Assembly: GCA_030916965.1 (NCBI GenBank)
Contig: JAUPVQ010000005.1
Location: 1-50,581, forward strand
Direction: 5' to 3'
From: Patescibacteria group bacterium
Lineage (GTDB): Bacteria; Patescibacteriota; Minisyncoccia; Phycocordibacterales; UBA9973
DNA length: 50,581 nt
Shown here in pieces: positions 1-50,581 of the stretch. The notes below the pieces were generated by a model. It worked only from the letters and a program-made list of their open reading frames with translations, did no database searches and had not been told where the DNA came from. Within the stretch, counting starts at the first letter, position 1, and each line of letters opens with the position of its first letter. The translations under genes were made by a program, and so were the position numbers.

Positions 1-13
1 TTGTTTATATTGT

Positions 14-214
14 TTATTTAGCGATAAATGGCAATAGGCCCATGAATCGTGAACGCTTGATTGCCTCGGCTACCTTGCGTTGATTTTTAGAAGTTGTGTT
101 TGTCTTCTTGCGACCCATCATGCGAGCATTTGGGGCAATAAACTTTTTCAGCAATTCTATATCTTTGTAATCAATATATTTTATATTGTTTGAAGAGAAA
201 TAATCTTGTTTCAT
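14..214 (-). CDS. rpsR: 30S ribosomal protein S18
   Basis: Small-subunit ribosomal protein S18, which binds S6 on the platform of the 30S particle. The 66-residue product shows the family core: a YIDYKD stretch near residue 14, then LLKKFI, and a basic KNQRKVAEAIKRSRFMGLLPF end. It is the last gene seen of the rpsF-ssb-rpsR operon, the usual bacterial order. The start lies in AAATTTATG with no Shine-Dalgarno sequence. rplI (L9), which often follows rpsR, would lie outside the window, so its presence cannot be judged. Confidence 0.97.
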   Translation of the reverse strand: MKQDYFSSNNIKYIDYKDIELLKKFIAPNARMMGRKKTNTTSKNQRKVAEAIKRSRFMGLLPFIAK

Positions 215-236
215 AAATTTTTAATAATTTTAATAA

Positions 237-692
237 TTAGAATGGAATATCTTCTGATGCGATTTCATCTTGAGGATAATCTATTGTATCAAGCCCACTA
301 TCATCTTGTTCGTTTGATTTAGCAGGTGCTTGTGTTGGGGCTCCTCCTGTACGTGGTGCATTGCCTGTAGATCCAAATTGGACTCGATCTGCAACAACCT
401 CTGTACGATACTTCTTTGTGCCAGTTGTGGCATCATCCCAGCTACGTGTCTGCATGCGGCCCTCTATCATTACTTGGCTACCCTTTTTCATATATTGGGC
501 AACTGTTTCTGCTTGGCGACCAAATACTACAACATTGTGATAATCTGCTGCTTCCTGTTTGGCACCATTTTGGTCCTTCCAAACACGATTTGTAGCCACA
601 GAGAAGCTACACACTTTGATACCAGATGGTAATGCTTTCAACTCAGGATCCCGAGTTAGATTACCTATGATTAATGCTTTGTTTAAGTACAT
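237..692 (-). CDS. ssb: single-stranded DNA-binding protein
   Basis: SSB coats single-stranded DNA in replication, recombination and repair. The 151-residue protein begins with the typical LNKALIIGNLTRDPE strand, has an OB fold over about residues 1-108 (KGSQVMIEGRMQTRSW, then VVADRVQF), a low-complexity Gly/Pro/Gln linker, and an acidic tail ending EDIPF, the conserved tip that recruits partner proteins. It sits between rpsF and rpsR, 22 bp from rpsR and 30 bp from rpsF, and is probably co-transcribed from the promoter at about 1290-1318. Confidence 0.97.
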   Translation of the reverse strand: MYLNKALIIGNLTRDPELKALPSGIKVCSFSVATNRVWKDQNGAKQEAADYHNVVVFGRQAETVAQYMKKGSQVMIEGRMQTRSWDDATTGTKKYRTEVVADRVQFGSTGNAPRTGGAPTQAPAKSNEQDDSGLDTIDYPQDEIASEDIPF

Positions 693-722
693 ATATAATA
701 TAGGATTAATTTATTAATACCT

Positions 723-1202
723 TTATTCTACCACAAGAGCATCGATATCTTTGTCGATAGTCTCTTCGTTTATTGGTCCTGCTTCTGCCTCCACAGCTTT
801 TGCAGTACGGCGCTTTGCACCTGCACCACCTTCAGTTTTTGTGTATGCACGCTTTGGAGCCATTGTGCTCTCTCGAACTGTCTTTATAAGAAGGAATCGG
901 ATTATTGATTCGTTCTTATCAAGCATTTCTTTTACCTTTAGAATATTTTCTGTTGGGATTTCGAATTTCACCCATCCAAAATAACCTGTAGTAAACTTTG
1001 CTTTTTTGTTAAGGATTGTACGAGACATCTCGTAAGCAAGCTCAATCATCTTTGGATATTCATCAGAAATGAATTGTGCTCCATTCCCTGACAACATATC
1101 CTTCAACACTGTAACTTCACCTCCTACATTCTCTTCCGCAATAGTTGGCACCAAAAGGTATCCAACCTCATATACGGTCATTTTTGCTTCTTTTTCTTCC
1201 AT
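723..1202 (-). CDS. rpsF: 30S ribosomal protein S6
   Basis: Ribosomal protein S6, partner of S18. The core of about 100 residues has YEVGYLLVPT, then NGAQFISDEYPKMIELAYEM and an FTTGYFGWVKFEIP strand. The final 45 residues form an extension that is first basic (APKRAYTK, GAKRRTAKAVE) and then acidic, so the protein (159 residues) is longer than the common length of about 100-130. The start used is the first ATG; an internal ATG seven codons later (MTVYEV) would match the family start better. First gene of the operon with ssb and rpsR. Confidence 0.95.
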   Translation of the reverse strand: MEEKEAKMTVYEVGYLLVPTIAEENVGGEVTVLKDMLSGNGAQFISDEYPKMIELAYEMSRTILNKKAKFTTGYFGWVKFEIPTENILKVKEMLDKNESIIRFLLIKTVRESTMAPKRAYTKTEGGAGAKRRTAKAVEAEAGPINEETIDKDIDALVVE

Positions 1203-1318
1203 AAAACGTTATTTTTTAAATTTTAATAATACATCTCGCTATGGACCTAAGTGATACGCTTTCAGGAGCGCATCAAACGAGACTTGCCTATATTAGCAGA
1301 AATAAGGCCACATGTCAA
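1203..1318 (-). promoter_or_regulatory. rpsF operon promoter and structured 5' leader
   Basis: On the minus strand a TTGACA -35 box (1313-1318) and a TAATAT -10 box (1290-1295) are 17 bp apart, so transcription should start near 1283. The leader of about 80 nt opens with TCTCG (1282-1278), which can pair with CGAGA (1238-1234) and encloses a 9-bp hairpin (arms 1252-1260 and 1267-1275, one G-U pair). S6:S18 autoregulatory leaders are known for this operon in other bacteria; whether this fold is one of them is inference. Confidence 0.65.
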
Positions 1319-1337
1319 AGTGACTATTGATTCTGGG

Positions 1338-2180
1338 TTATTTTATGGTGAATTTACTGGAAACTGCGTAAAAACTATCCGTGAAAGGAGTATCTTTCGT
1401 AGTATTGGTAAATACATTATTTTTTATAGGAATAGGGGTAGAGTTACCCATTGGTATATGAGTACTATCCATTATAGGATAATAAACAGAAAATTGATAT
1501 TTATTAGTAAAAGATTTACTTTTTGGATTTAAAGCTACCCCGAACAACTTACGTGCTGGCAAGGTAAATGTTGCTGAACCAGTATTTTTTGTCTTAAGTC
1601 TATAGTTTACAACTGGGGTATTATTAATAGTACCACCATTTGAATCGACTGTTGATATACCTATTATAACTTCCGCATCACTAGGAATGTTTCTAGTATT
1701 CCATTTTACCTTTACGGTATCGCCCGGCTTAAAAGTATCCCTGCTCGTTGGAGAAATTACTTCAATCTCAGGCCCAGTACATTTTTTTGCACATGGAGTT
1801 ACCTTAAATTTTTTCGAGCTACTATTCTTCCCCGCCACACCATTTAAGGACGTAACTGAAATATCAAACTTATTGTTTAAAAATTGACTTGGTAAATCAT
1901 TTAGCAAATAAAAACTTGCTGAGCCAGTATTCTTTGCATACGCTTGAGCCCCAAACCCCGCACTTCCTGTGGTAGTATTTGTGTTAAGCCCTATTACAAC
2001 AGTCTCATCGGAAGGAACCCCAACACTACTCCATTTGACTGTTATTTTATCCCCAAGCCTAATCGTCTTGCTATCCATTGGGGAAAGGATTGTAATACTA
2101 GGAACTGGGTCCGCGTTTACTTTTTGTGCCCCTAAACCAAAAACCAATATAAAAGACAGAAGAGTGAAAAGTTTTTTCAT
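1338..2180 (-). CDS. secreted protein with two Ig-like (KNH-like) domains
   Basis: Unknown function. The 280-residue product starts with a clear signal peptide (MKKLFTLLSFILVFGLGA, cut probably before DPVPS near residue 24). Two homologous beta-rich domains follow, about residues 28-125 and 137-250. Each opens with an I-x-SP...G-D-x-[IV]-x-V-[KR]-W pattern (GDKITVKWSSVGVP and GDTVKVKWNTRNIP), and they are joined by a short Cys-containing linker (TPCAKKCTGPE). The layout recalls Kre9/KNH-type domains of secreted surface proteins; this is a resemblance, not a firm assignment. No anchor or enzymatic motif is visible, so a surface-exposed or shed binding role is a guess. Confidence 0.75.
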   Translation of the reverse strand: MKKLFTLLSFILVFGLGAQKVNADPVPSITILSPMDSKTIRLGDKITVKWSSVGVPSDETVVIGLNTNTTTGSAGFGAQAYAKNTGSASFYLLNDLPSQFLNNKFDISVTSLNGVAGKNSSSKKFKVTPCAKKCTGPEIEVISPTSRDTFKPGDTVKVKWNTRNIPSDAEVIIGISTVDSNGGTINNTPVVNYRLKTKNTGSATFTLPARKLFGVALNPKSKSFTNKYQFSVYYPIMDSTHIPMGNSTPIPIKNNVFTNTTKDTPFTDSFYAVSSKFTIK

Positions 2181-2247
2181 AATTATTCTACTTTATTAAT
2201 ATGAATATATTGTACCATTTTAAATTTAAAAGGCTAAAAAAATTTTC

Positions 2248-3762
2248 TTATTTTTTTAAAACACAATCTGGTAAATGTTCTAGGACGTCTATTGCATGAG
2301 ATGCATCACTTACGCTATCTACTTTACCAAATCTTATTTTCATATATTCAACATTTTCAATCATTCTTTTTATAGCACTTTGAACAATTTTTTTCGTATT
2401 AGGATCTAGTTCAAAATCATTTGGCAATTCAGTAAATGGAAGTAACTCGTGTGATAGATCATGAATCAAGTCCATAATTTCATTCTTTTTTTCTGGAATT
2501 TTTGTTTCCATAAGTCTTTTTTCAAGCATTTGTGTAGCTAAAGCCAAATGTTCATTTAATTTAATAGAATCCTTTGAATACAAATCATACATCGTCAAGG
2601 CATGTAAAGTATGTGCTCCCTCGCATGCAGTATTGTGTGTTTTTAGGGTCTCAGCTTGTTTTTCCATTTGCTTCAAAGTAAATTTTTCTTCTCTTGATGT
2701 AGTTGTATCAAATGTGAAGTCAAGCCTTTTTTGGTTTATATTATTTAATTCTTCCAAAGTAACAGGATTACCAACATTACTTCCCATAGTAAAATTTGTT
2801 TTAATTTCCCTTTTTTCAAGCTCTAGTAAAGTTGAAGTAATCCATTCAACTTCGTTTGGATTTAAATATGAGCCAAATCTAGATATTACTAAGTTATTTG
2901 GATTTTTAGCATCGCATTCATAGTGTGCTGGATTACTAATATCATTTATTATTTTATTTACCAATTCTTCACCTTCGCCACCTTCTTTTATAAATTGATC
3001 ATATGCTCCTGAGCGCAATAATGCGTAAGCTGTGCTTCCTAGGTGATATTCTCTTGTTTCTTTGCGTGTATGTTTAATATATTCTTTGTATTTTTTTTCT
3101 TCTTTTATTAATTTATCACCTTCTACCCAATTACGGTATATTCTCAGATAATCTTCAAACCCACCTTTAGCCATAAAAGATCCCTCTTTTTCCAATGAGT
3201 CGTAATCTGATTTTATTTTTTCAATGGCTTTTGCTTTTTGTTCATCATTGTACAAATGTAAATTTTTGTCTGCAAGAAATCCTTCAAAAGACATTTTGGG
3301 TGATTCCTCATAATAAATAGAATCCCCTGTTTTACCCATTAGTTCTAAAAAATCTTTTGTGTTAAATTTTGGATTATCTCCTAATGCAAGTATTTCATGA
3401 TCATGGGAGTAAATTTTCTTATATTTTTCGTATCTATCATTGTAATGTTTTTCTATATCTTTAGGAATTTGCTTTATTACATCATCTCTTAGTGTATTTA
3501 TTGTTTTTTCAATACGCTCTTTACTTATAAAAGTTTCAAATTCTTTTGTTTTTTCTTCTACTTTTTTATCATTAAAATGGCCCATAGTATCAGGACTAAT
3601 TTCTTTAGGTTTAATTGCTTCTGTATGAATAGCAGGGGGATTTAAGTCTTGATTAGAAATTTGTTTATTGTCACCCGTCTTACTTGGGATAGATCCAATC
3701 ACGAGAGCTCCGGCTATCTCTAAACCTTTTTTTAAATTTTTCTTGAAAAAATTATTGTCCAT
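2248..3762 (-). CDS. hypothetical K/E-rich protein
   Basis: Not recognised. 504 residues, mostly charged and apparently helical, with many Lys/Glu-rich stretches. A weakly hydrophobic patch lies at residues 13-26 (LEIAGALVIGS), too polar around it to be a certain membrane segment. No nucleotide-binding or metal motif is evident. The start is one base after the tatD stop, so the two genes are very probably co-transcribed, but no functional link is visible. The ORF is long and uninterrupted and its composition fits the neighbours, so it is a real gene. It could be an internal scaffold or a remote enzyme without obvious motifs. Confidence 0.8.
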   Translation of the reverse strand: MDNNFFKKNLKKGLEIAGALVIGSIPSKTGDNKQISNQDLNPPAIHTEAIKPKEISPDTMGHFNDKKVEEKTKEFETFISKERIEKTINTLRDDVIKQIPKDIEKHYNDRYEKYKKIYSHDHEILALGDNPKFNTKDFLELMGKTGDSIYYEESPKMSFEGFLADKNLHLYNDEQKAKAIEKIKSDYDSLEKEGSFMAKGGFEDYLRIYRNWVEGDKLIKEEKKYKEYIKHTRKETREYHLGSTAYALLRSGAYDQFIKEGGEGEELVNKIINDISNPAHYECDAKNPNNLVISRFGSYLNPNEVEWITSTLLELEKREIKTNFTMGSNVGNPVTLEELNNINQKRLDFTFDTTTSREEKFTLKQMEKQAETLKTHNTACEGAHTLHALTMYDLYSKDSIKLNEHLALATQMLEKRLMETKIPEKKNEIMDLIHDLSHELLPFTELPNDFELDPNTKKIVQSAIKRMIENVEYMKIRFGKVDSVSDASHAIDVLEHLPDCVLKK

Positions 3763-3763
3763 A

Positions 3764-4606
3764 TTATTTTAAATTGAAAACTCTTTTCGCATTTACTACG
3801 AGCTGATTGGCAACTTCGTCGATTGGCAAACCTTTGATTTCAGCGATTTTTTTGACGACTTCTATTACATATACTGGCTCATTTCTCTTGCCACGATATG
3901 GTATAGGGGTTATGTATGGCGAATCAGTTTCCGACATAATCATATCAAGCGGTGTTTGGCGGACAACTTCATCATAATCATGAGTAAATGTAATCACTCC
4001 TGTAAAAGATAATGTGAAGCCGAAATCTACAAACCCTTTCGCATCTTCGAGACTTCCTGCAAAGAAATGCACATCCCCTAAAACCCTCGCATGCTCTTTC
4101 AAAATTTCCAACGCGTCGCTGTATGCATTGAGAGTTTTATCTTCAGGGTTATTGCGAATATGTAGCATCAATGGCTTGTTATATTCATTTGCGAGATTTA
4201 TCTGCTCTATGAAAGCTTGCTTCTGCTTAGCAATTGTTTCCTCTGTACAACGATAGTAATCTAGCCCGCATTCCCCTATTGCTACAACCTTTGGATCGAC
4301 AATTAATTTTTTGTAATTTTCGTAATCAAAAACTTCGCCACGGCTTGTAAAAGCCTTGCCTTCCTCCCCAAGTTCTTTCGTATCGTGATACGATGCGCCA
4401 GTATGTATCGGATGCAATCCAATAATCGCATATACACCATCATATTTATTTGCCATCTCCACTGCAAATCGTGATGTATCTATCTGCGTGCCGACATTGA
4501 TCACAGCAACGCCTGCATCGAGCGCACGCATAATAACAGCATCTCGATCCTCCTCGAATGCCTTGAAATTTGTATGTGAATGTATATCTATGTATTTGAA
4601 ATTCAT
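3764..4606 (-). CDS. tatD: TatD family hydrolase (metal-dependent DNase)
   Basis: TatD-type TIM-barrel metallohydrolase; family members act as 3'-5' DNases, and some are suggested to work in repair. The 280-residue protein has the N-terminal metal motif IDIHSH (H9, H11), the VVAIGECGLDYY strand with the metal-ligand Glu, an LMLHIRN strand with a His, a GDVHFFAGS strand, and the late MSETDSPY motif supplying the final Asp. The length is slightly above the usual 260. The gene is followed after one base by the K/E-rich orphan and starts in AAATTTATG. The palindromic repeat at 4619-4714 lies directly upstream. Confidence 0.93.
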   Translation of the reverse strand: MNFKYIDIHSHTNFKAFEEDRDAVIMRALDAGVAVINVGTQIDTSRFAVEMANKYDGVYAIIGLHPIHTGASYHDTKELGEEGKAFTSRGEVFDYENYKKLIVDPKVVAIGECGLDYYRCTEETIAKQKQAFIEQINLANEYNKPLMLHIRNNPEDKTLNAYSDALEILKEHARVLGDVHFFAGSLEDAKGFVDFGFTLSFTGVITFTHDYDEVVRQTPLDMIMSETDSPYITPIPYRGKRNEPVYVIEVVKKIAEIKGLPIDEVANQLVVNAKRVFNLK

Positions 4607-4618
4607 AAATTTTTTGAC

Positions 4619-4714
4619 TTCCTCCCCTCCTTACCAAGGAGGGAAATGAGGGGGGTTCCCCGAATTAATTAAGAACCTCTCCCCTGACCCCTCTCCTTGT
4701 TAAGGAGAGGGGGA
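4619..4714 (+). repeat. palindromic repeat copy A (full length; left TIR of the DUF559 element)
   Basis: An element of about 95 bp made of two GC-rich hairpins. Hairpin I is CCCTCCTT-ACC-AAGGAGGG (4625-4643). Hairpin II is an 11-bp perfect stem, 4688-4698 with 4702-4712. Between them lies AATTAAGAACCTCTCC (4667-4682). The same order is found in copy C inside metG (6307-6397), and the hairpin II half appears inverted as copy B (5067-5115). The DUF559 stop codon falls at the loop of hairpin II, so the repeat encodes the last residues of that protein. Confidence 0.85.
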
Positions 4715-5059
4715 ATCCAATTCCCTCATAATTTTATCTACCACTCCATCTATATTAGCATTTACTTCATTATTCCAAAAACGCAAAACCCTGATACCTA
4801 GATTGTTTAAAAATTTAGTTCTTTCTTTGTCATACTCTTTATTTTCAATATGTTGTGAGCCATCAATTTCAATCGCTAACTTTTTTATTGAACAATAAAA
4901 ATCCAAAACATACGGTCCAACAGAATATTGCCTTTTAAATTTATACCCCGTCTGTCCCCTCCTTAATCTTGCCCACAAAATAATTTCTTGGAGAGTTTGA
5001 TTCCTCCTTAAAAATAAACGTTTGCCTAAATTCTTAGATTTGTTGTACAAAATTGTCAT
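4700..5059 (-). CDS. DUF559 (Vsr-like) endonuclease-domain protein
   Basis: A 119-residue protein of the DUF559 family, which belongs to the restriction endonuclease-like (PD-(D/E)xK / Vsr) fold. Diagnostic pieces are LRRNQTLQEIILWARLR near the start, FKRQYSVGPYVLDFYC, then LAIEIDGSQH (predicted catalytic Asp and ExDG), and GIRVLRFWNNEV toward the end. Active-site residues look complete. The last residues (DSPSP) are encoded by the flanking repeat, and the other flank supplies an AGGAGG ten bases before the ATG, a rare Shine-Dalgarno-like sequence here. With inverted repeats on both sides the gene looks like cargo or driver of a small mobile unit; that role is inference. Confidence 0.88.
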   Translation of the reverse strand: MTILYNKSKNLGKRLFLRRNQTLQEIILWARLRRGQTGYKFKRQYSVGPYVLDFYCSIKKLAIEIDGSQHIENKEYDKERTKFLNNLGIRVLRFWNNEVNANIDGVVDKIMRELDSPSP

Positions 5060-5066
5060 ATTAGCA

Positions 5067-5115
5067 TTTCCTCCTCTCCTTAATAAGGAGAGGACTGAGG
5101 AGAGGTTCTTAATTT
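5067..5115 (-). repeat. palindromic repeat copy B (inverted half element; right TIR)
   Basis: Read on the minus strand this stretch begins with AATTAAGAACCTCTCC and ends with the hairpin CCTCTCCTT-ATT-AAGGAGAGG (5073-5093), matching the right half of copy A at most positions in inverted orientation. It lacks hairpin I. Together with copy A it brackets the DUF559 gene with terminal inverted repeats of about 48 bp. Confidence 0.8.
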
Positions 5116-5125
5116 AAAATCCATA

Positions 5126-5596
5126 TTAATCCGTGACAACAAAATCAACCCATTTATACGGCGAAGCTTTTGGGTCTATCTCCTTTAATTTTTTACTGGT
5201 TATATAACACACCTTGTCCATCCCATATTTATCACCTGAATGGACATCTCCGTCTATGTCACGAATAACTTCAAAAGTAATATATGGAAGAGTAACATCT
5301 TTTCCATCAAGTTTTTCACAAATGATTCTATTGTTATAATTTCTATAAATAATGAAAGCAGGCATACTTAAAAGTAAAACAAGGCAAACTATATAATAAA
5401 TTTTCTTAGAATTTTGCCGACGTGTAATAAAAATTATAAATGTAAATACCAAAAAAGATACAAGTATTACCCCTCCTACTCCTAAACGAGACGGTATGGG
5501 TACCACCTCCCACAGCAGAAAAGACATGACTGTTGGGAGAATTGCAATAAAGGCACTATACAGAAAATCTTTTATGATTGGAATTATATTTTGCAT
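5126..5596 (-). CDS. hypothetical membrane protein, three TM segments
   Basis: Unknown function. 156 residues with three hydrophobic segments at about residues 8-30, 38-60 and 65-86, then a soluble tail of about 70 residues with a single Cys (DKVCYI). No family motif recognised. The start is 2 bp after the metG stop, so it is probably expressed with metG. The copy B repeat lies directly downstream and may have arrived after the gene. A small envelope protein is the best that can be said. Confidence 0.75.
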   Translation of the reverse strand: MQNIIPIIKDFLYSAFIAILPTVMSFLLWEVVPIPSRLGVGGVILVSFLVFTFIIFITRRQNSKKIYYIVCLVLLLSMPAFIIYRNYNNRIICEKLDGKDVTLPYITFEVIRDIDGDVHSGDKYGMDKVCYITSKKLKEIDPKASPYKWVDFVVTD

Positions 5597-5598
5597 AT

Positions 5599-7149
5599 TT
5601 AATCTTTTCTTAAAAACAAAGGTTCTGTTGGTTTTTTGTTTTCTTTTATCAGATTTAAAATCTTTTCTGATGTTTCTGGAATAATAGGAAGTAGCATTTC
5701 AGCAATACCATGGAGACGCACGACAAGATCCTTAATTAAACTTTTACCTTTTTCTAAATCAACTTTAACAACTTTAAAAGGTTCTGTAGATTGAATAATT
5801 TTATCTACATTTTGAATTTCATTCCAAATAAAATCTGTTGCATGTTTTATTTCAAATTTTTCAAGATAATCAAAGCAAGCTTTTTGCATAGAATTTGTAA
5901 AAGTCTCAGGGCATCCATCCAAATATTTTTCTGAAAGTGTTAGGATACGCGAAGTTAAATTACCTAATCCATTTGCTAGTCCAGAATTATATGCATCTTT
6001 GAATCGCTCTATTGTGAACGGTGAATCTTCAAAATTGCTTACTTCTCGGAGGAGGAAATAGCGAAGTGCATCTGTACCATACTCAGCCACTATATCGCTC
6101 GGGTCTACTACGTTCCCTAGTGTTTTACTCATTTTAAGGCCTCCATCTGCTGTTATAAAGCCATTTACCACGATTTGATGGGAGTTCGGTACATCGGCTG
6201 CCATAAGCATGGCTTGCCACATAGCACTCTGGAAGCGTGTATTGTCCTTACCACAGTATTGCGTCGGATTGCCATTGACCCAGTATTTCTCAAAGAGAGA
6301 TTGCATTTCCCCTCCTCCTTTATAAGGGGGAGGCTGGGTGGGGGTTCCTAAATTAAGAACCTCTCCCCGGCCCTCTCCTTGGTAAGGAGAGGGGGCACCC
6401 TCTGGCCAGCCTAAGGTAGAAATATAATTTGTAAGCGCATCAAACCATACATACATAACTTGCTCCTCATCGCCGGGCACAGGTATCCCCCACGGCATTT
6501 TGGATTTGAGTCGTGAGATCGAGAAGTCTTGCAAGCCATTCTCGACAAAAGAAATAATTTCATTAAAACGAAATTCTGGAATTACAAAGGTAGGATTATT
6601 TTTGTAGAATTCCAAAAGCTTATCTTGGAATGCAGAATACTTAAAGAAGTAATTTTCTTCTTTGATAATTTGCAAATCAATACCTGGATGATCCGGGCAC
6701 TGCCCTTGCTCGTTGAGTTCGCTGTCCGTCTTTTCACTTTCACACCCTACACAATATTTTGCTTCGTAGGTTTTCTTGTAAATATATCCATTGTCGTATA
6801 CACGTTTCCAGAATTCTTGGGCAGCTTGCTCGTGATTACTATCTGTAGTACGAATAAAGTGTATATCATCGCTTACACCAAACATCTTGATTTGATTTTT
6901 AAATGTAGCAAAACCAGCATCTACAAACTCTTGTGCTGTTAATCCATTTGCATTTGCCTTCTCGTAAATTTTTGTGCCATGCTCATCGGTCCCAGTATTG
7001 AAATAAACATCAAAGCCAACGAGCTTTTTGTACCGAGCGATTACGTCGGCACGTACGAACTCCAATGCATGCCCCATATGAAGTGGCGCATTTACATATG
7101 GTAATGTTGTAGTTAGATAAAAAGGTTTTCCAGTATTTTCATTATTCAT
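5599..7149 (-). CDS. metG: methionyl-tRNA synthetase with an in-frame repeat insertion
   Basis: Charges tRNA-Met with methionine. The 516-residue class I synthetase has the HIGH signature as HMGH (24-27), a zinc-knuckle pattern YCVGCE...CPDH in the connective domain, a YVWFDALTNYIS helix, the KMSKS loop as KMSKT (339-343), and an anticodon-binding helical domain. There is no C-terminal EMAP-type domain. Residues of about 251-284 have no counterpart in MetRS: they are the translation of repeat copy C, rich in Pro, Gly and Glu (PSPYQGEGRGEV, PPPYKGGGEM), placed between WPEG and SLFEKYW in what should be a surface loop. The reading frame is kept. It follows the AI-2E permease by 3 bp. Confidence 0.96.
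   Translation of the reverse strand: MNNENTGKPFYLTTTLPYVNAPLHMGHALEFVRADVIARYKKLVGFDVYFNTGTDEHGTKIYEKANANGLTAQEFVDAGFATFKNQIKMFGVSDDIHFIRTTDSNHEQAAQEFWKRVYDNGYIYKKTYEAKYCVGCESEKTDSELNEQGQCPDHPGIDLQIIKEENYFFKYSAFQDKLLEFYKNNPTFVIPEFRFNEIISFVENGLQDFSISRLKSKMPWGIPVPGDEEQVMYVWFDALTNYISTLGWPEGAPSPYQGEGRGEVLNLGTPTQPPPYKGGGEMQSLFEKYWVNGNPTQYCGKDNTRFQSAMWQAMLMAADVPNSHQIVVNGFITADGGLKMSKTLGNVVDPSDIVAEYGTDALRYFLLREVSNFEDSPFTIERFKDAYNSGLANGLGNLTSRILTLSEKYLDGCPETFTNSMQKACFDYLEKFEIKHATDFIWNEIQNVDKIIQSTEPFKVVKVDLEKGKSLIKDLVVRLHGIAEMLLPIIPETSEKILNLIKENKKPTEPLFLRKD
6307..6397 (+). repeat. palindromic repeat copy C, in frame inside metG
   Basis: The same architecture as copy A: hairpin I (6311-6320 with 6324-6333, one mismatch), the AATTAAGAACCTCTCC core (6351-6366), and hairpin II (CCCTCTCCTT at 6371-6380 with AAGGAGAGGG at 6384-6393). 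It is read on the minus strand within metG and adds about 34 codons without a stop. Similar selfish palindromes within genes are known from Rickettsia (RPE). Confidence 0.85.
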
Positions 7150-7152
7150 AAA

Positions 7153-8220
7153 TTAATTTGCCCGCGCAGTTATCTTTTTCTTTTCTCTGTCGTCTAGGAA
7201 TTCCAGCAACAACACAGCAACTGGTATAGCAAGTACTACTCCCCAAAATCCTGCAAGTGTATAACCGATTAGTAATGATAGTATCACAACTAATTGTGAT
7301 ATTCCTACAACCTTTTTTACAATCAGTGGATATATTAAGTACGCTTCAAATTGATGGATAACAAAGTACAATATTCCCACCATAAATGCGAGGCTTACTC
7401 CCCCTCCGAGATATCCAAATAACATAGCAGGGATAACAGCAAGTAGTATACCAAATGGCACAAGCTCCAAACATGCAGTTAACAATGCCACAACAAGCGC
7501 ATACTTTACTCCCAGAATGACCAAACCTAAATATGTCAGGAGTCCTACAATCACACCAAGTAACATCTGCCCCTGCATCCATAGTCCAATCTTGTGCTCA
7601 GTGCGTAGCCACAGATCTATCACATACTCTTCATGTTTGTCCGGCACAACAATACGCAAGAAATTCTCTATACCCTTTTCTTTAACAGAAAGGTAAAACG
7701 AAATAATTACAATAAGTACCAAGTTCAATATTCCACCAAAAGCTGTACTAAATATTGTGAGGAATCCTCCAGAGAAGCTCCCTGTAAGTCCTTGTGTACT
7801 TTTGATAACTTCGCCAAGTGAAGCATTGTGGGAAATTGTACTTACGACTCCTTTTGCCCCAGTAATAGTATTGGATTGGAAAGAATTGAGTATACTACCC
7901 TCTGGAATATATTTTGCAGATTGATCAACAAGTGCAGACATTTCCTCAAGGAATACTGGTACAAATACACTAAAGAGTCCTACTACAATCCCAAAAGATA
8001 CAAGGTAGATCAAGAATACTGCAATTGCGCGATTTTTTATAAAAGGCTTCATCTTTTTTACGCCAGACTCTATAAATGAGGCGATTACAATCGCAGTTAG
8101 AACGACAAGCACAATATCACGCAATTTTATAAGGGCAAAGATAGAAATGACAATAACAGCCACGCGAACAAGCGTACCAGTCGATATGGAGATTGTAGTA
8201 TTTTTGGGACTATCATTCAT
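7153..8220 (-). CDS. AI-2E family transporter (PerM/YdiK-like permease)
   Basis: Integral membrane protein of the AI-2E transporter family (PF01594); members include sodium/proton antiporters and proposed autoinducer or small-molecule exporters, so the substrate is not predictable. The 355-residue protein has paired N-terminal TM helices (17-50), a third near 62-85, a soluble middle region (about 90-150), and a C-terminal block of TM helices containing the conserved LLGVIVGLLTYLGLVILGV and PLIVKKVVGISQLVVILSLLIG segments. The ATG has TATTAT six bases upstream, so the mRNA is predicted to be leaderless, and metG follows 3 bp after the stop. Confidence 0.9.
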   Translation of the reverse strand: MNDSPKNTTISISTGTLVRVAVIVISIFALIKLRDIVLVVLTAIVIASFIESGVKKMKPFIKNRAIAVFLIYLVSFGIVVGLFSVFVPVFLEEMSALVDQSAKYIPEGSILNSFQSNTITGAKGVVSTISHNASLGEVIKSTQGLTGSFSGGFLTIFSTAFGGILNLVLIVIISFYLSVKEKGIENFLRIVVPDKHEEYVIDLWLRTEHKIGLWMQGQMLLGVIVGLLTYLGLVILGVKYALVVALLTACLELVPFGILLAVIPAMLFGYLGGGVSLAFMVGILYFVIHQFEAYLIYPLIVKKVVGISQLVVILSLLIGYTLAGFWGVVLAIPVAVLLLEFLDDREKKKITARAN

Positions 8221-8226
8221 ATTATA

Positions 8227-8232
8227 ATAATA
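8227..8232 (-). promoter_or_regulatory. -10 box of a leaderless promoter (AI-2E permease-metG)
   Basis: TATTAT on the minus strand, exactly six bases before the permease ATG at 8220. It fits the recurrent -10/N6/ATG arrangement of this window. Confidence 0.6.
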
Positions 8233-8241
8233 TCACACAAA

Positions 8242-9513
8242 CTAAAATTCTAGTATTTTCTCAAATTTCATTTTATCTTTAAAAGGCCCAATGATTGTAA
8301 GGTTCAAATTCTTTTTGATAAATATTTTGCGTGCCATATTGCGTATATCAACAGCGGTGACCTTGTTGAGCTCTTTGGCTTTTTCCTCGATAGTCTTCAT
8401 TTCCTTTTTCAAAATCTCTTGCCCCCCGTAGAAATTGGCTATATCATCCGTCGCTTCAAGCGATAGTTTGGAGTTCCCTATGATAAATGATTTTACTTTT
8501 GCCAATTCTTTTTCACTTACTAATTCCTCTGTAAGTTTTTTACATTCTTTCAAAATTTCTTTTATTACTTCCTCGGCTCTTGCATTTGTAACTCCAGCAG
8601 AGATCTGGAATGCTCCATGATCAAGACTTGTGTCATTACCTGCGCGCACATAGTACGCTACTCCCATATCTTCACGTAATTTTATAAATAATCTAGAGCT
8701 CATACCCATACCAAGTATTCCTCCGAGTAATGACAGTGTGGAATTCTTTTTATCGAACATATCAAAGCTCCTCACCCCTAGCACGAAGTGGGTTTGATCG
8801 CTATCTTTGTATTTCAACAAAACGGCAGGACTCTTTTGGGTACTGATTGTTTTTTTCTTTTTGCCTTTTGCTCCTGTGTGGACTTCTTTGAAATGTTTTT
8901 TAGCTTCATTTAAAACTTGCTTTGTGTCGATATTCCCAGCCACAACAATCGTTGTTGCACTTGCTACATAGTGTTCTTTTTTATATTTCACAAAGTCATC
9001 CCTCTTCATTCCCCTCACATTTTCGCGTGTACCTGCAATATTTCTACCGGCAGGTTGATCACCATATAGCAACTCTTGGAATAAATCTTGCACATGACGA
9101 TGTGGCATATCTTCATACATATTTATCTCTTCTACTATTACACCCTTCTCCTTCTCCATTTCAGTTTCAGGAAAAGTGGAGTTTAAATAAATATCCGAAA
9201 TAATTTCAAAAATCTTTTTGAAATGTTTGCTGTCCGCTTTTGCATAGTAGCCTGTCAATTCATGATCAGTAAAAGCGTTGTATTGGCAACCTAGAGCATC
9301 AAGTTCGTGTGATATAGCTTGTGCGCTCGGCCGAGCAACTGTACCCTTGAAGCACATATGCTCTAGGAAGTGTGATATTCCACCCACCTTTTTATCCTCA
9401 TAGTCACTCCCCGTCCCCACCAATACAAGCACAGTGACAGTAGGATTGTCCTTCATAGGCACAGTCACAATCCGCAAGCCATTTGGTAATGTTGTCTTCT
9501 TAGGTTTTTGCAT
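8242..9513 (-). CDS. M16 family zinc metallopeptidase
   Basis: Peptidase of the M16 (pitrilysin/insulinase) family. The 423-residue protein carries the inverted zinc motif HFLEH in GGISHFLEHMCFKGT (near residue 47) and the third ligand Glu about 75 residues later in EKGVIVEEINMYED. The second half (about residues 215-423) is the structurally homologous, catalytically inactive M16 domain with an SRLFIKLREDMGVAYYV helix. No signal peptide is visible, so a cytosolic or processing role is likely. Its ATG overlaps the glyQS stop by one base (TAATG), which suggests translational coupling. Confidence 0.93.
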   Translation of the reverse strand: MQKPKKTTLPNGLRIVTVPMKDNPTVTVLVLVGTGSDYEDKKVGGISHFLEHMCFKGTVARPSAQAISHELDALGCQYNAFTDHELTGYYAKADSKHFKKIFEIISDIYLNSTFPETEMEKEKGVIVEEINMYEDMPHRHVQDLFQELLYGDQPAGRNIAGTRENVRGMKRDDFVKYKKEHYVASATTIVVAGNIDTKQVLNEAKKHFKEVHTGAKGKKKKTISTQKSPAVLLKYKDSDQTHFVLGVRSFDMFDKKNSTLSLLGGILGMGMSSRLFIKLREDMGVAYYVRAGNDTSLDHGAFQISAGVTNARAEEVIKEILKECKKLTEELVSEKELAKVKSFIIGNSKLSLEATDDIANFYGGQEILKKEMKTIEEKAKELNKVTAVDIRNMARKIFIKKNLNLTIIGPFKDKMKFEKILEF

Positions 9514-10847
9514 TAGTTCATCTTCTCTTTTATGTAATCGATGATTTCGTCTTTCTTGATTCTTTCTTGGGTGCCTGTGTCGCGGTCGCGTATGGTGACT
9601 GTATCTTTGTGCTCCGGATTCTCCTCACCTAGTGTGTCGAAGTCTATGACTATACACCATGGTGTACCGATTTCATCTTGTCTGCGATACCTTTTACCTA
9701 TGTTGCCATTGTCATCCCACATTACTCTGCCAAATTCATCTTTGAGCATTCTATACACTTTATGAGCATAATCACGTAACTCTGGCTTGTTCTTGAGCAA
9801 TGGTGACACTGCACAAACCACAGGCGCTATAGACGGGCTAAGTGCCAGGTATGGCCTTGCTTCCTCCCCTTTTACTTCCTCTTTGTAAGCACTAGTTAAC
9901 AATGCCAAAACAGTACGATCCACACCAAATGAAGGCTCTATAACATGAGGGATCAATCGCTCTTTTGTCTCATCGTCGAAATATGACAAATCTACAGTAC
10001 TATTTTTCCCATGAGTTTGAAGGTCGAAATCTGTACGGTATGCGAGTCCATATAATTCCTTGCGTCCAAAAGGAAATTCAAATTCGAAATCAATTGTGCG
10101 TGAGCTGTAGTGGGCAAGATCTGTCTTCTCCACCTCAAGCTCATAAACACTATTCATGTCTAAACCGATGCTTTCCATCCATTCGAGCATTTCTGCGCGC
10201 CAGTATGTGAAATATTTTTCCCAATCATTTGGGTGAAGAAAAAATTCAATTTCCATTTGCTCGAATTCACGCTGTCGGAAAATAAAATCTCTTGGAGTAA
10301 TTTCATTGCGGAATGCTTTACCAATTTGAGCTAACCCAAAAGGCAATTTTGGGTGTATAGAATCCATTACATTTTTGAAATTCACAAACATACCTTGCGC
10401 TGTCTCGGGTCGTAGATATACAGTAGATGAGCTGTCTTCCACTGCACCAATTTGTGTAGCGAACATCATGTTGAACTTTTTCTCATCACCGAGTTTACCT
10501 CCACAATCAGCACAAATTTCTTTGTCTATGATTTGGTCAGCGCGAAACCTTTTTTTACATTTGCTGCATTCTACCATCGGATCTGAAAAATTATCTATGT
10601 GCCCTGTTGCTTTCCACACATTACTATTCATCAAAATTGCCGCATCAACTCCGTACATATCTTCACGGTTATCAACAAACTTTTTCCACCAAGAATTCTT
10701 GATATTATTTTTCAGCGCGACTCCAAGTGGGCCATAGTCATATGTACCAGCTAATCCTCCATAAACTTCGGAACCTTGAAAAATAAAGCCACGGCGCTTT
10801 GCAAGTGATGTTATTTTCTCCATTAAGTTGTTGTCTTTATTTTCCAT
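9513..10847 (-). CDS. glyQS: glycyl-tRNA synthetase, dimeric type
   Basis: Class II synthetase of the alpha2 type that charges tRNA-Gly in many bacteria, archaea and eukaryotes. Of 444 residues, the N-terminus has KRRGFIFQGSEVYGGLAGTYDYGP, typical for this type. A zinc-knuckle follows (VECSKCKKRF...CADCGG, about residues 93-122), then motif 2 with FRNEITPRDFIFRQREFEQMEIEFF and motif 3 near the EPSFGVDRTVLALL segment. The C-terminal anticodon-binding domain is present (LSPSIAPVVCAVSPL). The gene begins an operon with the M16 peptidase, 13 bp after the large envelope protein. Confidence 0.97.
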   Translation of the reverse strand: MENKDNNLMEKITSLAKRRGFIFQGSEVYGGLAGTYDYGPLGVALKNNIKNSWWKKFVDNREDMYGVDAAILMNSNVWKATGHIDNFSDPMVECSKCKKRFRADQIIDKEICADCGGKLGDEKKFNMMFATQIGAVEDSSSTVYLRPETAQGMFVNFKNVMDSIHPKLPFGLAQIGKAFRNEITPRDFIFRQREFEQMEIEFFLHPNDWEKYFTYWRAEMLEWMESIGLDMNSVYELEVEKTDLAHYSSRTIDFEFEFPFGRKELYGLAYRTDFDLQTHGKNSTVDLSYFDDETKERLIPHVIEPSFGVDRTVLALLTSAYKEEVKGEEARPYLALSPSIAPVVCAVSPLLKNKPELRDYAHKVYRMLKDEFGRVMWDDNGNIGKRYRRQDEIGTPWCIVIDFDTLGEENPEHKDTVTIRDRDTGTQERIKKDEIIDYIKEKMN

Positions 10848-10860
10848 TTTTTTCTTATAC

Positions 10861-12753
10861 TTATTTTATAACACGCTCATTTCCAATCACAAAATTAGGG
10901 TCATTCTCAAGTCTTGTATTTATATCTCCTGCACTTGATTTAAGAGTAGCCCCTGTAAAAGAATCAATTCCTGTAAGATATACTTCTTTTATTAGTTGTG
11001 GGCCAGTACCTACTTGGGATAGTGAGGGCTTTAGTACTAGAGAGAATGAAACTTCTCTCTCCCCTGCACCAAATCCTGTGTTAGCTAGGACCTTACCAAT
11101 TTTCCAGACAACTTCGTGAGTATTTGGATCATAGGAAATATTCTCGGACCCACCACCAATCATTGCTCCCCATTTCATATATGAAGGTATTATTGCTCTA
11201 GCCTCTGCATTGTTTATGTTATTTACTGAGTTCGACAGTGTCCAAATTATTTTATATACAGTATCACGATCTACTTGCGGTGGCAACGCACCTCCATACC
11301 AGAGCCCTGAAGATGCAATTTGGAAATCTGATGTTACTCGTATAATTTTCTTTGTAAAGTTTGTAACCTCCGACACTCCTCCAGAGCCAGACTCTTGGCC
11401 TTTGATACTAACAGATATCATAACCTGAGGTGAACTTATGGATTGGGATGCCCCAAGTACTGATGTCGGTGTAAAGGAGAAACTAACTCTACCCTTGCTA
11501 CCAGGATCCACAGAAGTTAATTCTCTGTTTGTGTTCCTATCCCAAATAATCACATTGTTTGTGGAGTCAAAAAATCCGTCGTTTACAGAAATAGAGTTTT
11601 TGTCGAGAACATTTCCCGAAATATTGGCTGTGATTTGTGCATTCAATATTCTTGTAGGGAGATTGTTTACCCATTCTATGTCTACCTTTACCGATTTGCC
11701 TCCCGCAGTTGAATATGTTTCCAAGTCTTCTCCGCCAACAATTATTTTTGCTTCAAGGAATGGCTTGTCTATAGTTACTGTGTGAAGTAATGAATTGTAA
11801 ACAACATCAATAACTGATTGGTTGGCGAGATTTGGGTTACCAACATATACATGGAATGCTTGCTCGTCGCCGTTTTGACCTATCATACTACCCTTTATAT
11901 TTATAACCATCGGCTTGCCAATCTCTAAATCATTTATATTCCAGAGTGAATTTCCAAGTGATGGTTTCGGGAAAGAACTTTCAAATCGAAATCCTGTAGG
12001 ATACTCTACTTTCAATAAAGTTTTGTCGCTAGGTAGTGCGGTATTGAGTGTAGCGGTAATTTGGAAATTTACATCTTGGCCTGAACTTGTAACTGTTGGG
12101 CCTTCGAATAATAATGAAAGTGGGGCTGAGCTAATAGTGACTGGATAAGATTTCTCTCTAGTGAAAATTGCGTTGGAACCCTCGGGATGGTACTCCAATC
12201 TAACTGTTACATTCCTAATCGCACCTTGGTCACCATAGAGTGTAACTTTTTTATTTCTTTCTATGCGTTCACCGGGCTTGATTGTACCAATAGCTTCACG
12301 AGGTAAGCGTATCATATCTAGAGTCGAATCAGCGGTAGCTCCACGTGGATACTCTACTATCAAATCTACTAATTCTAGCTTGGCATTATTTTTATTTACA
12401 ATTTCTATCTGTATTGGCAATTCTTCGCCTGCTTGCACAAAGGCATTACCAAGTACTGTAACCTCTATATTGTCTCCCGACACAGTACTCTTGCCTTGCA
12501 TGAAAGTGTATACACCATAACCAACAGCTCCGAGAAAAAACAAAATTGCTATAAAAAAGAATCTTTTAAAAAATTTTGTATATTTGGGTGAAGTTATAGG
12601 ATGAGCTTGCCCATCATCCCAAGTTTGCGCGACTTTGTGAGGGATATTATGAAGTACCCCTTCTTTGTGATGTTTGGACGAGTCGAAATCTCGCTCATAT
12701 AAGGTACGCTTGATATCCTCTATTTTGTGTAATGGCTTTTCATCTTCTTTCAT
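10861..12753 (-). CDS. large single-pass envelope protein with beta-sandwich repeats
   Basis: Unknown function. The 630-residue protein has a cytosolic N-terminus of about 64 charged residues, one TM helix at about 66-87 (FFIAILFFLGAVGYGVYTFM), and an extracellular part of more than 500 residues dominated by beta strands. Repeated patterns resemble DUF11/Ig-like modules (for example VTVLGNAFVQAGEELPIQIEI, then repeated YP-x-G phrases). No catalytic motif is seen. Its length and topology fit a surface scaffold or adhesin. A TATAAT lies 11 bases before the ATG, giving a very short leader. It precedes glyQS by 13 bp and probably runs into it. Confidence 0.8.
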   Translation of the reverse strand: MKEDEKPLHKIEDIKRTLYERDFDSSKHHKEGVLHNIPHKVAQTWDDGQAHPITSPKYTKFFKRFFFIAILFFLGAVGYGVYTFMQGKSTVSGDNIEVTVLGNAFVQAGEELPIQIEIVNKNNAKLELVDLIVEYPRGATADSTLDMIRLPREAIGTIKPGERIERNKKVTLYGDQGAIRNVTVRLEYHPEGSNAIFTREKSYPVTISSAPLSLLFEGPTVTSSGQDVNFQITATLNTALPSDKTLLKVEYPTGFRFESSFPKPSLGNSLWNINDLEIGKPMVINIKGSMIGQNGDEQAFHVYVGNPNLANQSVIDVVYNSLLHTVTIDKPFLEAKIIVGGEDLETYSTAGGKSVKVDIEWVNNLPTRILNAQITANISGNVLDKNSISVNDGFFDSTNNVIIWDRNTNRELTSVDPGSKGRVSFSFTPTSVLGASQSISSPQVMISVSIKGQESGSGGVSEVTNFTKKIIRVTSDFQIASSGLWYGGALPPQVDRDTVYKIIWTLSNSVNNINNAEARAIIPSYMKWGAMIGGGSENISYDPNTHEVVWKIGKVLANTGFGAGEREVSFSLVLKPSLSQVGTGPQLIKEVYLTGIDSFTGATLKSSAGDINTRLENDPNFVIGNERVIK

Positions 12754-12777
12754 ATATAGAGTTTATTATAACACAAA

Positions 12778-13365
12778 TTACAGCTGACTCTCACGCAGTG
12801 CTTGGTTGATAGCTAGGACTATTGATCTTTTGTTGAACAATACATCTTTTGCCATATCTTGCTCAAATCCCCCATTCAAGTATGAGGTCAAATCCTTGTT
12901 GTCACCGATATACCCGAGTCTATTTAAAATGCGTAATACTAAATGGAGTTCGAGTGCCTCCCGTGTTTCTGTACTTACTTCTTCGTTATCAAGAATAAAA
13001 AAAGACTGCAATACGTCTACATAAACATCTTTATTCCCTTCCTCTCCACTACATAAGCGTTCGAGTAATTTACTCACTCGCAGCATAAGTGCCAAGCTAT
13101 CTATATTGCTTTGTGCAATAGAAAAAGAATTTATCGGTGTAGCAGAAGTCACACGCCAAATATCTCGGCCACGCACCAAATCAATTTTGGCATAAGATAA
13201 ATCCTGCAAAGAAAAACGAAGTTTCGATTTGTTGAGTCGTATACCCTGCGCTGCCGCATTGATCAAGCCATGCTCGAGCGTATAAATAGAGAGCATCTTA
13301 TTGGCCTCCCCCCGTGCACGATGAGAAAGTATAATCCCCTCTGTGTGGTGTATATGATGATGCAT
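12778..13365 (-). CDS. recO: DNA repair protein RecO
   Basis: RecO loads RecA onto SSB-coated DNA with RecF/RecR partners. The 195-residue product begins with the characteristic TEGIILSHRARGEANKMLSIYTLEHGLINAAAQGIR N-terminal OB region (written here as a description of residues 8-43), followed by SKLRFSLQDLSYAKIDLVRGRD and a helical C-terminal part. It is somewhat shorter than the usual 230-250 residues, and no zinc-binding Cys cluster is visible. The His-rich start (MHHHIHH) is odd but the following residues fit the family. A TATAAT lies eight bases before the ATG, so the leader is essentially absent. Confidence 0.9.
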   Translation of the reverse strand: MHHHIHHTEGIILSHRARGEANKMLSIYTLEHGLINAAAQGIRLNKSKLRFSLQDLSYAKIDLVRGRDIWRVTSATPINSFSIAQSNIDSLALMLRVSKLLERLCSGEEGNKDVYVDVLQSFFILDNEEVSTETREALELHLVLRILNRLGYIGDNKDLTSYLNGGFEQDMAKDVLFNKRSIVLAINQALRESQL

Positions 13366-13384
13366 ATATACAAATTATAACATA

Positions 13385-13413
13385 TTGCATGAAATGGCTA
13401 TATTTGCTAGATT
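13385..13413 (+). promoter_or_regulatory. promoter of the 25-codon leader ORF
   Basis: TTGCAT (13385-13390), a 17-bp spacer and TAGATT (13408-13413), followed after seven bases by the ATG of the leader ORF at 13421. This predicts a leaderless leader peptide. A second -10-like TATAAT overlaps the ATG. Confidence 0.5.
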
Positions 13414-13420
13414 AAATATA

Positions 13421-13498
13421 ATGAATTATTACACAAGCATAGTTACCAACTTGCCGTTACCGCCCGCTATACATTTAGTGGCTGGTCTTTGTGTTTAA
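13421..13498 (+). CDS. candidate regulatory leader peptide, 25 aa
   Basis: A short ORF of 25 codons ending in TAA. The peptide has a NLPLPP stretch in its middle and ends LVAGLCV. Its last codons (TTA GTG GCT GGT) coincide with the 5' arm of the hairpin at 13476-13486, so the position of a ribosome would decide which downstream hairpin forms. Leu/Val/Ile codons and the PLPP run are possible stall sites; which one matters is unknown. It is too short for composition tests, so the evidence is positional: promoter at the right distance, overlap with the hairpin arm, and a small gene downstream. Confidence 0.5.
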   Translation: MNYYTSIVTNLPLPPAIHLVAGLCV

Positions 13499-13555
13499 TA
13501 ATACAAAAAGAAATCGTAATTGATCTCAAACACCAGCCACTAAAAGGCTGTTTTT
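13476..13555 (+). promoter_or_regulatory. attenuator with mutually exclusive hairpins
   Basis: An 11-bp perfect inverted repeat (TAGTGGCTGGT at 13476-13486, ACCAGCCACTA at 13532-13542), extended inward by GTGTTT/AAACAC, can act as an antiterminator. The 3' arm also contains CAGCC (13534-13538), which can pair instead with GGCTG (13546-13550) followed by TTTTT, an intrinsic terminator. The two folds exclude each other. The gene at 13587 lies directly downstream. Confidence 0.6.
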
Positions 13556-13586
13556 AATTTGTCCTTTAACATTTAAATATAAAATT

Positions 13587-13775
13587 ATGGAAAAAATCAA
13601 ACTAGACATCGATGAGGTTAAGATTTATGTATCTCTTGCCTTCCTTTTTATTCTTGCTATAGTCACTATCCCGTATTGGCTACCTATTATGGTTTATCAG
13701 GATTTAAACGAGACAAAAGAACAGAAAGCACCTACTAGTTGGGCAACCCAACCAAATATTTTTGGTGAAAATTAA
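13587..13775 (+). CDS. small single-pass membrane protein
   Basis: Unknown function. 62 residues: a short charged N-terminus (MEKIKLDIDEVK), one strong TM helix at about residues 13-37 (VSLAFLFILAIVTIPYWLPIMV), and a polar C-terminal tail of about 25 residues. It is the only coding gene on the plus strand between recO and the HAD gene and lies 36 bp behind an attenuator, followed by a bidirectional terminator. That dedicated control suggests a regulated envelope or stress peptide, but nothing in the sequence names a function. Confidence 0.65.
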   Translation: MEKIKLDIDEVKIYVSLAFLFILAIVTIPYWLPIMVYQDLNETKEQKAPTSWATQPNIFGEN

Positions 13776-13804
13776 TTACCGAAAAAGAAATTTTCCTATC
13801 ACGC

Positions 13805-13832
13805 AAAAAACCGTATTCATTTACGGTTTTTT
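13805..13832. terminator. bidirectional intrinsic terminator
   Basis: AAAAAACCGTA-TTCATT-TACGGTTTTTT, a perfect stem with A- and T-tracts on the two sides, between the convergent small membrane protein gene and the HAD gene. Confidence 0.9.
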
Positions 13833-14460
13833 ATTTTAAAATAGTCTCAACTGTATTCAATAAATCTATCGGACTTTCGATTATTTTTTCTGGATTGCCT
13901 AGCCTTAAGGTATGCTCTTTGTGCAAGCCCCATGTGACTCCTATCGATTTAACATTGCATTCATTGGCCTCGCGCACATCACCAAGAGTATCAGTTATAA
14001 AAACTGTATCATCTGGGGTAATTTTGTATTTATCTAATAGATAATTTATTTTTACAACTTTAGAAGAATGAAAGTCGTAACCCAATACTTCCTTGAAACA
14101 AGGGAGCAAATTTTCTTTCTCTAGAAAATTCGATATTATTACAGAAGAAGCCGAGGAAACAATTACTAAATCGTATTTTTCAGTTAATTTCAAAACTGTG
14201 TCGTGCAATATATCACCAACAGAAAAAACTGAATCGAGAGCATTTACATATTTTGTTTCATAATCCTCTGGGTACGCGTACGAATCATCTTTTAGTAATC
14301 TCCTTTGAGTCTCTATAAAATTCCCATGGCTCATCTCTTCAAAACGCTCCCATGTTAAATCTCCGTTTGATGCTTTGTGTAGGCTAAACCAAAATTCTGC
14401 AGTGTTTACAAGCACACCGTCAAAATCAAACATTACTAATTTTTTATTTTCACGATTCAT
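13831..14460 (-). CDS. HAD superfamily hydrolase (beta-phosphoglucomutase/phosphatase-like)
   Basis: Haloacid dehalogenase-type phosphatase of 209 residues. Motif I is VMFDFDGVLVNT (catalytic Asp pair near 11-13), motif II is LVIVSSASS, motif III is the Lys in SSKVVKI, and motif IV is VFITDTLGDVREA. A helical cap lies between motifs I and II, the layout of HAD-IA phosphatases such as phosphoglycolate phosphatase or beta-phosphoglucomutase; the substrate cannot be named. Its ATG overlaps the ileS TGA (ATGA), so it is translationally coupled to the synthetase and shares T-box control. Confidence 0.9.
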   Translation of the reverse strand: MNRENKKLVMFDFDGVLVNTAEFWFSLHKASNGDLTWERFEEMSHGNFIETQRRLLKDDSYAYPEDYETKYVNALDSVFSVGDILHDTVLKLTEKYDLVIVSSASSVIISNFLEKENLLPCFKEVLGYDFHSSKVVKINYLLDKYKITPDDTVFITDTLGDVREANECNVKSIGVTWGLHKEHTLRLGNPEKIIESPIDLLNTVETILK

Positions 14461-17400
14461 TTTATAATCTGAATTTTGAATACAATTTCCCCAATTTTTG
14501 CTTCGGACCCATCATTCTCCCCTTGGTTGATCTCTTTAGCAGATACAGTTTTCTTGAAATCACTTTCAAATTCTTTTATCAATTCTTCGCCTTTTGTGTC
14601 AGTAGAAATCATAAGAGTGATCATGTCGCTTGGCATAAGACCTTCCTTCTTGCGCATATCTTGTACAGCTCGCAACAACTCACGATAATCCCCTTCTCTT
14701 TTTAAATCCTCTGATATATTTGTATTCAAGTCTACACCCTCTTTGTCATTCTTCTCTAAAATAATTTTTTTCAGATTTAACTCATCCTTAATTATTTCAA
14801 TATATTCATCTTTAAATTCTTCATTCCATATTGTTAATTCACCAAGGGGTTGGCGTACGGGTATATTATTTTTCTGGCGTGCTTGTAATCCTAGCGTGAC
14901 CACATTGCGCACATTTTGCATCTCTGTAATTATCTCATTATTTCCAAACTCAAATTCTTCCCAGAAAGCTAGGTGTACACTCTCTACGTCTTCTTCTTGC
15001 TTCAATTTCTGCCAAACGTGCTCTGCGACAAATGGAGTAAACGGTGCCAACAATTTAGAAATATTTTTCAATACAAAATACAAAGTTTGTTTTGCCCCTT
15101 TATTCCCGTCTTTTAGAACTTCGCGTGACCGGCGTAAATACCAGGTAGAAAGGTCCTCAATAAACAAATCAAATGGTCGTGTAGCTTGCGCCATATCGTA
15201 GACTTCCATTTGTTTTGTGACTTCTTTCGACAACTCGCTGTATCTTGTCAGTATCCATTTGTCTAAAACATTTGTGGTTTCAAAATTATTTGTTTCTTTC
15301 TCTAAATTTAGGTCTCTATACAATTCATAAAAAGTTAGTACATTTTCTAATCTTCCTACAATTTTACTCGCAATCTCTTGCACTGTCCTCTCCGAGAAGC
15401 TTACATCTTCCCCTTTCATTAGAGTTGAGGACATAAGGTAGAATCGTAGTGCGTCTACTCCGTATTTATCAAAAAGTATCGATGGGTCTGGAAAATTATT
15501 TTTAGACTTACTCATCTTGCTACCGTCCTCAGCGAGGACTGTACCAGTAGTCACCACATTTTCAAACGGAGCATGGTCAAAAAGAATTGTGGAAATAACA
15601 TGAGAGTAGTAGAACCATGTTCGAGTCTGAGCTATATACTCAGCCACAAATCCTGCAGGGAAATTTGTTTCCTTCCAGTCTGGACGCTCAAATGGATAGT
15701 GGTCCTGTGCAAAAGGCATAGAGCCTGATTCAAACCAGCAATCGATAACCTCGGGAATTCTTTTATACTCTGTGCCCTCTTCATCGACAAGCGTAATTGC
15801 ATCGATATAAGGCCGATGCATATCAAGCTCGTAATTTATATTGTGAGGTATAGGGGTAAAATCTAATTGATAACATTCTGCTGGAACATATCTTTTGTTT
15901 TTGATTAAATTATCAGTTTCCTCTTTTGTAAGTCCTTGATTTACCGCTGGTAGGACCTCAAGACCAATACCATGAGTTACGATTAAAATATTTTTGTTTT
16001 GATACTTTGAATCAATATTATAAATAAATTCTCCAAAACGATTTTTCGCTTCTTGAAAAGACTCTCCACCAGGAATCTTTTTATCCATATTGTCTAAATA
16101 ATCTTCCCGTATTTTCAAAAATTCTGTGAACGGTTGACCATCTAAATCCCCCCAATTTAATTCATGAATACGTGGGTCTATTATTATTTCATCTTTTGAA
16201 AAATTAATCTCTGAAGCAACAATTTCTGCTGTCTGTATTGTTCGTAAAAATGGAGAAGAAATTATCAAATCAATTTTTTTATCTTTTAGACTTTGAGCAG
16301 TATGTTTTGCTTGCTCTATTCCATTTTCGTTAAGATTATATTTCTTTTTAGTATCATAACTTACAATAGAGAGAGCATTGTGTTCCCCTTCCCCATGTCT
16401 CATTACAAAATACTTGTTTCCACTCTTTTTTGTTTTATTTTTTAAATCCTCTATAGAATTTACAAACAAAATCTTACCAGTTTCTGATTTCCAAATTGGC
16501 AAAGGGCTTGCCCAAAAGCGATTGCGGGATATAGTCCAATCTGGAGCATTCTCCATAATATTCTTAAACCTACCCTCTTTTAAGTGCTCAGGTATCCAAT
16601 TCATACTCTTTGCCTTCTCGAGCAGATTTTCTTTTACTTTTTGTATATTTACGAACCAGCTAGGTAGTGCGTAATAAAGGAGTGGTGTATCACAACGATA
16701 GCAGTGAGGGTATGCGTGAATTATTTTCTCTTTTGCAAAGAGTGTTCCTTTGCCAGCAAGATATTTGATCACCAATACATCTGTTGATTGTGGGTCATCT
16801 TTTGGCTTGGCTTTTACATTTGGGAAGTCAGTTACTTCTTTTGTGAAAATTCCATTTGGTTCTACGTGACGAATAAAAGGAATGTTATTTAATTTTGCAA
16901 GATTCATATCATCTTCTCCAAATGCTGGTGCCTCGTGGGCAATACCTGTACCCTGGTCAGCTGTTACAAAATCTGCATGCCAAACTTTCCAAATATTTTC
17001 CTTATTTAGGATGTCCACATTTTTGTAATAATCAAAAACTGGTTCATATGTTAAGCCCACCAATTCACTCCCCTTCACTTCTTTTATGATTTCAGGGTTT
17101 GTAAATTTATCTTTCAATTTATCAAATAAATCTTTTGCCAATATTAAAGTATCATTCCCATTTTTTACATAGATGTAATCAATATTATTATTTACTGCTA
17201 TAGCAGTATTACCTGGAAGAGTCCAAGGTGTTGTGGTCCAAGCCAATAAATAAGTATTTTCTTCTCCAGTTATCTGGAACTTAACATAAACAGAAATATC
17301 TGTAATATCTTTGTAGCTATTATCCATAGCAATTTCGGAATTTGCGATTGGTGTCTCGCAACGCGGACAGTATGCAAGCACGCGCACGCCTTCGTATAGT

Positions 17401-17897
17401 AGTCCTTTGTTGTTCATTTCGCCGAGCGCCCACCACACACTCTCGATGAAGCTATTGTCCATTGTCATATATGCATTGTCGAAGTCTACCCATCGCCCAA
17501 TACGATCCACTGTCTTCTTCCACTCTGCTACATATTTAAGTACCGAGGCGCGAGCATGTTCGGCGAATTTATCTACACCGTATTCCTCGATAGCTTTGCG
17601 TCCAGAAATTCCTAGATCTTTCTCGACAATATTTTCGATTGGCAAACCGTGCGTATCCCAGCCCCATTTGCGAGGTACACGAAATCCGCGCATTGTCTGA
17701 TAGCGCCCGATTACATCTTTTACTGTAGACCCAAGTATATGCCCATAGTGTGGCAAGCCAGTAGCAAAAGGTGGCCCATCATAAAATACGTAGTTCCCTT
17801 TGGGAGCATCCTTTGTAAGTGACTTGTTGAAAACATCATTCTCTTTCCAGAATTTCAATGTCTCCTCTTCTCTTTGTGCGTTTTTTGATTTATCCAT
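14457..17897 (-). CDS. ileS: isoleucyl-tRNA synthetase with inserted histidine-phosphatase domain
   Basis: Charges tRNA-Ile. The 1146-residue protein is of the eukaryote-like type (VIDCWFESGSMPFAQ; HYGH at 50-53; KMSKS at 794-798), with zinc-type motifs CPRCETPIANSE and YRCDTPLLYY and the WTTTPWTLPGN editing-domain motif. Between the SIEDL segment and DMHRPYID, where such enzymes have only a short linker, residues of about 490-690 form a histidine-phosphatase (phosphoglycerate mutase superfamily) domain: VMRHGEGEHN with H501, SSPFLRTIQTAE with the second Arg, the HELNWGDLDG acid region, and VTHGIGLEVLP with H642. All catalytic positions appear intact. The substrate is unknown. Expression is under a T-box; a HAD phosphatase overlaps its end. 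Confidence 0.96.
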   Translation of the reverse strand: MDKSKNAQREEETLKFWKENDVFNKSLTKDAPKGNYVFYDGPPFATGLPHYGHILGSTVKDVIGRYQTMRGFRVPRKWGWDTHGLPIENIVEKDLGISGRKAIEEYGVDKFAEHARASVLKYVAEWKKTVDRIGRWVDFDNAYMTMDNSFIESVWWALGEMNNKGLLYEGVRVLAYCPRCETPIANSEIAMDNSYKDITDISVYVKFQITGEENTYLLAWTTTPWTLPGNTAIAVNNNIDYIYVKNGNDTLILAKDLFDKLKDKFTNPEIIKEVKGSELVGLTYEPVFDYYKNVDILNKENIWKVWHADFVTADQGTGIAHEAPAFGEDDMNLAKLNNIPFIRHVEPNGIFTKEVTDFPNVKAKPKDDPQSTDVLVIKYLAGKGTLFAKEKIIHAYPHCYRCDTPLLYYALPSWFVNIQKVKENLLEKAKSMNWIPEHLKEGRFKNIMENAPDWTISRNRFWASPLPIWKSETGKILFVNSIEDLKNKTKKSGNKYFVMRHGEGEHNALSIVSYDTKKKYNLNENGIEQAKHTAQSLKDKKIDLIISSPFLRTIQTAEIVASEINFSKDEIIIDPRIHELNWGDLDGQPFTEFLKIREDYLDNMDKKIPGGESFQEAKNRFGEFIYNIDSKYQNKNILIVTHGIGLEVLPAVNQGLTKEETDNLIKNKRYVPAECYQLDFTPIPHNINYELDMHRPYIDAITLVDEEGTEYKRIPEVIDCWFESGSMPFAQDHYPFERPDWKETNFPAGFVAEYIAQTRTWFYYSHVISTILFDHAPFENVVTTGTVLAEDGSKMSKSKNNFPDPSILFDKYGVDALRFYLMSSTLMKGEDVSFSERTVQEIASKIVGRLENVLTFYELYRDLNLEKETNNFETTNVLDKWILTRYSELSKEVTKQMEVYDMAQATRPFDLFIEDLSTWYLRRSREVLKDGNKGAKQTLYFVLKNISKLLAPFTPFVAEHVWQKLKQEEDVESVHLAFWEEFEFGNNEIITEMQNVRNVVTLGLQARQKNNIPVRQPLGELTIWNEEFKDEYIEIIKDELNLKKIILEKNDKEGVDLNTNISEDLKREGDYRELLRAVQDMRKKEGLMPSDMITLMISTDTKGEELIKEFESDFKKTVSAKEINQGENDGSEAKIGEIVFKIQIIK

Positions 17898-17917
17898 AAA
17901 ATTTAAAAATTAAAATT

Positions 17918-18090
17918 AAAAAAACTCGTCCACGTACAACAATTAAAAAATTGCTATACAAGGACGAGCTTCTACTCGTGGTACCACCTTGATTACTTCT
18001 CATTTAATAGGTTCTACTCCCCCCGAGGGTTTCTTCCCAAGCTTGCCCCGTTTTGCGGGGCGAAGGGGTGATATCCCCTTCATCGCATAC
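17918..18090 (-). promoter_or_regulatory. T-box riboswitch of ileS, ultrashort stem I type
   Basis: On the minus strand the leader contains the T-box core AAGGTGGTACCACGAG (17990-17975). Its TGGT bulge can pair with the ACCA end of tRNA-Ile. It is followed by a terminator: CTCGTCC (17968-17962) with GGACGAG (17931-17925) and seven T. At its 5' end a 7-bp hairpin (18062-18081) has the loop ATATCA, which holds an ATC isoleucine codon as specifier. Next comes a GCCCCG/CGGGGC hairpin. Transcription should start near 18088, leaving no room for a full-length stem I. Uncharged tRNA-Ile would favour readthrough into ileS. Confidence 0.85.
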
Positions 18091-18094
18091 ATAA

Positions 18095-18123
18095 ACTATA
18101 CATATAAAACCAATATTTTGCAA
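18095..18123 (-). promoter_or_regulatory. ileS promoter
   Basis: TTGCAA (18118-18123), a 17-bp spacer and TATAGT (18095-18100) on the minus strand. The predicted start near 18088 lies seven bases before the specifier hairpin of the T-box. Confidence 0.7.
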
Positions 18124-18137
18124 GAAATTTAATTCAT

Positions 18138-18325
18138 TTGCAATTTTGAAAAATAAATGTAATATAAGCCTCAAATTGTACCTTCTTTGGTATATGTATA
18201 CAGTTTGTGGGCACTACAATGCTCCGCCCAAAAAACAAACAGCCGACCCTCTTAAGGCAAAAGCATATATCCTGTGCACAATTTTATAGAAATCCTGGTC
18301 CTCCATTCGGCCCAGGATTTTTTAT
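18138..18325 (+). ncRNA. candidate short transcript with a 31-codon ORF and terminator
   Basis: A TTGCAA (18138-18143)/TAATAT (18160-18165) promoter, spacer 16 bp, is followed by about 150 nt that end in an intrinsic terminator (AATCCTGG at 18291-18298, CCAGGATT at 18312-18319, then a T-tract). It holds an ORF of 31 codons (18194-18289) that stops just before the terminator. It may be a small RNA, a small protein or both. No known RNA family was recognised. Confidence 0.4.
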
Positions 18326-18401
18326 TTTAATTAATTTCCGCCAAGTAACATTTCTCGCAATACACAATCTCGGGGTGCTTAAGGGCGTATGATGTTATAA
18401 A

Positions 18402-18430
18402 TTGACAAGTTTATATAATTAGTGCATAAT
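18402..18430 (+). promoter_or_regulatory. promoter of the small zinc-finger gene
   Basis: TTGACA (18402-18407), a 17-bp spacer and CATAAT (18425-18430). The leader to the ATG at 18450 would be about 13 nt and has no Shine-Dalgarno sequence. Confidence 0.65.
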
Positions 18431-18449
18431 TAAGAAAATCATAAAAATT

Positions 18450-18713
18450 ATGAGAAAGAAAACTATTATAATCAATTGCCGAGAATGCGGGGGAACTGGG
18501 GTCCATTATCGAGAAAAAATGGATGGTCATGGATTACTTTGCTTAGAATGTTTAGGTTCAGGAAGTCAAACAATCAGCTTTACTCCTTTCAAAGGGAAAT
18601 TGGCTATTGCCAATGTTTGTACTGTAACAGCAAGAAAGAAGTATGGGCCTTCAGGCGAGATGGTAACATACGATGAGTTCGCAAAAGGCAAGATCCCCGC
18701 ATTCGATGATTAA
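18450..18713 (+). CDS. small DnaJ-type zinc-finger protein
   Basis: 87 residues with two CxxC halves: NCRECGGTG near residues 9-17 and CLECLGSGS near 31-39. These match the CxxCxGxG repeats of the DnaJ cysteine-rich domain and of many small zinc proteins, so one zinc site is likely. The C-terminal half (about 45-87) is not recognised. The gene stands alone on the plus strand with its own promoter and a shared terminator with argS. Binding of nucleic acid or an unfolded protein is possible, but nothing in the context decides it. Confidence 0.75.
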   Translation: MRKKTIIINCRECGGTGVHYREKMDGHGLLCLECLGSGSQTISFTPFKGKLAIANVCTVTARKKYGPSGEMVTYDEFAKGKIPAFDD

Positions 18714-18733
18714 CATTTCTATGAGAAATTACG

Positions 18734-18765
18734 AAAAATCTCTTGGGTAAACCAAGGGATTTTTT
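18734..18765. terminator. bidirectional intrinsic terminator
   Basis: A stem ATCTCTTGG/CCAAGGGAT with one G-U pair and loop GTAAA, flanked by A- and T-tracts, between the convergent zinc-finger gene and argS. Confidence 0.8.
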
Positions 18766-20476
18766 ACATTTTCTCGGGAGTTTGGATGCCTAGGAGATAG
18801 AGGCCGTTTTTCATTGTATTTTTAAAGGCTTCTACAAGTGCCGCTCGGTAGCCAGAATGTTGATCATCTTTGTTGACTACAAGTGTATTGCCATAGAAAG
18901 AGTTGAAGGCACTCGCAAGCTCGGTGAGATATGTAGCAATATGATGTGGCTCGAGTTCTTCGTATGAGTGAGCAACGACTTCTGGGAATTGATACAGCAA
19001 CTTCTCCAACACTGTTATTTCCTCGGGAGCATTTTCGCTATTGATTTCGATGTCTTGCTCTTTGGCCTTTTTCAAAATTGCGTTTGCGCGGACAGCTGTG
19101 TATTGCAAATACGGACCCGAATCCCCTTCAAAAGAAATCGACTTTTCAAAATCATAAATAATATCACTTCCAAGTGATGAGCGTAGTATGGAATATTTCA
19201 GCGCAGACACACCGACGATCTCGGCTACTTCTTTCTTCTCAACATCCCCCATCTCGCGATCTTTCATCTTTTCATAAACTGTATCTATTGAATCGTGGAG
19301 CAATGATTCGCCTGTAATTATATTTCCCTTGCGTGAAGACATCTTGCCAGTTGTTAGGCGCATCATACCGTGGGTAATGTGCTTCATCTTTTTCTCCAAT
19401 TCCGGATGCATTAATGAAATCGCTTTCTGAACGACTTTCATATATTCGCCTTGCTCAATCGCAGTCACCACAATAGAGAGATCCATATCAGGCTCCTTTT
19501 CGAACTTGGTCATTGTCAGGCCGATTTCTTTCGTCTCGTACAATGGTATGCCAAGTGTTGTGATAAATACACGAGTGTGCAATTTAGGATCATGCTCTTC
19601 GGCTTTGAAAACAATCGCCCCTTCACTCTCTGTGAAAACGTTCGGAATATTTGCACGGACGATCTTCTCTCCTATCGGTGCCATCACACTTTCGAAAAAG
19701 TAGTGGACAAATTTTGTACCAAGGATTTTATAAATTTCTTCAAATGCTTCAAGTGTTGCCTTCCTCCCCCAATCATAAACTTGGTTCACTTGTTCGTCGC
19801 TTCGATCATAGACTTTTTTATTGAAAGCTTCAATCTCCTTTTTCGCCTCGGGATCACTATCATAAGCATCGCTACCTTTTGCATAGCATTCTCCAATATA
19901 TAGTGCAATTTCAGATGCGGGAGCAGATTCATTGGCCGGAGGACCAGCTTTATACATACCATAAATCGCTTTTGCTACATGCATACCGACATCGCCTTGG
20001 TAATTGGCGCGGACAGTTTGCGCTCCAGAGAATTCGACAATACGTGCAATCGATTCCCCTATTGCATTGGTCATAAGGTGGCCTATGTGGAATGGCTTGA
20101 AAGGATTCGGATCTGTGTATTCCACCATAATTTTTTTACCAGTAAGGATTTTATTCTGACCCCAACTTTCTTTGTTATTCAAAATTTCTTTTACACTGTT
20201 TGTAAAAAATTCACGGGATAAATAGAAGTTGATAAACCCGGCCCCGGCAACTTCAATTTTTTCTATATCTGCAATTTTATTTTTGTTTAATTCTTCGACA
20301 ATTTTTTCAGCCAATATACGTGGATTTATTTTTGCTTGCTTGGCACAAGCCATTGCCACATTTGTAGAATAATCACCATTTTTTAAATCTGCTGGGTGCT
20401 CGAGTACAATACTCTCTATTTGTATATTGAGATTTCCTAAGGCTATTTGAATTTGTTCTTTTATTTTATCTGGCAT
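18764..20476 (-). CDS. argS: arginyl-tRNA synthetase
   Basis: Charges tRNA-Arg. The 570-residue class I enzyme has the N-terminal Add1 domain (PADLKNGDYSTNVAMACAK), the VEYTDPNPFKPFHIGH segment with HIGH at 130-133, the VRANYQGDVGMHVAK motif characteristic of ArgRS, a KMSSRKGN stretch in the KMSKS position, and a C-terminal DALR domain (PYLQYTAVRANAILKKA onward). Length is typical. It follows dut by 28 bp and is probably co-transcribed with it. No T-box-like leader is seen. Confidence 0.97.
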   Translation of the reverse strand: MPDKIKEQIQIALGNLNIQIESIVLEHPADLKNGDYSTNVAMACAKQAKINPRILAEKIVEELNKNKIADIEKIEVAGAGFINFYLSREFFTNSVKEILNNKESWGQNKILTGKKIMVEYTDPNPFKPFHIGHLMTNAIGESIARIVEFSGAQTVRANYQGDVGMHVAKAIYGMYKAGPPANESAPASEIALYIGECYAKGSDAYDSDPEAKKEIEAFNKKVYDRSDEQVNQVYDWGRKATLEAFEEIYKILGTKFVHYFFESVMAPIGEKIVRANIPNVFTESEGAIVFKAEEHDPKLHTRVFITTLGIPLYETKEIGLTMTKFEKEPDMDLSIVVTAIEQGEYMKVVQKAISLMHPELEKKMKHITHGMMRLTTGKMSSRKGNIITGESLLHDSIDTVYEKMKDREMGDVEKKEVAEIVGVSALKYSILRSSLGSDIIYDFEKSISFEGDSGPYLQYTAVRANAILKKAKEQDIEINSENAPEEITVLEKLLYQFPEVVAHSYEELEPHHIATYLTELASAFNSFYGNTLVVNKDDQHSGYRAALVEAFKNTMKNGLYLLGIQTPEKM

Positions 20477-20504
20477 TTCCTTATATTTATACTAATCACT
20501 TATA

Positions 20505-20930
20505 CTATTGATGTCCTGTACTGCCAAAACCTTTGTCACCTCTTACTGTGTCTGATAGATCGGATACTTCTACAATATCACAATCTTCAAACTTTTGTAT
20601 TATCATCTGAGCTACTTTGTGGCCTTTCTCTATTACCTGCTCTTGGTCAGTTGTGTTATACAAAGATATTATGATCTCGCCACGGAAACCGGCGTCTATC
20701 ACCCCACCCATCACCTTGAGCCCCTGCTTGAAAGATACGCTAGATTTATCCCATATCAACCCTACGTGCCCGTCGGGGATCTGCACAGCTATACCTGTAG
20801 GAACTCTCATTTGAGCATAAGGCCCAAATACCACTTGCTCAGTTGCAAAAAAGTCGATCCCTGCGTCACCGGGGTGGCCTTTTGTAGGCAGCTTGGCCTC
20901 GAGGTTCAATTTCTTAACATTCAAATTCAT
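20505..20930 (-). CDS. dut: dUTP diphosphatase (dUTPase)
   Basis: Hydrolyses dUTP to dUMP and diphosphate, keeping uracil out of DNA and feeding thymidylate synthase. The 141-residue trimeric-type dUTPase shows motif 1 DAGIDFFA, motif 2 DKSSVS (in place of the more usual GRSS), motif 3 GGVIDAGFRGEI with the catalytic Asp, motif 4 HKVAQMII, and the Gly-rich motif 5 RGDKGFGSTG. Its ATG has TATATT six bases upstream. dcd, thyA, tmk and folA occur elsewhere in the window, so the dTMP route is nearly complete locally. Confidence 0.96.
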   Translation of the reverse strand: MNLNVKKLNLEAKLPTKGHPGDAGIDFFATEQVVFGPYAQMRVPTGIAVQIPDGHVGLIWDKSSVSFKQGLKVMGGVIDAGFRGEIIISLYNTTDQEQVIEKGHKVAQMIIQKFEDCDIVEVSDLSDTVRGDKGFGSTGHQ

Positions 20931-20936
20931 AATAAA

Positions 20937-20942
20937 AATATA
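20937..20942 (-). promoter_or_regulatory. -10 box of a leaderless promoter (dut-argS)
   Basis: TATATT on the minus strand, six bases before the dut ATG. A weaker match than most others in the window. Confidence 0.45.
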
Positions 20943-20974
20943 ACATAATTAGAGATCAATATACAGGTAAACGA

Positions 20975-21000
20975 AAAGGCTTGTTACCAAGCCTTTTTTT
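20975..21000. terminator. intrinsic terminator
   Basis: AAAGGCTTG-TTAC-CAAGCCTTT with a seven-T run on the plus side and AAAA on the other. It lies downstream of the 125-residue minus-strand gene and before the dut promoter. Confidence 0.8.
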
Positions 21001-21014
21001 GTTTTTAAATTTTT

Positions 21015-21392
21015 TTACCTGTTTAATACTTCAGGAAAGTAACTATTTTCAGATAGTACCTCCCTTAATGTTTTATTAGAAAACAAAACTGAATAAAATT
21101 CAGACAGGGTAAACATGTTTTTACTGTGAATCATAATTGCAATAATATCCATGCTATACATGAAAATATCCATATAACCCCAGTCGTCTTTTTCCCAAGG
21201 CCTTTCTGTTCTTTCCTTGTTTTTGGATTCATCTAGGCAATACGGACCGAACAGTATGTTGGCCATATGGGCATCTGGGCGAAAACGACTCTCAACTAAT
21301 TCAAATGCTAAGATTTGGTTGAGGTCCGCAAGGGTAAAGCCATTCACTGACATCTCTTGATTGCCGTGAATCAATATTCCTATTTTTTTCAT
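21015..21392 (-). CDS. hypothetical protein, 125 aa
   Basis: Not recognised. 125 residues, soluble, beginning with a strand-like KKIGILIHGNQ that ends in a Gly, followed by NGFTLADLNQILAF and an aromatic, acidic middle (PWEKDDWGYMDIFMYSMD). No Cys or His cluster suggests metal binding. It is a single gene between two terminator/promoter regions, with a TTGACA about 50 bp upstream of the ATG on the minus strand as a possible -35 box. The regular hydrophobic pattern and isolated placement support a real gene, but the function is open. Confidence 0.65.
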   Translation of the reverse strand: MKKIGILIHGNQEMSVNGFTLADLNQILAFELVESRFRPDAHMANILFGPYCLDESKNKERTERPWEKDDWGYMDIFMYSMDIIAIMIHSKNMFTLSEFYSVLFSNKTLREVLSENSYFPEVLNR

Positions 21393-21457
21393 AACTTTAT
21401 TTTTAAGTTTTTCTTCACCTTACGCCTATTAGCACAACTTGTCAAGTATAGTAAAAA

Positions 21458-22147
21458 TTATTTTATTTTATTTTTTACTATCTTATATACCATTTCATGA
21501 ATCTCCTCTCGGGCTAAAATTTTTTTGTTTTTCGCGCATTCTACTTTTACCCAATTCTTATGTGTCTTGGCGAGCCACAATGCGCTCTTGATAGAATTCT
21601 TTAGGAATTTTTTGTCTTTTTCATGCACGTCTTTCTTGCTACCCAAATACGCTCGGGTACCTTTGTAATCACGCTCTTTGATTAATTTTAAAACCATTTC
21701 AATTGGTAGTGATAAATATATAGTTAAGTTTGGTTCAGGGATTTTGAAGACTTTGTATTCCATCTCGGCGAGCCACTTGATAAATTCTTCACGCTTTTTT
21801 ACATTGGCAATCTTGCCCCCTTGGTGGATTTGGTTGGCAGAAATATAGCGATCCATAACAACAACATATCCTTTCTTAATAAATTTATTTATTTCATCCT
21901 TTGATTCCCATCTATCTGCCGCATACATAACTGATGCAATCTTTGGGTGAATATTGACCCAATTGTAATACTGCTCGGAAAGACAGTGCCCGATAAATTT
22001 ACCAAAAAAGTTCTCCTTGTATCTAGGAAAATGAATGAATTTAACATTATATCCTTCCTTTTTTAAACGCTTGATAAGCAGATTGGTCTGAGTAGTCTTG
22101 CCACTACCATCTGTCCCGTCTATTACTATTAGCTTCCCTTTTTTCAT
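21458..22147 (-). CDS. tmk: thymidylate kinase
   Basis: Phosphorylates dTMP to dTDP. The 229-residue P-loop kinase begins KLIVIDGTDGSGKTTQ (P-loop 11-19), has the DR(Y/W) motif as VVMDRYISANQIHQ, and a LID region with KERDYKGTRAY. It is slightly longer than the usual 205-215 residues. A TAATAT six bases before the ATG predicts a leaderless mRNA separate from the upstream Nudix gene, 26 bp away. Confidence 0.93.
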   Translation of the reverse strand: MKKGKLIVIDGTDGSGKTTQTNLLIKRLKKEGYNVKFIHFPRYKENFFGKFIGHCLSEQYYNWVNIHPKIASVMYAADRWESKDEINKFIKKGYVVVMDRYISANQIHQGGKIANVKKREEFIKWLAEMEYKVFKIPEPNLTIYLSLPIEMVLKLIKERDYKGTRAYLGSKKDVHEKDKKFLKNSIKSALWLAKTHKNWVKVECAKNKKILAREEIHEMVYKIVKNKIK

Positions 22148-22153
22148 AATTCT

Positions 22154-22159
22154 ATATTA
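22154..22159 (-). promoter_or_regulatory. -10 box of a leaderless promoter (tmk)
   Basis: TAATAT on the minus strand, then AGAATT, then ATG. The same AGAATT spacer occurs at the 38194 gene. Confidence 0.6.
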
Positions 22160-22173
22160 TCACAAGGTAGGAA

Positions 22174-22653
22174 TTATTGCCCACCAAGCTCTTCGAGTGC
22201 TTTTGTTGCATAGAATTTAATATTTGGAATAATCTCTGTATTATCTAAGTCTTCCTTTGTAAACCATTTCGTCTCTACCCCTTTCTCGTGGTCTAATACA
22301 GATTCTGAGACAACATCGGTGTTGCTTGTAGCGAAATAGACAAATACAACATGCTCGTGAATTTCAGTTACAGGGTGCCTACCAAAATATCTTGGTGGGA
22401 TTAAATATTTATATCCTTTATTTTTAGGATCATTTTCATCTGGACCATCTGCACTACCTGCGATTTGTATATCCAGACCCACTTCCTCTTTCACTTCACG
22501 AATAGCCGCCTGGACAGGATCCTCGTCGAGCTCAATATGCCCTCCAACAGAAAACCAATCTTTATACTTATCATGCATACGAAGAAGGACTTTATTTTTA
22601 TGAACAATAAATACTTCGGAACAAAAATCAATTTTTTCGTGAATGTGGGCCAT
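22174..22653 (-). CDS. Nudix hydrolase
   Basis: Nucleoside-diphosphate-linked hydrolase, 159 residues. The Nudix box is complete: GGHIELDEDPVQAAIREVKEEVGL (described as positions about 37-60), matching GX5EX7REUXEEXGU. Upstream, KVLLRMHDKYKDWFSVGG is the usual strand-turn. The substrate (a nucleotide, sugar-nucleotide or other) cannot be read from the sequence. It lies 3 bp after a four-TM protein gene and is the first of three Nudix genes within 2.3 kb. Confidence 0.93.
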   Translation of the reverse strand: MAHIHEKIDFCSEVFIVHKNKVLLRMHDKYKDWFSVGGHIELDEDPVQAAIREVKEEVGLDIQIAGSADGPDENDPKNKGYKYLIPPRYFGRHPVTEIHEHVVFVYFATSNTDVVSESVLDHEKGVETKWFTKEDLDNTEIIPNIKFYATKALEELGGQ

Positions 22654-22656
22654 CTT

Positions 22657-22989
22657 TTATAAATTCAAAATTTTAATAAATCTTTTCATTACGACAAAGC
22701 AATATCCCCACAAGAATGGCAGCCACAGTGGCATAAGCCCTAGCAAGCTATTACGAACAAAAGTTTCTACTCCAGTGCTGATAAACATGACTTCGGAGAA
22801 AATCATCACAAAAAATCCAATGAAAAATATTACAATCTCTTTTCTATCCATTTTTACAAAAAAAGAAATTAAAATAATACCAATAAATAGTGCTGTAAGA
22901 ATATAATCATTTTGAACAAATGGGATCAACCCTATCATTAAAAAAATTGGGATTGTATTTAATATTATTAATTGGATTTTATTTTTCAT
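22657..22989 (-). CDS. small four-TM membrane protein
   Basis: Unknown function; 110 residues when started at 22989. Four hydrophobic helices are visible: IQLIILNTIPIFLMIGLIPF, YILTALFIGIILISFFV, IVIFFIGFFVMIFSEVMF and LLGLMPLWLPFLWGYCF. A longer reading starts at 23019, but TATAAT lies exactly six bases before the internal ATG, which fits the leaderless promoters of this window and decides the start. It precedes a Nudix hydrolase by 3 bp. It could be a small permease or a membrane anchor; no motif supports either. Confidence 0.7.
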   Translation of the reverse strand: MKNKIQLIILNTIPIFLMIGLIPFVQNDYILTALFIGIILISFFVKMDRKEIVIFFIGFFVMIFSEVMFISTGVETFVRNSLLGLMPLWLPFLWGYCFVVMKRFIKILNL

Positions 22990-22995
22990 ATAAGT

Positions 22996-23001
22996 ATTAT
23001 A
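22996..23001 (-). promoter_or_regulatory. -10 box of a leaderless promoter (four-TM protein)
   Basis: TATAAT on the minus strand, then ACTTAT, then the ATG at 22989. Confidence 0.65.
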
Positions 23002-23023
23002 CACCAATCGGTAAAACATATTT

Positions 23024-23575
23024 TTATATATATTCTTCGCAGAGTTCCTTGTATAACTCTGGTTTTACTTTTTTAAAATATTCTTCCCTTTTCACTATTC
23101 CATTGACTTCAGGTACCCCAAAAGACTTACCGAATTCTAAAATTTTATTTTGGGCATTTTGCACTTCGTCTTTGCTTTCTACCATAATCTCTACCTCGAC
23201 AACACTCAGTCCGAAATCGAGCTCATCTACGCAAATTTCAAATTCACCGTTTTTATATTTCTTTCTTTTTGTAGAGTAATCTATAAAAGGCTTCATGTTT
23301 GCATTAATGAAATCCACTAGAGGAATTTGAATATTAAAAAAGTTATTAATTTCCTCTTCTGTCTCGAGCTCCTCGGCAACACCACCCCCGCTACCCACCT
23401 TTAGTTCCCAACCACCGTTGCGATTGCGTAGGCGTGTACCCTTTTTAAACATACGATAGTCTGGGTAATCATAATAAACATCATGCAAAATCTTCTCACC
23501 AAGAAATTCCGCATCTTTAAGCATTGCGTTCAATTGCTCCTCGTTGGGTTTAAATTTTTTCTCGACTTCGATCAT
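23024..23575 (-). CDS. CYTH domain protein (class IV adenylate cyclase/triphosphatase-like)
   Basis: CYTH superfamily protein of 183 residues. It begins MIEVEKKF, the conserved ExExK phosphate/metal-binding strand. It continues with a YYDYPDYRMFKKGTRLRNRN strand pair (Arg/Lys tunnel residues), WELKVG, and FEICVDELDFGLSVVEVEIMV with the paired acidic residues near the end. The family hydrolyses or cyclises triphosphates (thiamine triphosphatase, inorganic triphosphatase, adenylate cyclase); which reaction applies here is unknown. It overlaps the upstream Nudix gene by four bases. Confidence 0.9.
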   Translation of the reverse strand: MIEVEKKFKPNEEQLNAMLKDAEFLGEKILHDVYYDYPDYRMFKKGTRLRNRNGGWELKVGSGGGVAEELETEEEINNFFNIQIPLVDFINANMKPFIDYSTKRKKYKNGEFEICVDELDFGLSVVEVEIMVESKDEVQNAQNKILEFGKSFGVPEVNGIVKREEYFKKVKPELYKELCEEYI

Positions 23576-24003
23576 TTATTTATTTTGCTATCGTGATAAA
23601 TTTCTTTATTTTTATAACTTTGTATTGAAAGCTTGGTCATAGAGTACAGAGGCTCTGGCAGATTATCTATTTCATACCAACCCCAGCTCTCGCACTTCTC
23701 GGGCTCTAGAACCTGTGGCTCGCCACTCTCCCAATCAGCAGTGAAAGAAATATTTACAAAATGTTTTGGTGCATAGGACAAATCATTGGCAACGTGAAGA
23801 AATTTAAGGTTATTTATTTTTACTCCACACTCTTCCAGGACTTCTCTTTTGGCGCATTCATCAATACTCTCCATGTATTCTAAGTGTCCTCCAGGAGAAG
23901 AATATTCCCCACTACCATGAGCACCTTTACGCTTACCAAGTAAAATTTTCCCGTCTTTGAAAATCACTACCCCTGTACCAACTCTTGCTTGTGGTGTTTC
24001 CAT
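23572..24003 (-). CDS. Nudix hydrolase (NUDT15-like)
   Basis: 143 residues. The start ARVGTGVVIFKDGKILLGKRKGAHGSGEYSSPGGHLEYMES is very close in pattern to MutT/NUDT15-type enzymes, with the Nudix box running through CAKREVLEECGV. Members hydrolyse modified or normal nucleoside triphosphates, so house-cleaning of the nucleotide pool is the likely role. It overlaps the CYTH gene by four bases and follows another Nudix gene after 4 bp. Confidence 0.93.
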   Translation of the reverse strand: METPQARVGTGVVIFKDGKILLGKRKGAHGSGEYSSPGGHLEYMESIDECAKREVLEECGVKINNLKFLHVANDLSYAPKHFVNISFTADWESGEPQVLEPEKCESWGWYEIDNLPEPLYSMTKLSIQSYKNKEIYHDSKINK

Positions 24004-24007
24004 ATAT

Positions 24008-24445
24008 TTATATTAAACCATTATCTACAACATACCTAATCATGTCCTTTTGGTCATATGCAATATCTAAATTCAAGGCCTCGTTTGGGTCTATCCATTT
24101 TATTTCTTCTACCTCCTCTATTTGATTCACTTTCGGTACGCCCGAAACTATCTTACAAATATGTGGCAATGCGATTCGGGAATGTTTTTTAATTGGTAAA
24201 TTATTGGTATCAAAGTATTGGCCAATAAATTTTATTACTTCTATTTCCACCCCAATTTCTTCTCGAACTTCTCTTTTCACTGCATCTTCTACCTTCTCGC
24301 CCCATTCCATCCAACCACCAGGCAAACACCAGCATCCAGGATATGTATCCATAGTACTTGCCCGCTTCTCAAGCAAAATCCGCCCCATATCATTGAGAAT
24401 GATTGCATCTACCCCTACCCATGGATGATCCTTGTTTGTATTCAT
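24008..24445 (-). CDS. Nudix hydrolase
   Basis: 145 residues with VGVDAIILNDMGRILLEKRAS, then CWCLPGGWMEWGE and the box end VKREVREEIGVE. The middle part carries YFDTNNLPIKKHSRIALPH, and an EEIKWIDPNEAL segment follows, as in ADP-ribose or MutT-like enzymes that act on nucleotide derivatives. The exact substrate is open. It overlaps the upstream HAD gene by four bases and belongs to the glyA-HAD-Nudix-Nudix-CYTH run. Confidence 0.92.
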   Translation of the reverse strand: MNTNKDHPWVGVDAIILNDMGRILLEKRASTMDTYPGCWCLPGGWMEWGEKVEDAVKREVREEIGVEIEVIKFIGQYFDTNNLPIKKHSRIALPHICKIVSGVPKVNQIEEVEEIKWIDPNEALNLDIAYDQKDMIRYVVDNGLI

Positions 24446-25044
24446 AGATTAATTCCTAATTGCTTTAAATAATTTTTAAATGAATTACTGTCTGTATAAA
24501 CAAAACCATTAATACCTAAATTAATAGCACTATCAACATTCGGCTTATTGTCATCAATAAACAAACATTCTTCCGGCTTTGCCTTAATTTTATTTAATGT
24601 ATATAAAAAAATATCATCATTTGGTTTTACCATCCCTATTTCCGAAGAAATAATGATATCATCAAAAAGTGCTTTAAATTCTGGATATTCTTGGTATATT
24701 TTTCGCTCAAAAAAAGAAGAGTTGCCATTTGAAAGTAAGGCTGTCTTAAAACCACTATTTTTTAATTTTTTTATTACATCTGATAAGTTTGTATCTATTT
24801 TGAGAAAACTATCAATTTCACTGCGTAGCTCCTCTTTGGTTGAATTTACCCCTTCATATTTTGAAAAATATAGAACTATATCATCTTCTGATAAAATTCC
24901 TAAATCAAATTGCTGAAATACTTTATGAAGATTTTCATCTATTAATCCGTGCTTAAGTCTGTTTTCCTTATACCACCCATTTAACAGAGGGTCACAAATA
25001 ACCCCAAAACAGTCAAAAATAAATGTTGTAATCTTTGGATTCAT
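24442..25044 (-). CDS. HAD superfamily hydrolase (HAD-IA, YihX-like)
   Basis: 200 residues. Motif I reads TFIFDCFGVICDP. The second Asp of the usual DxD is a Phe-Gly context here (DCFGV), as in several HAD-IA members. Motif II is FKTALLSNGNSSF, the motif III Lys is in MVKPNDDIF, and motif IV is CLFIDDNKPNVDSA. A helical cap lies between about residues 20 and 85. A small phosphatase acting on a sugar phosphate or nucleotide is likely. It follows glyA by 3 bp and overlaps the next Nudix gene. Confidence 0.88.
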   Translation of the reverse strand: MNPKITTFIFDCFGVICDPLLNGWYKENRLKHGLIDENLHKVFQQFDLGILSEDDIVLYFSKYEGVNSTKEELRSEIDSFLKIDTNLSDVIKKLKNSGFKTALLSNGNSSFFERKIYQEYPEFKALFDDIIISSEIGMVKPNDDIFLYTLNKIKAKPEECLFIDDNKPNVDSAINLGINGFVYTDSNSFKNYLKQLGINL

Positions 25045-25047
25045 ATT

Positions 25048-26298
25048 TTATACAAAACTTTCTGGTATTGGGAATTTGGATGCTAGGGCTTTTATTTTTT
25101 GTTTTATTTCTTCTTTCTTCTCAGTGTTATCTTTATTCTTCAGAGTTTCAAGCAATAATTCTGCAACTTGTGCACAATCTGCTTCTTTGAATCCACGAGT
25201 AGTGATGGCTGGTGTACCGAATCGGATTCCAGATGGGTCCAGAGGTTTCCTAGTGTCACCTGCGATTGAATTCATATTGAGTGTAATACCCACTTCATCA
25301 AGCACTGCTTGCGACTCTTTACCAGTCACTCCTAGTGAGCCGAAAACATCGGCAAGGATAAGATGGTTGTCTGTCCCCCCTCCAATCATGCGTACATTAT
25401 TGTCTTTGAAAACTTTCTCCATTGCTTTGGCGTTACGCAAGACTTGTTGTGCGTACTCTTGATAAGCCGGTGTCATTGCCTCGCCAAATGCCACAGCCTT
25501 GGCTGCTATAGTATGCATGTGTGGGCCACCTTGAATTCCTGGAAAAATTGCTTTGTCTATCTTCTTTGCGATCTCTTCACTCTCACGAGTTAGTATTATT
25601 CCTCCACGTGGACCACGAAGTGTCTTGTGTGTTGTCGATGTAATTATATCGAAGCCATCATCAAATGGGTTACGAAGTGCCTTTGCAGCGATCAATCCTG
25701 CAATGTGTGCCATGTCGGCCATTGTGATTGCGCCCACCTCTTTTGCAATATCAACAAACTTTTTGTAATCAAGAGTTCGTGGATATGCAGAGAATCCTGC
25801 AATAATTAATTTTGGCTTTTCTACTTTTGCGACACGTAGCATATCATCGTAATCAATCTCGCCAGTCTCGGGATCCTTCATCTTGTAAGTTACGAATTTA
25901 TAAATCTTGGCAGGAAGTGTCATTGGGTGGCCATGAGTAAGGTGCCCACCATGGGATAAGTCCATGCCCATCACTGTATCGCCTGGTTCAAGTAGTGCCG
26001 CATATACAGCCAAGTTGGCAGGTGCACCAGAGTGAGGCTGAACATTGGCAAATTTACAATTAAATAGTTTGCACACACGCTCAATAGCAAGTCGCTCTAC
26101 GACATCGGTATATTCTTGTCCGCCATAATAGCGACGGCCTGGATAACCTTCGGAATATTTGTTGGTCATTATAGAACCGTTGGCTTCCAAAACAGCCTTG
26201 GAAACATAGTTCTCTGAAGGAATAAGCTCCAAACCATCTCTTTGGCGTATAGCCTCTCCAGCAATTGCATCAAAAACCTCTTTGTCGTGTGTACTCAT
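25048..26298 (-). CDS. glyA: serine hydroxymethyltransferase
   Basis: PLP enzyme that converts serine and tetrahydrofolate to glycine and 5,10-methylene-THF, the one-carbon donor of ThyA. Started at 26298 it has 416 residues (MSTHDKEVFDAI). Conserved blocks include LELIPSENYVS, TNKYSEGYPGRRYYGG, VQPHSGAPANLAVY, MDLSHGGHLTHG, and the PLP lysine in STTHKTLRGPRGG. A 13-codon upstream extension to 26337 exists but looks unlike the family. It heads the run to HAD, two Nudix and CYTH genes and is divergent from thyA. Confidence 0.97.
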   Translation of the reverse strand: MSTHDKEVFDAIAGEAIRQRDGLELIPSENYVSKAVLEANGSIMTNKYSEGYPGRRYYGGQEYTDVVERLAIERVCKLFNCKFANVQPHSGAPANLAVYAALLEPGDTVMGMDLSHGGHLTHGHPMTLPAKIYKFVTYKMKDPETGEIDYDDMLRVAKVEKPKLIIAGFSAYPRTLDYKKFVDIAKEVGAITMADMAHIAGLIAAKALRNPFDDGFDIITSTTHKTLRGPRGGIILTRESEEIAKKIDKAIFPGIQGGPHMHTIAAKAVAFGEAMTPAYQEYAQQVLRNAKAMEKVFKDNNVRMIGGGTDNHLILADVFGSLGVTGKESQAVLDEVGITLNMNSIAGDTRKPLDPSGIRFGTPAITTRGFKEADCAQVAELLLETLKNKDNTEKKEEIKQKIKALASKFPIPESFV

Positions 26299-26338
26299 AA
26301 TTGTAAAAGTTAGATAATAATACCCGTATTTTAGCATG

Positions 26339-26366
26339 TTGAATAGAAAATTAAAAACTGTATAAT
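26339..26366 (+). promoter_or_regulatory. leaderless promoter of thyA
   Basis: TTGAAT (26339-26344), a 16-bp spacer and TATAAT (26361-26366), then six bases to the thyA ATG at 26373. Transcription should start at or next to the A of ATG. Confidence 0.75.
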
Positions 26367-26372
26367 TGGCTT

Positions 26373-27314
26373 ATGGATAAATATCATGTAGACAATATAT
26401 ATCTCGATCTTATCGAGCGAATCAAGAATGAAGGGGTCAAAAAGACAGACCGCACAGGCACAGGCACTATATCATTGCTAGGTCACCAAATGCGTTTCGA
26501 TCTTTCAAAAGGCTTCCCTCTCCTTACTACAAAAAAGGTTCCTATTAAATCTATTATTCATGAGCTCATCTGGTTTGTGCGTGGTGATACCAACCTAAAA
26601 TATCTTGCAGACAACAATGTCCACATCTGGGATGAATGGCCATACAAAGCATATCTCAAAAGGAACAACATTCCAGTACCAGCGACTGGAAGTGACGAAT
26701 GGAATACTGGCATAAAAGAATTCGTAGAGAAAATAAAAACAGATGAATCTTTTGCAAAAGATTATGGCAACCTCGGTCCAATCTATGGATACCAATGGCG
26801 CAACTGGCCTACCCCAAATGGCGAGCATGTAGATCAACTGAAAAAGGTTATCGAGGATATCAAGAACACTCCTGACTCTCGCAGGCTAATAGTCTCTGCA
26901 TGGAATGTCGCTGATATCGATGAGATGGCAAAAGCAGGTCTTCCTCCTTGCCACTGTTTCTTTCAATTTTATGTTGCCGATGGCAAACTTTCTTGCCAAT
27001 TGTATCAACGAAGTTGCGACACATTCCTCGGAGTGCCATTCAATATTGCTTCATACTCAATCTTGCTCATGATGATCGCTCAAGTTACTGGACTTAAACT
27101 TGGAGAGTTTGTCTGGACTGGGGGTGATGTGCATTTGTATTCTAATCATTTAGAACAAGCAGATATACAACTTGCTCGTCGCAACGACATCCGACCAATG
27201 CCAACCATGAAAATAAATTCTGAAATAAAAAATATTGAAGATTTTACAATCAACGATTTCGAACTTGTAGATTACAATCCCCACGATTCAATTAAAGCTC
27301 CTATAGCTGTATAA
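26373..27314 (+). CDS. thyA: thymidylate synthase
   Basis: Methylates dUMP to dTMP with 5,10-methylene-THF, yielding dihydrofolate. The 313-residue protein has the DRTGTGT start motif, [19 protein letters not shown], the [11 protein letters not shown] segment, the catalytic Cys193 in PPCHCFFQF, and the [18 protein letters not shown] dUMP-binding block, with HLYSNHLEQ near the end. It is longer than the E. coli enzyme (264) because of an insert around residues 90-130, as in many other bacterial forms. It pairs functionally with folA at 28.7 kb and glyA next door. Confidence 0.98.
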
Positions 27315-27340
27315 ATGAATATTATTTAATACTCTAAATT

Positions 27341-27371
27341 CCCCTATAACCCATAGGGGAGTTTTGTTTTC
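27341..27371 (+). terminator. intrinsic terminator of thyA
   Basis: CCCCTAT-AACCC-ATAGGGG followed by AGTTTTGTTTT, about 26 bp after the thyA stop. Confidence 0.85.
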
Positions 27372-27394
27372 CACAGTTTTATCCTAAACCTTGC

Positions 27395-27442
27395 TTGACT
27401 TAAAAATACTTCCATACTAGTATACTAGTATGGAAGTATTTT
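27395..27442 (+). promoter_or_regulatory. promoter with TrpR-type operator palindrome
   Basis: A 40-bp perfect palindrome spans 27403-27442, with the core ACTAGT-AT-ACTAGT. The E. coli TrpR operator core is ACTAGT-TA-ACTAGT. The palindrome covers the spacer and -10 of a promoter made of TTGACT (27395-27400), a 17-bp spacer and TAGTAT (27418-27423). Six bases later the leader ORF starts at 27430. A TrpR-family gene with a matching recognition helix lies 1 kb downstream. Confidence 0.75.
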
Positions 27443-27513
27443 ATATTAGAACTAAATACACAAAGAACACTACCAACCAAATCTGGTGGAACTCATTTAC
27501 GCATATGCGTTGA
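27430..27513 (+). CDS. candidate tryptophan leader peptide, 27 aa with Trp-Trp
   Basis: A 27-codon ORF that begins exactly six bases after the TAGTAT -10 box and ends with TGA at 27511-27513. Codons 19 and 20 are tandem TGG (QIWWNS), the hallmark of trp leader peptides. The Trp codons lie in CTGGTG (27483-27488), which can pair with CACCAG (27556-27561) next to the terminator. Promoter distance, operator and Trp codons agree, but the ORF is short and no homologue can be checked here. Confidence 0.6.
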   Translation: MEVFYIRTKYTKNTTNQIWWNSFTHMR

Positions 27514-27587
27514 TGAGTGCCTTCCCCTACCCCTCTATTAAATAAGGAAATTACTCACCAGCGCAGAAATGCGCTTAATTTTTTTGT
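27483..27587 (+). promoter_or_regulatory. structured leader with intrinsic terminator (attenuator)
   Basis: Elements: CTGGTG (27483-27488) complementary to CACCAG (27556-27561); the hairpin ACTCAT/ATGAGT (27491-27496, 27513-27518) enclosing ACGCATATGCGT; and a terminator AGCGCA-GAAA-TGCGCT (27560-27575) followed by TTAATTTTTTT. The terminator stands before the gene at 27630. How ribosome stalling shifts the balance is not clear from inspection. Confidence 0.6.
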
Positions 27588-27629
27588 CCTTTCAAAATTA
27601 AATAAAACAAATATATTAATTATACAAAC

Positions 27630-28313
27630 ATGAAAACAATCATCTCCAACACAGAAAAAAAATGTATCGGATTTAAAAGATCTGATAATCGTTTCATCCA
27701 AATGGTAACAAATGAAAGTATTTTGGAATCAGATTTTACATTAAATGATTCAAAAAATTCTTTTTTTAGAGCCTATGATTACATCACCAAAGTAAAAGAT
27801 GGTGACGGTAAGCAATCCTACTGCCCTTTTGTCCGCTTGATTGAAAAACAAAATGGGTATTACCTGAAGTGCTATCACAAAACACTCAAAGAAGATTACC
27901 TAACAAACACTTCAACGGAACTTTTGCAAAAATTTATTGCACTATCTCCCTGTAAAACTTCGATTGATCAAAAGGTGGATACAACTACTGTGGTTGCAAT
28001 ACTTACGAATAGTAAAGCAACAACAGAAGAATCTCTTTCTCTTATGATCCAGGTCCGTGACAAAGTTAGACTCTCGTTCTTAGAGCAAGGCTTAATGATT
28101 GCGTACATGCACCCAATCCATGAGCTTGGTGGTGTAGGGAAACGTGGAAGTACCCTTCCAGAAACTCCAATGTATGTTGCAGAAATCCCTCTACTTATGG
28201 TTCGCAGAATGCACAAAGAAGACTACGTTTTCATGAATACTGAAGCTGAAAAGGAAGCATATTCAAAATACTTTTTGTCTAATACCCCTTTAAAGTGTCC
28301 ATTTCACAAATAA
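27630..28313 (+). CDS. unknown protein, possibly DUF6875-like, under Trp-type control
   Basis: 227 residues, not confidently recognised. The pattern CPFVRLIE near residue 66, GLMIAYMHP near 155, an IPLLMVRRMHKEDYVFM segment near 190-206 and a final aromatic YSKYF recalls DUF6875 proteins, which are mostly uncharacterised and appear in some biosynthetic clusters. This is a tentative memory-based match. There is no signal peptide or TM segment. The gene stands alone behind a TrpR-type operator, a leader ORF with two Trp codons and an attenuator, so a role in tryptophan supply, transport or modification is inferred. It ends with its own terminator. Confidence 0.7.
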   Translation: MKTIISNTEKKCIGFKRSDNRFIQMVTNESILESDFTLNDSKNSFFRAYDYITKVKDGDGKQSYCPFVRLIEKQNGYYLKCYHKTLKEDYLTNTSTELLQKFIALSPCKTSIDQKVDTTTVVAILTNSKATTEESLSLMIQVRDKVRLSFLEQGLMIAYMHPIHELGGVGKRGSTLPETPMYVAEIPLLMVRRMHKEDYVFMNTEAEKEAYSKYFLSNTPLKCPFHK

Positions 28314-28335
28314 ATTATTTGCTCTTTTAAAAACA

Positions 28336-28370
28336 AATCCCCCGCAAACTAAACTTTCGGGGGATTTTTT
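28336..28370 (+). terminator. intrinsic terminator
   Basis: AATCCCCCG (28336-28344) with CGGGGGATT (28358-28366) and a T-tract, after the 227-residue gene. Confidence 0.85.
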
Positions 28371-28430
28371 ATACTTCTATACTAGTAGGCAAGTATTTTA
28401 ATAATTTAATTTTTGGGGTATAATACTACT
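28371..28430 (+). promoter_or_regulatory. trpR-like gene promoter with a related operator half
   Basis: The left half of the 27403-27442 palindrome recurs here: 16 of 17 bases match at 28371-28387 (centre TACTAGTA), and the outer right arm AAGTAT is at 28391-28396. The distance is 8 bp shorter than in the full palindrome. TTTAAT (28397-28402), a 16-bp spacer and TATAAT (28419-28424) follow, then six bases to the ATG. The regulator may control itself and the folA-dcd genes behind it. Confidence 0.6.
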
Positions 28431-28715
28431 ATGATTGACCCACGGAAAAACAAAGATGAGCTTATAAAGGCTATTATGATTGCGAGCTCTGATAAGGCTG
28501 TGCTTGAGGCATTCCTAGAAGATTTGCTTACTCCAAGAGAAAGAAATGCACTACCCAAGCGCTGGGAGATTGTCCGCCGGTTGTACAAAGGGGAGAAGCA
28601 GTGGGATGTAGCAGAGGATTTGAAGCTAGGTGTTGCAACTGTAACCCGAGGCTCCAGAGAGCTAAAAGACAAGAATGGGGGCTTTATAAAAGTATTGAAA
28701 AAATTGTATAAATAA
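28431..28715 (+). CDS. TrpR/YerC/YecD-family transcriptional regulator
   Basis: 94 residues when started at 28431. The helical core LLTPRERNALPKRWEIVRRLYKG is followed by a helix-turn-helix QWDVAEDLKLGVATVTRGSREL. The recognition helix ATVTRGSREL is nearly that of E. coli TrpR (ATITRGSNSL). Many CPR genomes hold such proteins, usually named YerC/YecD, with unknown ligand. A TTG start at 28413 exists, but TATAAT lies six bases before the ATG at 28431, so the ATG is preferred. It is followed by folA after one base. ACTAGT operators lie at its own promoter and 1 kb upstream, so binding of tryptophan is plausible but unproven. Confidence 0.88.
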   Translation: MIDPRKNKDELIKAIMIASSDKAVLEAFLEDLLTPRERNALPKRWEIVRRLYKGEKQWDVAEDLKLGVATVTRGSRELKDKNGGFIKVLKKLYK

Positions 28716-28716
28716 T

Positions 28717-29244
28717 ATGATACTATCTTTAATTGCAGGTATTGGAAAGAATAATGAGCTTGGACTTGGCAATGCACTTCTCTGGGATTTGCCACGCGAC
28801 ATGAAGCACTTCCGCGAAACTACAAGTGGCCACCCAGTGATCATGGGTCGCAAGACTTTTGAATCTATTGGCAAGCCCCTTCCAAAGCGAAGAAATATTG
28901 TGATTACTCGAGATAATTCTTATATGAAAGATGGTATTGAAGTAGCAAATTCGCTCGAAGAAGCACTTCGTTTAGCGAGCCTTGATCAGGGCAAGAACTT
29001 TGAAGAAAATCAGGAAGAAGTTGAAGCTTTTATAATCGGTGGTGCAGAAATTTACAAGCAAGCAATTGCAAAAGCTGGAAGACTCTACATTACGCATGTT
29101 GATAGCGCCTTTGAGGCAGATGCATTCTTCCCTGCTATAGATCAAGCTTTTTGGAAAGAAACAAAACGTGAGCACTACGATGCAGACGAACAAAATAATT
29201 TACCCATGGATTTCGTAGTATACGAACGCACTATTGCAAAATAA
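28717..29244 (+). CDS. folA: dihydrofolate reductase
   Basis: Reduces the dihydrofolate made by ThyA. The 175-residue protein has the usual blocks: LIAGIGKNNELGLGNALLWDLPRDMKHFRETT, then PVIMGRKTFESIGKPLPKRRNIVITR (NADPH motif), FIIGGAEIYKQAI, and the C-terminal FVVYERT strand. A short acidic insert lies at about 96-105. It starts one base after the TrpR-like stop and is followed by dcd after 24 bp, forming a regulator-folA-dcd operon. Confidence 0.96.
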   Translation: MILSLIAGIGKNNELGLGNALLWDLPRDMKHFRETTSGHPVIMGRKTFESIGKPLPKRRNIVITRDNSYMKDGIEVANSLEEALRLASLDQGKNFEENQEEVEAFIIGGAEIYKQAIAKAGRLYITHVDSAFEADAFFPAIDQAFWKETKREHYDADEQNNLPMDFVVYERTIAK

Positions 29245-29268
29245 TTAATAAAAAGGCAAAATAGCATT

Positions 29269-29805
29269 ATGATTTTATCTGACAAAAAAATTCTAGAATG
29301 TGTCGAAAAAGGCGAGATCGTAATCACGCCTTTTGATGAGAGTAATATGGGTGGCAATTCATATGATGTCCACTTGAGCAAACACCTTGCCCAATATATA
29401 GATGAGTGTATTGATGCTAAAAAACACAACGAGATTAAACATTTCGAAATACCAGAAGAAGGCTTCGTATTACAACCGGGCCAACTCTATCTCGGCTCCA
29501 CTCTTGAATACACAGAGACGCACAAGCATGTACCATTCCTCGAGGGTAAATCAAGTACCGGGCGCCTAGGTGTAGATATACATGCCACTGCCGGTAAAGG
29601 AGATGTAGGATTCTGCGGATATTGGACTCTTGAAATATCGACAAGCAAGCCTGTACGCATATATGCGGGGATGCCAATCGGCCAAGTGATATACTATGTA
29701 GTAGATGGGGAGGTAGAAAGAAATTATGGTAAAAAAACAAGTGCTAAATATCACAACCAAGATCACCTACCAAAAGAATCAATGATGTGGAAAAATAACT
29801 TTTAA
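29269..29805 (+). CDS. dcd: dCTP deaminase
   Basis: Deaminates dCTP to dUTP, which Dut then turns into dUMP for ThyA. The 178-residue protein begins MILSDKKILECVEKG, has SYDVHLS, the FLEGKSSTGRLGVDIHATAG block that carries the catalytic Arg/Ser region, and GFCGYWTLEIS with the catalytic Glu, then GMPIGQVIYY. It is shorter than E. coli Dcd (193). A bifunctional dCTP deaminase/dUTPase is conceivable, but a separate dut gene in the window argues for the simple deaminase. Confidence 0.94.
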   Translation: MILSDKKILECVEKGEIVITPFDESNMGGNSYDVHLSKHLAQYIDECIDAKKHNEIKHFEIPEEGFVLQPGQLYLGSTLEYTETHKHVPFLEGKSSTGRLGVDIHATAGKGDVGFCGYWTLEISTSKPVRIYAGMPIGQVIYYVVDGEVERNYGKKTSAKYHNQDHLPKESMMWKNNF

Positions 29806-29808
29806 TTA

Positions 29809-29850
29809 TTAAAAAATAAAACCCTACAGTTGTAGGGTTTTATTTTTTAA
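29809..29850. terminator. bidirectional intrinsic terminator
   Basis: Two 20-bp arms that are perfect inverted copies (29809-29828 and 29831-29850), with the core ACCCTACA/TGTAGGGT and A- and T-tracts, between convergent dcd and rplK. Confidence 0.95.
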
Positions 29851-29856
29851 CATTTG

Positions 29857-30282
29857 TTAATCAACTATTGTTATACCTGCTGAACGTGCACTTCCTTCGA
29901 TAATCTTCATTGCACCTTCGATGTCTTTTGCATTGAGATCAGGCATCTTCTTCTCGGCGATTTCACGGACTTGTGCCTTTGTGATTTTGCCTACTTTTGA
30001 AGTATTTGGCTTACCTGAACCTTTCTCTACCCCTGCAGCCTTTTGGATCAATCCTGCTACTGGTGGAGTCTTGACGACGAAATCGTAAGTACGGTCTTCA
30101 TAAACGAATATTTGTACACCCACTACATCACCTGCCATAGCAAGAGTAGCAGCGTTGAACTTTTGACAGAATTCTGCAATGTTCACTCCGGCTTGTCCGA
30201 GCGCAGGTCCAAGTGGTGGAGCTGGGGTTGCCTTTGCAGCTTGGATCTGTAACTTCACTTTCTTCATTATTTTCTTTGCCAT
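29857..30282 (-). CDS. rplK: 50S ribosomal protein L11
   Basis: L11 forms the stalk base with 23S rRNA. All 141 residues fit the family: [37 protein letters not shown] at the N-terminus and [39 protein letters not shown] at the end. It is the last gene of secE-nusG-rplK and starts in AAATTTATG. In most bacteria rplA (L1) follows directly; here a strong terminator follows. Confidence 0.98.
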
Positions 30283-30363
30283 AAATTTTTTATACTTAAA
30301 TACTAATATTTATCATTATATTCTGTACAGAAGGAGAAGCGCCTTTTGTACAAACAATATATC

Positions 30364-30912
30364 CTACAGCTTTTTAATTTGCAAGAAGTCCAATTCTACT
30401 GGTGTCTCGCGTCCGAACATTGATACCAACACCTTGACCTTGCCTCGATCTTGATCGATCTCGCTGACCTTGCCTTCCAAATCCTTGAATGGGCCGTCTG
30501 CAATACGAACAATCTCTTCCAGAGTTAGATCAATTGCATGTTTTGCATTCTCGGCTTTGTCCATACGGCCAAAGAGATCATCAACTTCACTCTTGTTCAA
30601 TGGAACTGGATTTACACCTGCACCAACGAATCCTGTAACACGAGGAGTGTTGCGAACTACGTACCATGAATTGTCATCCACTATCATATCTACAAGGACA
30701 TATCCTGGGTACACCTTCTCTTCAACTTCTACTCTCTTTCCACCTTTGATTTTAATTTTCTTTTCTGTTGGAACAATAACATTGAAAATCTTGTCATTCA
30801 TACCCAAACTATCTATACGCTGACGTAGGTTTCTAAGCACGGCATTTTCATACCCTGCATATGTGTGTATTGCATACCAATTCCTCTCGCCTCTTAATTC
30901 TTGTTTTGCCAT
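30364..30912 (-). CDS. nusG: transcription termination/antitermination factor NusG
   Basis: Binds RNA polymerase and links it to ribosome or Rho. The 182-residue protein begins with the NGN domain (NWYAIHTYAGYENAVLRNLRQRI, then VYPGYVLVDMIVDDNSWYVVRNTPRVTGFVG) and ends with a KOW domain (VRIADGPFKDLEGKVSEIDQDRGKVKVLVSMFGRETPVELDF). It lies between secE (11 bp) and rplK (81 bp), the common bacterial order. Confidence 0.97.
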   Translation of the reverse strand: MAKQELRGERNWYAIHTYAGYENAVLRNLRQRIDSLGMNDKIFNVIVPTEKKIKIKGGKRVEVEEKVYPGYVLVDMIVDDNSWYVVRNTPRVTGFVGAGVNPVPLNKSEVDDLFGRMDKAENAKHAIDLTLEEIVRIADGPFKDLEGKVSEIDQDRGKVKVLVSMFGRETPVELDFLQIKKL

Positions 30913-30923
30913 AAAAAAATATT

Positions 30924-31109
30924 TTATCTATTAAGTAATTTCTCGAGACCTAGTTTAAATATAAAATCAAAAACACCCAAATAATAAGCAACTAGTACAG
31001 AGACTAGGATCACAGCAGTAGTAAAACCGATTGTTTGCTTACGAGTTGGCCACTTTACATTGTCCATCTCCACCTTTGTTTCCTTGATATAATTTGTTAT
31101 TTTGTTCAT
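30924..31109 (-). CDS. secE: preprotein translocase subunit SecE
   Basis: Small subunit of the SecYEG channel. 61 residues with the conserved amphipathic segment NYIKETKVEMDNVKWPTRKQ followed by a single TM helix (TIGFTTAVILVSVLVAYYLGVFDFIF), the minimal bacterial form. It heads secE-nusG-rplK behind a good promoter and starts in AAATTTATG. Confidence 0.96.
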   Translation of the reverse strand: MNKITNYIKETKVEMDNVKWPTRKQTIGFTTAVILVSVLVAYYLGVFDFIFKLGLEKLLNR

Positions 31110-31127
31110 AAATTTTTACTTCTATTA

Positions 31128-31185
31128 AAAAACACCCCGGGGGTGTGTATATTTAGATAATACCCTTTTAAACAAACAAAGTCAA
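31128..31185 (-). promoter_or_regulatory. secE operon promoter and leader hairpin
   Basis: TTGACT (31180-31185), a 17-bp spacer and TATTAT (31157-31162) on the minus strand. The short leader contains CACCCCGGGGGTG-like pairing (about 31132-31146) followed by six T, which looks like an intrinsic terminator placed before secE and could attenuate the operon. Confidence 0.6.
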
Positions 31186-31191
31186 TACAAC

Positions 31192-31221
31192 AAAAAACCC
31201 CTCAATTCTGAGGGGTTTTTT
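31192..31221. terminator. intrinsic terminator of the SIMPL gene
   Basis: AAAAAACCCCTCA-ATTC-TGAGGGGTTTTTT, a perfect stem with tracts on both sides. It is just downstream of the SIMPL gene and upstream of the secE promoter. Confidence 0.9.
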
Positions 31222-31232
31222 GCTCTTAGTCC

Positions 31233-32018
31233 TTATTTTATCTTGTAAGTAATTGTTACGGTTGAAGTAATCTTATTCTCCCCTTTTGGCAATGCTGGTG
31301 CCACTTCGGGAGTAGCCATTGAATCTGATTTCATCATCGCATTCGCATACATTATTGGATATCCTCCAGAATTTTCAGAGAAGCTTACTACGTCCCCAAG
31401 CCTTACATGCAATTCCTTCGCCAAAACTTTTGCTTTTGCGCGAGCTTTCTCGATTGCCTTTCCACGAGCTTCTTCTTTAAGTGCCTCTTCATCGTCAATA
31501 CTAAATGTAGGACCAGAAATATTTGTAATTCCTAGATTTGCTAACCCTGTACGAACTTCGTTTGCATTGTCTGCGTTACGAACCTTGATAGTTATTGATT
31601 GTGTCGCTGTGTATCCTACTATTACTGTCTCGCCTTGTGGACAAGGATAAGTAATACAATAAATTTGGTTGTTTTTATATTTTGGATTTACTCCTCCGTA
31701 TTCTGACTTTATGTCTTTGTCTTCAATCTTTTGATCTTTAGTGTAAGCTAAAATTTTTGTAACCATTTCGTTTACCAAACCTTGGGCTTCTTTTGCTGTC
31801 TTTCCTTCTTTCTCTACATTAAGAGTTATAACTGCAACATCAGGAACTGCCATAACATCAGCCTCAGCAGTAACCGAGATCGTGTTTTCTTGTTGACCAA
31901 ACATTCTTTTGTCATTGTCTAAGGTGTGTATAATCTTTGCTACAACTAGCAAACACAATAAGCCCATTAAAATAGTAGTAAATTTGATAAATCTCTTGTT
32001 TGTTGTAATTGTTTCCAT
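31233..32018 (-). CDS. SIMPL domain (DUF541) protein, membrane-anchored
   Basis: 261 residues. A TM/signal anchor lies at about 12-32 (FTTILMGLLCLLVVAKIIHTL). The extracytoplasmic SIMPL (DUF541) domain follows with ISVTAEADVMAVPDVAVITLNVEKEGKTAKEAQ, a YTATQSITIKVRNAD strand, and the EEARGKAIEKARAKAKVLAKEL helix typical of the family. Two Cys (YCITYPCPQ) may form a disulfide. Family members occur in envelopes of many bacteria with poorly defined roles. TATTAA lies six bases before the ATG, a weaker leaderless promoter. Confidence 0.9.
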   Translation of the reverse strand: METITTNKRFIKFTTILMGLLCLLVVAKIIHTLDNDKRMFGQQENTISVTAEADVMAVPDVAVITLNVEKEGKTAKEAQGLVNEMVTKILAYTKDQKIEDKDIKSEYGGVNPKYKNNQIYCITYPCPQGETVIVGYTATQSITIKVRNADNANEVRTGLANLGITNISGPTFSIDDEEALKEEARGKAIEKARAKAKVLAKELHVRLGDVVSFSENSGGYPIMYANAMMKSDSMATPEVAPALPKGENKITSTVTITYKIK

Positions 32019-32069
32019 ATATTATTAATATTAACCTGATAATACGACTTAAACCTATTATACCATACC

Positions 32070-32747
32070 CTACTTATTCAAAACATCGCTAGTAATTGCC
32101 CCATCAGTCATGAATATAGTTCTATCTGCAAGCTTGGCATACTCTGGTTCGTGCGTCACCATTATGATCGTCTGTCCATCTTTATTTAAGTCCAAAAAGG
32201 CTTGGATAACTTGCTCCGAAGTCTCGGAATCAAGATTGGCTGTCGGCTCATCTGCAAAAATAATCTTTGGGTCATGAGCAATCGCTCGAGCGATTGATAC
32301 ACGCTGTTGCTGGCCACCCGACAACTGACTCGGTAAGTTGTTCATACGATCTAATATACCCAAACGCTCTAATGCTTTGCATGCTTTACCTACTGCCTCT
32401 TTTTTACTATAACCTTGCATCAAAAGAGGTAGCATCGTATTCTCGAGTGCAGTAAGTGAAGGTAGTATTGCATAATCTTGGAATATATAACCCAGGCTGT
32501 TCAACCTAACATCTGTACGCTCATTTTCCCCGATTGGTACGTAATCCCTACCATCTATCCAGACCTCTCCGCTTGTTGGGATATCAAGCAACCCTAGTTG
32601 ATAAAGAAGTGTAGACTTACCAGACCCAGAGCGACCCGAAACTGTAAGAAACTGTCCTTCTGGCACAGCAAAAGAAACATTATTTAGCGCTATAATTTCT
32701 TGATCTCCGTTCTTAAACTTTTTAGTTAAATTTTTTACTTCTATCAT
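32070..32747 (-). CDS. ABC transporter ATP-binding protein, MacB/LolD type
   Basis: 225 residues. Walker A is SGRSGSGKSTLLYQ, the Q-loop lies in YIFQDYAILPSLTALEN, the signature is LSGGQQQRVSIARA, Walker B is IIFADEPTANLD, and the switch His is in MVTHEPEYAK. This is the pattern of the LolD/MacB/FtsE group, which works with FtsX-like permeases. It is the last gene of the FKBP-adaptor-permease-ATPase operon, 4 bp from the permease. The cargo is unknown; an envelope peptide or lipid is usual for the type. Confidence 0.95.
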   Translation of the reverse strand: MIEVKNLTKKFKNGDQEIIALNNVSFAVPEGQFLTVSGRSGSGKSTLLYQLGLLDIPTSGEVWIDGRDYVPIGENERTDVRLNSLGYIFQDYAILPSLTALENTMLPLLMQGYSKKEAVGKACKALERLGILDRMNNLPSQLSGGQQQRVSIARAIAHDPKIIFADEPTANLDSETSEQVIQAFLDLNKDGQTIIMVTHEPEYAKLADRTIFMTDGAITSDVLNK

Positions 32748-32751
32748 ACAA

Positions 32752-34029
32752 TTATCTTCCTAAGATTGCGCTTAGTGTATTTTGCTTAATAACAATCCGT
32801 GCTGGAATAAATCCGGCAATCATTGTAGTCACCAACAATATACCGGCTCTGTATAATGTCCCTGGTAGTGTAGCTACTAAAATTCCGTCGGAGAATGGGA
32901 AGTTGATCGGGTTGGCAGTAAAGTATGGTTTGATGAAAAAGAATATCAAAACCATCCCTACAATAATTCCAGACAATGCATAAATCACAGCCTGATAAAT
33001 ATATGAGTATAGAATTGCCTTTCGGTTAATACCTATACCCTTCAGTATACCAATATAACGCCTACGAGTAATTGCATTTACGAATATAACAATAAATATT
33101 GTAATAGATGCAACAACAAGTCCTATTCCTGAAATTGCACTTCCCAATATTCCAAATGTTGCTTTAATATCTTTTAAGAATTTAGGAAAAGCATCTTCAG
33201 CTGTTTGAACACGGGCGTACTCACCCACACCATTGTCGAGTAAATATTGCTTGATCAAGCTTGGCTCTGTGCCAGGAAGAACTTGGATAGCGATTTTACT
33301 AGCGTTGAAGTCTTCTCTTCCGATCATTTTACGGACCTCACTCTCCAGAGCAACAACAGAAGTGTCGAAGTCGTCTACTTTACTTGAAAGGATTCCTTTT
33401 ACAATATATTCTTTTGATTTATTATCAACTGTAACTTTTATCCTTGAACCTACAGAAATATTCTTCAATGTTTGGAACCCCGGTGCATCAATCGGAGTAA
33501 ATTCATAAAGCAAATTTTTACCTATCAAAACACTGTCTTGATCAGAAGGAGTTAGATACGAGCCACGAACAATAAACTTGGAAACTCCTGAGAATTTCTC
33601 CTCTTGGATGGGATCAATACCCATAAATGACCCTCCGGCACCATTGCGCAATTCTCCAGGCTTTACTGTCGAACGATAATCGGACTCAAAGCGAGCACTG
33701 CCTGCATATCGTACGGTATGATTTTTGTAATTAGGGATTGTCTTTACTATATTTACTACCTCTTGAGTATTTAATATGTACGAGCGATTCAAAAATGAAG
33801 TAATTACAACATCTCCAATCGAGTACTTTTTCTGTGCATCTTCGGAGCCTTGGATAAGGCCGATCAAAATACCAGAAACAACAACTAGGTTTAAGAAGGT
33901 CAAAGTCATCACCGCCATAATAAGTGTTGTTGTCCATATATTTGCTCGTCGAATATCGCGCTTGGCCAAAAACCAACCAACTTTTATATTTTTCAAAAAA
34001 TCTTTTTCAAAGGCAGAAATTCTATCCAT
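32752..34029 (-). CDS. ABC transporter permease, MacB/FtsX type
   Basis: 425 residues with four TM helices in the MacB arrangement: one near 33-59 (TLIMAVMTLTFLNLVVVSGILIG), a large extracytoplasmic domain (about 65-285, MacB_PCD-like), then three at about 295-325, 340-370 and 385-415, the first ending in the typical RRRYIGILKGIGINRKAILYSYIYQA loop. It would form a mechanotransmission-type exporter with the downstream ATPase and upstream adaptor. It starts one base after the adaptor gene. Confidence 0.93.
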   Translation of the reverse strand: MDRISAFEKDFLKNIKVGWFLAKRDIRRANIWTTTLIMAVMTLTFLNLVVVSGILIGLIQGSEDAQKKYSIGDVVITSFLNRSYILNTQEVVNIVKTIPNYKNHTVRYAGSARFESDYRSTVKPGELRNGAGGSFMGIDPIQEEKFSGVSKFIVRGSYLTPSDQDSVLIGKNLLYEFTPIDAPGFQTLKNISVGSRIKVTVDNKSKEYIVKGILSSKVDDFDTSVVALESEVRKMIGREDFNASKIAIQVLPGTEPSLIKQYLLDNGVGEYARVQTAEDAFPKFLKDIKATFGILGSAISGIGLVVASITIFIVIFVNAITRRRYIGILKGIGINRKAILYSYIYQAVIYALSGIIVGMVLIFFFIKPYFTANPINFPFSDGILVATLPGTLYRAGILLVTTMIAGFIPARIVIKQNTLSAILGR

Positions 34030-34030
34030 A

Positions 34031-35323
34031 TTACTTTTTGTTTATTACCACAACACTGTCCCCTTCACTCAAACCACTTTGGATTTCGACTAAGTTGCCG
34101 TCACCAATTGCGCCGATAGTTACTGGCACGTATTTGTATAATTTGCGTTTGTCGTTTGTTATTAAACCTACAGTTGATACACCATCAACAGTTTGGATAG
34201 ACAACAGTGGAGCAACTAGTACGTTTTCTTTTGTAAATGTTGTTATAACAATGTTGGCATTCATTCCCGGGCGAATCACGGATTCTGTATCTTTTAATCC
34301 AACTTTGATCTTGTAATTTACTACACCGTCTGTGTTGTTAGAAGACGGGTCAATAGAAAATACTTCTCCTTGGAAAAATTTGTCAGGACCCACTGCATCA
34401 TAAGTTATCTTTACAGGGTGACCAATTTTAACGATTGCAATATTTGCTTCATTTATATTTGCCTCTAGGTATAAACTACTGATATCTTGTAGTACCATTA
34501 CTTGCTTTTGTGATACAGCGAGCTCACCTAACTTGATGTCAACACTTGTAATAGTTCCTCCACCTGGTGCACGCAATAATGTGTTTTCATATTTAGAATT
34601 TGCAGACTCTAGACTACCTTGAGCAGACAATATATCTGCTTTTGCCAAATCTAGATCGGATGTTCGAGCAAGTGCCTGCTTTACATCAAGCTCAGCTTGA
34701 CGCTGATTGATTGTTGATTGTAGTCCAGAGAGAATTGTGTCTCTTGTTTTTTTTGCATATTCAAAATCATTTTTGGCAGTAATCAGATTTGTGCCGGAGC
34801 TAGTAGCAGTAGAATAATATTTATTTTGTGCTTCCTCTACAAGGATATCTTGCTGGATTTTTGTATTTGCATATTCTGTTTTTGCATTATCTAAAAGAAT
34901 TTTTGATAGAGCAATCTCAGACTCGGTACTACCCTCTTGAATCTTGTTGAATTTTGCTTGAGCTTGGGCTACATTTGCACGAGCCTTTGTAAGCTCAGCA
35001 AGTTCTGCCCCTTGATCTAAATGTGCAAGTATCTGACCTTTATAAACCTTGTCACCAACAGAAACATTGAGTGACTTAACAATTCCGCTATTACTAAAAG
35101 ATAGTGATAGGTCTGTCTTTGAAGTTACCTGACCTGTAGCAAGTACTGTTTTTGCAAGATTCATACGGACAACTTTTTCTGCAATAATACTTGAACTATT
35201 GTCAGTAGGACCAAATTTTTTATAGCCTAAAAAAATTACCAAAACAAATATAACAGCAAAGAAGATTTTCCTCCTTGTTGACCAGGATTTTATTTTTTTA
35301 AATATATTATTAGTTTTTTCCAT
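34031..35323 (-). CDS. membrane fusion/periplasmic adaptor protein (HlyD/MacA type)
   Basis: 430 residues with an N-terminal TM anchor (about 18-37), then a barrel-sandwich (biotinyl-lipoyl-like) strand SLNVSVGDKVYKGQILAHLDQGAELAELTKARANVAQ leading into a long coiled coil (about 115-230) and the returning strand NTLLRAPGGGTITSVDIKLGE. Beta-barrel and membrane-proximal domains follow. Such adaptors gate MacB-type pumps. In a CPR cell the envelope is probably single-membrane, so here it may act outside the cytoplasmic membrane without a TolC partner; none is seen. Confidence 0.92.
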   Translation of the reverse strand: MEKTNNIFKKIKSWSTRRKIFFAVIFVLVIFLGYKKFGPTDNSSSIIAEKVVRMNLAKTVLATGQVTSKTDLSLSFSNSGIVKSLNVSVGDKVYKGQILAHLDQGAELAELTKARANVAQAQAKFNKIQEGSTESEIALSKILLDNAKTEYANTKIQQDILVEEAQNKYYSTATSSGTNLITAKNDFEYAKKTRDTILSGLQSTINQRQAELDVKQALARTSDLDLAKADILSAQGSLESANSKYENTLLRAPGGGTITSVDIKLGELAVSQKQVMVLQDISSLYLEANINEANIAIVKIGHPVKITYDAVGPDKFFQGEVFSIDPSSNNTDGVVNYKIKVGLKDTESVIRPGMNANIVITTFTKENVLVAPLLSIQTVDGVSTVGLITNDKRKLYKYVPVTIGAIGDGNLVEIQSGLSEGDSVVVINKK

Positions 35324-35325
35324 TT

Positions 35326-35835
35326 TTATTTTTTTATTGCAACGAGCTCTACTTCGAATATAAGATCAGAATTAGGAGGTATACGATCTCCTGCTCCTCG
35401 TGCCCCGTAGGCTTTCTCCGCAGGGATGTTTAATGTCTTTTTTTCTCCGACTTTCATTCCGACTAGACCCTCGTCCCAACCTTTGATAACTTGGCCAGCC
35501 CCTAGTATAAACTCAAACGGTTGCACATGACCAAATTTTGGGTCTACATTTGAATCAAACACAGTTCCGTTTGTAAGTCTGCCTGTGTAATTCATTGATA
35601 ATACATCTCCGTTTTTTGATATTTCTTCCATAGATTTTTTTGTTGGTGATAAAACATTTTCAGGATTTTCCTCTATAATTTTCTCTGAGTTGGAAACTTG
35701 CTCATTTTCTGTAATTTGAGCCTTGCCTGGTGCTTGTACTTCCTTTTTTGCAAAAGCATACACAACAAATCCAACCAATATAATAGTGATAATTATAGAA
35801 ACTGTCATTGAAATTTTTCCTTCTTGTTTATTCAT
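35326..35835 (-). CDS. FKBP-type peptidyl-prolyl isomerase, secreted or anchored
   Basis: 169 residues: an N-terminal TM segment (about 11-28), a low-complexity Glu/Asn/Ser linker, then an FKBP domain (about 72-169) with VLSMNYTGRLTNGTVFDSN, FEFILGAGQVIKGWDEGLVGMKVGEKKTLNIP, AYGARGAGDRIPPNSDLIFEVELV. The key aromatic and Asp residues are present, so it should be active as a folding catalyst outside the membrane. It is the first gene of the operon with the MacA/MacB-type transporter (2 bp gap). Confidence 0.95.
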   Translation of the reverse strand: MNKQEGKISMTVSIIITIILVGFVVYAFAKKEVQAPGKAQITENEQVSNSEKIIEENPENVLSPTKKSMEEISKNGDVLSMNYTGRLTNGTVFDSNVDPKFGHVQPFEFILGAGQVIKGWDEGLVGMKVGEKKTLNIPAEKAYGARGAGDRIPPNSDLIFEVELVAIKK

Positions 35836-35907
35836 ACCATTTGATATTAATTATAATAATATGCTCATTGTAGCATAAATATACCCTATTATAAATACGA
35901 ATTTGAA

Positions 35908-36552
35908 TTAAATAATAGTCTTTTTGAACAGTGGTATCATGGCCTCGCACATATCATTTGTAATTTCATTTGGTTTAATATTTGTATGTGCAAATATCTT
36001 TTCCTCTATACTATACAATGCTAGGTAGATATCCTGTATTTCTGTGCCTTTTTTTGCATTCTCACCTCCTCCGTATCTCGCCTCCATATCTATCATTCTT
36101 TCTTTTAGTGTTGCCACCCCCGTCGGCTTAACCCTCATGTCGGCATACAAACAAATCATTTTCTCGATTTCGTTGGATTCGTTCACATTTACTGATTTTG
36201 AAAAGCCCATAGAATTCAAAAGCTCGAGCACCCTTAAGCTTGCCCCTACTTCAAGAGCGATTGCGACAGTTGCATTGTGTTGATCGTTGCCATACTTCTC
36301 TATAAAATTACTCTTAACACTCTGCCAATATTCGATACCAAGCGGTTCATTAAACTCTGGGAATTTAGTTAAGTCGAATTTAATAATATTGCCCATATCA
36401 TGCAGTAAGCATGTATTGATAATACTTTTTTTATCAACAGAAGTCTGGAAATTATCGCAAATCAAGCTTGCAACTGCAGCAACACGATACATGTGGCTAC
36501 ACAATTGTGGCATGATATAATAGCTTGCATAAACTTCTTCAACCGTCTTCAT
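35908..36552 (-). CDS. HD domain protein (putative phosphohydrolase)
   Basis: 214 residues with an early His (LCSHMYRVAAVASLIC), the HD pair in NTCLLHDMGNIIKFDL (near residues 51-52), and a later Asp-containing helix (EKMICLYADMRV), the usual metal-ligand set of HD hydrolases. Substrates of this family include nucleotides and nucleotide second messengers; nothing here fixes one. TATAAT lies six bases before the ATG, so it is its own leaderless transcript. Confidence 0.88.
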   Translation of the reverse strand: MKTVEEVYASYYIMPQLCSHMYRVAAVASLICDNFQTSVDKKSIINTCLLHDMGNIIKFDLTKFPEFNEPLGIEYWQSVKSNFIEKYGNDQHNATVAIALEVGASLRVLELLNSMGFSKSVNVNESNEIEKMICLYADMRVKPTGVATLKERMIDMEARYGGGENAKKGTEIQDIYLALYSIEEKIFAHTNIKPNEITNDMCEAMIPLFKKTII

Positions 36553-36558
36553 AAGGCT

Positions 36559-36564
36559 ATTATA
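36559..36564 (-). promoter_or_regulatory. -10 box of a leaderless promoter (HD protein)
   Basis: TATAAT on the minus strand, then AGCCTT, then the ATG at 36552. Confidence 0.65.
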
Positions 36565-36591
36565 CCATAGTCTTAAATTTGCATTTAAAAA

Positions 36592-37014
36592 CTATTTTAA
36601 TTTTCCTGGATGGTAGCCATCCTCTTGGTCGTTAATTTCTCGATTATGAGCTTCTTGTTCTGAGATGTAATCTTCTTGATCTTCAAGGACTTTGTTCCCC
36701 CAAGCAGCATAAGCAGAATTGGTAAAAACGGTATCACACTCTGCAACCATTGGTACATTGTATGTATGCAGGCCTCCGATAAAACTTGATAACTTTTCTG
36801 ATAGACTTTTTTTTGTTGTAAATATAACCATATATTGGACAACATCTTGTATCACATTTTGCCATGGATAAATAGATTCTATAGGCCAGAAGTCTGCACA
36901 AATTGCCAACTTCTCCTCAACAGCTGCGTACCCAAGATGTTTAGCCTCCCCTTTGTCTCGACAGGTTGTATATATAAATACCATTTTATCTTGAGTATCT
37001 TTATTTAGAATCAT
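36592..37014 (-). CDS. cutA: CutA1-like protein
   Basis: 140 residues resembling CutA1, a trimeric protein linked to divalent cation tolerance. It has VFIYTTCRDKGEAKHLGYAAVEEKLAICADFWPIESIYPWQN, then VQYMVIFTTKKSLSEKL and HTYNVPMV near the end, the family hallmark. A charged tail of about 35 residues (acidic, then Lys) is extra. It follows dsbB after 5 bp and starts in AAATTTATG. The context with disulfide proteins suggests thiol or metal homeostasis, which is inference. Confidence 0.9.
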   Translation of the reverse strand: MILNKDTQDKMVFIYTTCRDKGEAKHLGYAAVEEKLAICADFWPIESIYPWQNVIQDVVQYMVIFTTKKSLSEKLSSFIGGLHTYNVPMVAECDTVFTNSAYAAWGNKVLEDQEDYISEQEAHNREINDQEDGYHPGKLK

Positions 37015-37019
37015 AAATT

Positions 37020-37568
37020 TTATTTAATTCGAGAAACATATTTATAATTGACCATTAACAATAATATAAATAGTGACGCAGTTAATGCCATAACAGGAAT
37101 AGTCACATAACTGAATTCAAACACGTAGCGAGTTGCGCAAGAAACCTCTGTTGCACTTGGTGCAGCACAAGGGAGCCCAGCGGTACCACCATGCTCTATA
37201 TATACATGATATAAAGATGTAACAATACCAAGTAGTGCAAATACAATAGAGAAATCTACAATTGTACGATCACGCTTGTATAATTCCATTCCGAAAAGAA
37301 TAAACTGAGGATAAATAAATATACGCTGTAAATAACAAAGCTCGCAAACTGGGAATCCTATTACATTTGAATAAAATAAACTTAATGCAATCGCTCCCAA
37401 TGCAATCAAAAATCCAATATAAAAAGCAGAGTCCTTAAAAAATTTACGAACAACATTCTCCCTATCTGGAACGAAAAGCATAGTTACAACAAGCACTAAA
37501 CAAAATAGTTGCATTACAACAACACTGATCGATACAAATTGATTAAAGCTGTTTATATATGTAGGCAT
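37020..37568 (-). CDS. DsbB-family disulfide oxidoreductase
   Basis: 182 residues with four or more TM helices. The first redox pair is in GFPVCELCYLQRIFIYPQ (C75, C78), the strict CxxC of DsbB/BdbC. The second pair is in the extracytoplasmic loop GLPCAAPSATEVSC. It should pass electrons from a thioredoxin-like oxidase to quinone or another acceptor; quinones are doubtful in most CPR cells. The upstream gene (6 bp) encodes a CPHC thioredoxin-fold protein, its likely partner. Confidence 0.93.
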   Translation of the reverse strand: MPTYINSFNQFVSISVVVMQLFCLVLVVTMLFVPDRENVVRKFFKDSAFYIGFLIALGAIALSLFYSNVIGFPVCELCYLQRIFIYPQFILFGMELYKRDRTIVDFSIVFALLGIVTSLYHVYIEHGGTAGLPCAAPSATEVSCATRYVFEFSYVTIPVMALTASLFILLLMVNYKYVSRIK

Positions 37569-37574
37569 AAATTT

Positions 37575-37952
37575 TTATTGAGGTAATACACACTGAGTCT
37601 TCTCGGCCAGAGTCTTTAGATCTACTTCACCATAAAGCTTTTCGCCACTTGGGAATATCCATGTTGGGTAGCCTTCTATCTTTTTATCAAGACAAATTTG
37701 TGTTACTGATCTATCTGGGTTGGAACATTCTATATAAGGAAGCAGGTTTTTAGCACCGCCAAACAAAGCCTTTTGCGATTGGCAGTGTGGACACCAGAAA
37801 GCTCCATAGAATTCTGCCCCACTATCCTTTATACATTGTGCTAATGGTCCATATTTACCAACAGCTTTTGGTTTATTTGCAAATACTCCCAACACAACAA
37901 CAAGCACGATAACTAATAGTGTAATAACAATAAATTTCTTTGTTTGAGTCAT
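37575..37952 (-). CDS. membrane-anchored thioredoxin-like protein (CPHC)
   Basis: 125 residues. A TM anchor lies at about 7-25 (FIVITLLVIVLVVVLGVFA), then a thioredoxin fold with the active site FYGAFWCPHCQSQ (C54, C57), a conserved cis-Pro segment EGYPTWIF, and extra Cys at YIECS, QICLD and near the end (QCVLP). CPHC is the DsbA-type active site, so disulfide formation with the adjacent DsbB is likely. TATAAT lies six bases before the ATG. Confidence 0.93.
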   Translation of the reverse strand: MTQTKKFIVITLLVIVLVVVLGVFANKPKAVGKYGPLAQCIKDSGAEFYGAFWCPHCQSQKALFGGAKNLLPYIECSNPDRSVTQICLDKKIEGYPTWIFPSGEKLYGEVDLKTLAEKTQCVLPQ

Positions 37953-37958
37953 ATGTCT

Positions 37959-37987
37959 ATTATACCCCGTAGTGAAATTTTAGTAAA
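37959..37987 (-). promoter_or_regulatory. leaderless promoter (thioredoxin-like-dsbB-cutA)
   Basis: TTTACT (37982-37987), a 17-bp spacer and TATAAT (37959-37964), then AGACAT and the ATG at 37952. Inverted repeats (CCCCGTAGT and ACTACCGGGG) flank the spacer and could bind a regulator. Confidence 0.7.
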
Positions 37988-38006
37988 ATTCTACTACCGG
38001 GGATAC

Positions 38007-38035
38007 AAAATCCCCCAAACTTTCGCTAGGGGAAT
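38007..38035 (-). terminator. intrinsic terminator of the 26-codon CxxC ORF
   Basis: On the minus strand TCCCC, a 12-nt loop, GGGGGA and TTTT. It directly follows the stop of the small ORF at 38038. Confidence 0.65.
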
Positions 38036-38037
38036 TT

Positions 38038-38118
38038 TTATAACACATCTTTCTGGTAGCAACTCTCAATAGTGAAGTTTTGTTTGCAATTTTGGCAGTT
38101 TTTGGTCTCTGGGATCAT
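38038..38118 (-). CDS. tiny CxxC peptide, possible zinc-ribbon remnant
   Basis: A 26-codon ORF containing KNCQNCKQNFTIE and a third Cys. The pattern matches the N-terminus of zinc-ribbon proteins common in CPR genomes (KNCxNCKxxFxIE), which normally continue for more than 40 residues with a second CxxC. Here a stop follows soon, and a terminator comes next. A promoter, TTGCGT (38149-38154)/TATAAT (38127-38132), lies eight bases before the ATG. Either a truncated pseudogene or a genuine micropeptide; expression is plausible because all signals are in place. Confidence 0.45.
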   Translation of the reverse strand: MIPETKNCQNCKQNFTIESCYQKDVL

Positions 38119-38181
38119 GTAACAAAATTATACATTTTAGACCTTTTTACGCAAGGAAATATCACAAGTCTGTAAATATGA

Positions 38182-38187
38182 TATTAT
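38182..38187 (+). promoter_or_regulatory. -10 box of a leaderless promoter (four-TM protein)
   Basis: TATTAT, then AGAATT, then the ATG at 38194. Confidence 0.6.
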
Positions 38188-38193
38188 AGAATT

Positions 38194-38976
38194 ATGGAGA
38201 AAACTTTTAAACAAAAGATGGGCAAGGTTTATATCGCATTTGTAGTTGGGTTAATAACCTTGGTTTTAATGGTTGGGAAATTTTTTATAAATAAATTTGG
38301 TTTTGATTTTATTGTCCTAAATACTTTGATCAGTAGCGTTATTGCGGGCTCGATTTTTATCACAGGATTTTTATTGGCTGGAGTATTCTCTGATTATAAA
38401 GAAGTCGAGAAGATTCCTGCAGAAATTCGGTCATCTCTGGAGAGTATCTTATCTGAAGGTTCAGCTCTTAAAAGAAAAGACTCCGGTTTTGATGTTCAAA
38501 AAATAAGGCAAACAATAATAAAATTTATAAACGAATTCGAAGATGGGTTGAGTGACACAAAGGACCATGTTCATATGAATTGTGCTCTAGAAGTAATTTC
38601 GGAATTTGATTTGTCGTTTGATGATATGGAGAGCCGTGGTGTTCCCCCTAATTATATGACCCGAATTAAATCCGAGCAGTCCCAATTGCGCAAAATTCTA
38701 TTGCGTGTTTATCACATACAAAAAACAAATTTTATTCCTTCTGTTTCAGTATTGGTGGAATCTATTGTTTTTCTTGTAATACTTCTATTAATGTTCGCAA
38801 ATATGGATTTTTATGAGGGAATAATCATCCTCGGTATACTTTCTTATTTGCTAATTTATATAATGCATTTAATACATGTATTGGAAAAGCCTTTCCGTAA
38901 AGGAAAAGATGATACTTGTGATGATGTTAGTATATTTCTACTAAGAGAGTTCCGAGAAGATTTAAGAAAAAAGTAA
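38194..38976 (+). CDS. hypothetical four-TM membrane protein
   Basis: Unknown function. 260 residues: two TM helices near the start (about 12-30 and 40-62), a soluble helical middle of about 120 residues (KEVEKIPAEIRSSLESIL onward), and two TM helices at about 187-225, then a charged tail. The layout recalls DUF4239-like channel proteins, but no diagnostic residues were found. It is on the plus strand ahead of the TerC-like gene, which has its own promoter 38 bp further. Confidence 0.75.
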   Translation: MEKTFKQKMGKVYIAFVVGLITLVLMVGKFFINKFGFDFIVLNTLISSVIAGSIFITGFLLAGVFSDYKEVEKIPAEIRSSLESILSEGSALKRKDSGFDVQKIRQTIIKFINEFEDGLSDTKDHVHMNCALEVISEFDLSFDDMESRGVPPNYMTRIKSEQSQLRKILLRVYHIQKTNFIPSVSVLVESIVFLVILLLMFANMDFYEGIIILGILSYLLIYIMHLIHVLEKPFRKGKDDTCDDVSIFLLREFREDLRKK

Positions 38977-38978
38977 AT

Positions 38979-39007
38979 TTGAGATAGTGTAAAAAATAAT
39001 ATATAAT
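38979..39007 (+). promoter_or_regulatory. leaderless promoter of the TerC-like gene
   Basis: TTGAGA (38979-38984), a 17-bp spacer and TATAAT (39002-39007), then six bases to the ATG at 39014. Confidence 0.75.
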
Positions 39008-39013
39008 GGCCTC

Positions 39014-39952
39014 ATGCATATTTGGTCAATGGTACTTACAGTTTTAGGGCTCTGCATGTTCGAGATTATCTCGAGTATTGATAATGCTGTTATCAATGCC
39101 GAAGTTCTCGGCACAATGAGTGCCAAAGCTCGTCGCTGGTTCCTAGTTTGGGGCCTACTTATTGCTGTCTTTGCTATACGAGGCTTATTGCCATGGCTGA
39201 TCGTTTGGGGTGCTATACCAGGACTCGGACCCATCGAGGCCTTTACTGCTACTTTCTCCAACGATCCATCTGTACACGCGGCAATCGATACAGCAGCACC
39301 AATACTACTTATGGGTGGTGGAATATTCCTTGTTTTCCTATTCTTCCATTGGTTATTCCTAGAGCCAAAGAATTTAGGTATCCGTGGGGAGAGATTCTTC
39401 CACAAGCATGGTGTATGGTTCTTTGCTACTGTATCGATCCTCCTTGCTACTATCGTATGGTACTCGATGAAGATCAATCCTATGCTTGCCTTCGGTGCAG
39501 TGATCGGATCGACTGCATTCTTTATCACTCACGGCTTCAAAGAGAACGCTGAGAAAAGTGAGAAAGAATTACTAAGTGGAAAATCTGGCATGAGTGATCT
39601 ATCTAAAATTTTGTATTTAGAAATCATCGATGCAACATTTTCTATCGATGGAGTTCTCGGTGCATTTGCCTTTACACTATCTATCCCACTAATTTTGATT
39701 GGTAACGGAATCGGAGCTCTAGTATTACGCCAGCTTACAATTGGAAACATAGAAAGAATCAAGAAGTATAAATATCTTAAAAATGGCGCAATGTATTCAA
39801 TACTTGCACTAGGTATTGTGATGCTTACAGATGCATTTGGAGTACATGTACCTCAATACGTATCGCCGGTAGCAACATTCGCAATCATAGCTTACTTCCT
39901 ATGGAAGTCGCACATAACAAACAAAAAAGGTCTTCCTGTTGTGTCGATTTAA
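39014..39952 (+). CDS. TerC-superfamily membrane protein (DUF475)
   Basis: 312 residues, about eight TM helices. It begins LGLCMFEIISSIDNAVINAEVLGTMS, with the conserved acidic E..SIDNA motif of the TerC/LysE superfamily in the first TM region, repeated later as LEIIDATFSIDGVLGAFAFT. The DUF475 branch is related to tellurite resistance and Mn/Ca export proteins, so metal ion export is a fair guess. It ends convergently, overlapping the next minus-strand gene by four bases. Confidence 0.9.
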   Translation: MHIWSMVLTVLGLCMFEIISSIDNAVINAEVLGTMSAKARRWFLVWGLLIAVFAIRGLLPWLIVWGAIPGLGPIEAFTATFSNDPSVHAAIDTAAPILLMGGGIFLVFLFFHWLFLEPKNLGIRGERFFHKHGVWFFATVSILLATIVWYSMKINPMLAFGAVIGSTAFFITHGFKENAEKSEKELLSGKSGMSDLSKILYLEIIDATFSIDGVLGAFAFTLSIPLILIGNGIGALVLRQLTIGNIERIKKYKYLKNGAMYSILALGIVMLTDAFGVHVPQYVSPVATFAIIAYFLWKSHITNKKGLPVVSI

Positions 39953-40443
39953 ATTTTTTCTCCTTTAACTTTCTTTACGAGATCAGAACTTGATTGGACT
40001 TTGCCTCCACGGCCCACTCCAAATACCATCTTCATCCCCCAATCTTTCCCTGCGTCGAGCTCTGGAATATTCTTTTTCGTCCTATCTCCACCATTGGCGA
40101 AAATATGAGGTTTGATTTTGCATAAATCTTTACACACACTAATATCATCTGTATTTTTAGTGTGGCTTGTGATTATTACTTTGTCTACACCAGCGATGTG
40201 CTCAATAATCTCTTTGCGCTCAGCTTCCGGCATAAAAGCAAAACCTTTTTTTAAGATGAGCCAATTGTCGTTGTTGAGTATGACTACCACTTTTCCATCT
40301 GGTCCTGCGATTTGTTTTGCCTCGTGTATCATACGTACATGTCCAATATGAATAGGGTCAAATCCTCCAGAAACAGCTACGGTAAGTATATCTTTTTTAT
40401 TCTTTGCTGTTTTTTTATTTATCTTTTTTATTACCTTTTTCAT
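39949..40443 (-). CDS. cytidylyltransferase-family nucleotidyltransferase
   Basis: 164 residues. After a Lys-rich start, VAVSGGFDPIHIGHVRMIHEA has the HxGH nucleotide-binding motif (HIGH), followed by VVVILNNDNWL and a late ISVCKDLCKIKPHIFANGGDR strand, as in glycerol-3-phosphate cytidylyltransferase or RfaE-type adenylyltransferases. The RTKKNIPE region and KVQSSSDLV end fit this group. It is the last gene behind two GH130-type genes (3 bp), so activation of a sugar or polyol phosphate made by them is a testable idea. Confidence 0.88.
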   Translation of the reverse strand: MKKVIKKINKKTAKNKKDILTVAVSGGFDPIHIGHVRMIHEAKQIAGPDGKVVVILNNDNWLILKKGFAFMPEAERKEIIEHIAGVDKVIITSHTKNTDDISVCKDLCKIKPHIFANGGDRTKKNIPELDAGKDWGMKMVFGVGRGGKVQSSSDLVKKVKGEKI

Positions 40444-40446
40444 ATA

Positions 40447-42381
40447 TTATAACTTTATCCCTCTTTTAAGGACTTGTAGTATTGTATCAAGCTTGATAGT
40501 AGCTACTCCTGTAACTTTATCGGCTCCACCATAATAGATAAATAGTATACCTTTTTTAACAACCATGCCGCATGGAAATACTACATTGTTTACAATACCG
40601 ATTTTCTCATAATCTGTCTCCGGTTCAAAAATTGGGTCGGTGATACGAGAGAGCACAATAGTGGGATCCTTGAGTGACAATAGTACTGCCCCTACCCTAT
40701 ATGTACTATGGCTACGAGATACGCCGTGGTACAAAAGTAGCCAACCGTACTTTGTCTTGATTGGAGGAGCGGTAATGCCCACCTTGGAACTATCCCATCC
40801 ATTTATTCTTGGGCCTAGGATTTTTATACAACGCATAACTTTATCCTTTTCGAAATCTAATGTCTTAATATAATCTGCACATATATCTGTACCAATTCTG
40901 TGCATTATCATATACTTACCATCAATTTTATCTGGCAAGAAACAAGTATCCTTGTCGTCGATACCATTTGGTGTCAGGATTACAGGCTTGGACCATACCC
41001 AATTTCTTTTTAGAAAATCCTTTTCAGTTATTGATGTTACTGCTACTCTTGGTGGGCCTATACTATCAAAGGCTGTGTAACACATATAAATAAGAGATCC
41101 AATTTTGATTAATCTAGGATCTTCACAACCAGAATTTCCATTTGGGATCTTTTTGGTTTCAAAAGACTCACGAGGTGAATATATTGGTAATTGCAATCTT
41201 TCATCAAGATTAAATCCGTCTTTGCTTACTGCATATCCGATATAAGAAGTATTGTCATTTGCCAGCGTGCGGTAAAGTATGTGGATTTTATTACCGAGCA
41301 TTATTGCAGCAGGGTTGAATGTGGCTGTTGCCTCCCACGCATTATCCTTATTTGGAGATATGATAGGGTTATTTTTATAGCGTGTAAATTTATTTACTTT
41401 ATTATCACTATATGAGATTGTTTTTAATAAATCACTTAAAACAATATTTGCTCTACAACAAGTTGTATCAGCTGCACCATAATAAATATGAAGTAAGTCC
41501 TTCTCTACAAGTGCTCCACTCGGGAAAACAATATTCGGCGCAAAGCCAGAAAGTTCGTACGGCTCTTCTGGTACCAATATAGGTCCTTCAGTCCTACCTA
41601 CAATTTTTTGCGGATTTTTAAGATCAAACAGTAATGCCTCTATACCAAAGATACGAGGATCATGATCTTTTGGTTCAAAATAATTTTGAATATGTGAATA
41701 TATAAAAAGCCATCCAAGTTTAGTCTTTATAGGGACCGCACCCACCTCTACGTGATCCCTTATGGATCTTTCAATATTGGGAATAATATTATTCTCAATA
41801 TTTTTCTCCCAATTTTTCCAGAAAGAAGCTTCCCATAGTTCCTCGATTTTATTACACTGAGCTATCGCGATGTGCGCAGGTGGCATATCTGTATGATAAC
41901 TAAATATTACAGTTATTTTCCCATTTATACGCTCGGGAAAGAGTGCCATAGCTTTAGCGTTGAATGGTGTTACGAGATGCTTTTCCTTGATAGTTTTTAA
42001 GTCATCGCTTACTGCCACCGCCACTTTTATCCCATTTGAATTAAAAGGATACTCTGAAAGAGCTGTATAAAAAGTGTAGTATTTACCTTCAAAAAATGTC
42101 ACCCTTGGGTCCTCGCAACCAAACTTCTCCCAATCATTTTCGGGATAGATAAAATGTGTCTTGTCTTTGTAGTGTATTCCGTCTACTGTAGTTGCGTGAC
42201 CAATTGTAGATAGGCTTTCAGGTCGTGTAAGTGGGTCTGGGTATGATATTGCCCTATAAAGCACGTGTATATTTTTACCCTTTTTGATTGGTGACCAATT
42301 AAAAGTTGCGATAGCTTCCCATGGGTGCTGTCGCTCTGGTATAAGAACTGGATTATGATGTGATCTTTTTGCTACGTACAT
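40447..42381 (-). CDS. tandem GH130-type beta-mannoside phosphorylase-like protein
   Basis: 644 residues made of two homologous halves, about 1-325 and 330-644. Each is a five-bladed propeller of the GH130 group (NPVLIPERQHPWEAIATFNWSPI and NPIISPNKDNAWEATATFNPAAI at the starts; GCEDPRV and GCEDPRL near the catalytic region; FPERINGK / LPDKIDGK; KTKLGWLFIYSH / KTKYGWLLLYHG). GH130 enzymes phosphorolyse or hydrolyse beta-mannosides. The two halves are unequal in detail, so one may be a non-catalytic module. No signal peptide, so intracellular. Three bp separate it from each neighbour in the operon. Confidence 0.88.
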   Translation of the reverse strand: MYVAKRSHHNPVLIPERQHPWEAIATFNWSPIKKGKNIHVLYRAISYPDPLTRPESLSTIGHATTVDGIHYKDKTHFIYPENDWEKFGCEDPRVTFFEGKYYTFYTALSEYPFNSNGIKVAVAVSDDLKTIKEKHLVTPFNAKAMALFPERINGKITVIFSYHTDMPPAHIAIAQCNKIEELWEASFWKNWEKNIENNIIPNIERSIRDHVEVGAVPIKTKLGWLFIYSHIQNYFEPKDHDPRIFGIEALLFDLKNPQKIVGRTEGPILVPEEPYELSGFAPNIVFPSGALVEKDLLHIYYGAADTTCCRANIVLSDLLKTISYSDNKVNKFTRYKNNPIISPNKDNAWEATATFNPAAIMLGNKIHILYRTLANDNTSYIGYAVSKDGFNLDERLQLPIYSPRESFETKKIPNGNSGCEDPRLIKIGSLIYMCYTAFDSIGPPRVAVTSITEKDFLKRNWVWSKPVILTPNGIDDKDTCFLPDKIDGKYMIMHRIGTDICADYIKTLDFEKDKVMRCIKILGPRINGWDSSKVGITAPPIKTKYGWLLLYHGVSRSHSTYRVGAVLLSLKDPTIVLSRITDPIFEPETDYEKIGIVNNVVFPCGMVVKKGILFIYYGGADKVTGVATIKLDTILQVLKRGIKL

Positions 42382-42384
42382 ATA

Positions 42385-43677
42385 TTATAATTTTGTTTTA
42401 TTTAAAGAAAATTTTGGAATTTTTTGATTCATTAATTCTTGAAGGAATGATTCGAGTGGTGCTGTCGCACATGCGATGTATTTATCTCCCCCTCCGTAAT
42501 AAACAAATAATGTTCCATCTTTCACTACAGCTCCGCTTGCATATACTATTCCTGGTTTGTAATCATTTTCATACCACTCATCAGGTTCCAGTATCGGTCC
42601 AACTGATCTATACAATACTTGTGTTGGGTCCTTCAAATCTAGAATCATAGCACCAACTTTGTAACGACTGTGATCATTTTTCTCCATGGCGTGATACAAA
42701 AGTAACCAACCATATTTTGTCTTGATAGGTGGCGCTGCAGCGCTACGTGTCCTGTTGTGCCATGCAACTTCATGGTCTGGTAGACATTGTGGATCAGGAG
42801 CATCGCTCCCGCTTGGAGTTTGTGACATATTTAAATGATCCAAGTATGCTATATGTACTTTCTTTGCATCACCCTTATCAAGATTGTGAAAAAGTGCAAA
42901 CTTACCGTTAATTTTTTCTGGGAAAAGAACCCAGTTTTTCTGTCTATCCCCTGGCTTCGACAGATACACTAGGTCGCTCCATCTCCACTTCATATTCAAA
43001 AGATCATCTTCTTTTATAGAAACAGTTGCAACTCGCATCGAATGCCAACCATTGAACATGTTGAGAGTGAGATAAACTCTACCTTCTATGATGACGGCTC
43101 TAGGATCCTCACATCCGCCCCACCCACCACCAGAAGTATAAAATTGTGGGTTAAATTCAAGCCTAGCTGGAGAAGTATGTGGTGAGTGTGAATTTATTGC
43201 TTCGAAATTTGGTGGTATATATGCTGGATATAAAAGTCTATCATTAAAATTAATACCATCATCACTTATTGCATATCCAATTCGTGATACACCATCGTCC
43301 CCTAGTGCTCGATAAAAAAGATGCACTTTGTTATTAGAAATTACAACTCCTGGGTTAATAACGGCTTGTGACTCCCATGAATTGTTTATATTTGGTTTTA
43401 AAATAGGATTTTTGTCTGAGCGGTTAAGGCTAGGTACATACTTGGCTTTTTTTGTAACAGACTTTTTTAAGTTTACTTTAGCTTTTATTTTTATTTTTAC
43501 TTTAGTTTTAGTTTTAGTTTTAGTTTTAGTTTTAGTTTTAGGAATTATCTTCTTGATTATTTTTTTTGGCAAAGGTTTTTTAACAACCTTTTTTGAGGTT
43601 GTTTTTTTAACAGTTTTTTTAGTTACTTTAACAATCTTTTTAATAATTATTTTCTTTTTCTTTTTAGGTAAAGCCAT
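42385..43677 (-). CDS. GH130-type protein with Lys-rich repeat N-terminus
   Basis: 430 residues. The first about 78 are almost only Lys with Ile, Val and Thr and include a KT-repeat (positions about 48-57) encoded by a hexanucleotide array. From about residue 85 a GH130-like propeller follows: NPILKPNINNSWESQAVINPGVVI, GCEDPRAVIIEGRVYLTLNMFNGW, FPEKINGKFALFHNL, KTKYGWLLLYHA and a final VYASGAVVKDGTLFVYYGGGD. The basic tail could bind nucleic acid or polyanionic glycan. First gene of the three-gene operon with the tandem GH130 protein and the nucleotidyltransferase. Confidence 0.87.
   Translation of the reverse strand: MALPKKKKKIIIKKIVKVTKKTVKKTTSKKVVKKPLPKKIIKKIIPKTKTKTKTKTKTKVKIKIKAKVNLKKSVTKKAKYVPSLNRSDKNPILKPNINNSWESQAVINPGVVISNNKVHLFYRALGDDGVSRIGYAISDDGINFNDRLLYPAYIPPNFEAINSHSPHTSPARLEFNPQFYTSGGGWGGCEDPRAVIIEGRVYLTLNMFNGWHSMRVATVSIKEDDLLNMKWRWSDLVYLSKPGDRQKNWVLFPEKINGKFALFHNLDKGDAKKVHIAYLDHLNMSQTPSGSDAPDPQCLPDHEVAWHNRTRSAAAPPIKTKYGWLLLYHAMEKNDHSRYKVGAMILDLKDPTQVLYRSVGPILEPDEWYENDYKPGIVYASGAVVKDGTLFVYYGGGDKYIACATAPLESFLQELMNQKIPKFSLNKTKL
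43501..43541. repeat. TTTTAG hexanucleotide array
   Basis: Seven or so units of TTTTAG on the plus strand, read as ACT AAA (Thr-Lys) on the minus strand within the GH130-type gene. Loss or gain of units keeps the frame. Confidence 0.9.
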
Positions 43678-43742
43678 ATATCCCTTAGATATTTAATACC
43701 CATACAGTATACCAAATAATAATATATTATACAGTGGTATAA

Positions 43743-45353
43743 CTACTCCTCAATCAACCCTAGTTTTACAAGGCGGGCTCTTATCCCCCCTGTCTTTCGG
43801 CCCAATATTTTACCTATTTCTGACTGCGTTTTACCCTTATTAAACAAGTCTATTAGCTCTCTTTGCTCTTCCTCTCCCCAGCGCATGTACGCTTTTGGGT
43901 GCTTTTCCCTCAGTTTCTCGAAAGATGACTTATCTTTACTGTCAGACTCTTGAGGACTTACCTTGAGATTTTTTGTTTCTTTCCATACGCCACCACATGC
44001 AAGAATAAAATGCTTTTGCATTTTTAAAACATCCCCTTTTGCCATTTGATTAAATGCAAGTTCAGCATTGCTTGAATCACGATGGAAAATGGAATCCTGC
44101 TCAATTATTTGTGGGTGTACCTTTAATGCTTGCTCATTGATACCCAAAAGATGTAGTCCAGATAATCTGCGCACCCGGGAAAGTGCCACATACCCTTGTC
44201 CGTATTCAAATACTTGTGATAAATCCATGACCGCCGCATCCAAACTCATACCCTGGCTCTTGTGTACAGTAATCGCCCATGCTAGCCGAAGGGGTATCTG
44301 AGTAATCTGAGCCTTTATCTTGCCATTGTCTTCTACTACCCAATCTGTTGGCTCAACCCTGATTGTCTTGCCATTGTTCGTGCGTACAATTGGGTACCTC
44401 GTATTACTATCAAAGTCTACTACCTCACCAAGGGTACCATTCACATACCCATCCTTAATATTGTTTTTGGTAAACATAACCACGGCACCTCTCTTTAGAA
44501 GTAATTTTTCTGGAGAAAGACACCCTTTTATCAATACACTTACAAGCTTCTCCTTTCCACTCGATTGCATGACATGAGTAGATTGATCACTATTTATTTT
44601 AATTAATTCATTATTATTTATCCTATCTACATCTATATTGTGTGAAAATAATCTTGTAATATTATCATGAGTATCTCCGAGTTTGACCTGACGCTCATTT
44701 ATTTTATTTATGTGATCAATGTTTACACTATTTGCACGAATGGCGGATAGGATAGACAGGTACATATCATCATCCTGGCGATGCTGTTCTGTAAGGTAGC
44801 AAATTATTGGAGACAATTTTTTCCAAGCCTGCGACTGGTAGGCAAAAATTCCCACTTCCTCTTCTTCAAAGAATGAATCTTGATTTATATCATCTGTATT
44901 TGTAAAAGAATTTTTTACTATTGGAGGGAGCTGAAAGAAATCTCCCACAAGTACAATCTGCATTCCACCAAAAGGCTCATTTGTTTGCTTCACTTCCCTA
45001 CAAACAGCTTCTATTATAGTCAGAGTAGCTGGAGACAGCATTGAGATTTCATCAATTATCAAAACTCGAGTTTTGCCAATTCTTTTTGCTACATACTCAT
45101 TGCTTGCGATTTTATCAAGCTCATATTGATCAAGTTTATCCCGTATTCCAATTCCGCTCCATGAATGTATTGTCATCCCACCTATATGAGTAGCGGCTAT
45201 GCCAGTACTTGCAGTAATTGCCGGCTCTATACCTTGAGCACGCAAATATTTCACATAAGCGTTAATTGTATGCGTTTTACCAGCGCCAGGCTCACCTGTT
45301 AGGAATACATTGGCTCCAGTTTTCAGAATAGTTAGTGCTTCGTTTTGGGTCAT
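43743..45353 (-). CDS. PIF1-like DNA helicase
   Basis: 536 residues with the start placed at the ATG at 45353; an in-frame TTG at 45377 would overlap the upstream gene. Superfamily 1B helicase motifs: P-loop GEPGAGKTH (20-28), STGIAATHIGG, Walker B VLIIDEISML, motif III VGDFFQLPPI, and the C-terminal ITVHKSQGMSLDAAVMDLS and YVALSRVRRLSGL motifs. The tail (about 490-536) is a helix-turn-helix-like RWGEEEQRELIDLFNKGKTQSEIGKILGRKTGGIRARLVKLG. Functions include unwinding of G-quadruplexes and forks. Downstream of the DUF2914 gene by 7 bp. Confidence 0.94.
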   Translation of the reverse strand: MTQNEALTILKTGANVFLTGEPGAGKTHTINAYVKYLRAQGIEPAITASTGIAATHIGGMTIHSWSGIGIRDKLDQYELDKIASNEYVAKRIGKTRVLIIDEISMLSPATLTIIEAVCREVKQTNEPFGGMQIVLVGDFFQLPPIVKNSFTNTDDINQDSFFEEEEVGIFAYQSQAWKKLSPIICYLTEQHRQDDDMYLSILSAIRANSVNIDHINKINERQVKLGDTHDNITRLFSHNIDVDRINNNELIKINSDQSTHVMQSSGKEKLVSVLIKGCLSPEKLLLKRGAVVMFTKNNIKDGYVNGTLGEVVDFDSNTRYPIVRTNNGKTIRVEPTDWVVEDNGKIKAQITQIPLRLAWAITVHKSQGMSLDAAVMDLSQVFEYGQGYVALSRVRRLSGLHLLGINEQALKVHPQIIEQDSIFHRDSSNAELAFNQMAKGDVLKMQKHFILACGGVWKETKNLKVSPQESDSKDKSSFEKLREKHPKAYMRWGEEEQRELIDLFNKGKTQSEIGKILGRKTGGIRARLVKLGLIEE

Positions 45354-45360
45354 GGATTTA

Positions 45361-46440
45361 TCATAACACTTTTTCAATGAGCATTGGTATAGGCTGAGTA
45401 TATCTTACCTCAAAACCAATGGTCCCAATCACTTGCCCCCTCATTGTTTCTACTCTCACGCGCCATTTACCCTCCTTTAAACTTGTTTTGTAAGAGTATC
45501 CACGATAACCATTCAAATTCCCTCCAGAAATCGGAAAGGAAATTTCTGTTATACTTTCCCATTTTTTTATTTCTGGATTATAGTATTGCCAATCGTGCAT
45601 AATATTTGTATTTATATCTGTTGGAGAAAATACTGCACTATATGCATATACGGGGTCACCCTCCCTTATATTCACAACTTTATTAAAATTCAAGAATCCT
45701 TTTTCCTTTTCCCCGACAACATGATAACCGTCTGGTAATTTATATATAGCGTTGTAAGCTTCTCCCCTTTTCAGGGATAGAGGTATCGGTGGAATAAGAT
45801 TTGCAAAGTACAAACCATTTACAAATATATATACGAGAACAATGCTTACAATCAGATTCCTTGAACTATTTTTAACTTCAATTAAAAAATATGAAAACAT
45901 GTATAAAATGACCGAAATTGAAAGCATGCTTGCGAAACCACTAATCAAAAAAGTTTTTACATTAATTGCATTTAATATTACTGGAACTGCAAATATGTAG
46001 TAAAAAAATAGTCCGGTGAAAAATATTGTAATCTGCAGTACAAAATTTTCATAATGTTTTTTAAAGATATCGTTCCCCAGCATTAAAACAAGTAGTAGAA
46101 ATATAAAGAACCAACTCGATGCCAAAGACCCACTCCTGTAATAGAAAACGGCGAAACCACTAAATAATCCCCCGAACATAAATTGGATAACATATGGCGA
46201 GAAAATATAGACTTTTTCTAAAAATTTGTTTTTGATTTCTTTTCCACGCAGATAGTTAAAAATAAAAATTCCAACGATTGCAAAAAATAGATATGATGTA
46301 AACACAATATTTTCAAAAGCTCTATCTACCCTATTGAGAGTTATATAATCTATAACAAATCCGAGCACAAGTGATAATGGCATTAGGATTTTGTTGTTTC
46401 TTTTGATCCAATTTTTTAAATTATTTATTTTATGCTTCAT
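45361..46440 (-). CDS. membrane protein with DUF2914 domain
   Basis: 359 residues with about eight N-terminal TM helices (for example LMPLSLVLGFVIDYI, YLFFAIVGIFIFNYL, FGGLFSGFAVFYY, FFIFLLLVLMLG, IFFTGLFFYYIFA) and an extracytoplasmic C-terminal domain of the DUF2914 type (about 255-359, with HDWQYYNPEIKKWE and GYRGYSYKTSLKEGKWRVRVETMRGQVIG). DUF2914 occurs in envelope proteins of unknown role. The TATAAT lies 14 bases before the ATG, giving a short leader. Confidence 0.88.
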   Translation of the reverse strand: MKHKINNLKNWIKRNNKILMPLSLVLGFVIDYITLNRVDRAFENIVFTSYLFFAIVGIFIFNYLRGKEIKNKFLEKVYIFSPYVIQFMFGGLFSGFAVFYYRSGSLASSWFFIFLLLVLMLGNDIFKKHYENFVLQITIFFTGLFFYYIFAVPVILNAINVKTFLISGFASMLSISVILYMFSYFLIEVKNSSRNLIVSIVLVYIFVNGLYFANLIPPIPLSLKRGEAYNAIYKLPDGYHVVGEKEKGFLNFNKVVNIREGDPVYAYSAVFSPTDINTNIMHDWQYYNPEIKKWESITEISFPISGGNLNGYRGYSYKTSLKEGKWRVRVETMRGQVIGTIGFEVRYTQPIPMLIEKVL

Positions 46441-46508
46441 AAATCAATAAAACAATTATAGCACAGTACGATTATGATATTTCGGATATTTGCGCTATAC
46501 TCTCTTAT

Positions 46509-46622
46509 ATGGCAAAAAGAGCAAGTCAAGGTATTAAAAATAAGCAATCTCGATCGCCTAAGACAACAAAGCGTCTACAAGCTAAGCGCGTGCGTCTTTA
46601 TGGAGAGAAAGCTCATAAATAA
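46509..46622 (+). CDS. small highly basic protein, 37 aa
   Basis: A short ORF below the usual size limit: 37 residues, 13 of them Lys or Arg (MAKRASQGIKNKQSRSPKTT at the start, then KRLQAKRVRLYGEKAHK). A TATACT -10 box lies seven bases before the ATG, and a strong terminator follows after about 15 bp. The composition is like small ribosome-associated or nucleic acid-binding proteins. It is not recognised as a known ribosomal protein; Thx and L36 were considered and do not match. Confidence 0.6.
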   Translation: MAKRASQGIKNKQSRSPKTTKRLQAKRVRLYGEKAHK

Positions 46623-46638
46623 TTATTGTTAATTTATC

Positions 46639-46665
46639 AAAAAACCACCAATTTGGTGGTTTTTT
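46639..46665. terminator. bidirectional intrinsic terminator
   Basis: AAAAAACCACC-AATTT-GGTGGTTTTTT between the convergent small basic gene and the DUF1003 gene. Confidence 0.92.
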
Positions 46666-46679
46666 GAATTCTGGTAGAC

Positions 46680-47207
46680 TTATAAAATTTCTTCTTCCAA
46701 TTTTTTTTCTATTTCTTCTTCGCTGATCGGTTTGAGCAATTTCTTCAATTCTGGGTCTTTGGATAAGTCGATCCCATTTTTTTCCAAAAGCATCTCAGTC
46801 ATTTTCAGCATTTTTGTAACCTCTTTCGCAATAATCAGATTAACTTGCAATTGTACCTCGTCTCTCAGATCATCCACCTTTGAACTACGGTTCTGTGAAA
46901 TCAGAACAAAGACTGCGAGGATAATTGCCTCCAATGATACTATTGTTGTGAGTAAACTAAATGGGAAAGGGTCAAATGGTGCAATGAAACTAATTTGGCC
47001 TGTGTGTATAAATATCCAAAAAAAGAATACCAATACATTGAAGGTCAAAAATGCCATGCTGCCAAACCGGGCTGTCATGAAATCTGCAACTCTTTCTGTG
47101 GTTGTCCTTTTTGCATTTGCCTTAGCCTTTATACTATTCAACATCTTTTTGTGAGGTTGATCTTCTTTTTGATTCCCATTAAATAGGGAAAAAATATTTT
47201 TAAACAT
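46680..47207 (-). CDS. DUF1003 membrane protein
   Basis: 175 residues. After a charged start, RVADFMTARFGSMAFLTFNVLVFFFWIFIHTG leads into the two TM helices of DUF1003, with the FDPFPFSLLTTIVSLEAIILAVFVLISQNR segment that is the family hallmark. A coiled, acidic C-terminus follows (LQVNLIIAKEVTKMLKMTEMLLEKNGID). Function unknown; members are common small inner-membrane proteins. TATAAT lies six bases before the ATG. Confidence 0.94.
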   Translation of the reverse strand: MFKNIFSLFNGNQKEDQPHKKMLNSIKAKANAKRTTTERVADFMTARFGSMAFLTFNVLVFFFWIFIHTGQISFIAPFDPFPFSLLTTIVSLEAIILAVFVLISQNRSSKVDDLRDEVQLQVNLIIAKEVTKMLKMTEMLLEKNGIDLSKDPELKKLLKPISEEEIEKKLEEEIL

Positions 47208-47213
47208 AATAAA

Positions 47214-47219
47214 ATTATA
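47214..47219 (-). promoter_or_regulatory. -10 box of a leaderless promoter (DUF1003 protein)
   Basis: TATAAT on the minus strand, then TTTATT, then the ATG at 47207. Confidence 0.65.
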
Positions 47220-47249
47220 GCATACTCAAAAGCAAATGGGGCTGCTGGG

Positions 47250-47362
47250 ACAATATAGCTGCTGGGAATCGGCCTTTACAAGCCCGGGTACTTTTCCGCC
47301 TCGCTTTGCTCGTATGGAAAAGTCTTTCGATTCCCAGGCGCACGTGAAGCAGTTCACGTGCT
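47250..47362. repeat. hairpin-rich patch next to tRNA-His
   Basis: Contains a repeated GCTGCTGGGA phrase, CTTTTCC/GGAAAAG arms, an inverted copy of the tRNA T-arm region (TTCGATTCCCAG at 47326-47337), and a perfect 9-bp hairpin (GCACGTGAA/TTCACGTGC). No gene is visible in it. Confidence 0.6.
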
Positions 47363-47413
47363 TAGCCCCCCAATTAAAAAAGACCCTTTCGGGCTTTTTT
47401 AATTGGGGGGCTA
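47363..47413 (-). terminator. terminator of tRNA-His overlapping its 3' end
   Basis: A 20-bp perfect inverted repeat (47363-47382 and 47394-47413) around the small stem GCCC-GAAA-GGGT, with a T-tract on the minus strand. The outer arm includes the tRNA acceptor 3' strand, so terminator and mature tRNA fold compete. Confidence 0.75.
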
Positions 47414-47478
47414 CTGGGAATCGAACCCAGATCGAAGGTTCCACAAACCTCAGTGTTAACCGTTACACCATAACCCCC
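47406..47478 (-). tRNA. tRNA-His (GTG anticodon)
   Basis: All arms pair by eye: acceptor GGGGTTA/TAGCCCC with one G-U, D arm GTGT/ACAC, anticodon arm with loop TTGTGGA (anticodon GTG, reading His CAC/CAU), and T arm CTGGG-TTCGATT-CCCAG. The extra 5' G (G-1, 47478) faces C73 (47406), the identity pair of tRNA-His. The CCA end is not encoded in full. Confidence 0.95.
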
Positions 47479-47569
47479 ATATACAACTCCTTATATAGCA
47501 AGGAGAGATTTATCATTTATACCAGAAAAACACTTATAAATCAAAGTTTGGTTAGATCGAGAGAATATA

Positions 47570-47989
47570 TTAAAAAGCAAAATTGTAAATAAAAGATAGA
47601 GTACAAATTAGTAGTGAAATAGATGCGGAACACATACACCACATACACCATTGTTTTATTTTGAATGCTTGTAAATATATTAGATAAAGAGAAAACAATG
47701 TAGCAAATAAACTAATATAAAATAAAATTATTGGGACAATTACTGGTAAAGAGCTTAGGTTGTACAAACCATACGAAAAAGCAATAAAGGCATAGTAGAA
47801 CATTCCTAAAATCTCAACTGGGATCCCGTATATTTTTGAGTAATCACTGTTGATCACAGTGTCGCAATCTGATCGGAGTGGACAAACCAACTTCTTTTTA
47901 GCCATTTTCTTGTTATGTATGTAGGAAGCTAAAATAAAACCCATAAGCCCAAGTAATATTAAGATTGTTTTAGAAAAGATTAATATCAT
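47570..47989 (-). CDS. vitamin K epoxide reductase (VKOR) family protein
   Basis: 139 residues, about four TM helices. The loop pair is CPLRSDC (C36, C42) followed by the conserved SDYSKIYGIPVEILGMFYY segment, and the active-site CxxC is CMWC (C115, C118). Bacterial VKORs replace DsbB as the oxidant of thioredoxin-like disulfide catalysts. Here DsbB also exists in the window, so two routes may run in parallel. It follows the pilin-like gene by one base and is probably co-transcribed. Confidence 0.94.
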   Translation of the reverse strand: MILIFSKTILILLGLMGFILASYIHNKKMAKKKLVCPLRSDCDTVINSDYSKIYGIPVEILGMFYYAFIAFSYGLYNLSSLPVIVPIILFYISLFATLFSLYLIYLQAFKIKQWCMWCMCSASISLLICTLSFIYNFAF

Positions 47990-47990
47990 A

Positions 47991-49844
47991 TTATTTACAA
48001 ATAGTACTTGTTAATGGAACTTTTGTTTCTTTCATGCCGCCAACATTATCTAAGCACCACATTGTTGTTGGGTCGCTAGCAAGTGGAACAGATATTGCAT
48101 ATCCTTTTGATGTAGAGTAGCAACTTGCTATATTGTCCGTTGCATTAAGTACCAGTGCCATTGGCTCTGAATTATCAAATAGTGAACCTTTTGTAGGACT
48201 GGTGCAACTTCCGTTTGAGTTTGCCTTACCGTATGAATTTTTATTTTGGTCATAAAACAATTCTGCATGCGCACGCATATTTGCAAGATTGGCTTTGATT
48301 GCAGCGTCCTTGCCTCTTATTTTTGCCTTATTTACTTCTTCCATCATCGAGCGGGATACCTCTGGAACATCTATTGTGACATTCTCATTGATTTTTGAAA
48401 TTACAGAATTGATAGTGACCTTACCTTTTACTTTCATTGAATCCTTGATAATTATATCTTTTGTAGAAAGAACAAAGGTGAATTTCTTTGGGGTATATGT
48501 CCCCTTCACTACCCATACATCAGCTTTGATTTCATCAATAGAATCCATTTGGGAAAGAATTTCAGTCTTTTGTGAGTTGAGCTCAGGTTCGTCTGATATA
48601 TCAATCATTTTTGAAATAAAATTCTTTAATACCTCTTTGCTAACAAGAATCTGATAGTGACGGGTTGATTCGTTGTCGATTGTCTCTACTCCAACTTCAG
48701 TAATACTTTCTATAAACTTAGTCTCCTCTACAAGAGCTTTAATTTGTTTAATTTTTGCCTCATTATAAGGCACAGGAGATTCTTCCTTTGATAATTCCTT
48801 TATATCACTTTCATTAAATGCAAGCCAAGAATTTGGCTCCCCAGCGAATTCACTAATCATTCCTATGTCTGGAATTTTCATATAAAATGTTTTGTTAATC
48901 ATTCTGAATTCACTATCCAAATTGAGGCTGAAACCACCCAATATAGACATGTTCGCATTAGCGATAGCGCTCAGATTTATTGAGTCGGGGTTTGTAAGAT
49001 CAACATCCATGTCAGTCTTGATTTTAACCTTGTTTGTCATAGCCACTTTTTTGTCAGGACTGGAATCAGTATCTAGGATATTACTTGGATAAAGCTCAGT
49101 ATTATCCTTCATTGTATCCAATTCTTCAACAGTTATAGAAAGCTCTAGGTCCGTAGCTTGGTGAAGAGTTTTCATATCAGATAAATTACTCATCATTTTC
49201 GCCATTGCAACTTCTGGTGTCGGCTTGAAGAATGGGATTTCAAAAGGTAAATTTATATAACCTTTTATGCTTGCAAATATTGCTCCTCCTCCACCTAAAA
49301 TAAGTAGAATAAAAATTGTAATGAAAATAGATCGTACTATGTGGCTCTTTGGCTCCCCACTTATTGTTTCTAGGTTCTGATAATCCTTCCTATAAGAAGC
49401 TGTTACTGCTCCTTGTGGCAACGGACCTGGGGACATAATATTTGCAGTAACCATAGGCTGCACTTTTTGCTCTGGGCGAAAAGCATCAAAAGAGTTCATG
49501 CGTGGGTCCTGAGGTTGAGGTTGGGATTGAGGTTGAGGTTGGGATTGAGGTTGAGGTTGGGATTGAGGTTGAGGTTGTTTTGAATTTAGAACAGGTGAAG
49601 CTTCAATCTTCTTTATTGGGAGTGCACCAGCTGGGCCAACAACTTTTGGCATCAAGTTTGGTTTGAGTGGCTCTGGAGGGGTGAAAGTTGGTGTTGGAGA
49701 AGAAGTTGGGAAAAATTTCTCCAACCCTTCATTAATATCTTCTGTCTTCCACCCAGCATTTGATAATTTTAAAGAGATGTCTTCGCGCGATACTCCCTTT
49801 AATTTTTGAGCATCTATGTATTTTATTAGATCTTCATTTATCAT
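47991..49844 (-). CDS. membrane protein with Gln/Pro repeats and pilin-like C-terminus
   Basis: 617 residues, not recognised as a whole. Residues 1-45 form a helical module (DLIKYIDAQKLKGVSREDISLKLSNAGW) common at the N-terminus of CPR envelope proteins. A Pro/Gln-rich stretch with QPQPQS repeats follows (about 92-112), then a TM helix at about 170-190 (SIFITIFILLILGGGGAIFA) and a long extracytoplasmic part of beta character. The last about 100 residues (ANMRAHAELFYDQNKNSYG...CTSPTKGSLF, with paired Cys) resemble the C-terminal half of type IV pilin-like proteins. TATAAT lies six bases before the ATG; VKOR follows one base after the stop. Confidence 0.8.
   Translation of the reverse strand: MINEDLIKYIDAQKLKGVSREDISLKLSNAGWKTEDINEGLEKFFPTSSPTPTFTPPEPLKPNLMPKVVGPAGALPIKKIEASPVLNSKQPQPQSQPQPQSQPQPQSQPQPQDPRMNSFDAFRPEQKVQPMVTANIMSPGPLPQGAVTASYRKDYQNLETISGEPKSHIVRSIFITIFILLILGGGGAIFASIKGYINLPFEIPFFKPTPEVAMAKMMSNLSDMKTLHQATDLELSITVEELDTMKDNTELYPSNILDTDSSPDKKVAMTNKVKIKTDMDVDLTNPDSINLSAIANANMSILGGFSLNLDSEFRMINKTFYMKIPDIGMISEFAGEPNSWLAFNESDIKELSKEESPVPYNEAKIKQIKALVEETKFIESITEVGVETIDNESTRHYQILVSKEVLKNFISKMIDISDEPELNSQKTEILSQMDSIDEIKADVWVVKGTYTPKKFTFVLSTKDIIIKDSMKVKGKVTINSVISKINENVTIDVPEVSRSMMEEVNKAKIRGKDAAIKANLANMRAHAELFYDQNKNSYGKANSNGSCTSPTKGSLFDNSEPMALVLNATDNIASCYSTSKGYAISVPLASDPTTMWCLDNVGGMKETKVPLTSTICK
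49505..49580. repeat. 18-bp tandem repeat (GGTTGAGGTTGGGATTGA)
   Basis: About four copies of an 18-bp unit in the Gln/Pro-rich part of the 617-residue gene. The unit is a multiple of three, so copy-number change keeps the frame. Confidence 0.9.
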
Positions 49845-49850
49845 GATTAT

Positions 49851-49856
49851 ATTATA
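49851..49856 (-). promoter_or_regulatory. -10 box of a leaderless promoter (pilin-like protein-VKOR)
   Basis: TATAAT on the minus strand, then ATAATC, then the ATG at 49844. Confidence 0.65.
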
Positions 49857-49866
49857 TCATCTATAT

Positions 49867-50442
49867 TTAAAATTCATAGGCAATCAAGTGACGAGCGAGC
49901 TGTCTTTTTTTTCTCAAGAGATCAATTTCTGCAACAGCAGCCTTTTGGGTGAATTTAAATGTTGCAGACACCAGGCGCGCTCCAGGAGGTAGCTCTTTCT
50001 CAAGCTTACCGAGCATGTCATCCATAATTTGTGGATATAAATATACAAATATATGTGTAGCCTTGGATAAATCATGTTTAAAAAAATCTTCTCTTAAGAT
50101 TTGTACATTATCACCATGGCCCATTTTCTTGTTCCACCAAGAAATCGTCTTCGCCACATAGTAAGGGAAGACCCCATTTTCGATACCGATAAATGTTGCC
50201 TTCGGATTCTTTTTCGCCAGGTATCTTAATACCCTTGCGTCTCCACACCCTAGGTCATAAACTACGCTATCGGATTGTATATCGAGAGCTTTTTCAATAT
50301 CTGGCAAAATAGAAAATGGCACAGAAATAAATGGTACTTTGGTTGTGATTGCGCTATACATCCAAACAAGCATCACAAAAAGTATGATGAATAAAAAGAA
50401 AACCAAAACCCACTCTAAGGAATAGAGAAATATTAAATGCAT
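49867..50442 (-). CDS. membrane-anchored class I SAM-dependent methyltransferase
   Basis: 191 residues. One or two N-terminal TM segments (about 5-32) precede a Rossmann methyltransferase with motif I VVYDLGCGDARVLRYLAKK, the acidic end of strand 2 (ATFIGIENG), and the HDLSKATHIFVYLYP strand 4 region. The DLGCGDARVL form, a membrane anchor and the following LYP motif resemble lysine methyltransferases of the FAM173/ATPSC-KMT type; target unknown. TATAAT lies six bases before the ATG. Confidence 0.88.
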   Translation of the reverse strand: MHLIFLYSLEWVLVFFLFIILFVMLVWMYSAITTKVPFISVPFSILPDIEKALDIQSDSVVYDLGCGDARVLRYLAKKNPKATFIGIENGVFPYYVAKTISWWNKKMGHGDNVQILREDFFKHDLSKATHIFVYLYPQIMDDMLGKLEKELPPGARLVSATFKFTQKAAVAEIDLLRKKRQLARHLIAYEF

Positions 50443-50448
50443 TTGTAG

Positions 50449-50454
50449 ATTATA
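50449..50454 (-). promoter_or_regulatory. -10 box of a leaderless promoter (methyltransferase)
   Basis: TATAAT on the minus strand, then CTACAA, then the ATG at 50442. Confidence 0.65.
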
Positions 50455-50502
50455 ACATAATTTGTGTCTCTATTGTACCAAGTTAGAACCTATTTTCAAA
50501 AT

Positions 50503-50579
50503 CGCTGATACAGCGTTCCCCGCGCGCTGAAGCGCCTCTGTGCTTCGCACAGAGCTTTCCAAAATGGAAAGTGCGGGAA
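50503..50579. repeat. cloverleaf-like cluster of hairpins
   Basis: CGCTG/CAGCG (50503-50515), then an outer stem TTCCCCGC/GCGGGAA (50516-50523 and 50573-50579, one bulge) enclosing three hairpins: GCGC-TGAA-GCGC, CTCTGTGC-TTC-GCACAGAG and CTTTCC-AAAAT-GGAAAG. No gene or known RNA family recognised; the window ends here. Confidence 0.6.
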
Positions 50580-50581
50580 AA

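Follow-up and report, generated by a model that had tools for sequence, protein, structure and literature searches.

We found that the isoleucyl-tRNA synthetase (IleRS) encoded in a 50,581-nt stretch of Patescibacteria DNA (hereafter the window) contains a histidine phosphatase domain nested in its CP3 loop, and we consider it rather likely that this is an active branch-1 histidine phosphatase within a working synthetase that behaves as an exchangeable unit. Synthetases are textbook examples of conserved enzymes, and the ultra-small Patescibacteria are believed to have lost most of their accessory functions. The gene offers a case in which a domain has been replaced within a gene essential for translation.

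The ileS gene (14457..17897, minus strand) is a single unbroken frame of 1146 amino acids that scores 868.6 bits against the TIGR00392 ileS model (cut-off 621.4). The N-terminal part (16437..17897, minus strand) includes the Rossmann half with the HYGH motif (17739-17750, minus strand; residues 50-53), the CP1 editing domain, CP2 and the start of CP3, while the C-terminal part (14457..15833, minus strand) comprises the end of CP3 (HRPYID), the second Rossmann half, the anticodon-binding domain and DUF5915, with the KMSKS motif at 15504-15518 (minus strand; residues 794-798). Both signature motifs are therefore located where the original prediction had claimed that the two synthetase halves keep them, the CP1 editing motifs are also found, and the class I fold was modeled by AlphaFold2 with confidence over the whole chain (mean pLDDT 92, pTM 0.85). 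The best matches of this model in the PDB using Foldseek are type-2 IleRSs, with a TM-score by target of 0.83 for Priestia megaterium IleRS2 (8c8v) and also 0.92 for Thermus IleRS (1ile). These two enzymes share the synthetase fold, HYGH, KMSKS and CP1 editing motifs with the window protein but, unlike it, have a CP3 without an enzyme domain. The window gene thus appears to be an intact, functional-looking type-2 IleRS that is predicted to load isoleucine. The overlapping HAD phosphatase gene noted downstream in the original prediction does exist (13831..14460, minus strand; 4-nt overlap with the ileS 3′ end), yet among the loci compared a close homologue adjoins ileS in only four relatives, all of the same family. 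We dropped it as a partner, and this family-level neighbor is probably not part of the phosphatase-IleRS system.

Alignment with uninterrupted IleRSs (G080, G087, G271 and others) places the extra segment, a cassette with its linkers, at 15834..16436 (minus strand; residues ~488-688), in the CP3 loop between ..SIEDLK and ELDMHRPYID. Pfam detects His_Phos_1 between the two tRNA-synt_1 halves, at 15915..16409 (minus strand; residues 497-661, E=2.4e-33; 115.9 bits versus a PF00300 gathering cut-off of 21.7), with the complete family signature of the RHG histidine, two arginines, acidic residue and second histidine, and with R500-H501, S548, R552, E579, R620 and H642 in place. The earlier reading of a full histidine phosphatase at residues of about 490-690, in frame between conserved IleRS segments and with catalytic histidines at 501 and 642, was thus correct. 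Across the inserts collected, all 111 from IleRS have R500, H501, R552, E579 (or D) and H642, none of the homologues having lost its catalytic residues, and 12 of 13 from ValRS have the same five; the collection was made by profile, which favors recognizable members, yet all 20 interrupted genes fetched from the same class were recognized. In our alignment A2 of the inserts, R500, H501, S548, R552, R620 and H642 are invariant and E579 nearly so, at a mean column identity of 33%. The isolated domain was also modeled with confidence (pLDDT 94), and its nearest solved structures are small-molecule phosphatases. Fold and catalytic residues resemble those of phosphoserine phosphatase 1 (4ij5/4ij6), the glucosyl-3-phosphoglycerate phosphatase Rv2419c (4qih), PhoE (1h2e), CobC (6nru) and a riboflavin-pathway phosphatase (9mmh). 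These branch-1 histidine phosphatases are free-standing and 20-26% identical to the window domain, which also falls under every listed NCBIfam phosphatase equivalog cut-off, so a substrate cannot be transferred from them. Judged by these residues, the nested domain is probably complete and catalytically competent, and of the two roles initially suggested for it, removing a phosphate or regulating the enzyme, the residues invariant in 111 of 111 inserts support a probable phosphatase.

The insertion is near-universal in the order. In a sample of 68 genomes, mostly one per genus, 65 have His_Phos_1 in an IleRS-sized frame or, at the end of a contig, in a long frame, the exceptions being G087, G353 and G595, and in 24 of the 68, including the window genome, the IleRS insert is the only His_Phos_1. 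Such retention points to a conserved phosphatase function. This function would not be universally required, since G087 has no His_Phos_1 match anywhere in its genome. The uninterrupted G087 gene keeps a segment, LPQNENGEPDLHKP, similar to the linker found to the right of the insert in genes that have one (L303, LPHNENYELDLHKP), a likeness suggesting that its insert was lost secondarily. Among class genomes with an IleRS match, ~98 of 135 have an interruption near model position 500 and ~37 have none, and every one of 20 interrupted class loci fetched carries the phosphatase. Elsewhere in the phylum, outside the class, the insertion is a minority trait. Carriers among 80 named loci are exclusively Patescibacteria (Nomurabacteria, Yanofskybacteria, Paceibacterota, Peregrinibacteria) or unlabeled bacteria, and phage records yielded distant phosphatases only. 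One family has tandem phosphatase pairs in nine loci of ~1440-1530 aa, plus L296, and the 1572-aa IleRS of L066 (2667-7382) has three His_Phos domains, the third of which lies elsewhere, in the C-terminal half, at a site common to L067. On a FastTree host tree, presence of the insert needs at least 24 state changes, a count that includes host transfers, and the IleRS inserts do not form a single clade in the phosphatase tree; by these trees, gains or losses of the insert have been many. In a Yanofskybacteria ileS (L237, 3502-5460), the C-terminal frame starts inside the cassette, either by frameshift, sequencing error or a split gene.

Comparison of hosts shows that the cassette is exchanged. 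The window gene (L001) and its same-genus counterpart L008 are 97% and 96% identical in the 150 residues on each side of the phosphatase but only 38% identical within it, with a dN of 0.60 in the phosphatase against 0.02 and 0.09 in the flanks, and their nucleotide alignment falls off at about codons 497 and 685. The opposite arrangement is found in L003 and L027, which share 70% identity in the phosphatase and 44% and 48% in the synthetase flanks, and in L004 compared with L303, L305 and L307 (78% versus 41-43%). Over 114 sequences, leaving out L067 pairs for their short flanks, the Spearman correlation of identities is 0.77 between the two flanks and 0.20 between flank and phosphatase, and within the order it is 0.69 between N- and C-terminal halves and 0.05 between N-terminal half and phosphatase; these values are descriptions rather than tests because the pairs are not independent. 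Among 96 pairs with flanks at least 80% identical, the median phosphatase identity is 43%, against a background of 37%, with 72 pairs below 50% and nine at 65% or more. Cassettes that are shared between hosts have a dN of 0.027-0.18 and a dN/dS of ~0.03-0.15 (0.03 for L303/L307, 0.06 for L084/L087, 0.07 for L304/L311 and 0.15 for L028/L037), near the flank values, although the ratios are rough as dS approaches saturation in several pairs. Since the rate of evolution of shared cassettes is about as low as that of their hosts, fast evolution is ruled out as the source of the divergence, and the cassettes have been replaced. By sequence, the phosphatase has thus been repeatedly swapped in place for others of the same fold at a constant site, and the substitution ratios show that the cassette is under purifying selection. 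Dozens of such natural cassettes, in hosts that are almost identical, make it possible to compare specificity. The anticodon-binding region may hold a second exchanged segment, with L001 and L008 only 50-72% identical at residues 841-1080, below the catalytic core.

Among class loci whose ileS is uninterrupted, 8 of 32 have a free-standing phosphatase gene upstream that directly adjoins or overlaps ileS (L105, L111, L114, L117, L120, L123, L131, L132), compared with none of 40 comparison loci, half of them interrupted class loci and half uninterrupted loci from outside the class (Fisher p=0.0009, with kinship ignored). Two further uninterrupted loci (L118, L102) have one nearby. Some adjacent copies are placed among the IleRS inserts in the phosphatase tree, such as L120 with L142 and L049, with weak support. 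By the original prediction, close relatives lacking the insertion but with a free-standing phosphatase at the same place would point to assembly error. Such genes do exist beside ileS; they occur in other genomes with other sequences, while the fusion is found in dozens of independent genomes, and the pattern therefore indicates an alternation between nested and adjacent forms rather than an assembly error. Alternation between fusion and adjacency is a usual sign of functional association. From gene order, a free phosphatase gene beside ileS can take the place of the nested one. Adjacency without fusion hints at a functional tie beyond what co-expression alone would call for, a point against our preferred reading. 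The natural deletion in G087 and the gene-separate versions (G444 and others) are usable as controls.

By the family mechanism, H501 would take the phosphate, H642, R500 and R552 would bind it and E579 would serve as the acid/base, with a small soluble phosphomonoester as the presumed class of substrate. Nesting in an essential, always expressed gene would provide co-expression and hinder loss. The conserved linkers (KKSGNKY..MRHG on the left, LPHN..YELDLHRPYID on the right) may act as recombination anchors, and catalytic-core sequence could offer another route. The phosphatase is not expected to carry out a chemical step of aminoacylation or editing. As whole phosphatases are exchanged while the active site stays fixed, what varies seems to be their preference for substrates and not whether activity is present. 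Inteins and other nested elements likewise lie in frame in essential genes with a patchy distribution. The window insert is unlike inteins, as the Pfam scan found no splicing or nuclease domain and the enzyme would stay in the protein.

Nested enzymes also occur in other synthetases of the phylum. A phosphatase is found in ValRS at a position comparable to the IleRS insert, though within the window class ValRS insertion is uncommon. One ValRS (L089, 1695-5537) nests a serine hydrolase and His_Phos, another (L076, 1827-5657) has a HAD domain, serine hydrolase and His_Phos in one chain, a third (L099) has the phosphatase with ASCH and a fourth (L290) the serine hydrolase alone. The IleRS of L067 combines GNAT with the phosphatase, and that of L136 has NUDIX. 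LeuRSs of the window class, with lengths of 1043-1335 aa, carry Ham1 plus NUDIX (L282, 720-4724; L287, 806-4417), NUDIX plus serine hydrolase (L284, 621-4082; L285, 495-3926) or HAD (L288, 408-3536). A LeuRS with His_Phos was not borne out, the large LeuRSs fetched holding these other domains. One plausible if tentative reading, covering IleRS, ValRS and LeuRS and the His_Phos, NUDIX, Ham1, HAD, serine hydrolase, GNAT and ASCH domains, is that branched-chain synthetases serve Patescibacteria as docking platforms, whose fixed loops take in, exchange and stack small enzymes across the phylum under selection that favors changes in cassette specificity.

A coupled reaction, in which the phosphatase handles a substrate or product of the synthetase (AMP, a dinucleotide or a damaged tRNA end) and the tether keeps the two close, would fit the position of the phosphatase in or beside ileS specifically, its occurrence in ValRS at a similar position, and the NUDIX, Ham1, HAD or serine hydrolase domains of class LeuRS. 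Nucleotides are common substrates of NUDIX and Ham1 families. A fixed partner, however, predicts co-evolution of cassette and host, whereas the identities of the two are nearly uncorrelated, which argues against a step closely adapted to aminoacylation; nor do serine hydrolase, GNAT and ASCH domains share such a substrate. We therefore regard this coupling as unlikely. Protection of the synthetase by inactivation of phosphorylated inhibitors, with cassette exchange as the trace of an arms race, is in our view less likely still. Acetyltransferase self-immunity to nucleotide-peptide antibiotics is known, and replacement of cassettes across hosts with conserved catalysis, as well as the several enzyme types in branched-chain synthetases, would agree with such a role, but we found no inhibitor and no biosynthetic genes, and near-universal retention in the order exceeds what is expected of a resistance trait. 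PADLOC gave no defense match for the insert, with one marginal match (E 0.0053) of the whole protein lying outside it, and a defense system was rejected.

It is very improbable that the insert is the phosphoglycerate mutase of the cell. The window genome (95.7% complete) has an enolase, the insert as its only His_Phos_1 and no Metalloenzyme-type mutase found, and the insert may have this role there. The four genomes in which it may do so, having an enolase, the insert as the only His_Phos_1 and no further mutase, are G000, G074, G085 and G089. An enolase match is nevertheless absent in 15 of the 24 order genomes with the insert as the only His_Phos_1, which makes a general, conserved mutase role unlikely; scores are far below the cut-offs for dPGM_arch (NF038349, 87.2 bits versus 225) and GpmB (NF002901, 63.9 versus 261), and in two relatives (G066, G353) a separate phosphatase adjoins enolase. 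A passive structural spacer would suit a CP3 loop that tolerates insertion with the synthetase fold kept, but is scarcely credible for a domain with invariant catalytic residues in so divergent a sequence. An assembly or annotation artefact, conceivable for genomes that are probably mostly metagenome-derived, was rejected as having practically no chance of being correct, as the same in-frame insert in dozens of independent genomes, including the single-contig G061 and G017, excludes chance and mis-assembly.

Returning to the exchangeable phosphatase cassette, the original prediction knew of no characterized IleRS with this domain, and we likewise found no counterpart or description of such an insertion in the literature searched, mostly outside subscription papers and preprints. 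The NCBIfam family ileS_w_GNAT (NF040702) is also an IleRS with an extra enzyme domain, but an acetyltransferase, and the window protein scores 342.5 bits against its cut-off of 1999. IleRS and the phosphatase fold are both ordinary, and synthetases with accessory domains are known; the enzyme nested in CP3, its order-wide retention and its exchange as a unit are not described in the papers searched. There is a fair chance that the wider pattern over several synthetases is categorically new. Mycoplasma penetrans MetRS (PMC13215547) also has an extra synthetase domain in a small genome, but there it is fused at a terminus and is no internal cassette subject to exchange.

A membrane protein with a VTT domain ends in a C-terminal His_Phos domain in another lineage of the phylum (L096, 2867-4177; L097, 2773-4158), with VTT assigned by Pfam in L096 and L097 being its sister in the phosphatase tree. 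The window MetRS (5599-7149, minus strand) has an unusual stretch rich in Pro and Gly (SPYQGEGRGEVLNLGTPTQPPPYKGGGEMQ) with the look of a repeat inserted in frame, while a repeat search of the gene found no clear repeat. Also in the window, consecutive small genes at 22174-25044 (minus strand) resemble, by eye, three NUDIX hydrolases, a CYTH-like protein and a HAD hydrolase, and enzyme kinds seen there recur nested in synthetases elsewhere.
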